Shown here: one piece after another, positions 1 through 64,000 of the stretch
Position numbering within the stretch: the first letter of the stretch is position 1
How the letters are laid out: the number at the start of each line of letters is the position of its first letter
Source: Ectocarpus siliculosus
Taxonomy: Eukaryota; Sar; Phaeophyceae; Ectocarpales; Ectocarpaceae
NCBI GenBank assembly: GCA_000310025.1
Contig: FN649728.1
Coordinates: 5,717,476-5,781,475, forward strand
DNA: 64,000 bases
Reading direction: 5' to 3'
Notes under the pieces: generated by a model
What the model saw: the letters and a program-made list of their open reading frames with translations, nothing else
What the model was told of the DNA's origin: nothing
Databases searched by the model: none
Translations under genes and position numbers: made by a program

Positions 1-126
1 GCTTAGTCCCGGGAGATTCAGCAATCCTTTGGGGGGGGGGGGGGGGGGGGGGCACATCTCGCATCGGTGACGACGGCGACGATGCAATCAACAGGAACAC
101 TGGCGGGCGGGTCTCTTGACACTCAC

Positions 127-212
127 GTCAGAGTTCCTTCCCAGGTGTGCTCGTCGCAGAGATCGTAAACGCCGTCCCAAAAGAGGATCGACCCCACGAT
201 CGCTAGGAGGCT
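127..212 (-). CDS. Internal exon of an unidentified multi-pass membrane protein (partial gene at window edge)
   Basis: An 86-nt reading block sits between an acceptor (gatgcag, just above 212) and a strong donor (gtgagt, just below 127). It reads SLLAIVGSILFWDGVYDLCD, then EHTWEGTLT, ending in splice phase 2. The hydrophobic run followed by an aromatic/acidic stretch looks like a transmembrane helix plus loop. The rest of the gene would lie left of the window and possibly to the right. The W-D-x-x-D pattern faintly recalls Fuseless-like membrane proteins, but I cannot assign a family. The exon call rests on clean splice sites and sensible protein composition. Confidence 0.5.
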
Positions 213-1029
213 CTGCATCCGGAAACAAGCGCGAGCAAGATAAGAGGAGATGGGGATGATTCGTGAGCCTGCTGTCTTTTTTTCTCCATCGGTGGCGTTT
301 CCAGTTTCAAACCCCTCGACGTTCACAACTATGCATGCTGCTGCCTAGGTTGTTGTCGTAGTCGTCGTTGTTGCTTCGAAAGTCTTGGCGCCAGAGCTCG
401 CCAACAAAGCCGTTCGGTACTGAGTCCTACAAACGTCGGTGACTAAGGAGTTTCCGTACGAAGGCCTCGCTGACTCAGATGCAATCACGGCGGACCCCGA
501 TCACAAAAGCAGAGTCCACTTGCTTCTAGAAGAGAACAACTATGATTCGCCTCCAACGAACAACACTTCCAACTCATGTCGACGACGTGTTTACCAACAG
601 CGACTCGAATAAACATGCGCCCGCTGTCCGGGTCGTCTATGTCAACACGTACGTGAGGCAGACGTAAGTCAGCGCGCCGTGACAAGGATGATCTTCCGGA
701 GTCCGACTCTTGTCGTACCTCGACGACCTTGATGGTTTCGCGAATCTCACGTGTCTGGGGATTAAGCTATTTCCCTTCGTTTCGACCCCCGTTCACCGTG
801 CTACGAATTCACCAGTCCGTACTCCTGGAATACCTCACAGGTCTCAAATCCATCAACAGTCTCCTCCAAATTTGAGGGGATAGAAAAGAAAAAACAAATA
901 GACCAAGACCAGTCCGCTGCTACTCTTGCGCTTTCGCGCGGGAATTAAATAGCATCGTCGAACCGCGGTGCGCCTGCTTGTTTCATTAGGGCAAAAACAG
1001 AGGGAACAGGGTGTCACTCTTATCGCACG

Positions 1030-1300
1030 CCCTACCCTGGCGTAGAACTTGGCTTCGTCGCGCCAGCGGAGCCTGCCCTGAACCAGTAGCGAGCCCATCT
1101 CGGATAGCGAGCCCTCCTGGTCCAAAGAATCCATGCCTTCCGAGGGTTCGTGTACACACGCGTATCGTTAGGGGCCACAGCAGCTGCTACCAATTGAAGA
1201 AAGTTGGTGGAGGGTGTAACCACAAAGACTACGTGTTCTCCGTCGACTTCAATGGCAAGACTGTGGCGGACCTTGTCGATCTTGTGCGACTCTGATGTGT
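1030..1300 (-). other. Possible coding exon(s), unassigned
   Basis: On the minus strand two overlapping frames look protein-like: one reads HKIDKVRHSLAIEVDGEHVV, the other reads GRLRWRDEAKFYAR and then meets a possible donor (gtaggg). The second motif resembles the segment after the hinge of AGC kinases, but no glycine loop, HRD or DFG motif was found nearby. This is either a short exon of an unrecognised gene or chance. Confidence 0.15.
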
Positions 1301-1699
1301 GCCAAAGCGTTCGGGGAACAGGTTCCACCAACGAACCGTAGCACATACTGAGAGAACGCACACATTTCTTCTTGGGTTGCATTGCAACCGCCAGGCCGCC
1401 GACGAGGAGAAACAGGATACGGTACGACGGCGCATCAACATGACAAGGGTAGCCCACGACCGGCGGCAGATACTGTACGAGTAGCATTGCAGTAGAAGAG
1501 TAGAGCATAGAAATCCATCTGCGCAGCAGGTCAAACGAAGAGGAGGTACTGGAGGAAGGCCTGAGGCATAGCCCATGTCAAGACAACAGCCAACAACAAC
1601 ATCGGTGCACCCAAGCCGAACTGCCTGATGGGTTTCTCGTTCCTTCCGCCGAATTCTCACATCCACGAGGGGTATTCCCAACCTGTGGGGGCAAGTGAA

Positions 1700-4600
1700 A
1701 GTACGTGTGCGCGTGCCAACGATCGCTAAGGTAGAGATATTTTGGCAATCTCTAACATCACCACGGACACCCTCTCGGTTAGGAGCACGAATTGTCTCCC
1801 CATTGGGTGGCCATCATACTGAGTACCCGTGTCCAATAATCAACACATATCAACAAGTCGGGTGAAAACTCGGCACCTGCGTTCGAAAAAAAGGTTCTGG
1901 TCCAGACCATGATCCAAGCGCCAGCCACCGCCAGGCCTAGCTCTTTCCACAACCCCGTCCCGCCAGGAACGTGCCTATCGAGCAGGGTCCAGACCCCCTG
2001 CATTGGACATTTCACCATCCCACGGGGTCCAAAGAGACAAAGGAACGATGGTTGAAGGGTACGAATTGTCCTGCATGCTCCATACACCTGTGCATCGTCA
2101 GGCCTGCGACGGCGGCGATATAAACCTCGTTAACTTTCTCATATCCCGTACGTTAAGCCAGGGTAGGCGTATCGGATTGCGATTATCTAGGACTTCCGCC
2201 GGCCAAGCAGGCGTGAACGAGGTGTTGCGCCAAAGCGCAAGAATCCCGGAGAAGCTCCGCAAGGCATGCCCCTGGTTACCTCGGCCCCGCATGCCCTATT
2301 GTAAGAGTATCCAGGTGATCACACAGGAGAAGAAACACAGCGCCTTGGCACCGCATCGCGACTGAAATGCGTCCTCCGAGCGATCGTGCTTTCGAAAAAA
2401 CGAAGCAAACAAGGAGGATCACGCTACCGTTGAAGAGTTACGGTGGCGTGATATAGGACCGGGCCATCCTGGCACCGCACGCCTTTAGCCCAACGTTCGC
2501 ATGAAAAAAACTCAGGGAGCAGAGACGTCCAAAGTAGCGGCGGAGGGTAGACATACGGATGTAGAGATTCTAATGCATAGACAACCAAATGACCAACGGT
2601 GGGGTCAAGCGCCTAGAGTAGTACAAGGGCGTCCGAAGACGACGAACGACCAGGCGACGGCGGCGCGATCCACCAAGACGGCCCAACCCAATGCAAAACA
2701 ACCACCCAGCTCAACCAAAAACAACCCAAAAACGGGCTTGACTCCAACCGAACGTCATTTGTAAATGAAACTGCAGCAGGAGACCAGCATACTTCCAAGA
2801 CCCGACCCAGTCTGAACGCACGCCCGTGTTATGGAAAATGTATGTGTTTCCTAAAAGGGGTACAAAAGCGCACTTGTACAATACAACCCACACACCAACT
2901 CCAAAAAGCACTCTAGTACAACGGCTTACGTTCGACCCTGTCGAGCCGACATGTAGCGGTGACACGTAGGAGCCAAAATGAGAGACTGCTGCTATACTGT
3001 TGCACCCGACTACGGTGTGTCAAGAGTCGTCCGAGACAGGAGGAAATCTCCGTAGAGGGTCGCTGGCGCCCAAAGAGGAGGTCGCGTCGGTCGGTCGACG
3101 GTGACCTCCCAGTCCAGCCGGGATTCCCACCAAGCGTAAGCTCGCAGCTTTGCAGCGGTGGTTTGGCAGGAGACCCAGCAACCTCTTCCTGTTCCCTCGC
3201 GCCTATGTAGGACCCGTCGTAGCCTGCGGCATTCCACCGCATCGGTGACGACGCGGGGTGCCGGACCTCAAGAGGAAGCCGGGAGACCGGGGTCATTCCA
3301 CCCGTGGTTTCGGCACACTCTCCAGCTCTGGGCCACGACGGTTTGAAGGAGGGGGCCACCCAGGCGCCACCTTCGCGTGCACAGGTGGGCCCCGAGGGTG
3401 TCGACGCCGAGGTTGAACATTGCCGTGGATCCCACGCGATCCACCGCGCTTGCGCGGAAGCGCCGCACACGGGAGGTAGGCGATGCTGCCGTCGTGCAGC
3501 GCAGACATCATGCCAACATATCACCCCTACAAGGAGGCCTTCCGGGAAACAGCAGGTCTACTCCTGCCCGCCAGATCGAGGAAAAATGACGTTGGTGGCA
3601 CATTCTGGGAGGGGAGATCAACGACTTCGGAGATGTGCGTGCGCCGCTGGGCTGAGAACGCATCCGCTGCTGTGGACACCCTCCCGCACCTCGGATACGA
3701 TGGTTATCCCGCTCTCCACTCGGGAGCACGGGGCGACCGCCGTGCTCCACCTCGGCTCTGAAATCTCGGGCCCGCCTGTGAACCGCGGCGTTCCCACCGG
3801 ATAACAACCATCGCTTCCGCTGCGTCCGTAGCCCTCAACGGCCTACACCTCCGGACTTAGCAGCGCGGGTTTTGACAACACGGTGGAAGAGCTCGACGCA
3901 AGGGACGGTGGCGAAAGGCGGCCACCTCGCCGGGAGAGAACATGTCATGCGAGGTGCGAGAGGACGTCCGTAACAAGGAAGCCGTTCTTGGCCATACGGT
4001 GTGTGTACATCTCTTTTGACTCGTTTCGTTCTCCTCCCAGAATGTGCGAGCATTTTCCTGGATCTGGACGGCAGGATTTGGCCTACTTGCACATACTGCA
4101 GGTATGCCCCTTGAACCAACATGATGTCTGTGCAGTTTAAAAACTGCATGATCACAGAATCGTCCACCTCCCGTTTGCGGTGCCGTTTTCATTGTTCCGC
4201 GCAAGCGCGGTGGATCGTGCGGGATCCACCACCACAAGGCAGGCGAGCTGAAACAGCTCTCTACATACGCTGGTTTGCTGCGAACAGCGGACAGAATGCA
4301 GGACTCCGCCAACAAGAACACAAAAAAAGACCTCGTTGTTTTGTGTGCCTGCGGTAGTTGTATCGCCACCTCTGCACGCTCACTGCGCCACAACCGCGCC
4401 CGGACTGGGGACGAGACCCGACGAACAGCAGCTTATGTGCCTTGTCTTCCCTTCGCGCGAAAGAATCGTGGGCGAAAACAACCCACAGCGCTTTCGAATT
4501 TGTGTACCGGAACGTCCGACAGAGGATGTAGGGGGAGAACAGAGAGGGGGGCCGCCTTTGATTGACTCACCGTCCACAGCATCACGACACCAGGCCACGA

Positions 4601-7300
4601 AAGCCCTCCACGAAGCACGTCCATGCATGGGCTCCCCCCCGACATCATGCTTCGTTCCCGACATGCACGTGGGTAATCATCACAGCACAACAAAGCCTTG
4701 GTCGCTTGTTGGTCGGTGGCAAAGGGGGCACGCGAATCGTAATTGTGAGGCAGGTTCTCTACAATCTCTTCGTGGAGAAAAAGGGTTCTGGAAAATTCTG
4801 GGGAAGTCGCCGACAGGCGGACGCGACGCAATCCGCCAAGGCCATGAGTGTGTAATGTGAATCGAGAGGTCACTGAAATAAATGTCGTCGTGCGGCAGAG
4901 AGGTTATGGTCGCGGTTGCTTCATGTTACCCACGCATTCGCGCAACATGCAACCTCCTCACGCGCTGATGGATTTCCGAGGGTGCTACGGCATACGTGTA
5001 AACTCTATCTACTGTAATTTCTACCGCAAATCACTGCCGATTTGTACTAGTTCTCAACCGGTGATGTGCATGTTCACGCTTCGCTCCGTACAACCATCAA
5101 TCGCACGAGGGCGTGCTTCACACATACAAAGACTATGCCCCTTGGATCGCATATGTCAGGTCCCTCGCATGTACTGCTGCCGCAAAATACATCAAGCCGT
5201 GCTGGACACACCGACTTCTGGAAAGGCATCATCGCAGTGCGAGTGTCCCGTAAACGATAGAGTGCTGGTGACATCACGCAATCAACCCCAGGAAATCCGA
5301 AATCCGACATCAAGCAATTTTCACACATGCCCACGGATAGGATATTTCGAGACATCTCCAGTACACTGAAGCGCATACTACCCTCACGAGTTTTCATATG
5401 CGTGGTGATTTTCTGCTGTTCATGCTTCTACATCACCACGTGCTCTGTTGGCAGTCTGGCCCAGGCTTCACTTCACGCTCTACCGAACCACGGCAGCACA
5501 CCAGACTAAATAACGTCTTTCCTTCATCCACACATACGCGTGTCATGAAATGTTGCAACGACTCGCGTGTTTCTTGCGCCCGTACAACATGCGCCTACCT
5601 ACAATGGCAACACCGTGTAGGTACCATCCACCCCAACAGAGGGAATCAATGGAGACCGTAGATCGCACAACACGTGCTTAGTCACGCAAACTGACTGAGT
5701 TTCCACCCCCGAGCGACGTAAGGACTCAACGGTCCTAACTCCCAGTTCCAACTCCAAGCCTCCGCCTGGCACACTAAATAAAGCAGACACATCAGGTCTC
5801 TCACTTGTGATTCCGACATCTAACTACTGTAAACCAAGCGCGAACCCTACGGCCCTTCGTGGAGCATCTCATCCCGAACACCTCGCTCGGGCTAAACTCG
5901 TTGGGTGGAACACCGCCTTCCTCCTGTGGCTGCCAATTGTTCGACCTTGGCCAAACCCTACGCTATAGCAAAGCATTTCGAACGTCAACAAGCTGGCTAT
6001 AGCTCCGATGCACTAGTTTTTCGAACCTCCCTTCTTCCAGCGACGGTTTCCAACGGGGTGCTTCCGTTCCTTTTTCTTGTCCCCACCCTTTGTGCATCGA
6101 ATGATGCGGTGCATGGGGTTGTGGCGCCATTTTTGGAACAGATCTTGTTTGTCCAGAACGCCTCTTCTTCGGAACTGTCATCTCCATGCGACCGTCCCTA
6201 TTTCTTTTGGCCACACCTCTACCCCGGCATTGCCGAAACTTAACGTGTTGGTCGAGAGTGTGCCGTCAAGAACTGGGACGTGTAGTCCAGGTCAGATGTC
6301 TCGTCGTAAGTTTTGGTAATATGGGATCACAAGTGTACGCGACAGCGACGTCGTGTGCCGTTGTGTTTCACCGTGACCTGCTAATGGATATGTTAAAGCC
6401 TTGACTGCTTCCTGGCAGGCATGCATTTTCACCGGCAGCAGGCGATGCCGTTCTTGTTCATGCCAATGATCCCTTCGAAAACGTTCACTCATCAAAGCAC
6501 ACAGGAAAACAGCGGCAACAATAGTACGCACAAGCACAGACGCCGCGGGCAGGCAACCAAAACAAGCACGGCAAACGGTCCTCGAACTTCGGCATAATGT
6601 CAAACTGGTTCTTGGTTGCACGAAATTCGGTCCTGTATGTACGCGTTCGTATAGGCTCAACCTCAAAATCATCTGCTTCTTTTTTCCTTCTGCCCCAACA
6701 ACACCACCGCGACCATCATGACCACCATCCCCCATACAATGATGGTTCTTGCACTACGAGCTAAGCGAAAGGTGGGTACCCACTACCCGTCCGGGCAGCA
6801 ACGCAAGTATTCCGTGGTGGCATCCCCCCCATTCCACACGCTACCAACTTCTCTCGTAGATAAGCCATCGAGTAGAAATGATGTTCGGTTTCAAAACGAA
6901 ACCCGACGGGGGCTTTTGCTCTGTAAAATGGTGTAAGAACGAATCGATCCCGTTCACTTGAGTTTGCTATCATTTGCGGGATCCCCAACACCAATCACGG
7001 CGAAGGTACTCTCAAGCGCTGGATTCTATTCGGGCAGTATGCTCTGGGCCCATAGAGGTAGAGAAAACGACTGAAGTTCGGAGCACCTACCAGAAGTGAG
7101 TTAGTGCAGGAGTGGCTCAGGGTCTTTTATGCAAAGCTTGATGTCCGGGTACGGACCCCCCCTCGGCGGGAAGCGTCTGCGCCGATGGCATCCCAGGACA
7201 ATGGTAGCGATGCAGTCCTCTGGTCCACACGTGGCAAGCTGGAGTCACTCACAAGCATGAAGGGGTCCAAGTAGCGTCAAGGGGGGCACCAAGCGTCCCG
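1700..7300. other. Region with no supportable gene
   Basis: No open frame here shows recognisable domains or consistent splice signals. It is mixed-composition sequence holding the foldback inverted repeat at 3425-4233. Nothing else was identified; lineage-specific short exons could be missed. Confidence 0.5.
3425..4233. repeat. Foldback-like element (large imperfect inverted repeat, arms ~400 bp)
   Basis: The left edge near 3425-3462 (GTGGATCC, then the self-complementary CCGCGCTTGCGCGG) recurs in reverse complement near 4196-4233. Internal blocks also match in inverted order: ACGGGAGGT near 3470 and 4172, GCAGACATCATG near 3500 and 4125, GCACATTCTGGGAGG near 3598 and 4045, CTCGCACCTCG-type sequence near 3690 and 3950. 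The arms meet around 3830. They have diverged by perhaps a quarter to a third (by eye), suggesting an old copy. No transposase was recognised inside. It is either a non-autonomous foldback transposon or a palindromic duplication. Confidence 0.6.
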
Positions 7301-7343
7301 TCGAAAAACTACCATTGGTCTCCGGTCTAAGGACAATGAGGAT

Positions 7344-7427
7344 TCAGCAACAAGACCAGTATTTGTTCTCCCACAGGATAGACCCCCAGTCTTCAGAGTC
7401 GCGCACGATGCGGCCGGGAAGCTTCCA
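7344..7427 (-). repeat. Tandem second copy of the DHHC terminal coding exon
   Basis: This 84-nt block is a copy of the real terminal exon displaced by 92 bp. It still reads [14 protein letters not shown][13 protein letters not shown] followed by its own stop (TGA instead of TAA). Against the functional copy it has four synonymous codon changes, two replacements (R to G, N to I) and the changed stop. It lacks the first six codons and the good acceptor, so it probably lies in the 3'UTR of the normal transcript. Confidence 0.8.
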
Positions 7428-7435
7428 ATGAGATA

Positions 7436-10400
7436 TTAGCAACAAGACCAGTATTTGTTCTCCCACAAGTTAGATCTCCAGTCTTCGGAGTCGCGAACGA
7501 TGCGGCCGGGGAGCTTCCAGAGCCTTGGCCTCCAGGCTGGGGAGGAGGGGTTTCGAAATACGGAGGCCGGGCAGGACCGGGAACGGGATATTAGCAGGCA
7601 GCTGACAAAAGGCAGAGGATGATCCACCATTTGAGCCTTGCTTGCTCTTTTATGTCGGGGGTTGCGGGACGAGCGACTGGCACGCCGGTGTGGTGGTTGG
7701 TGGATGGGATTACTGCACGAGACAGGCTTGGTGCATGTGCACGAAAATGCTTTCGTGAGGTGCTTGCATCAGCAGAGAGAGTGGCTTACCTACACATGAC
7801 GACGCTTGCGGTCGGACATCGGTGGTCCGGGGTTAGGCATGGTGCCAGCCCGGAGGCATTGCCGCTCACAACGCGTGCACGTACCACGATCTGGGCACAA
7901 GATAGCACACCCACGGAACTCCCCCAAATCCTATCGGGAATGGTACCACAAATGCACGAGGACAACGACTTCTCTCCAAAACGTTTAGGCGTGCAAAATA
8001 AAATACCTGCAACTGTTGCTGCGCGCCCGGTACTTAGCAACCATCCCCCGCGTACACGAAAGTCATCACGGCTGCAACAGAACCCCCGCAGGTTGCCCAG
8101 AAGCCCCTCGCTGAACGGCAGGTCGAACTCTCTTGTTCCCTGAAAACAGACGCGCGGATGACGACACACACTTGGTTGTTGAATATACTGTGTCTACGAG
8201 GAAAAAAGGTAGTCCAGAGGAGGGAAGGGGGGTGAGAGAAGGGGGCGAACAGCGCGGAAGGTAATACTTGTATCGTTTGATGGCGTTGACGTCGTACGTC
8301 ACGAGAGTTGGCCGTATTCGTGCCTGAAGGCAGCTACATAGTCTTGAACGGCAGTTTTCTTGTGGCCAATAAAATATATTGCCGTCTAAGGTCTGAGGCG
8401 CATCGCCTGAGAGAGCACCTCGCTCCACGCGGCTGGGTGACATCTCAAAACTGGTCGAGCTGCCGCGACAATCTCCTTAACCCATAGGTTTCACCGAGAT
8501 TGCCCGTGCTGCCCTCGATGAACCTTGTCGGCCACAACATTCGGTCCTGCCGGCGTAAACACTTTGACAGGCGAAGGAAAACACCCCCCGCGGTCCACAC
8601 CGAGTACCTCCAAATACTCCAACGAGTCTGAGCCCCTGCCTCCCCCTCTTAGGCACTCGTAGCTCGTCAAGCTTGAGGTCGCCATCCAGCTGTGGGTCAC
8701 CAGGAGCACGACGGCCAACGCAAAGCACGGCCACAGGCAACAGGAGGACGCCAGAGCCAAGGAATTCCTTGACGCCCAGCTGCCCTCAGCGGTTCTCGTC
8801 GCCGTCGGTGTTGTCGCCCCTGCTGCAACTCAGGCCAAGAAAAAGCCCGAACCGTCACACGTAAAACGTTCCCGAAAAGGTATGGGCCTGTTTAGTCGGC
8901 AGCGGGTTCGCGCGGTCGACGCCAACAGCAACATTACGCACACGTACGTAATAACGAGGAATCGGGGTCTCAAGCGCTGAAACCATATCTTCCTACTTGG
9001 GGCTAATTTTAGTAGCTAACTGAGCTTTGCCTAGGCTACGTTCATTGGTCAGTCATAGGACGACGACACAGCACTAGTTTAGTGCCAGCCAATTTCACCG
9101 GCAAGGATTATGCCTGTGGCACGTAGCTTTTGCTCACACCGCGAACTACGAGCCCGCCACCTTCCACGTTTATAATGTTTTGGTTTGGTTTGTGGAAGGT
9201 ACAAGGGAGGCAAAACAGGTCCCGCGTATTCAAGCATCCAAGCGGGCACCCGGCACAAGTCAGAGCGTGACACTACGAGATTGACCAATAGCGCGTAACG
9301 CGATTCAACCGGGACTTTAGAGGGGCCCATCTAGGCACTACTCAACCGGCGGCGCTGCTGAGGGTCTCCCACCATACCGCGTTCCATCTCGGTGTTTACC
9401 CATAATACCAAAAAAATTATAAAAGTGCAGTTCCGGCTCCGCAACGACGAACCTTCACCCACTGCTGGCGAAAAAGTAAAAGAAAAGCGGTCGCCGTCAT
9501 CAGAGAAGCCGGACATGGTTATTCGAATCGCCTCCGCCAGGGACACCGTCTGCGCCAGCAAGAACCTGCAACACGGCCCCGCCGATAACGAGAAAGGCGC
9601 CGACGCTCCGTGGGTATGCGGTTGATGTAGACGTGGGGGCGCTTCTAGTCGGGAGGTTGCCGCCTAGATGATGTAGCTACGATTCGAAAACCGTTGATAC
9701 TCTTTTGTATCGGACCCAGACAGAAGTGGTCCTACTGCTGCTGTTGTTGTTTTCTTCGGCAGCGTGTTTCTGACAGCAGTCGCACCTTGTCACGGGTTTC
9801 CCTCCATCGAACTTGTACCTTTTTCAGTGCCCGGGTCGCTACCATGGGTAGATGTTCACGGTCAGAAAATCGTGACTCGAGGACTCACAATTTTGACAGC
9901 GACACCGACAGTAGCAGCACATGCAGCGGCAGCAACAGCGACAACCACAACAACAACAACAACGACAACAACCACTCTTGCTGCGCGCCTCTCACCACCA
10001 GAAGCGGCAGTGGTTCCTCTCCCCGATGCACGTCCCGATAATCTTGCAGTGGTGGTCAAACGTCGCCACGCACCGTCCGCATTCCCGGCAGTGGTGGGAC
10101 CGCAGGGGCACCTGGACAACAACAAGAAAAGCGAGAAAGGAAGAACCAACTAGAGTTTTCTCCAAATGTCCGGCACGTGACATCACCGCCTGTTTCCCCT
10201 GACTCCTCACACTTGGAAGACATAGAAATGCTTGGTTCGCGGTGTCGTGTTTGGGACCAAAAAGTGTGACGACGTTACACAAAACACGAAGAAGGCAGGC
10301 GTCGGAGAACCGTCAACGGAGAACAGAAGGGCAAAATACCACACACCAACGCGCTGGGCGTGACGTGAGTGCTGTCCCTACGGGCATGCGATTCGCACTG

Positions 10401-13400
10401 ACACGCCCGTTTGCGCCAATTACTTGTCCGGACATGCTTCCAATACACAGTCAACCTCCACCGGTTGATGCCCTAGACGGCAAGGATCCCTGCTAACGAC
10501 AAGTGATTGTCCCTCGTCAGTCGTGCGACGCCAAAACCGACAACGAGCGAGCGTTGCACGAAACGTGTCGCGAGCGTCAAGCAAGAACCTTGGAGGTTCA
10601 AGATAGCAGGACGAACGACATCAAAATAACCCGGCATGCGCAATTTCCCGGCTGTTGTCCCCTCCAAAAGAAACACGTATGTCAAACCTACACGGTGGCC
10701 GCTCCAGCCCTTCAAGGGAACAAGGCCCCCGAGCTTCGAATAGAGAACCTTGTGGAGATGCCTGTACTACTCGATTGTACTGAATAGTACTCTTAACAGC
10801 AAACCGCCCGTAGCGCAATCTGGGACGGCTCGCCATTTCTGAATGTCTTCCGTTGCACACGCCACCCGAAAACCCTTCATCTCCGTCTGGGAAGCCCATA
10901 CCGGAGACCTATGCAGCGAATTTCTCGCCCGTGCATACTCCAGCGATTTGAGTCAGCAACGTCTGCCAGCCATGCGGTCAACACGCGTTGCCATTCCAAG
11001 CTCGTGCTTCATACAGATACAGCGTGTACGTTCCCACTCCTTACAGTATCGTTTTATGGACTACTGTACCCCGTCCCTCGAAATCGAGAGACCGGCCAAA
11101 CCACAGAGGCCGCTCTGCTGCTTGCCGGCAGTTGATCGCCTCAGATATCCAAACATGACCCTCGATATCACCCCGCTTCCCGTGAGACGATAGTTGGTGC
11201 TCCATTGCTCTGCGACGGGAAACAGAAGGATTCATTTCCCAGGGGCGGCGAGATTCTAGCGCTGGCCAGGGAAAGCATGAAGGACGTTGTCGTCGTCGTG
11301 GAGGGGTAAAGGTTAAAGCATCTGCCCTAGGGGGGAGTGAGGAGGAAAAAGGGCAGAAAAACTGTCCTAGGGGGGGAGGGGGGGTGATGACTAGGCGGTG
11401 AGTCTTTTCGGCCACCTTCATGTCTTGACAACGCCGACATCGGACAAAGTCAGGCCTTGTCAACGAGCCTTCGAAACCGCCGACAACGCTTGGGGTGTTG
11501 ATGATGCTGCTCTTGTCGTTGCCCTCCGTAGGCTGGCCCTCTTCGACTGGCTTCTTCGGAGCGTGGTCGCTGCTTGTGATGGTACTAGTCAACAGTCTTG
11601 CCTCGCCGGACTGTTCTCCTTTTTCTTCGTCGTGAGGATGGCTGTGGTGTTGAACTTCTGTGCGACCGTGAACATAATGAGGCGGGGTACGGGACGTGGG
11701 GCGGGGCAGGGGATAAAGAACGGAGAAACAAAAAAATTGGAGCGGCGTCGGGTCAGGACAACGTCTACCGATACACCGGAACAGGCAGCGTTTCAACAGA
11801 CGATCGGGCGTGGCCTATAAGTTGACATCACCAGAGACCGCACCGTTCCGGAAAGAACGGGAACAAGAACAGAGGCCACACAATGCAGGCGGCACTGAAT
11901 ATTTCTAGAAGATTGGCGGGAAAATCACTGCACGAGGGGCGAACGGGCAATACATCGAAGAAGACAAGGAGGCGCCCCCAATACTCCCAATATTTTCGCA
12001 TCAAGCACGGGCAGAAAGGTGGATTTTGAGGTCCTCGGGGAGAAGGATGGGTGGGAGATCCCCAGGGGGAGGAAGGAGCCACCGTGTCTGTGAGATCCCC
12101 GATCGGGATTCCATGTAGTGAATGAAGCATACAAAACCATGAGGTACGGGTAGAACAAACTGCGACGGTCCAAGAAACGCACGGGGCGACTGAAAATGGC
12201 AAAACGGCATTGGTTCCAATCATTCTGCCCCCTTGAGCTCACGAGAAGGACGGATAGCTACACCCGGGCGGACGCTCGTTGCGAAGCGGTGGGGCATCGT
12301 GCATGTCCCCACGACGCATAGGACGGGACGGCGGGAATGCCGCATTGTGACAAACAAAAAAACGAACAGGAGGCGAACAGCTTCCGTTTCGAGACGCCAG
12401 GCCTCCGAAGGGACGGACAACCGAACAAGCATGACTAACTCTCGCATACCAGGTGTTGCAGTCAAACACGTTGTTTCCTCCTCTGCCTCGGTGCCGCTAT
12501 CGCCAACCCAGTCTCTTTGCACGGAAAGGTAGCCTGGGTTGGATCCCTTCGACGACCGATGGCGGGGGGCGGGGGCGGGGGGGGGGGGGCAGCGGCTCGT
12601 AGTAAACCGTGATATTGCGTCGAACGTGACTGTCCGACAGCCAATGGATGTACCTATGTGCGATGTGTTCATGCTACATCAGTGTGTGTGTTTTTCTTTT
12701 TTATCTTCACTTCAAATCAGCGCTCACAGCACTAGTGTGATACATGAATGAATTTTCCACGATCTTCCACTTCGTAAGGGCGTTCTCCTCCACGGCAGGG
12801 ACCGGTATTTGGACAATGTTCGACCCGCTGGGCCACTATCTACCGCACATTCAACCGTCGTGATGCAGGCCTTCTTAACGTTGGATGGGCCTTATCTCAC
12901 TCCCGTAAACGCTGGATGCGCCTTAACTCCCGGTGAAGACGAGATACGTCTTGCATGTTTTGTACAGGAAACGTTGCCCGCAAGTACACGACAGGCAAGA
13001 CGGTTTTTCGGCATTAAAACAACCGATGTGCTGCTGTAGATGGTACCTGCACTGCGAGGAACGCGAGGATCGAGAGCACAACTGCCGCAAGAAACACGGA
13101 GAACGCCTCCCCGTCCACAGCTTCGCCAGCTTCTTGGTCCCAGAGGAACGTTCCAGGAATGTTCCCGATGAGCACGACCGCAGCACCGTTCACCGCCAGG
13201 TACCCCGACCGATACCTTGCATCGTGGCGACACGGAAGTTTTGTATGCGATGGGGGTAGGGACGAAAATGGGGAGGGGGGTAAATACGTTTTTTTTTTGG
13301 CTCAGCAATGTGCCCCCCTTTGGCCGCGTATCCCACAGCAGCCGGAGCACCATGTATCCGTCACGATAACCGCCAACACCCCGGAAAAGTTTTCACCACG

Positions 13401-14571
13401 TTGATCGTGGTGGAACTTAGCCGTCTTAGTTTCGTTCCCTTGTTCCATTAATGGAGGAGTGGGGAGGGAGGTAAGCGCCGGCCCACTGTATAGAACCAGT
13501 TGCCGCTGACCGAAAAAAGTGATCGTCACTTGGCTCAGCATCGATCGAGTCTACGTAGTACGCGAGCATGGGTGCTGGAAGCACCAAGCTTTCCCAGGAG
13601 GCCCAGAGCATGCGGCCTCGTTGGTATCTTGTCTCTCTCGGAGGCCTGTAACCCCTGCTAGTAGCCGTTGCAGGAGCTATCGGTTTGTTCTCCGTTTTGC
13701 TTTCGTCTTCTCCTAGAAATAAATATACGACGGATTCTCAAACCCGGGTATACTCCAAACTACTGGAACACGATGCACACATCGACAGCAGTACATAGTT
13801 GTCGTACACCCGTGACTCAAACAGATAGCGTCAGTGGTGACGAGCTTTGGGTCGCATGTACGCGAAAGGAGAGTGGCAAGAGAACGCCCGCGAAACACTG
13901 CCGTAGGTAAGCGAACGTGAGCCGTAACGCGAGGAGCACGAAGTGTAGTCTAGGCGGGGTCGGGAAAAGTTTCCTAAATCCAACTGCAGGTCAGCAGTAC
14001 CTGGTTCCATTGAGGAGGGAGATTGGGGCTGGGCAGAAAGCGCCACATCGTCGCAGCTCACCAACAAGATGTAGAACAAACTGGTATCGCTTGTAAAAGA
14101 CGCGCACAGCACGCACACATGTCCATGTGATGGGAAAACGGCGACACGCACTACGCCGACATCCCGATGCCCCGACGGCAAAGATACTATATTTTGTCCG
14201 CGCAAGGTGCTACAGCAGTACTGCTGTACTCTGATGTACAGTATTATTTAAAGTACTGCTAGGTATCATGCATGCAGAACAGCACAAAATCCAGGCCGTC
14301 ATATGAAGACAGGTGAGTCACAGGAACACAAGGGGGTGCCACATAGCAGCACTAGCACCAGCACCAGCTACGTACAGGTAAAGCTGGACCTGCAATCGGC
14401 CACTGCTGAACAAGATAGGCCTGGCACCGACGGCTTGTACGAAGTGGTAGACGCCAAAAATCCTCCGCAAACAAACCGAAAGCTCGGGGCAGTACAATAT
14501 CTTGGTGTCCTACTTGGCACTCACCATTTCCGTACCCGCCTGAGGTGGTTCGGAAAATCTTCAGGAGCCAT
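7436..14571 (-). CDS. DHHC-type protein S-acyltransferase (palmitoyltransferase), nine exons
   Basis: Transfers palmitate to cysteines of membrane proteins, probably in an endomembrane. Proposed exons, 5' to 3': 14571-14525, 13215-13047, 12546-12450, 11657-11416, 10111-9996, 9565-9459, 8822-8608, 8139-8058, 7536-7436. All phases agree, giving about 391 residues. The start ATG follows GTCACC and is the first ATG after an in-frame stop. In order: TM1 ([18 protein letters not shown]), TM2 ([20 protein letters not shown]), a SNPGYL juxtamembrane motif, an acidic/Ser-rich cytosolic stretch, then CxxC (RCRRCQDMK) and [19 protein letters not shown] with the catalytic DHHC cysteine. TM3 starts [11 protein letters not shown]4 is [14 protein letters not shown], and SLTSYE matches the family TTxE motif. 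[14 protein letters not shown] fits the PaCCT-like region, and the protein ends [17 protein letters not shown]. Exon 6 and 7 borders are the least certain. An extra copy of the last exon follows at 7344-7427. Confidence 0.88.
9925..9975 (+). repeat. CAA/CAG-rich microsatellite
   Basis: An imperfect (CAA)n/(CAG)n tract lies within the DHHC intron immediately downstream, in transcript sense, of the catalytic exon. The long open frames across it come from the repeat. Confidence 0.7.
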
Positions 14572-14599
14572 GGTGACCGTGAAGTGCGTGGCAGGTGGA

Positions 14600-16024
14600 G
14601 CGTGCAGCGTGTAATCGAGGTAGATGGGGCCCAACCCACTGCCCAGTACAGCACCAGCACGGACTTAGTTGGGGGCTCCGGTAATAGATGGGGGGTAGTC
14701 AGCATGTCGCTGGAGTCCCCAGATTACGCCGCATTTCCCGAACAATGCTCTCCACAGAGCTTGTAGTTCCCTTCGCCCATCTCCGTCGTGTCTTCTCGCA
14801 CAAAACGTCTTCAAGGTATGATCTACTTGAAGGCTGAGGTACTGCGTTGTGGTTCTTTTAGTGCCGTTCTGCTGCCGCCGCACGTGAAATCGAATGCGAT
14901 AGATCGGCGTACATGTACCAGGTACTGTCATTTTGGTTGTGGTTGTGCAGCTGGCGGAGCAGGCGCGTCCTCTGCTGCTGTAGAGAGCCAGCTCGTATGC
15001 ATAGCCACAGGCACGGCCGATCTCTGTTAGCGATAGTACCACTCGGGTCTTGGATGTTTCCAGGATTGTTCTTGTAGCACATTGTGCGGTCGCTTGAAAG
15101 AGAGTGCTACACTGCTATGCGCCCCGCTTGTTTGAATCGAGCCGTTCTTTCACATGTGTCTGAATACTGAACGCACAAACAGAGCGTTCAATGAGCTCGC
15201 AAAGAAAATTATCGTGAATGCGTGCTGGAGGTGATACCCGCGTGACGATAGGAAGTTTTTGTTCCTTTCGCAAGAAAAAGCAAGAGTTGTTTTAGGCATT
15301 TCGCAAGAATAAGCAAGAGTTGTTTTGGGAGTTTTATTGGGCCCAAGTACCCATGTTGTGTCAATCGGGAGAACCAAGCGTGGCGATAGCCCCCCCCCCC
15401 CCGTCGCAGCGATTATCTCTCCCTCCCAGTCGCAGAACAAGCTTGTTAGAAAAGGATCTTCCCCCTCCCATCGTACCCCCGCGTTCGTAAATATTGGTGG
15501 ATGTTAAGCACGGTCCAAGTGGGAGGCTTTTTGCACGGCAGCGAATAGTGTTTGGCCTGTCTGTATGATGTACATGTCCGTCGGGCAACCCCTTTCGATC
15601 AGGAAATACGTGTACGATGCCTACGATATATGGTACATAGTGGGACATCCATGCCGTGAAATTGAAATGCCATGCCGCGAACAGGGACCCACTCGGTCAT
15701 GGCTGAGTGGGTGCCCTGGTGAACCATTAATACCCCGTCTCTCCTTCCCTGTCGCCGTTGTTTGTTCCCTCGATGCGGCCGTCTGCGTCCTCTCTCGGTG
15801 GTGCTCCTCTGTTCGTGCGTGTTGGCGTCCGCTTCCATGGGTTGTCGCCTGTGTCTGTGTTCTTGCTTCTGTTTCGTGATTTTCTTGTCCTGGGTCTGCT
15901 GCGTGGGGTCTCTTGTGTGGTTGGTTTGGGTGGTTTCCTGTTGGTGTTTTTTTCGTTGTTGTCGGATGGTGCGTCCGTCGTTGCTGAAACACTGGGTCAA
16001 CGGGTGCCGCTGTTTCTCCCGAAG
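14600..16024. promoter_or_regulatory. Divergent intergenic region, DHHC gene (-) and RPS13 (+)
   Basis: About 1.45 kb separates the two start codons and must hold both promoters and 5'UTRs. No TATA element stands out. A 35-bp direct repeat (AAGCAAGAGTTGTTTT) occurs at about 15278 and 15311. A pyrimidine-rich stretch (cgtctctccttccctgtcgcc, ~15737-15757) could be the RPS13 transcription start. The AAG directly before the RPS13 ATG follows a pyrimidine tract, so a 5'UTR intron is possible. Confidence 0.4.
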
Positions 16025-17498
16025 ATGGGGCGCATGCACAGCGGAGGTAAGGGTATCTCCAAGTCTTCCCTCCCCTACAGGAGGAGCGCACCCTCGTGGC
16101 TGAAGGTCTCCGCCCAAGAGGTAACCGAGCACGTGTGCAAGCTGGCCAAAAAGGGTCTCACCCCCTCCCAGGTGAGCTTGTTCTTTCATCCAGCGCGCTG
16201 CAGGCAGTCAACCATTGGACTGCGTAGCGTTTTACCCCGCGCTTCCGTGTGACTCAATAGGGTGGAATGTGAACGCGTATGGATGTCGGGTTTTCCACAA
16301 GACGTGGACGTTTTGCGTTGGGTACATAAATGGGGTGTTCGATTGTCAGGTCCTTCGCTTCTGGTGTTGTTTGTTGCGCTTGAGCCAGGTTTCCGGACGG
16401 TGCTTGCAAGCTCGCCCAAGAATCACCCACCCACCGCGCGCACGCGCTACAGTATTCAGATTGTCTCGAGGTGTTGGGGTCAGAGTACATTATTTACACG
16501 TGGTTCCTACACGTGTGGCGTCCCCCCCCCCCCTGCGTTGGTGCTTTGAGTCGTACTGTGGAACATGGTACTGTACCGCGTTCATCGTCGGAGGGATCAC
16601 GAGCCTTTCGCGCGTCGGTGTGGTGGGACGTTTGCCATAACACAAACTACCCCGCTCTGAACACTCCTTCCTGCTTTTCGACATTTTTCTTGCTCTTCTC
16701 CTGTCGTTGCAGATCGGTGTGATCCTTCGTGACTCGAATGGCATCGCCCAGGTCAGTGCCATCACCGGCGCCAAGATCCTCCGGGTCCTCAAGGCTAACG
16801 GTGAGGAGAGAGAGTTATTGCTTGCCTTTAACCTCAGGCCCGAAAAGCTACTCCACAACATATCGTGGGAGAAATAGTATTGTGATGGTCACACAATGGT
16901 GCTGTGGTATCCTCTCCGACGGTTTGATCAAGGTTACGTCAACCCGGACACCTAATTCCGCCGCATTTTGGTGGGTTCGCGATAAGCGTGTCGGGTGCGG
17001 TTACTGTATCGCCGTGCCGTTCACGGATCGCAAGGCCGACCTTGTTTACGCGCTGCGTGTATGCGCCCGTACTGTTTATGCCATGCAACTGCTTACCGCC
17101 TGTTGCCCCCGCCCCCGCTCCCCGTTTTCTGCCCTTTGGTTTTGCGGGCCTCGTAGCACCAAAAGCCTCTTCAGTGTGTGTCTTCCGTACACGAAACACC
17201 TGGGAATTGTTTGTCGCAACTTAGCTCTCCGTTACCCTCACTGCACACGCGTTGTTGTCCGCTCTCTTTGTTGGCAGGCCTCGCGGCCGAGATCCCCGAA
17301 GACCTGTACATGCTCATCAAGAAGGCGGTGGCGGTGCGCAAGCACCTGGAGCGCAACCGCCGCGACAAGGACTCCAAGTTCCGCCTGATCCTCATCGAGT
17401 CTCGCATCCACCGCCTGGCTCGTTACTACAGGACGAACAGGAAACTGGCAGCGAACTGGAAGTACCAGTCGGCTTCCGCCAGTGCGCTCGTTGCCTAA
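16025..17498 (+). CDS. RPS13: 40S ribosomal protein S13 (uS15)
   Basis: Structural protein of the small cytosolic ribosomal subunit, binding 18S rRNA. Three exons: 16025-16171, 16713-16800, 17278-17498 (phases 0, then 1), 151 codons, the usual family length. It begins [20 protein letters not shown], continues through [24 protein letters not shown] and ILRVLKANG, and ends with the conserved block [18 protein letters not shown], then [10 protein letters not shown] and a terminal ASALVA. Donors are gtgagc and gtgagg; acceptors are ttgcag and tggcag. No frame damage. Identity is secure from near-complete similarity to animal and plant S13. Confidence 0.97.
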
Positions 17499-17499
17499 A

Positions 17500-19430
17500 G
17501 ACCGCTGTGTGATGGCCGAAGAAGTCTCTCGCCTGCAATGGACACTACTGCTGTTGCGCTATTGCGGCAAATGACCGGATGGCATTTAGAAGCCCTGCAG
17601 CCAATGTTCTGGGGGTTGTGTTTGCTCTGGTTCTGGAAATAGTGCAAACTCGGCCGCTTGGGATGGAGCATGTACGTGTCTACGATGTGTCAACTGCGGT
17701 TGCACTCTCTGAGCTGTTAAGGGGTATTTGCTCTCGTGTTCAGAAGTTGCTTTTCGGAAACCTTGCGGGGCATTTTGTTCTGCCTTTGTTTTTGGTCGGA
17801 TATAGGCATACGATGTGTGTCCAACGGGTACATGGACTTTGTGCAGAGAAATATCTTCTTAGAGGCGGGAAGCAACGAAGCAAGTGCGAAAGTATACGTG
17901 CATGAACAAACGAGGGGTCCAAGGGCAAGTTTTGATGCCGCTCGCCAAAAAAAAATAAAGCCTCTGCGACTGCCAGTACCCAGTTTTTGTTGTCCTTCCA
18001 CAAAATACACTTGTGGTCGCAGCGAAGTCTCCCTTTTGCACCATGCCGTGTGGTCAACCATCACGTGCCGCGTGAGTTGTGCGGAGGGAGGTGCTGTTCA
18101 TAAAATCTGAACGGCCAGATTGGGGCTGAAAAATGTGTGTCGTAAAAGAGGATGATGGTGTTCCTGGTGTCACCCCCTGTGTACGGCTGGCTGTGGTCAC
18201 AGCTTTTGTTTTGCTCCCCATCGCAAGCTCAATCAACCCGGGCCTTTGATGAACGAGTATTTAACATCTGGTGGTGTGTGCGTGTGCGTATGTTGTTTGG
18301 TGTTTTCGCCCATCTTTTGTTGGGCGTCAGCAGTCTACACATTTTGGGAACTTGTTGGCGCACCAGCCGGGGGCATACAGGTGGCAAATTACGTGTAGTA
18401 CCCTGAAATCAATGTTTGTGGTGGGTCGAACTTCTCTGGGGGTGAACGGTCTAAAATTTTCGCGCGTGGCAAGGAAACATGAACGAGAGCTCAGAGGGAG
18501 GAGGCACAAATGCGGCCCCATTGCCATTCAGGCAAACACCGCACGGGGAAGGTGGAGAATGGACAAGAACTAGACGTTGACCGGACGTTACTTACTCAAC
18601 TCAACGATGTATTGGGTTGGTCTCCTGGATAGGGAGTTCAATTTTGTATCCCCTTGCCTTGACGGCAAGGCAACAACGCATTTTTTGCCCACCATAAGAA
18701 AAGCATACCCAATCCTCCTGTTTGTCCTTGCCCTCTCTGGGCTGTGCTGATGGGTCATCCTCCTCTCCACCATGCCCCCTCCAAGCGATTCCCGCTCTGT
18801 TGCTTCATAAGATGGTCCGGGACAACGCCCAAACGGAACAAGTCGAATCAGCTCTCGCATTGTTGTTGTCTCCACATTAAAAACCGTTCCGATCTCTCTC
18901 TACCCAGTACCTTCATATGTCCGTACTGATCCAACACTTGACGCGGTCGATTCCCGTGTTAACAGGCTAACTTACCCTAAAAAGGTACGCTCAAATAAAC
19001 TGACCCCGAGGGGTCCGCAAGTCAACAGAAATCAACGACAGATATTCTGGAGTCCTCCGCTCCCTCTGCGCGCCATGCGAGGTAACAACTGAGACTAGGA
19101 GTCAGCATCACGGGTCAGAGAGAAAGAGGTACACCCCCTTAGTTCAATCTTGGTGCTTCACACGCAAGCAGAGACAAGGCCATCTGACGCAGAAAAAGAG
19201 AGAAAAAAGAGCGACAAAGAGAGAATAGAGAAAAAGAGAAAAAAATAAAAGGAAACAGGAAGAAAAGAAAGAAAACGAAAACGAAAACGAAAAAGAAAAA
19301 GAGCGAGAACTAAATGAGACCAGGCCGAAAATAACAAGAAATAAGAGACAGAAGAAGGCACACGGTGGAGAGACCACCAACGAATGAACAAGCAAACACG
19401 CAAACATGGCGACTAACCAGCGATACACGG
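17500..19430. other. RPS13 3' region and intergenic DNA
   Basis: No supported gene. The interval contains a purine-rich low-complexity stretch with GAAAAC-type repeats (~19190-19330) that produces long Phe/Ser-rich frames on the other strand. The 3' end of the LINE begins near 19435. Confidence 0.4.
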
Positions 19431-19434
19431 TAAT

Positions 19435-22400
19435 GGTACGTCATCACTCGTGGGGGGTCGGTGCAATGGTGCAGCGTTGGGGGGGGGGGATTGGCTAAAA
19501 GAAATTCAACCCGGCACGTACCACGCCACTCGGTCCGTCTCTTCTCGTTTACTTTCTTCCCTCGCCGTCTCGTCCGTCTCCTGCCCCCCTCCCGCCCCAT
19601 TGGTTGTTGGCTTGTGGTCTCGTTTGAGCGCTCGTTGTCGGCTGGCCTCTTCTTCCTTCTTGTGCCAGGAGGTCATGAACCTCTCAGCTCCCTGCAGCAC
19701 CGCCGCATGCCAGGGTACTCCCCCCTCCACCTTCGCGGCTTCCGTCCACTTTAACTTCGGTGCCGTGTTCTTCGGTACCGGGATTCCGAGACAACCTGGA
19801 TCGGTTTTCGTAGATGCGTGGTCGGTCCCGAATGCCTTCAGGTCGTCGAGCACACACTTCGGCCAGTTCTGTTCCTGTCCCCCCCTACGTCGCTTCTCCC
19901 CCCCTCCGCCAGTTTGCGAGCATCAGTCGTTTCGGGAGTCGCCCCTCCGGCTGCCTTGCCAATGCTCCCGCGAACAGTAGGCGTCGTTGTCGGATCGTGG
20001 CTTCAACGCTCTGGCATCCGACCCTCTTCAGCGTCTGGGCGTAGGAAAGCTGCCGGTAGGTTTATTTCTTGCGCTTGTACCCGATAACTCGAAGGAGCAG
20101 TCGGTGGTGTATCGACCGCAGCGTCTGGTAGTGACCGCTGAGTGGTGACCATGTCATGCAGCCGTACAGCAGTGCCTCCATCGCCTCCGCCTGGAGGAGG
20201 CCGATCTTGAGTCGGAATGGCGCTTTCGGTCTGTCAAAGAGCTCCCGGCCAAATCGCCTGAGGCACGCCCACGCTCCTCTGCTCCTGTAGTTGATCTCCC
20301 AGGCGAGGTCACCATGTTCGTTGACGAGGCCACCGAGGTACCGGAACTCGGTCGTCTGGGCGTATTTCTGTCCCGCGGCTTCGATGGTCAGCGGTGGAGG
20401 AGGCGGGGGGGGCTGTGGTGTTGTAGTCGGCTTGTCCTTCGCGCGCATCAGGGGTGTCTCCGTCTCCTTCTCCGATACCGTCAGCCCGAACTCCCTGAAC
20501 ACCTCAACGATGATGGTCATCATTCTCGCCACTCCTTCTGCAGACCTCGATACGACGCCGGCATCATCGGCATATAGCATCCCCCATACTGCCCTCCGTA
20601 CTCGGTCAAGGGGTGTCTTCTCCGCCCCCCCCGCTTCCGTCTTCCCCTCCTCCAAGCACACCAGGCTCCGCCGAACAACATCATCCTCGCTGAATCGGAT
20701 GACAACGATCTCGAGGACCTCGGCGAAGAAGATGTTAAACAGCAGTGGGGATAGCACACATCCTTGTCGCACGCCCTGTGTCACGAAGAACCAGTCCGAT
20801 AGTTCTCCGTCGTCCATGCGCACCCGGGCCCGCATTCCATCGTGGAATTGGCGGATGATTTTGACCAGCTTCGCGGGAATCCCGGGCCTGGCCAGCACTT
20901 TCCATAGCATCTCTCGGTCCATCGAATCATACGCCTTCTTCAAGTCGACGAAGCACATGTAGAGCGGTATTTTCTTTCTTCGCCTCAGCTCCTGGAGGCG
21001 GCGCACGACGAACAGCATGTCGACGGTGGATCGCCCGGGTCGAAACCCGCACTGTTCCTCCGGGAGGATGTTGTTGGCTTCGCAGAAGGCGCTTAGACGG
21101 TTGGTGATGACCTTGATGGGGACCTTGCCTACGTGAGATAGTAGTGAAATCCCCCTGTAGCTGTTACAGTTGGACCGGTCACCCTTCTTGTACAGCACCT
21201 TGATGCTTGCATCCTTCCACTCTTGCGGAAAAAATATCCTCCGTTCCACACCTTTACGAGGATGGTATAGAGGTGCCCCAGGACGAAGGGTTCGTCGTCA
21301 TCGATCTTGAGCAACTCGGCAGGGAGGGAGTTATGGCCGGGTGCCTTCCAGTTCTTGGGGCCTTTCGTTGCCCGTTTCACCTCCTCGAGTTCTGGCACCT
21401 CTCCCAACCGTTGAGTGTCACGTGTCGCTGGCCGCTGCGTCACTCGTTCGATGGTGTCTGGGTTCAGGGCAGGGGATTTTGTGTTGGGCAAGGTGCTGAA
21501 GAATCTCGCCCACCGCTGGAGGATGTCGTCCCTGTTCCGGAGCAACACGCCGTTCTCATCCGCGACGAACTGCTGTCCCCCCGCTTGTCTCCCGCTGAGG
21601 CCCACTGAGCTCTTGAGGTGTTCAGTCCTCGCATGTCGCGTTCTTTGTAGATTGCTTCGAGTTCAGTCACATATCCGTCCAGGTGGGCATAAATGCCCGT
21701 TTCGACTGCTGTAGCCACTCCCTTACACGCTGCTTTCAGAGTTCCAATTGCCCCTCATCGCTCGGCGCGCTTCCCGCCGTTTTGGTAAGGGCCTCCTCCA
21801 GCACTGCTCTCGTCTCTGGGGTCTCACACCACTCCTGCGTGCGGCGTCTCCGCGGTTCCTCCCCTAGGGTCGTCCGCGCTGCTTCGAGGAGAGCATTGGT
21901 AAAGTCGGTCGCCAATTCCGCGGCGGTGGTTGTTCGCTCGTCCAGTCGTGTGTCGAGGTTGAGGAGGAACTGATTAGTCACCGCACACCGTGCTGCTTCG
22001 AACTGCAATTCCCGTCGGATGAATTGCTTCTGTTTCGGTTTAGTCCGGACTGCACGGTTGTGGGCAAGCCTGCCACCGAGGTTGACGGTTGCTACTGCCA
22101 TCTTGTGGTCTGAGTCTGCTTTGACTGGGCGAACCGGCTGGAGGATGACAACCACGTTAGATACTCGGCCGTGATATGCCCAGGATGTAGTCAAGGCGCT
22201 TGCAATCGGTTCCCGACACACCGTTGTATGTGTGCCATATTCCGCCCTTGCGTGTCTCAAAGAACGCGTGTTCGTGAGAGCTAGCCTGTTTTCCGTTGCG
22301 AAGTTCAACAGTAGCAGCATGCCATTGTCGTTGAGCTCATCACGCCCGTACATTCCTATTACCCTTCCGTCCCCTCCGTCCAACCTATCTCCCGTCCGCG

Positions 22401-22870
22401 CTTTGGCGTCCATCCAGGACATGCACACATTCTTTGGAAGGGATCCTCCGCACGAGACTGTCAAGTTTTCCGCAGAACACGCGCTTGCTGTCTGCGGTTG
22501 AAGGTTCGGTTGGAGCATACGCGGCTACGAAGTTGACCGCTCCACGGTGGCCTGCCAACCTAAACCTCATGGCCGTAAGGCGTTCGTCAATAAACTCCGT
22601 AGTGAACGTGGATGTCTTGCACAAGCAGTGACTCTTTGACGGCTATCCCCACACCATGGGCTCCAACAGTCTCCGTGCCACACACACAGACGGAAACCCG
22701 CTGATGCAAATTCCGTTCGACCTGCCCTCCGTGTCTCCTGCATTCCCACCACCGATACGTCTTGTCTCACTGCCTCGCGTAGAACGCTGCAGGCTCGCCC
22801 GTATCCATTGGCCCCGTTTACAGCCTCGCATGCATGTACATCATCATCAGTGAGTTCGAACGACCAAAAA
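19435..22870 (-). mobile_element. Non-LTR retrotransposon (LINE), RTE-like, decayed
   Basis: Minus-strand remains of one element. The 5' part (22870-21740) encodes an apurinic-type endonuclease: VVGMQETRR, RGAVNFVAAYAPTE, GMYGRDELNDNG and the catalytic SDH in DSDHKMAV. The middle (21605-20062) is reverse transcriptase: FRPGRSTVDMLF, DLKKAYDSMDRE, GVRQGCVLSPLLFN and the active-site YADD. The 3' part (20060-19506) has the C-terminal VEATIRQRRLLFAGALARQ and LPKRLM found in RTE-type proteins, and ends at a stop at 19506. The pieces lie in several frames, with at least three shifts and one in-frame stop after GYKRKK, so it is dead. The 5' end is probably truncated. It lies between RPS13 and the carrier gene. 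The 3' border is approximate. Confidence 0.85.
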
Positions 22871-23450
22871 ACTGCTGCTGATGATGCTGCTGCTACTGCG
22901 TAGATGGTATGTGCCAGCGTGTCCCTACAAGTATACGTACGGCAGAGCCTCAACATACCGCAAAGAAGGGCTTTCTTGCGTCTGCCTCTGACTACTACTA
23001 CTACTGCGCATGTGAATAAGCGTGACCTACAGGGCCAACGAAAGGGACGGTACACTCCTGCATGCATACGTGGTGCGCCAAGATGCGTAGTCGAACACGT
23101 TTGTGGCCGTTGTCGCGATGCGATCTGATTGGTCAGGACCCGCGCCGCTCTATCTCGTGTAGCCAATGGCCCAACCTAACTCAACAACAGGTTCAACGTT
23201 CAACGTTCAACTCCGTGCGCGAAAATTGTTTTTTTTTTCTTTTCCCTCCATGGTGAATCTCAGATCCGCCTCTTAGTCACGAATGAAGCGCGTCACAAAA
23301 CAATCACACGCACGCACACCGCGACGCTCCCGCTCTGGCACACAACAACCCCTCCACGTCCCGCACTCAGTCAACGTGTCACTGAAACAGCTGGAGTTAG
23401 AACCCCAAAGGGTGTGCTTACCTACGACGCAGTATCCGCCCCGAAGACAA

Positions 23451-26400
23451 ATGACAAGGCAGCAGGCACCAAGGCCCGGCAGGGCCATCGTGCTGCTGTC
23501 TGTCGCGGGGCTGGGCGGGCTTTGCGCCTCCTCCGTTGCCCCCGCTTCCGATGGCAGCGGGATCGCGAGCCATGGGTCCGGCGGGGGGGCAAACGACGCG
23601 GTGCGCAGGCAGGACACTTGGAGCCAGGAACGGTGAGAGATTTTCGACATGTTTTTTTCTCGTGGCGTGAACGATAGCAGCAGTCCCAGGCAGAGGGGTT
23701 GGCCCTCCTAGGCAGAGAGAGAGACGGAGAAAGAGAGTAGCAGGCACGGCGGTTTCTGCTGATGTCTTGCTGTGGGAGAAGGGGGGGCGGGGTAAGCTAG
23801 TAGCACGTGAGCGTTCCCAGCTTACCTTTCGCCCCGGGGAACCGATGGCCGCGTCCGCTTGGGCTCCGACTTTCTATGTGGTCGGGGTTGACACAGGAAC
23901 AACGCCAATCGCTTAATATTTTCAGCATGTTCTTCCTGGTGTCACAGGGAATTAGAGCCGGTCAGGGCTGACCGCACTCTCGGCTCCACTCTTTGCCCCT
24001 CATCCCGCCCATCAATTTTGAAGGGAGACTTGCCTCCTTGCTGGGCGTGCTGCTGTGGTGGTCTGGCATGCCCACGCCTTTCGGTGTACGGTAGCAGCCG
24101 GCCGATTGTCTTTGACAACAGCAGCAAGAGTAGTGCAACATTGAGTACTTCTGTTCAGACCGAAATTCCCCGCAGCATACTGCCTACTGTCTATTGGAGG
24201 CGAATAGATGTCCACGTGGGCCATCTGCCTTCTGGCTATTATAATTCAACGAATACACAACAAGACCCGAGTGCTAAACCACCCGACCCGTGTTCCACGC
24301 CACCTCACCCCCCACCCCCCCCCCAACCCCCCACCCCGGCGCGCTATGTACCTCTCAGCGCACTCCACAGCAGCAGGGGCTCGCGGAGGCGGCCGCGCCC
24401 GGCACCCGTCCAGACGGGTGATGCCCAGCAGCAAAGGGCGGAGGAATCCGAGGTTAGGCTCGGCAGCGGCCTGGGCAGGAAGGGAATGTTCAATTCGTTC
24501 TCCCTGGGAGAGCATGAGCCGTCGTCGTACTACAACACGAGCCCTATTCCTGGAGGGGGGGTGCAACTCCAGCAGCAGCAACAGGACAGTAACGCCTTGA
24601 CCGGCGGCGCCGCTGCTGGCTACAACCCGACTTGCTACAACGACGAGAGCAGCGGTAGTCGCGAGTTCTTCAATGATGACAACAGCGAGGAGCCGCTCGA
24701 AGAACAGCAACAACAACACCAGCAGGCACCATACTACGGCAGCATGGCCCCTGCCGCCAGCGGTGGCGGACGCGCCAGCCACTACTACCCCGGCCGCGGG
24801 CGAAACGCCGCCGAAAACCTGGCCGCCCAGCAGTTCCAAGGCTACAGCGCCGGGCGCTCCTCCTCCTCCTCCTACCGACACGAGCCGTTTTTCTTCAACG
24901 GCGAGAACCCGTACAGCGGCAGCGGCAGCAGCAGCAGCAGCAGCCGCAGCAACGGAAACCGCCGCCGCCGGGCGCGCGGGGGCGGGGTGGTGGCGGCGTC
25001 TGCCTTCCCGGCCATCTCCCCGGCGCTTGCCGCCACCGCCGCCGCCGCCGCCGCCGCAGCGCTCGGGAAGATCNNNNNNNNNNNNNNNNNNNNNNNNNNN
25101 NNNNNNNNNNNNNNNNNNNNNNNNNNNNNNNNNNNNNNNNNNNNNNNNNNNNNNNNNNNNNNNNNNNNNNNNNGTGGCGCCTCTCGCCGCGGCCCTGTCG
25201 TCCCACTGGTGAGCTCCAACGTACCGCAAGTAGATTTGTGTGGTTTTTGTTGGTGTACATAGCGTCGCCGCGCTAACCGACTGACCAATGGGGGAAAAGT
25301 CGGTCTCGGTGCGGCAGAAAAAAACAATCTTTATGTGTGTGTACATTGGGTCTCCTGCTGCTGTATCGTGGGTATCCATCCACCTTGTGTATCCTGGGTA
25401 TGGTAGGGTCACAAAGTATGATGCGACGACGCTGCTGATCACTCTGTGGAGTCTTTTCGATCATCACCCCGACTCTGTCCCAAGAGCATCGACAGGTCTC
25501 ATGAAATATCGCCGCAAGTTTTGATTGAGCCTGGGTTTCGCACCCACGACCAACTGTTCAGCCGAAATCAAACCAGTACCATGATGATGAGCTCTGACTA
25601 TTGTAGCCCATTGGTTGATTTCGGCGCTTCTTCTTAAGCGTTCACCCACCGCCGTGCCTCTCTACCGCCTACAACACGTTCCAGCGTGCTCCCTCCTACG
25701 CTCTCAACTGATTTGTTTGTTTGTTGGCGCTGACGACGAAAATCTCCAGGGCTTACTTCGTCGCAGGGGGAATCTGCGCGGCGATCTCGCACACCGCCGC
25801 CGTGCCCCTAGACGTCATCAAGACCAGGATACAGTGCGCACCGCCGGGGGTCGAGTACCGGGGGACCTGGGACGCCCTGGTTAGAATCATCAGGTCGGAG
25901 GGCGCCCGTGTCCTCTTCTGCGGCGCCGGCGCGACGCTCGTCGGGTACGCCTTGCAGGGGTCGCTCAAGGTGCGTTTTCTCAGTGTGCATTGGAATGAAT
26001 AGCGTGTGAAGTTTGTTCTTTCTTTGCTAATGTAGCACGACGAATCCATGCCTTAAACCCAAGAGGCCGGGATAAATAAATTTGCACTGAATCTCTAAGG
26101 CATTGTTTGCGGAGGCACTGCCTGCGTTTTTTTTTTTTTTTTCGCACGCCGTCGCGTTCTGTCTCTTGTTGCCCCATCTCTCGTGGGATGTTGGAAGTCG
26201 TGGTTGTTTTATGGTTTGAGGGCACATCGGTAGTGGTGGTCAACACCGTTGTGTGATTGACGCTCCGTTACATGCCGGAGAAGGACACCAGAATCAAGGG
26301 CAGGGCGAGAACGCTTCATGTGTGCTCGTTGTTCGCGTTGGGATAGATTGTTTTTGCGTGTTTGCTTGGTCTGCTTGTTACATCGTAGATATAGAGCCCG

Positions 26401-27736
26401 TGCGTGAGCCGGAGCAGATTCCGCATGCTGAGCATGCCGCACGAAACCGAGGACGGGCCTTTTGCGTTCGCTAACATTAGTCAACTCTTTCAGAATTTGT
26501 TTGGTGGGGGGTGAGCTGAAACTACTTCATGGTAGCTGAAGCTACTTCATAGTACTTGACGAGCTGATTCGAACCCGTTTTGGTAGATGGCGAGAAGCAG
26601 TTTCATGACCGTTTTGGCTTCGCGCATGTTGCTGCCTGTTTTTTTTTTGTCGTTGTGACGCCTATGAGACAGTTCGTTCTCCCAAAAGACATGGCCCGAA
26701 CTCTCCACACATTCACAAACAGAAAAAACGGACGAACTGGATCTACCATTCACTAACATGTCACACTGCCCCCGTTTTCCCCCAACAACGACCAAAACCC
26801 CAAATCATTGAACAGTTTGGGTTCTTCGAGTTCCTGAAGCCCGTCTTCAGCGGGCTCTTCGCGCGAGGTAGCCGCGGCGCCGCCGCCGCCGTCGGAGCAG
26901 TCACGGCGCCCCCCGTCCTGGGTACCCTCATCGCCGCCTCCGTCACCGCCGAGATCGTGGGGTCCTCCGCGCTGACCCCTCTCGAGGCGGCGAGGATCAG
27001 GATGGTCGCGGACGCGGACTACGCCCCGGGACTCCGGTCCGGGATCGCGCGCATGGTGTCGGAGGAAGGGGTGGCGGCGCTGACGCGTGGGCTGCCGGCG
27101 GTTTTGGCCAAGCAGATCCCCTACACGGTGACCAAGCTCGTGACGTTCGACTACCTGGTCCGAACGGTGGCTTCCCTGGTTTCGAGGAACAGTAGTGGCG
27201 GGGGGAAGAAAGGGTTTGGTACTGGGGTAGGGGGCACCGTAGCGTGCGCGGTGATCGCCGGGGTGTTGTCCTCGCTGGCGTCGCAACCCGGGGATTCGCT
27301 CCTGTCCGCCCTTAACAGCGAGGGGCGGAACGCGGAGGTCGAAGGCGGCGGCATGAACACGGTCGCGGGGTTTGACGAGGTGATGATGAGCGACGTGAAC
27401 AGCGAAGACGGCAGCGGCAGCATGAGTGATAGCGGCGGCAGCGGTAGCGGCAGCGAGGAGCAGCAGAACGGAGGAGGCGCGTACTACCAGTACTCCGCTG
27501 ACGCGCCCGTTTATTTCGAGGGTAGCGATGCACCAACAGGTCAGCTGGAGCAGCAGCAGCAGCAGCAGCAGCAGGTAGAGCCTGTGATCCTCGCCATGGC
27601 GAGGATTGCGAGAGAGGCCGGTTTCTCCGGACTGTTCCGAGGAACGGGGGCGAGAATGATGCACGTGACTTCAATCGTCACCGTCCAGCTCCTCATCTAC
27701 CAGTCCATCAAGAACATGGTCGGCATTGCCTCCTGA
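23451..27736 (+). CDS. Mitochondrial-carrier-family protein, phosphate carrier (SLC25A3/PiC) type, with extended N-terminus; interrupted by a gap
   Basis: Likely moves phosphate (with H+ or in exchange) across an organelle membrane. Proposed exons: 23451-23632, 24359 into the gap, gap to about 25208, 25750-25969, 26816-27736; visible phases agree. The carrier part starts AYFVAGGICAAISHTAAVPLD. It has signatures PLDVIKTRIQ, PLEAARIRMV and PGDSLLSALN; the third lacks the basic residue, as in true phosphate carriers (PADSVV). GYALQGSLKFGFFEFLK and KQIPYTVTKLVTFDYLVR match phosphate-carrier diagnostics. Oddities: the first exon gives a signal-peptide-like start (AIVLLSVAGLGGLCASSVAPA). Exon 2 is a long Gln/Ser/Ala-rich stretch. 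The third repeat carries a ~70-residue acidic/Ser/Gln insertion with eight consecutive CAG codons. An in-frame ATG at 23283 is an alternative start. Family call strong; N-terminal model moderate. Confidence 0.8.
25074..25173. other. Assembly gap (100 N)
   Basis: A placeholder run of exactly 100 N lies inside the phosphate-carrier-like gene, between a polyalanine-coding (GCC)n tract and the end of the exon before the carrier domain. Frame cannot be carried across it. Confidence 0.99.
27551..27574 (+). repeat. (CAG)8 coding microsatellite
   Basis: Eight CAG triplets encode Q8 inside the third-repeat matrix loop insertion of the carrier protein. Likely length-polymorphic. Confidence 0.9.
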
Positions 27737-27739
27737 AGA

Positions 27740-30575
27740 AGGCATAGAGTTAGCGTGTACTACTGATAATGTGGAAGTGCCTGTTTCCGAGCAGGGTAAC
27801 TGGGAGCGGATTATTATTGTAGTAGTGTGAAGTTTGAGATTGGAAACGGGGGTCTGGAAGAAGACCTGGGGATGGTGCTGACTCGCGTGACGGCGAAAGT
27901 AGTAGATCCTTGTTTAATGAAAAGGTGGAGTTAGAGATGGTTGTGGAGACTGTCGAAGCGGGGAAGAATGATTCTGCGGGGAGGGACGAGGCGTAGGCTC
28001 ACGATGACGCCGCTCCTCGACGTTGTTGTTGCCTACCCTTTTTATCGGTTTCGCCTGGTATATAAATATTTCATTTTGATAGAGAAACAGCGCCTTTAAA
28101 TGGCGTGGTGTAGCATGTGTGTGTAGTTCGAATTTATAAGTATCTACCGAGGCGGCATCGAGTGGCAAGCGGGCGCGAATGCTTGGTGCCCCGCGCAGCC
28201 ACGGAGAAACAAGCCATTCCATACGTTGCTGCTGTCCCTCTTCATGTGTGTGGGCGTGGTGCTTGCTTGGTTGTTTTGACACCGCCGTGCCTTTTCTTGA
28301 AATGTGTGAAAGGGGGACGGTGCTTTCGGCGCGTTGCGTTTGCGTTGCACGTCTTGTGCTTCCACGAGCTTGTTGCCCATGTGTCTTTGTCGCTTTGTTC
28401 AGGAGGGTTGCCGAGTACACACCCCGCAGCAGCGGACGCAGGGTATTTTTGTCGACTTGGACGGGGAGGCTAGGTGGGCAGGCAGGCAATCGCGAGGTGT
28501 GCTTGTAGTTGACGCCTGCGAAGCCACGCCTGCCTCTCGATTGTATTTATTCGTGTTGAGAGAGATTCCTCCGCTAGACCCCTCTCCAAGTGACCCGGGG
28601 GAACGTCTGGGTCACGGCTGCGAGGAGGGCGGTGTACATACCAAAGTGGGAGAGTAAAGGCGTAAGTGGAGAAGTGAAGCGGAGATAGATGCTATTACTT
28701 GTTCTTGGGAGAAAGATGGGTCATGGTGCAGTTGGGCTTGGGTGGGTATTTGCCGGGGGGTAATGTTTGTTGACCATAATAACGGGAAAGGGTGCTACGC
28801 CACGTAAAGTGCGTCGTTCGTTGATGGTGCGGTGTGGTGCGTTCCCGTCTGCGTGTTGTACGCGTGTACTGCTGTGTTCGTCAGCAAGCAGTGGGCGACT
28901 CTTTGTCGCCCTGCGGTGTGTAAGATGATTGATTGCTGGTTGCTGTAGGGGGCTTGAAAGGCCCATTCCAAAGGTGAAAAAAAAAACTGGTAAAAAACAT
29001 GCACGTACGTTGAGATGTACGGAGTTGGTCCGCGTGGCGGCAGTCACCTATGAAAACGTGCATATGACTCGGTCGAGTACAAGAGAAATGCTGCGTTGCT
29101 AGGGCAGTTTCGATCCGGGGACAGCGGGACGTCATCCTCGGGGGGGGGTAGGACTACTTGAGATGTACGGAGTTGGTCCGCGTGGCGGCAGTCACCTATG
29201 AAAACGTGCGTATGACTCGGTCGAGTACAAGAAAAATGCTGCGTTGCTAGGGCAGTTTCGATCCGGGGACAGCGGGACGTCATCCTCGGGGGGGGGTAGG
29301 ACTACTTGATCATCAGTCCTGCCGGACTGGCTTCCGTACGTACCTGCGAGTCGCTACAACACCACCTTTGCCTATGGCAGCCGTTGTGCCGGTTGTGTGC
29401 GGATATTGGGGAGAAACGTGTCTTTGTGCCCATGAAGGGAACGAGTTAAGCAGTCCCACCGACGACGACAAACGAGCAACCAAAGAAGAGCAGAGGGCGA
29501 TAACATTTGTGCAGCGCTGGACATTTTTGCTAGCCATGATCACCCGGAGAGCCCAACGTACACATAAGACTTCTCGACGAGAAGCAGAGGCATGCGGCAT
29601 CCCCCAGAACGGGGGGGGGGCACCTTTTGCGTAACCACGGAATTGATCTTCCCGGTCACGAAGAGAGGCAAGGTAGACCTTGTAAAAGCTTTAATGCATG
29701 CGAAGGGGTGTAAAACACCTGCAACGCTCTGAAACTTGAAGGGGGTAACGCGCTGTATTTACCAACCCCGGGAATCAATAATCGCACAGTGAAATTGTGA
29801 GACCATGTACTGCATACACGCATCTCTGCTACAAGTCTTTCCGAAGTGGAGCTGCAAATATACCAGGAGCTGGGTAGTCTTTTTCTCCTCGCCTGAACAT
29901 TGTTGGGTTTAAGCCGTGCGCACACCTCATCACGCCCTTGAATTCTTTAGCGGCCGCGATTTCGCAAACAAAATGAAACCGTTGGAGACGAAATGGAGGG
30001 TGTTGCGACGTTCGCGCCAAGCCAGCCCTAACAACTAACAAGAGAGCTTTGGGGTGTACCGACTCGTAGGGGGGTGTTGGGCTGAGCGTGGTCGGACGGT
30101 ACTGATGGGGGTGAGATCACACTCCTGCCGCCACTCGCGCAACAAGCTGAGCGGACAGAGATAGAGCGAGATGCCGTGAAGTCCGTGGGGCGGCTCTTCA
30201 GCGTTAGCGCCGCCGGTGCGTCATACAAGCGGCACGCCAACGGCGGCGCGAGGCTCATGCACATCTTACATGCGGAGCGCCGAGAGACTTGGACTGCATC
30301 GCGAAGGTGCAACCAACTCACGTCATGCTTGCATGGACCAATCAAAAACAGAAGACAAAGCTAAACGGCGAAAACGGTGATATTTTCAACGTATTGTTTG
30401 CCGGGAACACGGCAAAGCTCACAGGCCACCCCGCACCATCTTCCCTCCCCCAAGACCTCTCCGGTACACGCCCGTTGGCGCCGGCTGAGCGCTGCCCTAA
30501 GTAACGACTAGTTCGTCGCTACGAGAAGCTACCAAAAGAAGGTCGTTCGATTCCAATGGAATGAATGAAAGGGCA
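27740..30575. other. Intergenic region between convergent carrier and RPL23A genes
   Basis: No coding exon is supported. It should contain the 3'UTRs of both genes. The only clear structure is the 148-bp tandem duplication at 29010-29305. Confidence 0.5.
29010..29305. repeat. Tandem duplication, 2 x 148 bp
   Basis: Two adjacent copies begin at 29010 and 29158 (each starts TTGAGATGTACGGAGTTGG). They differ at only a couple of positions (cat/cgt near 29060/29208; aagag/aagaa near 29082/29230), so the duplication is recent. Confidence 0.9.
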
Positions 30576-30579
30576 ACGT

Positions 30580-33500
30580 TTAGATGATGCCGATCTTGTT
30601 GGCGATCTCGAGCGCATCGAAGTCCTGGGTGAGACGGACGTACGCCTTCTTCTTGCCGTCAGGCCTGCGGGCAACAGCGCGAGGAGTCGGGGACAAAAGA
30701 AGGAACAAGACCAAAAAAAGACAAGTCAAAACAAACGCCAGATATATATACCCGTGACAAATGGGACCAGGAGAAAAGGAACCGTGCATGATCAAACTCA
30801 GGATCACCTGCATATTTCTCTCGATGGAACACACCAAACGCGCAAACGAAAATCTAACTCACTGTCATGAAACAATCTGCAACGCCACAGGCCGGATCGG
30901 CGTGTCTATCTCAGACTAGGTGTCGCACAGAGTCTCAACCTAGAGACAAGGGTGTACCTCTTCTGCAGTTTACCCACTACAGGAAGCAACGTTTCAGAAG
31001 TCGCCCTGGTACGCCCATGAGAGTCCACAAACCGCAGCCGACACACAACAACAGAGCTGTAGCCAGCAACAAAAAAAAAAAAACAAGCTGTATTAGCTCA
31101 CCGGATGAGGGTGTTGACGTTTTGCGACTCGATGTCGTAGAGAGCCTTGACGGCGTCCTTGATCTGGCGCTTGTTCGACTTGACGTCCACGATGAAGACG
31201 AGGGTGTTGTTGTCCTCGATCTTCTTCATCGCGCTCTCGGTCGTGAGGGGGAACTTGATGACGCGGTGCTTGTTCATCTGCGGTGCCTGTTTCGGGTGCG
31301 CGTGCAAGGGTTTGTTTTGCGCGAACACAGGGCGTCGTGGGGGGCGGCCGATGAGTTGCCAACATCAACGCCACAGGAAGTACTCGAGAGAGCCACCATT
31401 GCTCGCACAACGGACGAATGCACACCCGACAGCAGTACCGGAAGGGGCAAATTGGAAAATCGACGCTCGGGTCAACGCTGGGGCAGGGGCCGCATGAGAT
31501 GCCGGCTAACCGCACCACCAAAGCCTACATCTACAGTGTGGGAGGTGCGGGCACCGTCTTCCTGCCTCTTGTCCACCGACACACACCAAGCACCATCATG
31601 CACGGCAGTTGAGACTCAGACTTCAATAACCCGTTGCCGCAAGAGCAGGAGCGTGTGCCTTCATGTCAGCGACAACGCACGGCACGGCCGCCCTACGGTA
31701 TGCCCATAGAGCAACAAGTCAGCGCGCGATGAGTACACTTCCAAGTCAATAGCGCAAGACAAGGACTGAACGTATGAGCCCGCGTTAACCAGCGATCTCC
31801 TCTGCCAGTGCGGCCGTGCTCGCGATTTCCTGTGGGCTTGTCGCAATCAGCGAACGGCTTCCGGCCAAAGTCTCGGCACTACAGAAAATCAGGGGTCTCA
31901 ATTGCACCAGACGAGAGCTAAAGCCAACGAAAACGTCGGCAACATTTCGGCGAAACACAACATTTTAGGAAAAATACAGAAAGACTAAACACAACACTTG
32001 CATCCTTACAACTTCACGAACGTCGAAGGGCAAACACCACAACAATGAAAAGGGACCTCGATGACGACACGTGTAGGAGTGTGCACACCTCGCGACGCCA
32101 GAAGAGCGTGAACAAACCACTCGCACCATCTAAGCACATGCTGCCAGCTGCAATACGCTAATACTGCGAACAGCCACATCCAACGGGCCTCTTTTACATG
32201 GGACGACAAAAGTTACCAGTAGATTCCACGGCTTCCGGGCATCCACGGAACGCCCTAGGGGAACATGACCAACACATTGGGCATTCCGAGAACGTCCTCA
32301 AGAGACATCATCACCCTTCATCTTCAAGTACAATATTGAAATGAAGGGTGACGAAAACGAGGGTCGGCTCGTGAGCGTGTTACGGGCGCATACCACGTGC
32401 TTCCAACCTCCCAAGAAAAAAAAAGAAACAGGGGGGTGGGGGTAGGGGGCTCACCCGGGGGACGGCCTTGGCGGGGTACTTGGGCTTGCGGGCGTGGGTA
32501 AGCGTCTTGGGCCTTTTATATTTGTTCGCGAGAGAGAAGACCCATCGCCAGAACGACGTTCAGATTCCCGCCACGAGTCAAGCCACGCACAGCGCCCGAA
32601 CAACGGACCATGTGTTGTCGATCATTGCAAGCCCAGTGGCGCAGAGCAGCACCGGCAGCAGAGAAAAGAGGGGGGCACACGACGACGGGAAGGAGATACG
32701 GGAGGGTTGGAATGTGTCCAATATATTTTCACGTCGAAATGGGGTGGGTGGGAAGCTGAAAACAAAATGACAAGCCGAATCAGCGTGCAAGACACAAGAA
32801 CAATCAGCATTCAACACCCGCTCAATATCTCGGAATTGAGAATGTCGATGGGTAGACCTTATTTATTTATCTTCAAACTCAAAATCTGCCTCGGAAATGA
32901 AAAACCTTCCTGGGCGGCATGCACCCCTCCCTCCTTACAGACGAGTAAATTCGGCGTGTTCTCCGCAGGCGCGACGAGGGCGTCCGGTACGCGTCAAGGC
33001 ACCCAAGGATACAAACAACGTGGTTGGTGCATTACTTCGTTTCGCTGCTTGAGGGGTCTAACTTCGAATCTTCTCCCGAGGGTTTCGCGTGCGACGGCAT
33101 GTTGGTCTGCCCCACAACAACAAACTTGTTGAACTTGGGAGCTCGACACCGTGTGTTTGCATATCTTTCGCCATCACAACCATAGGTCGTCATTCCCTCA
33201 ATGGTTCTCCCGTAATGTGTTGCCTTTGCCTACAGGGACGGCCGATCGGCAGTCGCTCGGTAGAAATCTACTGCTGTGGCGCTTCACTTATGTACTGCGT
33301 ACACAGATGATCTGAATTTCGGTGAAATATGAGTTTGACAAGCACGCTTTTAGTGCCCCCATTTGTGCTGTCGTTGGTGTACACCCAATTGATATAACGC
33401 CACATTATGTATTGCGCACACAGATGATCTGAATAAAATATGTGTCTGACAAACACGCTCCTGGTGCCCCCATTTGTGCTGCCGTTGGTGTACATTCACT

Positions 33501-35720
33501 TGGTATGACGTCACGACCCGCCTCACTGACGGTGCTGCACACCAACTCGATCCCTCAGCAATCAGTAATTAGAGAAGCTACAGTACCGTATGACCAAGTC
33601 GCAGAATATGCCACACCCCCTGGATCCCTCACCGACCGTGCTGCACAACACTGAAGCTCCATCCCTCAGCAATCGAAAAACTAATGTACCGCAAGCCGCA
33701 AGTTATACCACACTCCCTGGACTGAACTAAGAAACTCGGTTACTCTTCAGGCAAAAATAGCAATGACGGTGCCGAAAATGGCGGTGTTGGATCCGTCTCG
33801 TCAAGATTTTTCCGAAGATGTGTCTTTGGGTTTAGCCACCTTCTTCGCTGTGGAGTAATCGAACGTCGACATTCGGTCATGGGGGGGTTGGAATCTTGCG
33901 AGACCTATGCGTATCATTACCAGGCCCCGCGACCGAAAAGGCCACTGCCGCCAACAACCGAGGAGTGGGACGCGATGTCCACGGCACTACGTAGTGCTCC
34001 TTGAAATAAAGCCCCACACATCAAGGCCGACCCAGATCGCGTGGCATTGATGAAAATACACGTTGCCTGTTACCCTGAACAGCAGTGCCGGGTGCTCGGT
34101 ACAAGGTCAGCCAATCCCTTGGGCACCGTCAACATGTGGCTCTACGAAATCACTACGTACGACAGCAGCATTGTCTGTACGTTCTATATTCCCGATCCCA
34201 CATTCGCTTTACCTGTGGAAGTGAACGCTGGTGCGGACCTTCGCCCTCCGCTTGCCGCTGCCCTTGAGCACATTCTTGGCCGCAAGCTTGGCCTTGGAGG
34301 CTGTATGTTCAAGTCCAAGAGGGCAAAAAAGAAAACGGGTTAAGGAGTGGCGCCAGGTATCATGGGTAAGTGCTCCTTAGCGGAAGCTATGCGTTGCATA
34401 AAACGTACTCTCGTCTTGTGGCATCGTCGGAAAGACGACCGCCGAAGTAGGGGTTTCGAGCCGATGAAGAGGGTGGCACACGACGATACCCGGAGAGTGC
34501 TACTCGGACGCAAAGGGGTGGGGCGCACGTCGGGGCGTACAGCGGCGCTAAATAGCTATTTCTCTGGAATGACGTTAAGCATTTGCATCTTTAATAGCGC
34601 AGGGGAGAGAGCTACAGAGCACCCGCAGGCGTGTTGCTTTCACCAACCAGAACACATCAGTTCATCTACAAGCTGAGCTTACTCGTGTACGTCTTCGCCT
34701 ACGCGCTGCTTATGCCGACTCTGTTAAAGAGCGGGGCAGACCGATGCGGCTAGAAAGGCTCCTGGTGTACGTGACTCCCAACGAATGCCCCCACGGGGAA
34801 AATATTCTGCGAGATACATCGCGTGAACGCTTGCCCCAGAGACACAAGAGAGAGAACGGTCTCGAGAGGGAGAGAGAAAAGCGCTCGGCGTGTTGTCGAC
34901 GAAACCTTGGGGGAGGGGGGGTACAGGTGATGGCGACTGAATACGTGTTGGTCTCGTTTCTACTCAACACTTGGTCATAGAGGTAACAACTCGCTGTGCT
35001 TAGCGGGTACAAGAGTGTCGCGTTTGCCTCTCCCACAGGAGGTGTGGCGTGCCCCGGTCACCAGGAAGTGGTCCCTCTGTAGGCTGAGATATACGGCCAC
35101 GACACTTTAGTAAGATGGGGCGAGTTTTCGCTGCTGTGCGTTGCAGGGTGTCTCGTTCCGCATAAAGAGGGTGTGGCCGGTCTGCGAAGCACTGCTCGCT
35201 TCCTCTCAACGACGAAAGGGTATTTTCAGGGGACATCAAGCAGATGCGCTGGCATGCTCCCTTGAAACTGGACATTTCGCTATTCAACCACAGCCTGCAT
35301 CTCCTTGCTCGTTGCTAAGTTGGTGTATAAGCGAGGGACAAGGCTGCTCCGCTCCCCCGCTCGTGGGCAGCAGGGAGGCAAACCAAGTCTACCTGCTCTG
35401 CTCGATCACAGCACCTGACACATGCTTTCGATCATAGAGCAAAGTACACCCCTTTTGGCCGTCACGTCCAACTCACTAGTTCTCCCTGATCCCCAACGCA
35501 TGTGTGCAGATAACAACACTCTCTATCTTGCTTGAGGCAACCGCAAAGCTCTCGGCACCCAGCAGTAGTATAATAGTGGCCACGAACGAGAGCTAGGCAA
35601 CCAAAGACGGCTGAAAAAAAATCGCTCCACAGGCACACACACATCACCGAGAGCACGAATCCCAACGGACACACGCGCACGGAAGTCCAGCAATGTCTCA
35701 CCCTTGGTCTGAGCACCCAT
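30580..35720 (-). CDS. RPL23A: 60S ribosomal protein L23a (uL23)
   Basis: Large-subunit protein at the peptide exit tunnel, the docking site for SRP and nascent-chain factors. Five exons in sense order: 35720-35702, 34300-34213, 32512-32455, 31286-31102, 30664-30580. Phases agree and give 144 residues. It starts MGAQTK, runs through [57 protein letters not shown] and [19 protein letters not shown], and ends [23 protein letters not shown]. The N-terminal tail is short compared with animal L23a. The tiny first exon (19 nt) was placed because its ATG has a pyrimidine-rich leader, a good donor (gtgaga), and phase 1 restores the Ala codon of exon 2. Confidence 0.95.
31060..31083 (+). repeat. Short poly(A) tract in RPL23A intron
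   Basis: An A-rich run, near-continuous over about 20 nt, reads as the pyrimidine tract on the transcript strand, close to the donor of the last RPL23A intron. Confidence 0.5.
32309..32353. other. Short perfect-type hairpin in RPL23A intron
   Basis: TCACCCTTCATcTTCAA pairs with TTGAAATGAAGGGTGA across an 8-nt loop: about 16 bp of stem with one mismatch. It lies within the intron between exons 3 and 4. Could be a small-RNA precursor or a residue of a small inverted-repeat element; no snoRNA boxes were recognised. Confidence 0.45.
33286..33725. repeat. Two successive degenerate tandem duplications (~116 bp and ~105 bp units)
   Basis: The unit containing ACACAGATGATCTGAAT and CCCCCATTTGTGCTG is present at 33286 and 33402. 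It is followed by a second pair sharing GGTGCTGCACA and CCCTCAGCAATC at about 33525 and 33630. Both lie in an RPL23A intron. Confidence 0.7.
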
Positions 35721-36126
35721 GACGAAAGAAAGGGAGGGAGAGGGAGATCACCGCCTGTGGCGCCAGCCGCGCAAGCCCGCCTTGCCCACCAACCAAGGGG
35801 GCCACGTAAAATCGAAAATATGTCGGCACGGGGCCCCTTCCAAGGCAAAAGGGTTTCAGTGAGGTGTTCTGTATATTGAAGGCGTGGAGTAGATCTGCGA
35901 GCCGGCCGCCGCGGAGCCGCGGGTTGTTGCTTCAATCACTTGCAGCGGACCAAATGCGACAGGGGAGACGGCCCCTATTACGCGAAGCCGCTGTCGCCCT
36001 CAGTACCGTACAGAGGTGGTTTTCCATCCACGCTCCCCTGACTGCCGGTGGCAGGGTGGGTGGCTAGACTGCGTTAGTGCATATACGGGTAAGTACGTAG
36101 CAGTAGTGTTGCAGCATCGTTTGACG
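35721..36126. promoter_or_regulatory. Shared divergent promoter region, RPL23A (-) and TAPT1-like (+)
   Basis: Only 406 bp separate the two start codons. No TATA box is evident. The RPL23A side has a pyrimidine-rich leader immediately before its ATG (transcript strand ctccctctccctccctttc), reminiscent of TOP-type ribosomal protein leaders. The centre holds a GC-rich near-palindrome (GCCGGCCGCCGCGG) at about 35898-35912. Confidence 0.55.
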
Positions 36127-39100
36127 ATGGTGGGGAGCGACACGATGGTGGTTGTCTCATCGTCCAGACCGACCCCGCCGGGCTCGGCCACCACAGCCAC
36201 CGCTAAGGAGGAACGGGAGGTTCCCAGCAAGGGAATCACGGCTCCAACTTCTTCGATGGCGGAACTCTTAGCCCGCGGTGGCAACTCGGGGGGTAAGTTG
36301 CACTGCTCCGCCGCCTGGGTGTGAGAGTCAGCGTGGACTACACAGAGACTGCTGCGTGTGCGCCTGGCAGTTGCATTTACAGCAGTGTGTTGAGAGTTGA
36401 GAGTTGGTAGGACGCGAGCTTCTGCCCGCTTCATTGACTGCCGCGGGGGTATGGTGGGCCCATCCGTCGGCGTGTGCAAGAGTCATTTGGCGTGCTGAGA
36501 GGAACGTTAGGTTTAAAACCCAGCACCAGTGACTCCTCTATTCGTGAGTGCCCGCGGAGACGTTCCGGGATTCATTCTCTGTGGCGAGGAAGTGACTGCT
36601 GAGACTACTTACATACACTTGCAGCAGCGATCATCAGCTGCTTCCGAGACTAGCGCGAGCTCATACACCTAGCGTTTCCACCTGATGTCTATCTAGGGGC
36701 GTTCGTGCTGAGGATGGTGCTGAGAGAGTTCCGGAAGCTATGCGGTAGGCAGGTTCCAACAGCACATGTGTATGGTTGTGTAGATGAAACAGCACGTTTG
36801 CTGGGGGTTGGGTTGGTACACATCGCGTTACGTATGATACCCAACGGTTTTGGGGTTCAGGTTCAAGAGAGCGGTGTGAGCAGAGAGCCCTCTTGTCTAC
36901 ACAATTGGGGAGAAAGAGGATGCGTTGCATGCCAGGTCCTCCTTGTTTTTCTGTCGCCTGAGCCTGTGGGAAATACTCCTCTTTTGGACAAGCGGCATTG
37001 GCAGGGCAGGGTATGAAGCAGCCGGCGATGAAGGGTCTTGTGGGATGTGCGACCTACAGCAACAACAGCAGAGTAGCGGTAGCCGGTTTTGTCGTGTTAA
37101 CCTGTTTATCGCGTAAGCAGAAAGAATGGCGGCCACCCACGCATTCGTGTTGGCGTTGTTTACAGCATATCGTGTGATTTGTGACGAGAGTAATCATCTA
37201 GACAGCACCAGCGTGTGGTATGATTTACATGGCATGGCGGCTGTCGTTGCGTACCGTTTGGGTATGTGTTTGGGGCACGTCATATTCCGCGTACAAGTTG
37301 CTCATGCTCACACTCGGTGACGCAAGTGAGCCTGGGCGTTTCAGAGGAGTGTGGCACCAACAGACCTCGCTCCAATGATGTATGGAAGGTGTTTTCCTCT
37401 GGGTCCGTCGGGTGATTACAATTACGGCATACCCCTGACGCAAAAAGCCCCTCGCGTAACCCCCCCCCCCCCCCCCCTCCCCCCCACNNNNNNNNNNNNN
37501 NNNNNNNNNNNNNNNNNNNNNNNNNNNNNNNNNNNNNNNNNNNNNNNNNNNNNNNNNNNNNNNNNNNNNNNNNNNNNNNNNNNNNNNCCCCCCCTCCCCG
37601 CCCCCACGCTCTGGCATAATTCGACCCAATCAGACCTTCAGGTGTCGTGTCAACGACCGAAGGCGGAGCCCGCGGCGGCAGAGCAGCAGCCCTGCGCCAA
37701 CGGCAACAGCAGCGGTGCCGCCACCGAGACGGCGATCGGCGACGAGACTGTCACCGGGTGTCCCTCCTCGCCCACCAGCCCGTCCTCGGGGCGTGTCCTT
37801 GGTTCGCCGTCGTCCTGCTCGTCTTGCGGCCACACGGCGTTGTCGACATCGCCCCCGCTTGCCGCCGTTAGCGGCGGCGGCGGCGGTGGTGGTGGGTCGA
37901 GAGCGGCGACGGCGGCGGCAGCCGTAGCCGGACAGCGACCGAGAGCGAGCGGCTGTGCGGCGGCGGCGGCGGCGGCGGCGGCTCCCGTGTGTGAAAGCCT
38001 GACGGCCCCGCTGCCGTTGCCGGGCACTACTAGCAAGGCTGACGATGGGAACGATGACGGGCACGCGGATCCCTCCGGCTCGTCTCAGTCTCGTCGAGCG
38101 TTTTTCCTGTCGTTTGACGAGGACGCAGAACGCTTAGCCGGCGGCGTGGGGCGGGCGAGCGAGGAGATTGGTCAGTGTCGGGATGGCGGTGGTGTGTCTG
38201 CCGTTGAAACGGCCGCAGGGCGAGAAAACCTCCCCGCTGCCGGAAGGGATTTTTATCCCCCCGCCGCCGCCGCCGCCGCCGCCGCCGCTTCCCCGCGAGC
38301 TGCTGCCGTTGCCGGTGATAACGCGGGCATCCACCACCACGACAACAGTGACGGGGAGAAGGCGTCGCTCTCCCAGCAGGTGGAGTCTCTGCTGGCGAGA
38401 GTGGAATTCCTGGAGAAACAGCGATCGTTCGAAGGGGCGGGGGTCGGGTGTCGCGGGAGCGGGAGCTTGTTGAACAACCGGCGGGGCTCCGAGGTTGGGT
38501 TCTTGCAGGAGGAGCACCCCGGGGGGGGAGGGGATCGAGGGGCACCGCCGCTGATCCTGACGCCCCCTCCGAGGCTAGGCGGCCACCGCGCTGGCGGGGG
38601 GGAGGGGCACCACGCGGTCGGGGTCAGCACGACGCCTTTCACGGGGCTAGATGTTCTCTTTCGCACGCCCAAGGTAAGAGGTTGCTGGTGTGATTGTGTG
38701 TGTTGTTGGGGGTGTTAGTTTGGCCGTGCTTGGTTATGCATCTTCTTCGATTTAGTGTAGCTTTTTTCATGTCACGAAAGAGAGATAGATTTACGCGTTT
38801 GAAGATCGTTCGAAGGAACGTGCTGAAGTCTTTACGTTGAGGGTTCGAGGGAAACCTGCTGGGGTGGTGCGTGAGTCTGTTAAAAAGCCAAGTCATGGAG
38901 AGATCAGTGATGCCAGCCGGAGCAAAATTACGCCTACAATACCTCGTCGCCGGTGGCACATGTTCCCTCCGTCGGAGAAGACCTCTCGTTTTGTCTCCGT
39001 CCACGTTGCTGCCCCAATGATGGTGGTGCTATCTTTATCGACTAAGTGCGTACGGCGTGCGTTTGTGCGTGTGCAGCTTGGCGGTCTTTGCTCGTTGTGC

Positions 39101-40018
39101 TGAATTGCGACCCGTCTGCTGTCTCACTAGGTCGCCTTTTTCACTTTTTCACTCATGTGGCCCCCGTGGTTGTCGTTACCTCTGCTGTGCTCGCGTCCAT
39201 GCACTGCTGTCAACCACCCACCCATTTTCTGTTCTGAGAAACTTGTCGTCCGTGTCCGCTTGAGTCGAGCCTGAACCCTTGTCCTTCGCCCCTCCTGCCG
39301 GCATGCCCCCCCCCCCCCTCCTTCCACCCCCCCTCCTCAGCAACCGCAAGAAAGTGCGGAGCGATACAGCCAGCACGTCATCCACCCCCCGCTGTCCCCA
39401 AGCCGTGGGAAAACACGCTGGGCCGCCCCCCGCGTCCCCCCCACGGACGGGGGCAACAGCAACGTGGGCCACCCGGAGTCGCCGAGAAGATCACGCCTGA
39501 CTTGGTGCGCCGGAGACGGCCAGGAAGCCATCGAAGCCAGGGGGGGCAGAGCGCCCCCGCGGGCCCAAGGGGAGGGGCCAGCGGTGCAGCAGCCACCGTC
39601 GCCCCCCCTTTACAGCCTGGGGGATGCGCGAGGGAAGTGGGCGTTGGAAGCGAGGTCGCCCTCTGACCTGGGGGGTGACGGGAGGAGCTTGTCGCAGAAT
39701 GCGGCGCGCGACGGAGGGGAGGGGGGCGGGGGTTCGCGTCCCCGGTCTGCGACGGAGGGAGTGGCAGGGGGCGGGGACGGTGCGGGAGGCGAAAGGGGGA
39801 GGAGCCTGTTTTCGAGCGACCGACATACCAGAAGGTGTGTACTTGTCCCGTCGTCAATGGCGTTTGTGTTGTTCTTCGGGAGTTGTTGTTGTTGTTGTGT
39901 TTGGTGTTTCGTCACTTGACGTACACAGTAGCTGTCCTCGTCGTTGATGTTTCTTGTTGCCAATTGTAACCTGATTCCGCGTGCCCTACCGTTGCGAGTG
40001 TCTTGTGCTGCTGTACTA

Positions 40019-40077
<59 letters not shown>

Positions 40078-43000
40078 ACGGCTTGAATGGCCACGCCAAC
40101 AAAGATACCTTGTGGAAATTCTTTGTTTATTTATTTGGGTGTTTGTGGTCTTCATCGCAGTATTGTGACGGCCGTGGTGTTGCATGTTGAGGTTTGTTTG
40201 CAGCTGTGTTGGGCATGGTTTTTCAGAGGCAGGCATATGTCTCGTGACGTTGTAGTTCTGTCTGAAGTGATACGTATGTCGACGTCCGAGCCTAGCGCAA
40301 TATGCCAACGTGACCCTCGACACAAACGGAAATTGATGTAACTCCGCATCGTTTAAGACCTCAACGACAGCGAAGTACCAGCGACCACAGCTCTTGGCCC
40401 GCGATGTCTCCATGGGCCGTCTAGGTGTCCCCCCTATTGTTGATGTTGTTCACAGTTTGGCGGATTGTACAGCAGTACGTTACCAGGCCGAGCTATTTTA
40501 CAGTTGGTTTTCTTGTGGCATGACTCTGATCAACGAGCATACCGGTGTGATGTCGGAGCACTGATACGAGGCATGGATCAGAGATTTGATTTTCCTGATA
40601 CACGACTTTGATGACTTTGATGACTTTGATGAGCGAGCATGCGGACGTGATGGTGGAGCACTGATATGAAGCACAGCTCGAGGATTTGTCCGAAGGCTTT
40701 TTCGTGTGCTGGGATGTTTCTCTTCGGAATTTGCGGAATCGCATGCCCCAAGCCGAAGTCTAGCTCGCAACCATTGCTTTGTTGGTTGGTCGTTTCTAAA
40801 GTGGTGTTGTTACCTACGTTCATGGGTGCCCTGCCTAAGGTTTAGGCCGGTGTTTCATCGCGGCCAGAAGGGTTGCTTCGTCACCCCTGTCGCGTGGGAG
40901 AGAGGAAGCTCCCACCTATCTGAATCTCAACCCTCGCCCTCACATGAACGCTACGTGCCCACCATGGGCACACCATGCACACAAAACCCTCTCTTTTTTA
41001 AGGTGACAAACATTTGTACCCCACGCAAATGAACTGCTCCACACACACCGCAGCCCTTGAGCAGCGTAGCATGCACCAACCAACCCCCCCGCGCTCAAAC
41101 ACTGGGCAGGTCCGACCACGAAACGTACAGCCCCGACGGATCGACAAAACGTGGCAGCCCCAGGCACAGGAGCAGCCCACGGAGCCCCCGGAAAAGCTCT
41201 CGAAGCCGGAGCCCGCTGTTGGAGTCAAGAGGGGACAGGGTATAGTTTTTTGTTTTTGTTTTCGAGCCCGTTTTTTGGACTCAAGACCGGACAGTGTAGT
41301 TTTTTTCTTTTTTTCTCAAGCCCGTTGTTTGCAGTTGTTGGATGTGCGAAGACAAGAACAAACAATGATGCAAAGTGGCTCACCGCTGTTCACATGCACA
41401 GGGTGAGCAAGGTGCTCGTGCTGCCGGGAGCGAAGCAGTTGCCGGGGGGGAGGTTGGCGGCGATGTTGCTGCCGACGGAGGTGGTGCTGGTGCGTTCGCT
41501 GAGGGAGGGGTGGCGGCGGGGCCAATCTCTCTGCTGGGGTACTTGAGGGTGGAGGTGTTTGGAGCAGAGGACCATGGGGTGGTGGATACTCAGGTGTGGT
41601 GTGGCTGCTGCAACAGTCGGTGTTTGCTGGTTTTTTTGTTTGCATGGGTGGCGCGCTGGCACGCGGGAGAGGGTATCGTTTTAGGAGCTACGGCAGCGAA
41701 GTGAAGAGCTGGTTGGTGAGAGAGATTCTGCCGTCACGCTTACAGAGTGCATTCCGCGGCAAGCATGGACAGCCATTTGTCTCTCAACGTCACCGTTTAC
41801 GCTTAACCCTTGGCTGTTGGTGGACGCCTTTTTGTCGTCAACTATAGTGCAGCGCTTTCCGCGTCACTCATCGACGGACGTTGTCTGTCAGAGTCACCGT
41901 TCACCCTTTTAACCTTTGGCTGTTGTTGCTGATGCTTCGGCTCCTTCGCCTTGGCACACCACGCCCCGCCGGACAAAGGCGAACCGCACGGCTTCACCGT
42001 TTGCTCTAACTTGTTGTTGTTGTTGTTGTTGTTGTTGTTGCTGCTGTTCCGTCGCCTTGGCACGCCACGCCCCGCCGGATGCAGGCGAACCGCACGGTGA
42101 GAAATTTCCTGACGGTCCCGAGGCAGCTAGAGAGGCTGCTGCTGTTCGGCATGCTGGTCTGCCTCGACACCTTCCTGTACGTCACGACCTTCCTGCCAAT
42201 CAGGATCGTCATCGGTGTCGTTTCGTCCCTCTTCTCTCTCCTCACAAGGTGCGGCTATCTACCGCGGTCGGCGGTGTTTTGCTTTTGTCCGCCCGTCGTA
42301 TTCGCTGGCGTTCAACGAACGGTTTTGTTTGGTTGAAGATGTCCTAGATGCGAGTGTGCTCATGTCCGTGAGAAAGCGTGTGATATTATTTATCACGGGG
42401 GGGGAGTAGCGTGTCGAAGTTTGCGGGGACCCTCGCACGTTGGCGTGTGTGCCTGTTGGTGGGTGTAACCGGGGTATGTTGCTTGACCCCACTTCCGCAG
42501 TCCAAGTGGATTTTCTTGTTTTGTTATTCTCGTTTTGTCCACGCAGCTGACGACGACACCTGCGAAGGACAAGGGTCATGTCGAAACTCGGAGAATTGTG
42601 TGGACGTTTCCTCCCTCTGACGGACACACGAGCGGTCGATCCACTATTGTTGTTTGCCTGTTTTTTTTTTTCATGCGTCTCGCTTCCCTCAACATTCACT
42701 TGAAGTACCGCAAGAGGCAGAGAAATGGCGCCCCCGCCGAGAGCGACTTTCAAAGCTCGATTGCTCCACAACCAAGATTGTTTGTACCGTGCCGTATACC
42801 GTACCGTGGTATTCCGTAAGAGGCGGAGAAATTGCACCCCCTACGAGACCGACTTTCAAAGCTCGATTGCTCCACAACCAAGATTGTCTGTACCGTACCG
42901 TATACCGTACCGTGGTATTCCGTAAGAGGCGGAGAAATGGCACCCCCGCCGAGACCGACTATCAAAGCTCGATTGCTCCACAACCAAAGGGGTGCAGAAA

Positions 43001-46000
43001 TAGCCTGACACGTCTACAGAAATCCTTGGACGAGATGCTTCCGAAACCGCCGTTTGTGTTGTTGGCACGAGCTCGGTTGTGAAGCAAAGGAGCTTTGAAA
43101 ATTGGTGTGTATGGGTGGTAGCCACCTCTCCGCCTCTTGCCGTATCATACGAAGGAGATGAGTCGTCCTTGAATCGGTCAACAAACATGTCCGACCGCTG
43201 TTGAAGTACATAAGATACCCCTGTCGGCGTGTTGATTTGCGTGTATTTGTTTTTCTTTGGCTCTTTTCCTTCATCATGTGGAGGTCAGGATGTATGGTAT
43301 ATCCACATAGTACAGACACACACACACATTGATCTGTGAGGTGTGTGACATTAGATGATTGTTCTTCCGAGGACCGTCACTCTCCTGATTTCTCGTTTTA
43401 TCTTGAAATTTGTGTACCGGGGACGATCTTTTTCTCGCCAGACGTAGGAGACCGTCCGTGAACCGGCCGCTGGTGTACGACTGGATGCGCGGAGCGACCT
43501 TCGCCGCCGCTCTGGGCTCCCTCCAGTTCCTGGAGATGTCCCGCGTGTACCACTACATCCGGGGGCAGGCGATGGTGAAGCTGTACGTGCTGATCGCCAT
43601 GGTGGAGATCTTCGACAAGGCGAGTCGGTTCGTGCTCGGTATTCGGCTTTTACCTTGGGTTGTCGTTGTCGATTGTTTGGGTTATTATGCTGAAAATAGA
43701 GTGTAAGAAGATTTATTGGACCTTAGTCCCAAGAATAAAGTATTGAACGTACAGCGGAAGAAAAGTAAGTGTATCGAAATCGCAAAATATATTCCTATCG
43801 AGCACAAGCCTGGTTGGTTTGAATCAGACTGCCGGTGACGAAGTTGCGGCGGCGTCTTGCCGCTCCACGTGGACGTCACGCGCGGTGACAGTTCGAGAGA
43901 GCTTGCTTGGAGCAACCTAGCGGAATTCCTCCTGGCGTAGGAGTTGAGCGTGGCGGGGGGACGCAAGGCATTGTCTTTTTGGCGTGTTCCGGCGGCAGGT
44001 GCTGTCCTTGCGGACGGCGTCGGGCGCACCCGCTTTTATTTTCCACCCCATCCATGTGTCCTCTCCAAAACGTGTTTGTTTGCCATATGCACGTGAATGA
44101 ATATTGTGTCTTCCTGCTTACCGCTGCTTGTGTTTTGGCGCTAGGGGCGCTAGTCGGAATGCTGCATGTTTCACGCATATGTTTCATCCGGGCTCTCACT
44201 CTGGCCGAGAGAAAAGGCGAATATGTCATCGAACCCTGTAAGCAGATGGAAAACACGCCTGGGGGAAGACACGGAGATTCAACGGGGGCGTTGCGGGCCA
44301 CATTTAGGGTTGGCAAGTACGACACCTCGACGTTGCTGGGATGTCTTCGCAAGGTTTAGCGGCACGCTTTGCTCGGGGAACTCTCCTCTCTCTCTCTCTC
44401 CCTCTCCCTCTCTCTCTCTCTGGCGCGAACCCCAGACAACAGTTGTCATGCGTACTTATTTTTTGTTCGTTCGTTTGTTTGTTTGTTTGTTTGCAGCTCA
44501 TGTGCTCCTTCGGGCAAGACGCGCTGGACTCGCTGTACCTGAGTACCGTGCACAAGAAGAAGCGGAGGGTGCTGGTGCACTTCACGATTGTGTGCGTGAC
44601 GGCGTGCCTGCATAGCCTGCTTCTCTTCGTGCACGTCACCACGCTCACAGTCGCCGTAAACTCCTCGGACCAGGTGCTTATTTTTATATTTATTTTTCTG
44701 AGTACTTGGGGCTCCTTCCGTTGTCGATGCGGCAGATGGGTCCCAAGGTCATACAATAGCAGCTTCAGCCCGGTACAGAGGGTAAGCAGGTCTTTCTTGC
44801 TTGCTTACGACTTGGTCGAAAGCAATGGCTGACGGGAATCTTCTGGGAGACTTGCTGTGTAGCATGAACTTACGGCGTTCTCGTCACAGCTATTTAATCG
44901 GCGCCGGTTCTGTAGGCACAGGCTTTGCGGTCGTGCTCCATGAACTATAGCCCTGGACCACTTCGCGATTTCCATTCGACTCATCGCGCAACAAGCGTTA
45001 GACTCGAACTCTTGTACGAAGTGCCTGGATGAAGTTGGCTGGAGTTCCAATATAATGTCCCAAGGAACCTCGAAGTAGGTGGGTGGGACGGTGGCGGCGA
45101 AGTACCTTTCCCCGTTGGATGCAACGCTTCCTTTCGAAACTGGTGGTTCCTGGTTCGACCCCGGGCTGCCGTAGATGTTTTTTGCACCGTTCCGAACCTG
45201 TAGCCCTGACTCTATCCCTATTCTCCCCGACACGTACAAGTTGACCCAAAGCTATACATTGGAAAGCGCTACATCACAACTGTAAGCGTAAGCCTAAAGC
45301 ACAGCGCAAGAACAGGAGGGGGTTAACGCTACATGTGGGTTGCTACATGTGTGAGCCTGTGCTGCGCGCCATAAATGGTGAATATCTAGGTTGCTCTACA
45401 GGCAAGTAAGCGCGGCGCGGGGCAGGTGAAGCGCTAATTGGGTTCTGTGCGTCCGTAAGCCGCGGCGCAAGAGGAGGACAAGCCTCCACAGGTTGCGGCG
45501 AGCTGCACCGACCCAACGAACGTTTTGAGAAATGTCTATTCCGACTTGGAGAACACCACTTTCTACCAAAAGCCACTACTGCTGCTTTGGTTGATGTTTT
45601 GAGCAAGGAGAGAAAGTCCAGAAAAGAAAACGTGTGCCACGTTAGAGGTCCGCCTGCCCGGGCCAGCAGGTGGCCTGTGGAAAACACGTGAATCTAATGG
45701 TGGTTGGTTGGTATTCCGTGACGGTGGTGGTTGGCCATCAGTGGTCTCCTGGTAATATGGTGGTCGGAACGCTCCTATTGTATCCATACAGAAATCGGGT
45801 TCCCTACACTTTGGATGCGCCCGCAATAAATCCTACTCTTGTAAACTACCTGCCCATCCACACTTCTAATGGTGGCGTTTTTTTTTAATTCTACCCCAAC
45901 CCCCCTGAAAAATACACCACGTGTGGCGTGAGGGACACCCTCAACGTTAACGTCGTTTTCAACAGTGGCTACATGCCGTTCAGCTCATAGAACATGCGCG

Positions 46001-48947
46001 TCTTGACGTCATCCTTGATTGCGTTATTTGCGCAATTCTCGCTTGCCGCTCTCTTTCGTTTCCTTCATTCACAACCCTCTGGTTTTGTGAACCGCCTTCC
46101 TTCCACCCCCAGGCGAAAACATGGCATATCGCTCCGTCCCGACATTGTAGGGATGCGAGGTCAACGGTCTAACAGGGCCGTATAACACGCACAGCTGTTT
46201 TGCTGCCAATTTTTTTTAGATTCTTCATGAATTCCGACTTTGAAGATATCCAATTTTTTCGAAAAAAGTTGGAAGCAAATCGGTCCAAATTTTCGGTGCC
46301 AGCAGTCCCAAATTTCCCATTTTTTCCTCTGCCGCAAGTCGAGGTTCCATGGTCTACAGATTTGGAGGTTTGCAAGTTTGGAAGCGAAATAGCTGCTGTT
46401 TGAAACGGCCCTACCAAGTACGACGGCATGCGTTTACGTGAATTCATCCCCCCTCCACATAATTTTTTTTCCGTCGGTCCTTTTTCAGGCTTTGCTGACC
46501 CTCCTAATCTCTAACAACTTCGCCGAGATCAAGAGCTCGGTGTTCAAGAAGTTCGACAAGCACAACCTGTTCCAGCTCTCCTGCCACGACGTCGTGGAAC
46601 GGTTCAAGCTGGCGCTGTTCCTGGCGATGATCATGCTGCTCAACGTGTGCCAGGGAGGCTTAGACGACCCGGTGGCGCAGGCGAGACATTATATTCTTCT
46701 TTGAAGCTTGCTGTCGTCGCTTGAACTACATGACGCGCTGCCCCATAAACACCCGGGAATTTACGATGGCAAGCTCTCTAGAACATGAAAATATCAGCCG
46801 GAAAATATGTAGACGTGACTATGAGAACAGGTACCCCGTTGATACGTCGTCACAATAGAACGCGGGGATTAAGAAGGTCAGGCCCCGCAGAACATGACCA
46901 TACCCAAACTCAAAGAAGGTGACTGTGAGAACAGGTGCCCAGTTAGGGGTGGTCGCGTAACCCTACAAAAGGCGCGGCCACATAAGAACCAGGGAGCTAA
47001 TTAGCGTCAAGCTCTGTAATTGTTTGAGTATCTAAACTTCGGAATGTGACCATTATTGTAGAACCGGTCTCAGTTGAGCATCCTGCACTAAGAGCCATGC
47101 TGGAATGTGGTCCTTGTTGGTTTGCCGAGCGGAAGAAACAGTAAACGATCTACGGGCAAGACAAGAGGGTTCTTGCGATAGAGGTGGAGGCGATTCCTGT
47201 ATGACCAGAGCTTGTGGTATCCGTGGAGGTTAGCAGATGTGGTTCATCGGTGAAAGTTATGCAGTTAGGCTGGAGTACCAGAGCTTGCGCTGTCTGTGGA
47301 GATTTACAAGGCAGTTCCCGTTCTTGGGGGTTGTCTTGTCTTGCCCTGGATAGATGAGAGGCCGCCGCCCTCCCTGAGGCGACCGGAGCGCACCAGTGCC
47401 CTCTGGACTATAGCGGGCGAGAATTGCGCTGCCGCGTCTCATCGTTTCGTCACACCAGTTAAAAGGTCCGAACAGCAGTGTCTCGGCTCGACCATACCCG
47501 TATACGCGTTTTTGTCCTGTAAAAGTGTGGTACCTTTTTGCTTGTTCCTAAAGAGCGCATTTTTTTTTTCCTTTTTTTTTTTTTTTTCTCTGTGCAGTTT
47601 TCTGTCATCTTCGCCATGGTTTTCGGAGGCGAAGTGCTGGCGGACTGGATAAAGCACGGTTTCATCATCAAGTTCAACCAGCTCACGCCCTCTATCTACG
47701 ATGAGTACTCGACGATTCTCGCAAGGTGAGGAGGCGGAGGAGGAGGAGGAGGAGGACGACGCTTCGCGAAGGGGCGCTCGGGACGTTTTTTTTTTTTTTT
47801 TGTCATCACGATTATTCATTTACTTTTTCGAAAAAAATATGTCCACGGCGGTGTGTCGTTGTACCTTCACTGCCCCATCACGAAAGAGCTGGTGCATCTG
47901 TTTTGTGTGTAACGTTAAATAGGCACCCATAGGCACGGTGATTGTACCGTTGTGTCTACACCGGCGCTTTCTCCAAAACAACCCACGCTTGTGTATTTTT
48001 CTTCGTGTCTCCATCGCTTTCGTGAGAGGAGAGAAGGAGCGAGGGCTACTGTAGCGGCGAGATCAGATGCTCTACCCATGTTTGTTCACCCACTTGGCTA
48101 CCATGGTGCGTACTTCGCTATCATGGTTCGTCCAACTCGCATATGGTAGGATATGGTAGATCATGATCGTCTGTCTCAATTCTTGCTTCAGGAGCAAGTT
48201 GTCGTGTTGTGGTCGAATGTTTTGCTGTTTTTGCACCGCTCTCATGCTACGTACGCCGCTCACATGGTGAAGCACCCGCACATGGTTGCGAAACGTACGC
48301 ACACCTCTCTCGGAATGTTTTGCGAGGAGTGTCCGGCGACACAATCGACCGTACGCTGCGTGCCCGCGTACCAGTTGTACTTGAAATGTTATCGTTCCTT
48401 TTTTCCTCCACGGCCCGGTTGTTGTTTTGTCAAGGTTGCCAAAGATGTACGACACCATTCGCGAGTGGTACCGCTGCCGACGTCTTGTAAACGTAGGCTT
48501 TCTGCAAGCTCTTGTTGGTCGCCTACCTTGTCCTAATGTGCTGCCCGCCACCCCCTGCTGGGCTAGCCAATCCATGATTTTTTTCTAGCCCCTAGTGTGT
48601 GTGTTTGCGAGGCATTTGTAGTCTTTTTCGTTAGCTGTGATCCCCTGTCGCCAGCCCACATGTTGCTGACGTGCCCGCCGACCTACCCAATGTGCTTGTC
48701 GTGTTTGAAATGTAATATCTTGTTTTATAGAGATGTGGCGGCGTTCCGGAAGGATGACGGGTCTACCCTCGACCACACGCACTTCGTCGCGAGACGGTTG
48801 GCGTTCGCGACGGTGCCCCTGAACTGTGTCATGGTGAGTCAGCAAGAGGGAGGGAGGGAGGGAGAGAGGGAGAGGCCGAACGGAGGAGGCAGGGCATAGC
48901 GAAAGGGCGGCAGACGGTGATCGAGAGCGAGCGAGCGAGAGAGAGAG

Positions 48948-48998
<51 letters not shown>

Positions 48999-50681
48999 CT
49001 GGGCAGACTCCCAATGTTGTTCTCTCTCGGTTGGTTGTTCTGAGTTAGTTGGAACACTTGGCGTGTTTTCGGGTTATGGTTTTTTAGGCCGTTTTCGTGT
49101 TTTCGTGTTGTTTACATGTGTGTCTGCCTTGTTATTTTTCCCCGAAGCGTCCAGATACGATGATTCCGACGTGTGCGGGCTGTCTTGCGAGCGGCCGAGA
49201 TTATCGTCCAGCACATTTAGCGTTTGGTAATGTGCACTACCCCTACTTAGTCGTGATCCCATCACAGCACCCCTTCACAGGCAGCCGCACTTACCCCCCA
49301 CCACCACGCGGCGCTGCGTTGTGTCGCAGATTCGATTCGTTCAGATGGCGGTACCGAAGCTGTTGCAGAGGTTACCGGATGCGCCTCCGTCTGCTCTGTG
49401 GGTTTCGGCGATCCTTTTCTACTTGATGGCACTCGCCCTCAAGGTAACTCCCCCCCGACAACGCTTTTGTACAAGAGGGATAACGCCTGTGAAGCTTTTT
49501 TCCTCGGGGGGGGGGGGGTCTTGTGCTGAAGTGGTTGACGCTACCTGCCTCGCTCGTATGAAGTTGGGCAAGAATCACGTATTTGTATCTTGTAATTGTT
49601 CACTCGCTATTGTCGTTATTTCGCTTTACACATGCGCTTACTGTAGCGAGATGCGTGTCCAGTTCGAGAGGGCATTCTAGGTGTACAGGTTGAGCAGGCG
49701 AGAGCGAGTGGCACTCCATCTCACTGCACCATCGGATACGTGGCGCATGCGGAAGCCGAAGATCGAAAATGCGAATGCGCTGCATCCTGTCATGGGGTGT
49801 CTGTTTCGTTTGCCCCCTGTATACTGGCAGTAGTCGAGTTTGCATTCTTCGTTCCTTTGAGTCGAGGTAGATTCCCGTTGTTGAAACCTACACGCAACGT
49901 ATTTTTGGGAAACCCCGTGTTTCGCGTCGCCGTTGTGTGAAGGTCTTGACGGGCATCAAGCTGATGGCCGACTCGTGCACGCTGCACCCGGAGGCCGTGA
50001 TCTCGAGCTCGGCGGCGGCGTCCTGGCTTCGCTCGCCGGTGCATGGCGCCCACAAGACACGGGTGCGCCGTTTATTATTGCGTGTGATTTGTGTGTTTTC
50101 TTCATTAGCATCGACCGAACTATAATAGCCGGCTGACCAATGAAAATACGTCAGTCTTGCGGGGGGATGGAAACACGAGAACCCTTTTCTAATCGGAGGG
50201 CAGTTCATTCACAGCGCCGGGGGCGTTTTCCGTCTCTTGTGGTGTGGTCCTCGTTTTGTTGTCGGGAAGTTGGGTTGGCACTGCTTTGGTCTGCTGGGCA
50301 AGGGGCCCGGTGGTGGTGACAGCCCCCGCCTCGACAGGGTTGTGTGCTTGTGTCTTTGCCCTTGGTCGGTTGCTGAGTGCACGCCGAACGCCGTTCATGG
50401 CACGCAATACATTTCGGCTTTGAGTGAGTTTTCACCGTATGTTCGTTGTTTTTGCTCTTTGTGTTGGGGGGCAGAATGAAGTCGGCTGGACCCTCAGACG
50501 GCCAAACATTGGTTGTTTTTGTCTGATGACCAATGCACTACACTTACTGTGCTAACCTGACCTTACCGCTCCTTCCGTGAACGTTTTCGACCCGTTGACC
50601 CCGCTGGAGCAGAAAGAGCTTTCGCTGGAGAAGCTGTCGACGATCGAGCGTTTCACGCTGTGGAAGGGGAGAATAGTCTAA
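36127..50681 (+). CDS. TAPT1: TAPT1-family (DUF747) multi-pass membrane protein, about 14 exons
   Basis: TAPT1 homologues are ER/ciliary-base membrane proteins; the role here is inferred only from homology. Exons: 36127-36292, 37634-38673, 39341-39834, (41065-41239, weak), 41402-41593, 42085-42248, 43442-43619, 44497-44673, 46489-46680, 47598-47725, 48731-48833, 49330-49443, 49943-50062, 50613-50681. Phases close, about 1103 residues. The first ~600 residues are Ala/Gly/Ser/Pro-rich. The conserved part begins ISLLGYLRVEVFG and continues VPRQLERLLLFGMLVCLDTF, YHYIRGQAMVKLYVLIAMVE, SFGQDALDSLYLST, TTLTVAVNSSDQALLTLLIS, NNFAEIKSSVFKKFDKHNLF, GEVLADWIKHGFIIKFN, FVARRLAFATVPLN and a terminal LSTIERFTLWKGRIV, all aligning with animal TAPT1. 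Two introns appear to use GC donors (after 43619 and 46680). Exon 1 was chosen for its gtaagt donor and phase fit; the 100-N gap then falls inside intron 1. Confidence 0.9.
37488..37587. other. Assembly gap (100 N) flanked by poly-C
   Basis: A 100-N placeholder lies between C-rich tracts. In my model it is within intron 1 of the TAPT1-like gene, so the poly-Pro frame across it is not protein. Confidence 0.99.
40022..40073. repeat. (AG)n microsatellite
   Basis: About 25 AG units in a TAPT1 intron. Confidence 0.95.
40521..40690. repeat. Degenerate tandem duplication with (GACTTTGAT)3
   Basis: Blocks around 40525-40585 and 40625-40690 share GAGCGAGCAT/GAACGAGCAT-like and GGAGCACTGATA sequence. 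A triple GACTTTGAT repeat lies between them. In a TAPT1 intron. Confidence 0.6.
41221..41331 (+). repeat. Tandem duplication spanning a putative TAPT1 donor site
   Basis: Two ~55-bp copies start at 41221 and 41278. Each has a (G)GA-[G/C]TCAAGA-x-x-GGACAG-x-GTA core followed by a T-rich tract and AAGCCCGTT/GAGCCCGTT. The duplicated block includes the proposed exon end and donor. Confidence 0.65.
41944..42098 (+). repeat. Tandem duplication spanning a TAPT1 acceptor site
   Basis: Copies at 41944-41992 and 42050-42098 share TTCGCC/GTCGCC TTGGCAC and CACGCCCCGCCGGA, then GGCGAACCGCACGG. The second copy carries the used acceptor (atgcag before GCGAACCGC); the first has acaaag at that place. Between them is a (TTG)n tract (~42011-42043). 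Confidence 0.8.
42702..43152. mobile_element. Small non-autonomous inverted-repeat element (MITE-like) with tandemly multiplied left end
   Basis: The left end (TACCGCAAGAGGC, then TTTCAAAGCTCGATTGCTCC) matches in reverse complement the right end at about 43075-43152 (GATACGGCAAGAGGCGGAG, TTTTCAAAGCTC). The left end occurs three times in tandem (~110-bp unit, starting ~42702, ~42818, ~42922), separated by TACCGTACCGTATACC-like spacers. It lies in a TAPT1 intron. No coding capacity seen. The terminal core is shared with the elements at 56158 and 61270. Confidence 0.75.
44382..44422. repeat. (CT)n microsatellite
   Basis: TC-rich dinucleotide run in the TAPT1 intron before the SFGQD exon. Confidence 0.9.
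46115..46190 (+). repeat. Dispersed repeat family, copy 1
   Basis: Contains GCGAAAAC, CGCTCCGTCCCGACATTGTA, GGGATGCGAGGTCAACGGTC and TAAC. Related copies lie at 54478-54572 (-), 59830-59965 (-) and 62872-62940 (+). In a TAPT1 intron; family unidentified. Confidence 0.65.
46740..47095. repeat. Degenerate ~120-bp tandem repeat (about three copies)
   Basis: Recurring motifs: AGAACATGA (46793, 46889), GTGACTATGAGAACAGGT / GTGACTGTGAGAACAGGT (46814, 46919), GGCAAGCTCT / GTCAAGCTCT (46768, 47007). In a TAPT1 intron. Confidence 0.55.
48922..48996. repeat. (AG)n microsatellite, imperfect
   Basis: GAGCGAGCGAGAGAG-type tract grading into pure AG in a TAPT1 intron, following a GGGA-rich purine stretch from about 48840. 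Confidence 0.9.
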
Positions 50682-50689
50682 TAAATCGT

Positions 50690-53600
50690 CCTCCCGTGGC
50701 CGCGTCGCGACGGAGGGTACGTGCTGTGCCTCGGAGATGTGAAACCCTTCTTCGTAGGCATGGGTGAAGCCACTTCGATATTCGATGGGCATCTTCGATG
50801 GGCATCTTCGATGGGCATCTGGGGCTCTTCGTTCCGCCTCCCGGACACGTGTGGTGGCGAAGGAAGATGGCTGTGTTGGCTCTGGGGCCGCGATAGCCGA
50901 TCTTTCTTCGTAAGGGGCGTGGAGCCTTTCACCACGCACGTTGATTGCCGACGGGTGGGAATGACGAAATGTGTTTGGTTCTTGGCAGCTGGCTGGTGTC
51001 GATTCGGCATATGTTTTCACGATTCTAGTGCTGCCGCCGAGGCTTGTCGGACATCACTCCCCCTCTGGGCTTGTGTCCTTGTCGGAGAGTGCAAAGCCCG
51101 TGAGGGCTAGGGGGTAGTGTGGGCTCGTTTTGGCCACGTGCATATGCCCTCGAACCCGGCCCGGCTGTTTCGATTCAACGGCATCACAGGGAGGACACAG
51201 CAACGCCTTGTGTGACATTGCTTTTGGCGCAGTTGTCGACTGGCCGGCCTCGCCAGTAACCGTTACACGTACTTCACGGTTGTAGTTCGCCGGTCGCACG
51301 AGCGACCGGGATTGTCGGGTATTGAGTCCATGATACCTGCGCTTGCTTGATAATCTTGCCCCCCCCCCCCCCGTACCTTGCGACAACGCTCGTGAAGAGC
51401 AGGGCCGTGTGTCTTCACGACGATCGTATTTATCGAAAATCGACTCGTGGGAAATCGCTCGGACCTTCGGCTCCACTGGTATACTCCAAGGGGGGAGAAG
51501 TTCCGTATATACCCACCGTACGTACCGCCTATTTGCGGGTACCAGACCTCAATGGCGATACGGCACAGCCACCCCAAAACCATCATCCATCCTCGTTGTA
51601 CATCTACGTTTTTTGCTTACGCTGCTGTCCTTGTCCACCCGCACCCAAACACTCGCCGTATCATGTTTATGTTGTTCTCATTGGCATTGCCCGGTTGTGG
51701 AGCCTTTGCTGCCGAAATTATAGACTTCGATATATTGCCCTTGGTTTGCCCCTTGACTCTTGTTGGGAATTTGTAGCCACAGTCGTACGCGTCGCATTTT
51801 CCCGCGAGTAGTGGTGTGGGTCATGTTGAACGCGGGCGATTTCAGAGCAACGGGCGTTGCTGTCTGTGCGTTTCGCAGCGATGTGGCTGGACAGGGAGGT
51901 CTTTGAATCCGCCTCTCGCCGCTGTCCAACGCGATGAAAGGCAGTACTGAGGTGCTGTTTCGTGTGCGTTTTGTATGTGTTGAGTAAAGCTTGTGCAAGG
52001 CCAAGGGTACAGTCGTGTCTAGGGGGGGGCGATTGCGGCAATTTTCCTCAACCACCGAGCACGAAAAAAACGAGTCATTTCGGTGAGCGATTAGGACCTT
52101 CGGACGTTCCTGTTCTTGTGTTGGTCGACAACACACATCAGACAGCAGCGCAGTTTGTGCATCGTGTAGGCGCATGCAGGCATCAAGAGAGCTGATGCAA
52201 GCGTGCACCCACAGATGGTACTGCTGGTTACAACGGAGTATTCCTTAGCCAACTGGTCTAGACGCTGCTCCAGAGGATATCCGGGGAGTGAATGAGATGC
52301 TTACAAGGCAAGCTTGGGGGTCGCGGAGTCATGTCCGCCATCTCTCGGGTGTATTCGACCCCAGAGAGATGACGACATTCACGCACACAGAGAAGCAGCA
52401 GCAGCAACCTCGGCGAAAATACCTCAGCATAGACGAGTGCGATTCAAGGCACTATAGCGATGGGCGCCTACCGCCGCAAGCGGCATGTCTCGACCTTCCG
52501 GAAACACCTGCGCTGAGAAAGTGATTAAACTTCCAACACTTTTGGCAAGAGTCGGATAGATTGGGTGCAAGTTCGGATGAAATAGATTGCGAGAAAGTTC
52601 GGATGAACTCTAAGAGGGTGTTTTCCCTACAGTAGTGCCAAGCGTTCACCAATGCTTTGCGCGAAGCGGACAACAACGCTTGGGATCTACGCATGAACGG
52701 GACACCCGCAAGGCATGCTAGTTTGAATCGACTCAACAAATCCACGCGGGCAAGCAAGCCGGCCCACGTTTTGTTTTAGAAACAAAATTTGCAATTGTTC
52801 ACTTTGAGAAAATTAGGTTGTACGCTGTCACGACCCTTCACTTCGGGAACCCTGACTCTGCACCTTTGGAGAATGTTCATCAGGACGAACCAAAATGAGG
52901 CGGCATTCCTTGCACATCGTGCTAGGACTTCAGTGGTGAGCACGAGAACATTCGGCATATATACATGCAACCGAAATCCAAAAACGCGCCTTCGCAGCTA
53001 TCGTACGAGGTCGATATGTGATACGTTCATTCATGAAACTACGATGACACTCTGTTCAAAACTGACGATAAAATTGCCCACGCATCACCAAATTAACCTC
53101 GCCGAGTAGAAACGGGTGCTGAGAGAATGCTGAGATCCGACTACTGCCACCATAATCAAGCAACAAGATTCTCCGTTGTGATATATCCAGCCACCACCAT
53201 ACTGTAAAGATCGATCACATACGCCACGGAACAACACATGACGTCGCAATCTCCGTGTGCTAGGCTCGAAGCCGATCCCGAATGTTTCCACGGCTTCCAA
53301 GGGAGGCCTCAGAAGGTTCTAGTCCCAAATAAACGGTTCGGCGGTCACTTCAAGTGCTACTTGTTTAGTACATTCTTCCAAACAATCTTGATCGGCCTAC
53401 ACCTACGCACAGAACACAAGGAATCGGCTATGTAGAAAAAAAACGTTCATCAATGCTTCTGCATTGCCCCGTGCCCCGTCTTCTCACGCCATTCCGATGG
53501 TCTCCTCGAAAGCACCCCAAGACAATCGGACGGCCACGCCGTCGTTGGGGGGGGTGAACCGAATCGCTGGGCTCCCCCGATGCATCTTGTCGTGCCGGCT

Positions 53601-53730
53601 CTTGGGGCCCTGCATTGGCCGCAAAAAACTGTCGTTGGACCAGGACGAGTGTTAGGCCGCAGGAATGTCCATTCCCCGCGCGAACAAATAATTTAAGTTC
53701 AATAGTAAAGCAATACATATGTTTACTGTA
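50690..53730. other. Intergenic region between convergent TAPT1-like and FKBP-MsrA genes
   Basis: No gene supported. It holds a triple CTTCGATGGGCAT minisatellite at about 50780-50820, a poly-C run near 51360, and presumably both 3'UTRs. A ~70-codon frame just below 53660 on the minus strand follows the MsrA stop and is treated as 3'UTR. Confidence 0.5.
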
Positions 53731-53735
53731 TACCG

Positions 53736-53934
53736 CTAGCCATAGCAACGAATTGTCTCCGTGGCCTCCTTGCGAGCGTCTTGGCCGCCCTTTTGGAGGT
53801 ACTGTTTTCGCCAGCGGGTGGTAGACATCCCGGGGTAGAGCACACGGTGGGCCGGCCGTGTGCAACATAGCATAACACGGGGTGCGGACGAGAGAGAGAG
53901 CGAGAGAGCGAGAGAGAGAGAGAGAGAGAGAGAC

Positions 53935-53975
<41 letters not shown>

Positions 53976-56900
53976 GAGAGAGACAGAGAGACGGACAGAG
54001 AAATACCGAAACAGAGAGCAAGAGAAAGAGAGAATAAGAGAGAGGCAGACAAAGCGAAAAAGAGCACGACACAAACGGCAACACGGGAGAGACAAAAGGG
54101 GCGGGGAGTGGGCGAGGGGCACGCGAAGGGATGTGTCAACGCCAAAGTAGCCAGGAGAAGCGGACACGACGCACAGAAAGCAAAGAAAGTACCAGAAGCA
54201 AGCGAGACGATTGCGGCTGGAGAACACGAGAGTGTGGGGATGGAACACCGGCGACGTCATTGGGTAGGCGAGCAAGCTGAACCGGAAGGCACACCTTCCG
54301 ATAACGAACTCGACATTTCTTCGAGGAAACACAACGATAAGGAGGGCGAAGTCGTGGATACTACAGGTAGGGTTGGATGGGCAGGAGTCCGTAGCCAGAC
54401 GGAGGGGCTCAGCGCCAATTTGACGAGACATGGTATCGAACAACGGCAAAAATAAAAATCGCAAGCGCGCGGGGGGGTGTACTCATAGTCGTGTATGCCG
54501 TAGTCGTTAGACCATTGACCTCGCATCCCTACACAGCCGGGACGGAGCACGCCGGGTTCTCACCGGACCAGGCTCTCACATCACCAAGCGCGAAGCGCCG
54601 TGAGGTATTCGGCGAGTCGCATGAAGGGTGAGCTGCATCCTGCTAAGGGTGTTCGGCATCTTGTGCTTACTTCCTTGCGTACGGATGACAGCTGCGTATG
54701 ACTTAATTTATTTTCTGGTGCCTTAACTTCCAGAGACAGTTGGAAGCACTGTGTAACTGCCTCGAGGATGCTTGACCATTTTAACACAACGTGGTGCGAT
54801 CATCCCCCTTGCGCGGAGTGAGGGTTCTCCACCCCGCACAACATGATCTACTCGACCACCATTATTGTTACTGCCCCCCCAAAAAAACAGAGGTAAAAAA
54901 ATAAAGCGGTAACCTGGTTGCCGAGTTCAAGAAGTGAATTGGCTTGTTTGACAACGTCGTTGCCAAGCGACGAAAACCCAACCCCGATGGCAAACACCGG
55001 GGGGTGGGGGGGCGCATATAGCTAGCTTGCCGCGTGCGGGTGTTCCACAACCCCCCCCTTCCCCCCCCCACAAAATGCACCAACCACCCAAGCAGTTTTC
55101 AGCGTCAAGCACAGCCGGTAGGGGCGGCTTGGGGTGTCACACCTGCTGATGCTCGTCCTCGGCGTCGTAAAACTCTCGGACCTCCTCGAGCTCTGTCGCA
55201 AGTTTCTTCAAGCGTCTTGCCGAGATTTCGTCCGCGAAGAACTTCTCCGCTACCGCTTTCTGAGAGCCGCCGGAAAAAGTAGAGAGAAAAAAATCAGACC
55301 AAATAAACAAGGAGACAGTGAGGGATGAAGAGGCCACGAAAGTGGTGGGGAGATTTGTATCGCGAGCCCAGCAGAGTGAACAAAACACGCGCGCGCCGGT
55401 GGCAGGGCAGTGAAATGCGTGCCAGAAAAAAGGGAAGTGAAACGTGTGCGTGTGAGCAAGGGGAGAAAAATGTGCAAAAGAGACAAAGGGAAGCGAAATA
55501 TGTGCATCAGAAAACGGGCAGTGAAATGTGTCTTAAGAGGAAAGGGCAGTGAAAACGTGCGGAGGGAGTGAAATGTATGCTGGAGAAATGCAAAGTGAAA
55601 CATGTTTGAAGAGCTGAACTTATAGGGAAAGGGCAGCGAAATATGTGCAAGAGAAAATGGACAGCGGATCACGTATTAAGAGAAATAGTATTTGTGAAAG
55701 TGTGCAAGCGCAACGGAGAGTGAAATCTAATGAGAAAAAGGGGGAAGTGGATATGTTCAAGAGAATAGAAAGTGAAATGCGGTGTGAAAGGGAAAAGGGG
55801 GGCGACATGTATGTAAAGGAGAAGGGCAGTGTCTATGTATAACAGGGAATATAGAAAAATGGCAGTGAAATATGTGCACGAACAGGGGCAGTGGATTCTG
55901 TAAGCGAAATACGGGCAATGAAACGCGTGCAAGAGAAAAAGGGCAGTGGAATACGCTCGAGAGAAAAAGGGGAACATCACCCAGCGAAGGAAAAAAACGT
56001 GTAAACTGATAGAAGCAGGCGGTGAACACGGTGGGTCAGGCAGCCAACGATATTCACAGCGCCGGTCGCGGGTGCCGTGGAAAAAACACGACGCAATGAT
56101 GTGAGATACCGCTCACCGCAGGGCCGGGTTCTGAAACATCGACTCCCGTATGCGACACAAGAAAACATCCCCCCTGGACCGATTTTCAAAGCTCGATTTC
56201 TCCACGACCGAGAGGACGCATAAACCCCGAGAGGTATCGACCAGAAGGCTTCAACGTCGCCGTTTTCGGCACCCCCACCATTATTGCTGTTGATAAATCG
56301 AGCCTTGAAAATCGGGCCAGGGGGTGTGTTATCTTGAGTCGAATACGGTACGCCACGACGAAGAGGGTGCCGCGACCAAGTGACACGAATTGTGAAAGCT
56401 CTTGTCGGCAATTCAAAATTACTTTGATACTCGTCTGCGGAGTTTTATGTAGAGCTTTGACTATCCGCCAAGGGCGGTGTCACGAAATCCCGGGGATAAT
56501 AGTCTTCAATTCACACATTCCTAATCGGGGCAGACAGGCCGGCGAACTTGGATGTGGCTCGTTTACGATCCCATTTGTTAAGAAACCCTTTTCGCCGGTC
56601 TCGGTGTGTTTTGAGCGTACCCAGCAGCGCGGGGACTGCCTACGAAACGAAAGAAAATGTACAATACTGCGAAAAAAGACCGGGCAGACCCTGACCCTAC
56701 TCCAACTTAGCCGGTTTTAGTTTTTATCCAGCATGTTTGCTTACTTACAAAAACCTGCGTAGACTAACGGGTATGTCTACGCGGCAAAGCAGACAGGCCG
56801 CCGGTGCTGCCGACTCTGCTAGGCGGCAAACGCAACCGACAACACCAACGAACTCCGTAGCACCGTCTCCCAACCCCATCAGCAGGAGCAATTGGACGCG

Positions 56901-59900
56901 ACCAAACCCACCCAGATGGGGTCGGGACAACATTATAGAGGCACCTCTGGCAAAGTAGGTAGCAAGGATTGGCCGTCGGTAATCTGTGGTGTGGCAACAA
57001 CGCTCCGTTCCCTCGAGGGTGCGTGGTCAATGGCCTAAAGTATGCAAACCGTTAACTAGAGTACGCCCCCCCAAGTTTGTTTCCCCGCACACCTGTTGCT
57101 CGTCGTGGAAGTACACCCCGGCCCTGTACTGGGTGCCCTTGTCGTTGCCCTGGCCGTTAACTTGGGTCGGGTCATGCCTGCCGAAGAAGATAGTCAGAAG
57201 GTCCGCGTACTTGGTCTCGGAAGGGTCGTACAGCACCTGTCGGCGGTAGGCGTGACAGCGGGCAGGCACCGACACGGGAAAGGCATCAAACCGCCATGCA
57301 GGGCGGAGAGGTACCAGTATTGCGTCATGATCGCATCCTTTCTCGCGTGTCCACATCATCGGAGGTCCGCAAATCACAGGCTTTTTTCTTCGGTCGCACC
57401 GGACGAACGGAAGAAATGGTGGTGATCTCAACGAGATATGTTTTCGCCGTGGATACCTTGAGGCATTCCCAGAATGAACCAAAAATGAGCAAAACACAAC
57501 TCGATGGGGGTGTTGCATACTCCGATGAAGAAGAAGATGAACAAATCTAATCAAATGTTTTCTGGGCATCAAAGATTTTTTCCCACAGAGACTGTGGGGG
57601 CTAGCATCTCCCTTGCGCAGGGGCCTCCTGGCAAAAATGCGGTCACCGTAGCTGTCTTAGTGAATTAGACAAAAAAAATGCGTAACCAAACCAAATAGAA
57701 TGCACGAGAACTGCCGCAGGAAAAAATAACAACATCATCGATCACGCAGACTACGACGACCACAAACAACAACAGCACACCTGAACGGCTTCCGTGTGTC
57801 CAGTCTTTCCCGAGCAGACCTCGCTGTAGGTCGGGTTCTTGACAACGCCCTGGGCGTAGCCCGCCTGCGAGCGCAAGAGCGAGCGCGGAGGACATGTTGT
57901 TGCCCACGCTAGTCGCAGCGCTGGTCGTATTTAGGAACGAACGATCGCTTGCACGGCACAGTTCGAGCGGTGGGAAGAACGGCAATCCCAAGCGCACTAG
58001 AAAACCTTCCCAAGGGCAGCACGTCTGTTCGACTGCAAAACCCAAACCACTCGGGAGCGGCTAGTGGCCACAGTCATGGACAACAATCACAGCAGCGGCC
58101 AAAGCTCAAGCAGCCTTATGTCGGCGTGCGTGAGAGGCTTGATCGTAGGAACCGACACGATCGACAAAAAACAAAAAAAAAGGGCTTGCGTTGAAATCAT
58201 CCTCGAGATCCCAGCGCGGCGTGTGTGTTGATGAATGAACCTCACGCGAACCAGGGCGAAAAAAAATGGTGGAGCTTCTTTGGACTGTCGAAACTATCCA
58301 GCCCCACCCACCCAACCCGGGCCCCTTGGCTCATTCGAACGCCATTTCGAAAGAAAACAGCGCGAGTTTCGGGCAAAAAAGGCCCAGAACGCGCGACGAG
58401 CAAGACAAGACATGATGGAGGCGCTTCATGTATGGAAGCATACCAAGACCGGAGGGGCGCATATCCACTTGGAAGTCTGTACCTTTATGGCACCACCCCC
58501 TTGGCTCGCTGGAAGACCAGTCAGTCCAAAAGAAAAAAGAACGGGCTTCGCAGGATAAATCGGTAAAGATTACGCGAGGAGGAACCAAGAATTGCCTTGG
58601 TGGGCACCACTCCCTTGGCTCGATGAAAAAGGCCAGTCAGTCCAAAAAAAAAGAAGAACGGGCTTCGTAAAAGAAGGTCACAGCACGCGACAAGCTTCAT
58701 ACAAGCGGGTTGCACATCCATTCGCACGCACTGCTGTACCTTGGTGGACACCACCCCCTTGGCTCGCTGGAAGGCCAGCTCGAGCCCCCAGAAACATCCT
58801 CCCGCGAAGGTAGCCGTCTTGAGGACCGACTCCGCCTTCGCCGCCTCCAGCACCTTAACGTCCATCACCTGCGGCGAGAAAAACAAAAAATCATTCGGAG
58901 GAGGGTGTAGGCCCGCAACATGCGAATGGACCCATGCCACGTCTAGGACCGCAGCGGTGGGGAACGTATGCATGCGACTCCGACCGGGTTTCCTCCAGCA
59001 CCATTGTGTCGACCACAGGTCACCGAGGACAGCGCGGTCGGTCGACCAATCAAAAGACGACATATCAATGCCCCGACCAACAGGCGACATAACAAGAACA
59101 CAACACAAACAAGTACGCGTAGCCCCTGTTAATAGTCGTGACTACGCCACGTGCCCGTAGCAAGGGATACACACAAGGGACATACAAAAGTTTGAGACGT
59201 TTAAGCTTTCGCCGTTCTGTCAACAACCTATATATCTTCGTTCTCGAGAGTGGCTTCGTGTCTGATTGTTGCAAAAAAAAACACCTTCGTTTTCCCGGCG
59301 GCCTTTTTACACCAAACGGGGTCACCCCTAAAAAAGATGGCAAAAACGCACACCACCCGTAGACGGACCTCTCATCTTTTTCTCAACCCACCGATATACC
59401 ACGCCACAGCAACTTCTTGAGAGTGACCTCGCGTGTATTAATGTTTGCGGAAAGCCTCCCCCCCCCCCGTGGACACCAATGCAGTCGCCCGTCTTTTGAG
59501 CGTTCGACGGAGGATTGGCTTTCTCGACCACGGACTTGCATACATGGGGATGCGAAGGTGTCCAAACCCCTACAGAGTGAGACACACAAGATAGCCGTTC
59601 GATCAAGGTCAAGCAACAGGTGTATCATCCCGAACCCTCCATGCAGTCCACTACACGCACTACAGTTAACCATCACACACCAGGGACGTGCCCGCCAGGT
59701 CCGGGTTCCAGTCAATCTTGAAGCTCTCGCCCGACATCTCTGTCACGGTGGCCTTTTGCCCCGTCCACAGCTGGAGCTGCGCACACACAGTTCGAACAAG
59801 TACATAAATTGAGAGGGCGGGCCGGGGCGGGGGGGTCACTCGTAGCCGCGCATGCCGCAGTCGTTTGTGTTTTCATGTAAACGCATGCCGTAGTGGGTAG

Positions 59901-62595
59901 GCCGTAGACATCACATCCCTGCAATGCCGGGACGGAGCGATATGTCCGGGTTTTCGCCAGCCCAGGCTACCGCTTCAAAAGGATCAACCCGAAAGCTGGT
60001 CATCCACCCTTGCCTTTGTTGTGCCAAAACCAACTCTTCACAGCAGCATGAACCGAAATTGTGAACAGCTGGGAAGAACTGCCACACACTATTTCAGCAA
60101 GCAATATTTCAATCGAGGAGAATGCACAAAATGCGGCAAAATGAGTTATCGCTTCAATAGTGGGGGGGTCTTTGTCGATGTAGGGCCGCAACACACGTCA
60201 CGATGCTGGAGTGCCCGACCGGAGCATGAAGTTGTCGGGGAGAAACGACTGCCATGACATAAAACGGTCGGATACCGGTTTTTGTCGTTTGGGTATCATA
60301 GACTGCCTAAGCCACGGCGGCTCGTTTCGATCTGCGGACCCCCCCCCCACCCCGCGCGCGCGCAAAGACCACAGGACACAACAGCGGCTAAAAGAAAATG
60401 ATAGGACGGAGGCGACCATAAAATACAAACTACAGCGGAACGCGCAAGAACGGCGCCGAAAAGAATGAAAATTTCGAACAGAAGCCCTCTTGGACCTCGG
60501 ACGGACTAACTCTCGGCACACGCTCGACACTTGATTGGAGTGGCCGCACCGGCGATACGGCAGACGGTTTGGACAAAAAAAACGCGCACACAAAACGTTC
60601 AGCGACAGCAGCAGCGACACTCTCGACGAAGCTGCCACAAAATTCCATGCGTGTGCACGCATGCTCGGCCGTGCCGCCGAAGACGGTTACGGTGGGGCCC
60701 AGACGAGACGGAGCAAAAAAACGAAAAAGCCGCCATATTTGGTACCAAAACCTCTCACCACGGTGCCGACGCTTATGTCTCCCGGGGCAGAGTCCATTCC
60801 GAGCGTCGCCGTCAGCTCAGGGTCGTCTGTAACGGAGGAGCACGGTCCGAAAAAATGGTACCCGGATCAGCGTGCGGCCGAGGTAATCCAAGAGGCGGGA
60901 GAGCGCACATCGTGGGGCGAACGAAGTGACCTCTTCCGGCGAAACACGCATAAGATGACGTGACGAAAAGGCAGTGCGGTGACCCGCTGGGGGACTGCGT
61001 GCAAACACAAGCAAGAGAGAGCACCGAGCTTACGGGGTCGTGCGCAGACGACACAGCCCCGCGCCAAAAACATTAGTGACGGGTTTGAGAGGGATGACGG
61101 CACACCAAAACGAAAAAAACACAAACGCGGCCACGGCGAAAGCGCTTCCACATACAGCAGTACCGTGCAACCAAAAAAACACCATCACCCAGTAAAGGGG
61201 CTACGCAGAATGCAAGGGCTTTGGCCCCGGCGTCGAGAAACGGCATATACACCGAAGGTTGGGTAAGATACCATACCCCGCCGGACCGATTTTTCGAAGC
61301 TCGGATACTCCGCGACGAAGATGATGCCAAAATCAGGCGTTTTCGGAAAGCTCTCGACAAGGAGGTTTCAACGCAGCCACCATCGGCACCGTCGTTAGAG
61401 CTTGACCAACCGAGCATATGAGAAATCGGTTCACGGGGGTGTTCTATCTTACGTCATGCAGGCTACGGCATAGGTACACCTTTCGGCCGACCCGGGTCTC
61501 ACATTCCCCGAAGGCGTCTTTCGGCGGGACCGTCACTTCCTTTTCCTCCCCGGGCTCCATCTTCAGGACGGCGTTGTGCAAGAACGGGGCGAAGCCTCCC
61601 CCGCCCACCACAAGCTTCACTCTCCCCTGGTCAAGCGGTCCAGACAGAGGGTCACAGCGAGTGCGGGTGGGCGTGTCTCCGAGCCGAGACCATGGGCGCA
61701 GACGCCGCCGCGGGCCACCGGCGCTGGGTTGCAGCTAGCGCTCGGGGGAGGGAGAAGCTAGCCGAACGGGGTAGAAACATCATCACTCCCACGAGGGAGA
61801 GTCACAAGATTGCAGGAAGCACAGCGGTGACAAAAAACAAAAAACAGTGTTGACATTGACGCGCCGACGCGTACGGCAACGCACGTCAGCGATCGAATCC
61901 ACCACCACTAAGACTGCGAAAAAACATAGAAACTCGTGCATCTGTTGGGAGCACAACCATGAGCGCGCTGTGTCTACTACTACATCAACACGACGCCGAA
62001 ACTAGTGCTCAAACCGTTTCCCCAAGGCCAGTCATGTTCCTTCCCGAGCAGGAGACTTCAACCCAAACTTGACGGGACCAACAAATAACCAAGTGATCCC
62101 GAATTAGTGATAAGGTTGTTCCGCTTCTTGCATGCCCATGTAATGTGTGGACTAGAGCGAGAATGTTGGCCACCATGCAATTGAGGTTCGTTATCAAGAG
62201 ATTGCCGTTCTCAGCCTCAAAACTCGCAACTCTACCGGTCAAAGCGGGCTTCGAACGGCGAACCACCCCCCTGGCCAAGCAGGAGAGCATGACCACAAAC
62301 TGTAACAACTGTTCCCGAATACCGGGTCAACCCGAGCCTCGCAGGACGGACCATCCTCGTTGCCAAGCAAGAGGAGTACGGGCCAACCACAAGAGAACCA
62401 CAACCAACGACTGCTGTACCCGCTGACCTGGTCAAACCGTGTCTCGAAGGGCGAGCCATCCTCCGTTCTCAGCGAGTACTCCACCCCGGCCACGTCCCCG
62501 ACTGCCACCATCGACAGGCACCTGCGCCTCTCCTTCGTTCCCCACCCGGACGCTTGGAAAACACAGCCCGGACCACCCTCCCACCGCGGGTTCAT
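53736..62595 (-). CDS. Fusion protein: SlyD-like FKBP peptidyl-prolyl isomerase + peptide-methionine (S)-S-oxide reductase MsrA
   Basis: Nine exons in sense order: 62595-62428, 61626-61503, 60826-60759, 59776-59681, 58868-58740, 57864-57781, 57236-57093, 55259-55143, 53801-53736. Every phase matches, about 331 residues. FKBP part: [80 protein letters not shown] and the closing strand [13 protein letters not shown]. Order and spacing match bacterial SlyD (AYGQYDENL, GNHMLAGQNLKFNVEVV), including the insert-in-flap domain. The MsrA part follows directly: TFAGGCFWG with the catalytic Cys, [54 protein letters not shown] and a plant-like C-terminal IRCYG. The exon at 58868-58740 holds the FKBP end and the MsrA active site, so the domains are physically joined. 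Probable job: refold and repair oxidised proteins. The start is uncertain: ATG 62595, ATG 62511, or an upstream exon at 63311-63059. Introns hold repeats and two MITE-like elements. Confidence 0.88.
53888..54050. repeat. (AG)n-rich microsatellite
   Basis: Long AG/ACAG tract in the last intron of the fusion gene. It creates the long Leu/Ser frames on the minus strand. Confidence 0.9.
54478..54572 (-). repeat. Dispersed repeat family, copy 2
   Basis: Inverted relative to copy 1: ACTCATAGTCGTGTATGCCG, then TTAGACCATTGACCTCGCAT, CCCTAC and GGGACGGAGC. In the last intron of the fusion gene. Confidence 0.65.
55410..55985. repeat. Degenerate ~28-bp minisatellite
   Basis: About 20 imperfect copies of a unit close to GGGCAGTGAAATATGTGCAA + GAGAAAA in the last intron of the fusion gene (between exons ending 55143 and starting 53801, extending past exon 8 into the intron above 55259). 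Purines dominate the plus strand, so minus-strand frames are long Phe/His/Ser-rich artefacts. Confidence 0.75.
56158..56336. mobile_element. MITE-like inverted-repeat element, copy 2
   Basis: Left end AAGAAAACATCCCCCCTGG, ACCGATTTTCAAAGCTCGAT; right end reads in reverse complement AAGATAACACACCCCCTGG, CCCGATTTTCAAGGCTCGAT. Length ~180 bp, no coding capacity. It lies in the fusion gene intron between exons 57093 and 55259. Target duplication not identified. Confidence 0.7.
58315..58781 (-). repeat. Tandem partial copies of the MsrA exon tail within the following intron
   Basis: The end of the exon coding [11 protein letters not shown] (58741-58781) is repeated in the downstream intron at about 58595-58636 and 58482-58520, with a short remnant near 58315-58336. 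Each has the core CCACTCCCTTGGCTCG / CCACCCCCTTGGCTCG on the plus strand. The two intronic copies also share a GTCAGTCCAAAA...ACGGGCTTCG trailer. They still read RAKGV(V/P) but lack the rest of the exon. Confidence 0.85.
59830..59965 (-). repeat. Dispersed repeat family, copy 3
   Basis: Longer variant: GTCACTCGTAGCCGCGCATG, GCCGTAGTGGGTAGGCCGTA, CATCACATCCCTGCAATGCC, GGGACGGAGCGATATG and GGTTTTCGCC. Same order as copy 2. In a fusion-gene intron just 5' (transcript sense) of the exon at 59776-59681. Confidence 0.6.
61270..61440. mobile_element. MITE-like inverted-repeat element, copy 3
   Basis: Left end GTAAGATACCATACCCCGCC then GGACCGATTTTTCGAAGCTC; right end in reverse complement GTAAGATAGAACACCCCCGT then GAACCGATTTCTC. 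Lies ~60 bp downstream of the exon 61626-61503 of the fusion gene, inside its intron. More diverged than copy 2. Confidence 0.65.
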
Positions 62596-62871
62596 GCTCG
62601 CTCCACCTGGGTACAAGTTACAACGCCGATGGATCAGCAAGATGGACCATGGGTTGTTGGCGACCCTTGGGCATGCGCGGTTATGTACCGACGGGTCCCT
62701 TGAAACACAGCAGCTTTCGTAGTTGATGGTATCTCCGTCCTGCTTGTGACTGGTGTAGACGATGGGCTGGCCGCACATCGCGAGCAGGCTCGGGCGGGCC
62801 CCCGGAGCGCGACGCAACCATGTATTCATGCAGGCCCGTTTGCTGTCTTCCTAAAACAACAAGTAACATCG

Positions 62872-62940
62872 TGCTCCGTCCCGGCTTTGTCGGAATGCGA
62901 GGTCAAAGGTCTAACGACAATGGCAGCACGGTTATGAGTA
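62872..62940 (+). repeat. Dispersed repeat family, copy 4
   Basis: CTCCGTCCCGGCTTTGTCGG, AATGCGAGGTCAAAGGTCTA and ACGACAATGGCAGC, then TTATGAGT. Same orientation as copy 1. Lies just upstream of the fusion gene, or within its first intron if the upstream exon is real. Confidence 0.65.
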
Positions 62941-63058
62941 TCCCCTCCCCCCCCCTCTCTTTCGTTTGGAACACGTCTACTGCCGACAAGCCTTAGCCCA
63001 TCGGGCGACACGCCAATTCTCCTCGGGAGAACCAGCATGCGGGGGGGATGTACATTAC

Positions 63059-63311
63059 CATAGGGTGTGGGGCGGTGCAGCGTTTTTCTTCCCCAGTTCC
63101 TTTCGGAGGGACGAGCAAGGCGCCATGCACCACAGATGCCGGTGATCGTGGCAAAAGAGAAGTACAGGGTAGACGCACAATCGGGAGACTTGGCCTTTTT
63201 CTCTTCGCACCAGGATGCGTTTTCTCGCGCGCTGGCGCGTTCGTCGAAAAGTGCATCGCAGTCGTTCTCCGCGGAGAAAGACGGAGAGTCCTTTGGCGCG
63301 TACACCGACAT
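63059..63311 (-). CDS. Candidate upstream first exon of the FKBP-MsrA gene
   Basis: ATG at 63311 opens an 84-codon frame (MSVYAPKDSPSFSAENDCDA ...) with a hydrophobic segment STLYFSFATITGICGAW. It ends at a donor-like gtaatg in phase 1. A candidate acceptor (gtggcag) at 62502 would take it in phase 1 into [10 protein letters not shown] of the FKBP domain. The acceptor is weak and the composition is not decisive; the alternative is a start within 62595-62511. If real, the N-terminus could carry targeting information. Confidence 0.25.
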
Positions 63312-63319
63312 CCGTTGAC

Positions 63320-64000
63320 AAACAGCATGCCCAGGGTGCATGCTGTCTTTGTGATACTACCTAATATTGGTGTGAGTTACGGCCGTGCTCTCCCCTGCGG
63401 TCTGCGCAACAAACACATATATCTGTTCTTGTCCATCATCCATCATCGTCATCGCCGCTTGGAGAAAAACGTAACGTTCAAATAGTGTCACGGCCGAAAA
63501 GCCGCCGCTGTGTTGAAGTTTGAAACATGACACCGTTTACTTTTTTGTTCCATTACTTTCAATCCGCGCGTTTCTGCTGGGTAGGCGCTCCGTTGTCACA
63601 CAGGAGAGTTCCTCTCCCTGGGGCTCTCCCTACCCACCCCTCCTGCGAGGTGCTTGCCTTTCTTCGACTGCTGTTAGCGCGAGAAGAGTGCAGCGCTCTC
63701 TTCCCTAAGTGACTTCCTTAAATAGTTTCCTCGTCAACAGCAGTAACTTGTATTCGTTGTTGTACTGGCATCAGGACCATAATACATGTACTGCTGCCCA
63801 TCTGGGCTGTTTCCCAGCGCGCACAACTCCCTGCAGAATGAGGGGTGGGATGAACTGTACAAGTCCACCTACCAGCCCCGATTGCCTTTAGGCATGCCCG
63901 CCAGCTCTGAGTTTCCAGCAGCGACAATAAAGTCCAGCGTCGCACAGATTGGTCGCCTGCTGCAAAAAACCGTGCTGCGGCTTCCATCAGAACAATTGCC
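63320..64000. other. No feature recognised
   Basis: Open frames are short and unlike known proteins. Probably upstream flank of the fusion gene or introns of a gene beyond the window. Confidence 0.4.

Follow-up and report, generated by a model that had tools for sequence, protein, structure and literature searches.

Plastids are heavy producers of reactive oxygen, diatoms and brown algae account for a large share of marine photosynthesis, and methionine-S-sulfoxide is reduced by MsrA. On the minus strand of the window (the whole stretch of 64,000 nucleotides of Ectocarpus siliculosus DNA that was analysed) lies what had been read as a single gene in which a SlyD-like FKBP, containing an insert-in-flap (IF) segment, precedes MsrA. 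The locus raises the question of whether one protein carries both halves, where else such a protein occurs and, in particular, what an FKBP would do for a methionine sulfoxide reductase. Msr acts best on unfolded proteins, and a natural tether between a chaperone and MsrA would be a direct handle on how clients are found in vivo. Additionally, the family described here holds a natural contrast, between a green type with an intact isomerase pocket and an ochrophyte type with a changed one.

Structure of the gene

The FKBP and MsrA halves form, practically beyond doubt, a single fused gene. All nine exons of the original prediction are present, with GT/AG borders and consistent phases (the splicing being read from genomic DNA), and when spliced they yield 331 amino acids in one frame with one terminal stop. 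As had been claimed, the final FKBP strand and the MsrA active site GGCFWG do lie together in a single exon (58868-58740). The gene had been taken to begin at 62595, and this start has to be corrected, since exon 2 already begins at 62606 and a further 5' exon lies upstream. The homologues of Pylaiella (P0001) and Hapterophycus (P0034, partial) carry N-terminal extensions, and a tblastn search with the Pylaiella N-terminus, covering the 9.5 kb that follow the window on its contig, located this exon with an E value of 6e-6. It is in frame, so the ATG at 62595 is internal and not the first codon, and the ten-exon gene encodes a 378-residue precursor, in a single frame with one terminal stop. The features are the following (residues in the 331-residue numbering):

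64327-64198 (window-equivalent positions, past the 64,000-base window on the same contig), minus strand: exon 1, N-terminal extension
62428..62606, minus strand: exon 2 of 10 (exon 1 of the original prediction), covering the last part of the transit-peptide-like region and the first of the FKBP domain, with the internal ATG at 62595; acceptor ACCCAG, donor GTCAGC, joined to exon 1 in phase 1
61503..61626, minus strand: exon 3, FKBP core
60759..60826, minus strand: exon 4, beginning of the IF segment
59681..59776, minus strand: exon 5, remainder of the IF segment, with the D-x-N-x-x-x-A-G signature as DWNPDLAG
58740..58868, minus strand: exon 6, holding the final FKBP strand, a short junction and the MsrA active site GGCFWG, with the fusion junction inside this one exon
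58785..58799, minus strand: MsrA catalytic motif GCFWG, with catalytic Cys177 (codon 58796-58794)
57781..57864, minus strand: exon 7, MsrA, EVCSGKTGH with Cys212
57093..57236, minus strand: exon 8, MsrA
55143..55259, minus strand: exon 9, MsrA
53736..53801, minus strand: exon 10, MsrA C-terminal tail and stop, with Cys329 as the sole tail Cys

An Rfam scan of the window gave 0 matches.

Domain assignment and comparison with known systems

The predicted order of a SlyD-like FKBP with an IF segment and then MsrA is borne out by two Pfam domains in one 331-residue frame, namely FKBP_C (PF00254) at residues 31-99 (E 5.8e-10, 39.8 bits against a cut-off of 21.1) and PMSR (PF01625) at residues 170-316 (E 1.3e-57, 194.8 bits against a cut-off of 23.7). 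NCBIfam also assigns the second half to MsrA (TIGR00401, 187.8 bits against a cut-off of 108.1), and the Pfam scan of the window protein gave no match to MsrB. The FKBP fold is further supported by a structure match of an orthologue's model, and the IF segment aligns with the archaeal FKBP 1ix5 and with the FKBP12-IF chimera. The FKBP half scores below the NCBIfam equivalog cut-offs for SlyD (NF008008, 24.5 of 174 bits) and for the SlpA type (NF011676, 41 of 125 bits), and it is therefore called SlyD-like and not filed as SlyD. By motif, Cys177 is the catalytic residue, and Cys212 and Cys329 are candidate resolving or recycling residues. The C-terminal tail has one Cys in the window's type versus two in poplar and green-type MsrA, so that the recycling route is uncertain; an RCYG C-terminus is found in 106 of the 111 window-type database proteins.

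The window protein shares with SlyD (Thermus 3cgm/3luo; archaeal FKBP 1ix5) the FKBP fold, the position of the IF segment and the D-x-N-x-x-x-A-G signature. Unlike SlyD, it is joined to MsrA, has a shorter IF segment and a changed pocket, falls under the NCBIfam SlyD cut-off and lacks the His-rich metal-binding tail of SlyD. From plant-type MsrA (poplar 2j89) it differs in its N-terminal FKBP-IF half and in having one tail Cys instead of two. The MsrA/MsrB fusions (PilB, 3e0m, 7e43; MsrAB) likewise link MsrA covalently to a helper domain, whereas here the partner is an FKBP-IF placed before MsrA. Short-IF prokaryotic FKBPs, such as the lipoprotein-like P0127-P0134 (54-59% identity to the Coccomyxa FKBP half) and those of Chloroflexota and Actinomycetota, have the same short IF; unlike in the window protein, their pocket is canonical, and no MsrA open reading frame occurs in the best 80 of 560 loci. 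Another algal MsrA fusion, the GST-MSRA selenoprotein of Emiliania huxleyi, has a different partner (PMC7539508, a text in which FKBP has 0 occurrences).

Distribution of the fusion

A search of the protein collection with the window protein gave 5067 matches at E <= 0.001, and the best 120 of these were examined. The closest named relatives are brown algae, in agreement with the stramenopile source that had been proposed: Pylaiella (P0001) and Scytosiphon (P0002) each have a single annotated protein with 85-86% identity over 93% of the query. Of these best 120 proteins, 118 contain a G[CUR]FW motif, and at least 120 residues come before it in 113 of the 118. When a profile was made for the FKBP half from the window protein and 16 relatives, it detected this half in 103 of 104 non-seed proteins at E < 1e-10, the exception being P0012 and the E values being computed for a small set. 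In the contrast set, made of the N-terminal parts of MsrA-half matches, 1 of 112 fits the profile (56 of the 112 have at least 100 residues), and this lone match, P0268, is 184 amino acids long and probably a truncated fused protein. In 115 of the 124 proteins with a detectable signature (124 of 127), 25-28 residues separate the last position of that IF signature from GCFW.

The carriers include the brown algae Pylaiella littoralis and Scytosiphon promiscuus, the xanthophyte Tribonema minus, the raphidophyte Heterosigma akashiwo, the dictyochophyte Rhizochromulina marina, the pelagophytes Chrysophaeum taylorii and Pelagophyceae sp. CCMP2097, the diatoms Leptocylindrus danicus and Thalassionema frauenfeldii, the cryptophyte Geminigera cryophila and the green algae Coccomyxa and Trebouxia (the lineages of Scytosiphon, Trebouxia and Pelagophyceae sp. 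being presumed). Among the matches listed, 14 come from transcriptomes (MMETSP or similar, judged by label), with both halves present. The search of other proteomes that had been suggested recovers the same FKBP–MsrA fusion in brown algae and other stramenopiles, and the FKBP partner, held to be unfamiliar for MsrA, is no oddity of this genome, the fusion being conserved across several algal lineages.

Some records are incomplete: P0034 is a partial, FKBP-only record and P0006 is without the first part of the FKBP half. P0058, a brown-alga-like gene model with 79% identity to the window protein over 51%, is without part of the FKBP half and has GRFW in place of the catalytic GCFW; it may be a mis-model or a decayed copy.

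The architecture is already present in databases and apparently undescribed in the open papers searched. Text searches of the open PMC library found no paper naming an FKBP–MsrA fusion, and none is mentioned in the accessible parts of PMC7539508, PMC5599023, PMC8256493, PMC5034536, PMC6162775 and PMC11013033. The Tribonema fusion is named 'peptidylprolyl isomerase' in UniRef and 'peptide methionine sulfoxide reductase' at NCBI, the Coccomyxa one is a 'probable peptide methionine sulfoxide reductase at C-terminar half', and both Pfam labels are found on only 36 of the best 120 homologues; these conflicting names and few double labels may explain why the fusion went unnoticed.

Conservation of the IF signature and the isomerase pocket

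The FKBP halves of 124 fused proteins (the window's included) were aligned with 10 unfused prokaryotic-type relatives, two fused proteins with a profile coverage under 90 residues being left out. According to the C-terminal tail, 14 of the fused proteins are two-Cys (green-type, like plant MsrA) and the other 110 belong to the window's type; pocket positions are named after the FKBP12 part of the chimera 5i7q aligned to the window protein. Rows were sampled by similarity to the window protein and to Coccomyxa, with the two-Cys group coming largely from the green query (6 of 14 from the first search), so that the pocket counts given here are contrasts and not population frequencies.

In the window's type, the IF signature is almost invariant (G118 in 109 of 110, G126 in 110, D142 in 109, N144 in 110, A148 in 107 and G149 in 110). 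The pocket of the same 110 proteins is changed: Tyr26 is Tyr in 43, Trp in 26 and Leu in 15; Asp37 is Pro in 36, Asp in 27 and Glu in 14; Ile56 is Leu in 55, Phe in 18 and Ile in 16; Tyr82 is Phe in 60 and Tyr in 20; and Phe99 is Leu in 50, Phe in 16 and Met in 15. The window protein itself has Y, E, A, F and M at these five positions, which is not a canonical pocket. Additionally, the W59 position is Leu and the E60 position is His, each in 84 of 110. The contrast is with the two-Cys type (Tyr26 in 13 of 14, with one gap, Asp37 in 14, Ile56 in 11 and Val in 3, Tyr82 in 14 and Phe99 in 14) and with the prokaryotic relatives, which are canonical at all five positions in 10 of 10.

According to PMC5034536, F128A (equivalent to F99) and Y63A (equivalent to Y82) are the most damaging changes to catalysis in Thermus SlyD, while Y63F keeps 76% of the activity, and the IF residues with which SlyD contacts its clients show poor conservation themselves. 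In our pairing, L40 of Thermus SlyD corresponds to the W59 position, so that the Leu there means nothing by itself. The changed pocket of the window's type suggests that selection no longer maintains proline isomerisation, and a much reduced PPIase activity is slightly more likely than not in these proteins. The predicted bifunctional enzyme for refolding and repair holds in its parts, MsrA and a SlyD-like module with the IF signature kept, and is doubtful as to an active prolyl isomerase, the pocket residues being changed.

Probable plastid targeting

In the N-terminus encoded by exon 1, MGWKQTAAVGSSIAALVLARRAASFVRAP, AASF comes after a hydrophobic stretch, which resembles the bipartite plastid signal of red-plastid algae with its ASAFAP motif. 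There are 69 fused relatives of the window's type that start with Met and have 25 residues or more ahead of the FKBP core; 44 of them show [AS]F inside the range of residues 9-60, whereas 200 shufflings of the extensions averaged 24.4 and never exceeded 34. A looser rule of a hydrophobic stretch plus an aromatic residue is satisfied by 50 of the 69 (shuffled 35.5, maximum 44). Based on this signal-peptide-like exon 1 with its ASAFAP-like motif, the window's fusion protein is probably targeted to the plastid.

Origin of the fusion

Quick trees were computed for the two halves, the MsrA tree with at most 61 of 121 fused and at most 36 of 105 database-unfused rows, plus poplar and E. coli pieces, and the FKBP tree with 28 fused and 31 prokaryotic rows. 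Both are poorly resolved. The fused rows require 6 label changes on the MsrA tree (shuffled mean 29.8) and 2 on the FKBP tree (shuffled mean 19.9), and when all of them are held as one clade the likelihood is slightly better for both halves (AU p 0.535 and 0.649). Several fusion events are unneeded, given this strong clustering and one-clade trees that are at least as likely, so that one fusion event is allowed and would be the simplest reading.

Among the matches listed, the unfused FKBPs nearest to the fusions have a short IF and come from Chloroflexota, Actinomycetota and other groups. P0127-P0134 are lipoprotein-like bacterial FKBPs with the same short IF as the algal fusions, and may represent the donor type. 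A bacterial origin of the fusion itself was rejected on the basis of 0 MsrA open reading frames in the best 80 of 560 prokaryotic FKBP loci (flanks up to 3 kb), and a viral one on 25 viral MsrA loci, 0 of which have an FKBP match (flanks up to 2 kb). No second genomic copy of the FKBP half appears among the best candidates scored, where its matches lie only on the contig of this gene (C3); what C16, C9 and C2 carry are further MsrA exons, similar to the MsrA half alone. A chance artefact is ruled out by the open frame, the Pfam E values and the full-length homologues. Ochrophytes also have unfused MsrA with an apparent signal or transit extension (P0195, P0240, P0247, P0225, P0250); on the quick tree the MsrA domain of this unfused type falls in a group of its own, with 29 rows (SH-aLRT 99).

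Proposed function and alternative explanations

Our best reading, to which we give a probability of roughly 55%, is that of a plastid MsrA that carries its own SlyD-type module for binding clients, a module which is perhaps a poor prolyl isomerase. A nuclear brown-algal gene would give a plastid-targeted protein made of a SlyD-type FKBP-IF, a short rigid junction and a plant-type MsrA. The IF segment would bind unfolded, oxidised plastid proteins and present their methionine-S-sulfoxide to the adjoining MsrA site at Cys177, which would then be re-reduced via Cys212 and/or Cys329 by thioredoxin, with prolyl isomerisation being weak or lost in the window's clade. IF domains bind unfolded chains and, inserted in FKBP12, greatly raise its folding activity (PMC11013033), and yeast Msrs prefer unfolded proteins (PMC6162775, citing Tarrago 2012). 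The simplest use of the IF segment would be to concentrate unfolded, oxidised clients close to MsrA. That it serves MsrA as a client-binding module we consider an even chance. The conservation pattern mildly favours the idea that an oxidised client is held during its reduction; the invariant IF residues may, nevertheless, serve folding and not client binding.

The strongest alternative is that both halves are fully active, a prolyl isomerase and an MsrA coupled for refolding and repair. The FKBP fold and the IF segment are retained, and the canonical pocket of the 14 green-type fusions makes this explanation suit the green type; since Y82-to-Phe alone is nearly harmless in SlyD (the 76% of Y63F, PMC5034536), some isomerase activity could also remain in the window's type. 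However, Phe at F99 and Ile at I56 are each kept in only 16 of 110 proteins of the window's type, and the window protein has Met and Ala there, which makes full activity of both halves unlikely.

A second alternative takes the FKBP half as a remnant structural scaffold (for stability, dimerisation or partner docking) that neither isomerises nor binds clients. It would fit the changed pocket, the conserved IF residues (Gly, Asp, Asn, Ala) could be purely structural, and algae retain a separate unfused plastid-type MsrA (e.g. P0195, from an Ectocarpus), so that a client set peculiar to the fused form is not required. Yet the FKBP half is kept, at near-constant spacing, across ochrophytes, a cryptophyte and green algae, and new residues have become common (His at E60 in 84 of 110), a combination which argues for selection for something and leaves a mere scaffold improbable. 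Two neighbouring genes or a gene-model artefact, as the broken P0058 model with its GRFW and the partial P0034 and P0006 might suggest, can be dismissed, because exon 58868-58740 encodes parts of both domains without an intervening stop or start, full-length fused proteins occur in Pylaiella, Scytosiphon, Tribonema and others, and the 14 transcriptome-derived rows have both halves.

Returning to the plastid MsrA with a client-binding module, we tentatively suggest a more specific history, drawn from the sequences compared here: in red-plastid algae, a bacterial-type SlyD might have been fused once to MsrA and have lost most of its PPIase pocket, becoming a dedicated client-capture module for a chaperone-tethered repair of methionine sulfoxide in the plastid. 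The newly fixed Leu-His (for Trp/Phe-Glu/Asp) would then have a role distinct from proline isomerisation, possibly in the recognition of oxidised clients.

Introns and repeats

Two of the nine introns contain decayed tandem copies of the 3' tail of the upstream exon. These exon-tail copies lie at 58322-58772, in the intron after exon 58868-58740 (local score 30 against a shuffle maximum of 15), and at about 62220-62430, in the intron after exon 62606-62428 (21 against 16); in the other seven introns the tail-copy score does not exceed the shuffle maximum (the tail used for the first intron being two bases off). In the former intron, the element GAGCCAAGGG repeats at 58765, 58621, 58507 and 58332. 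The pattern looks like intron growth via tandem duplication across the splice donor. Additionally, the 1833-base intron 8 includes diverged minisatellite-like repeats at 55395-55967, with units of about 28 to 58 bases (GGGCAGTGAAATATGTGC), and the last intron holds a GA/CT simple repeat of about 155 bases at 53890-54044.
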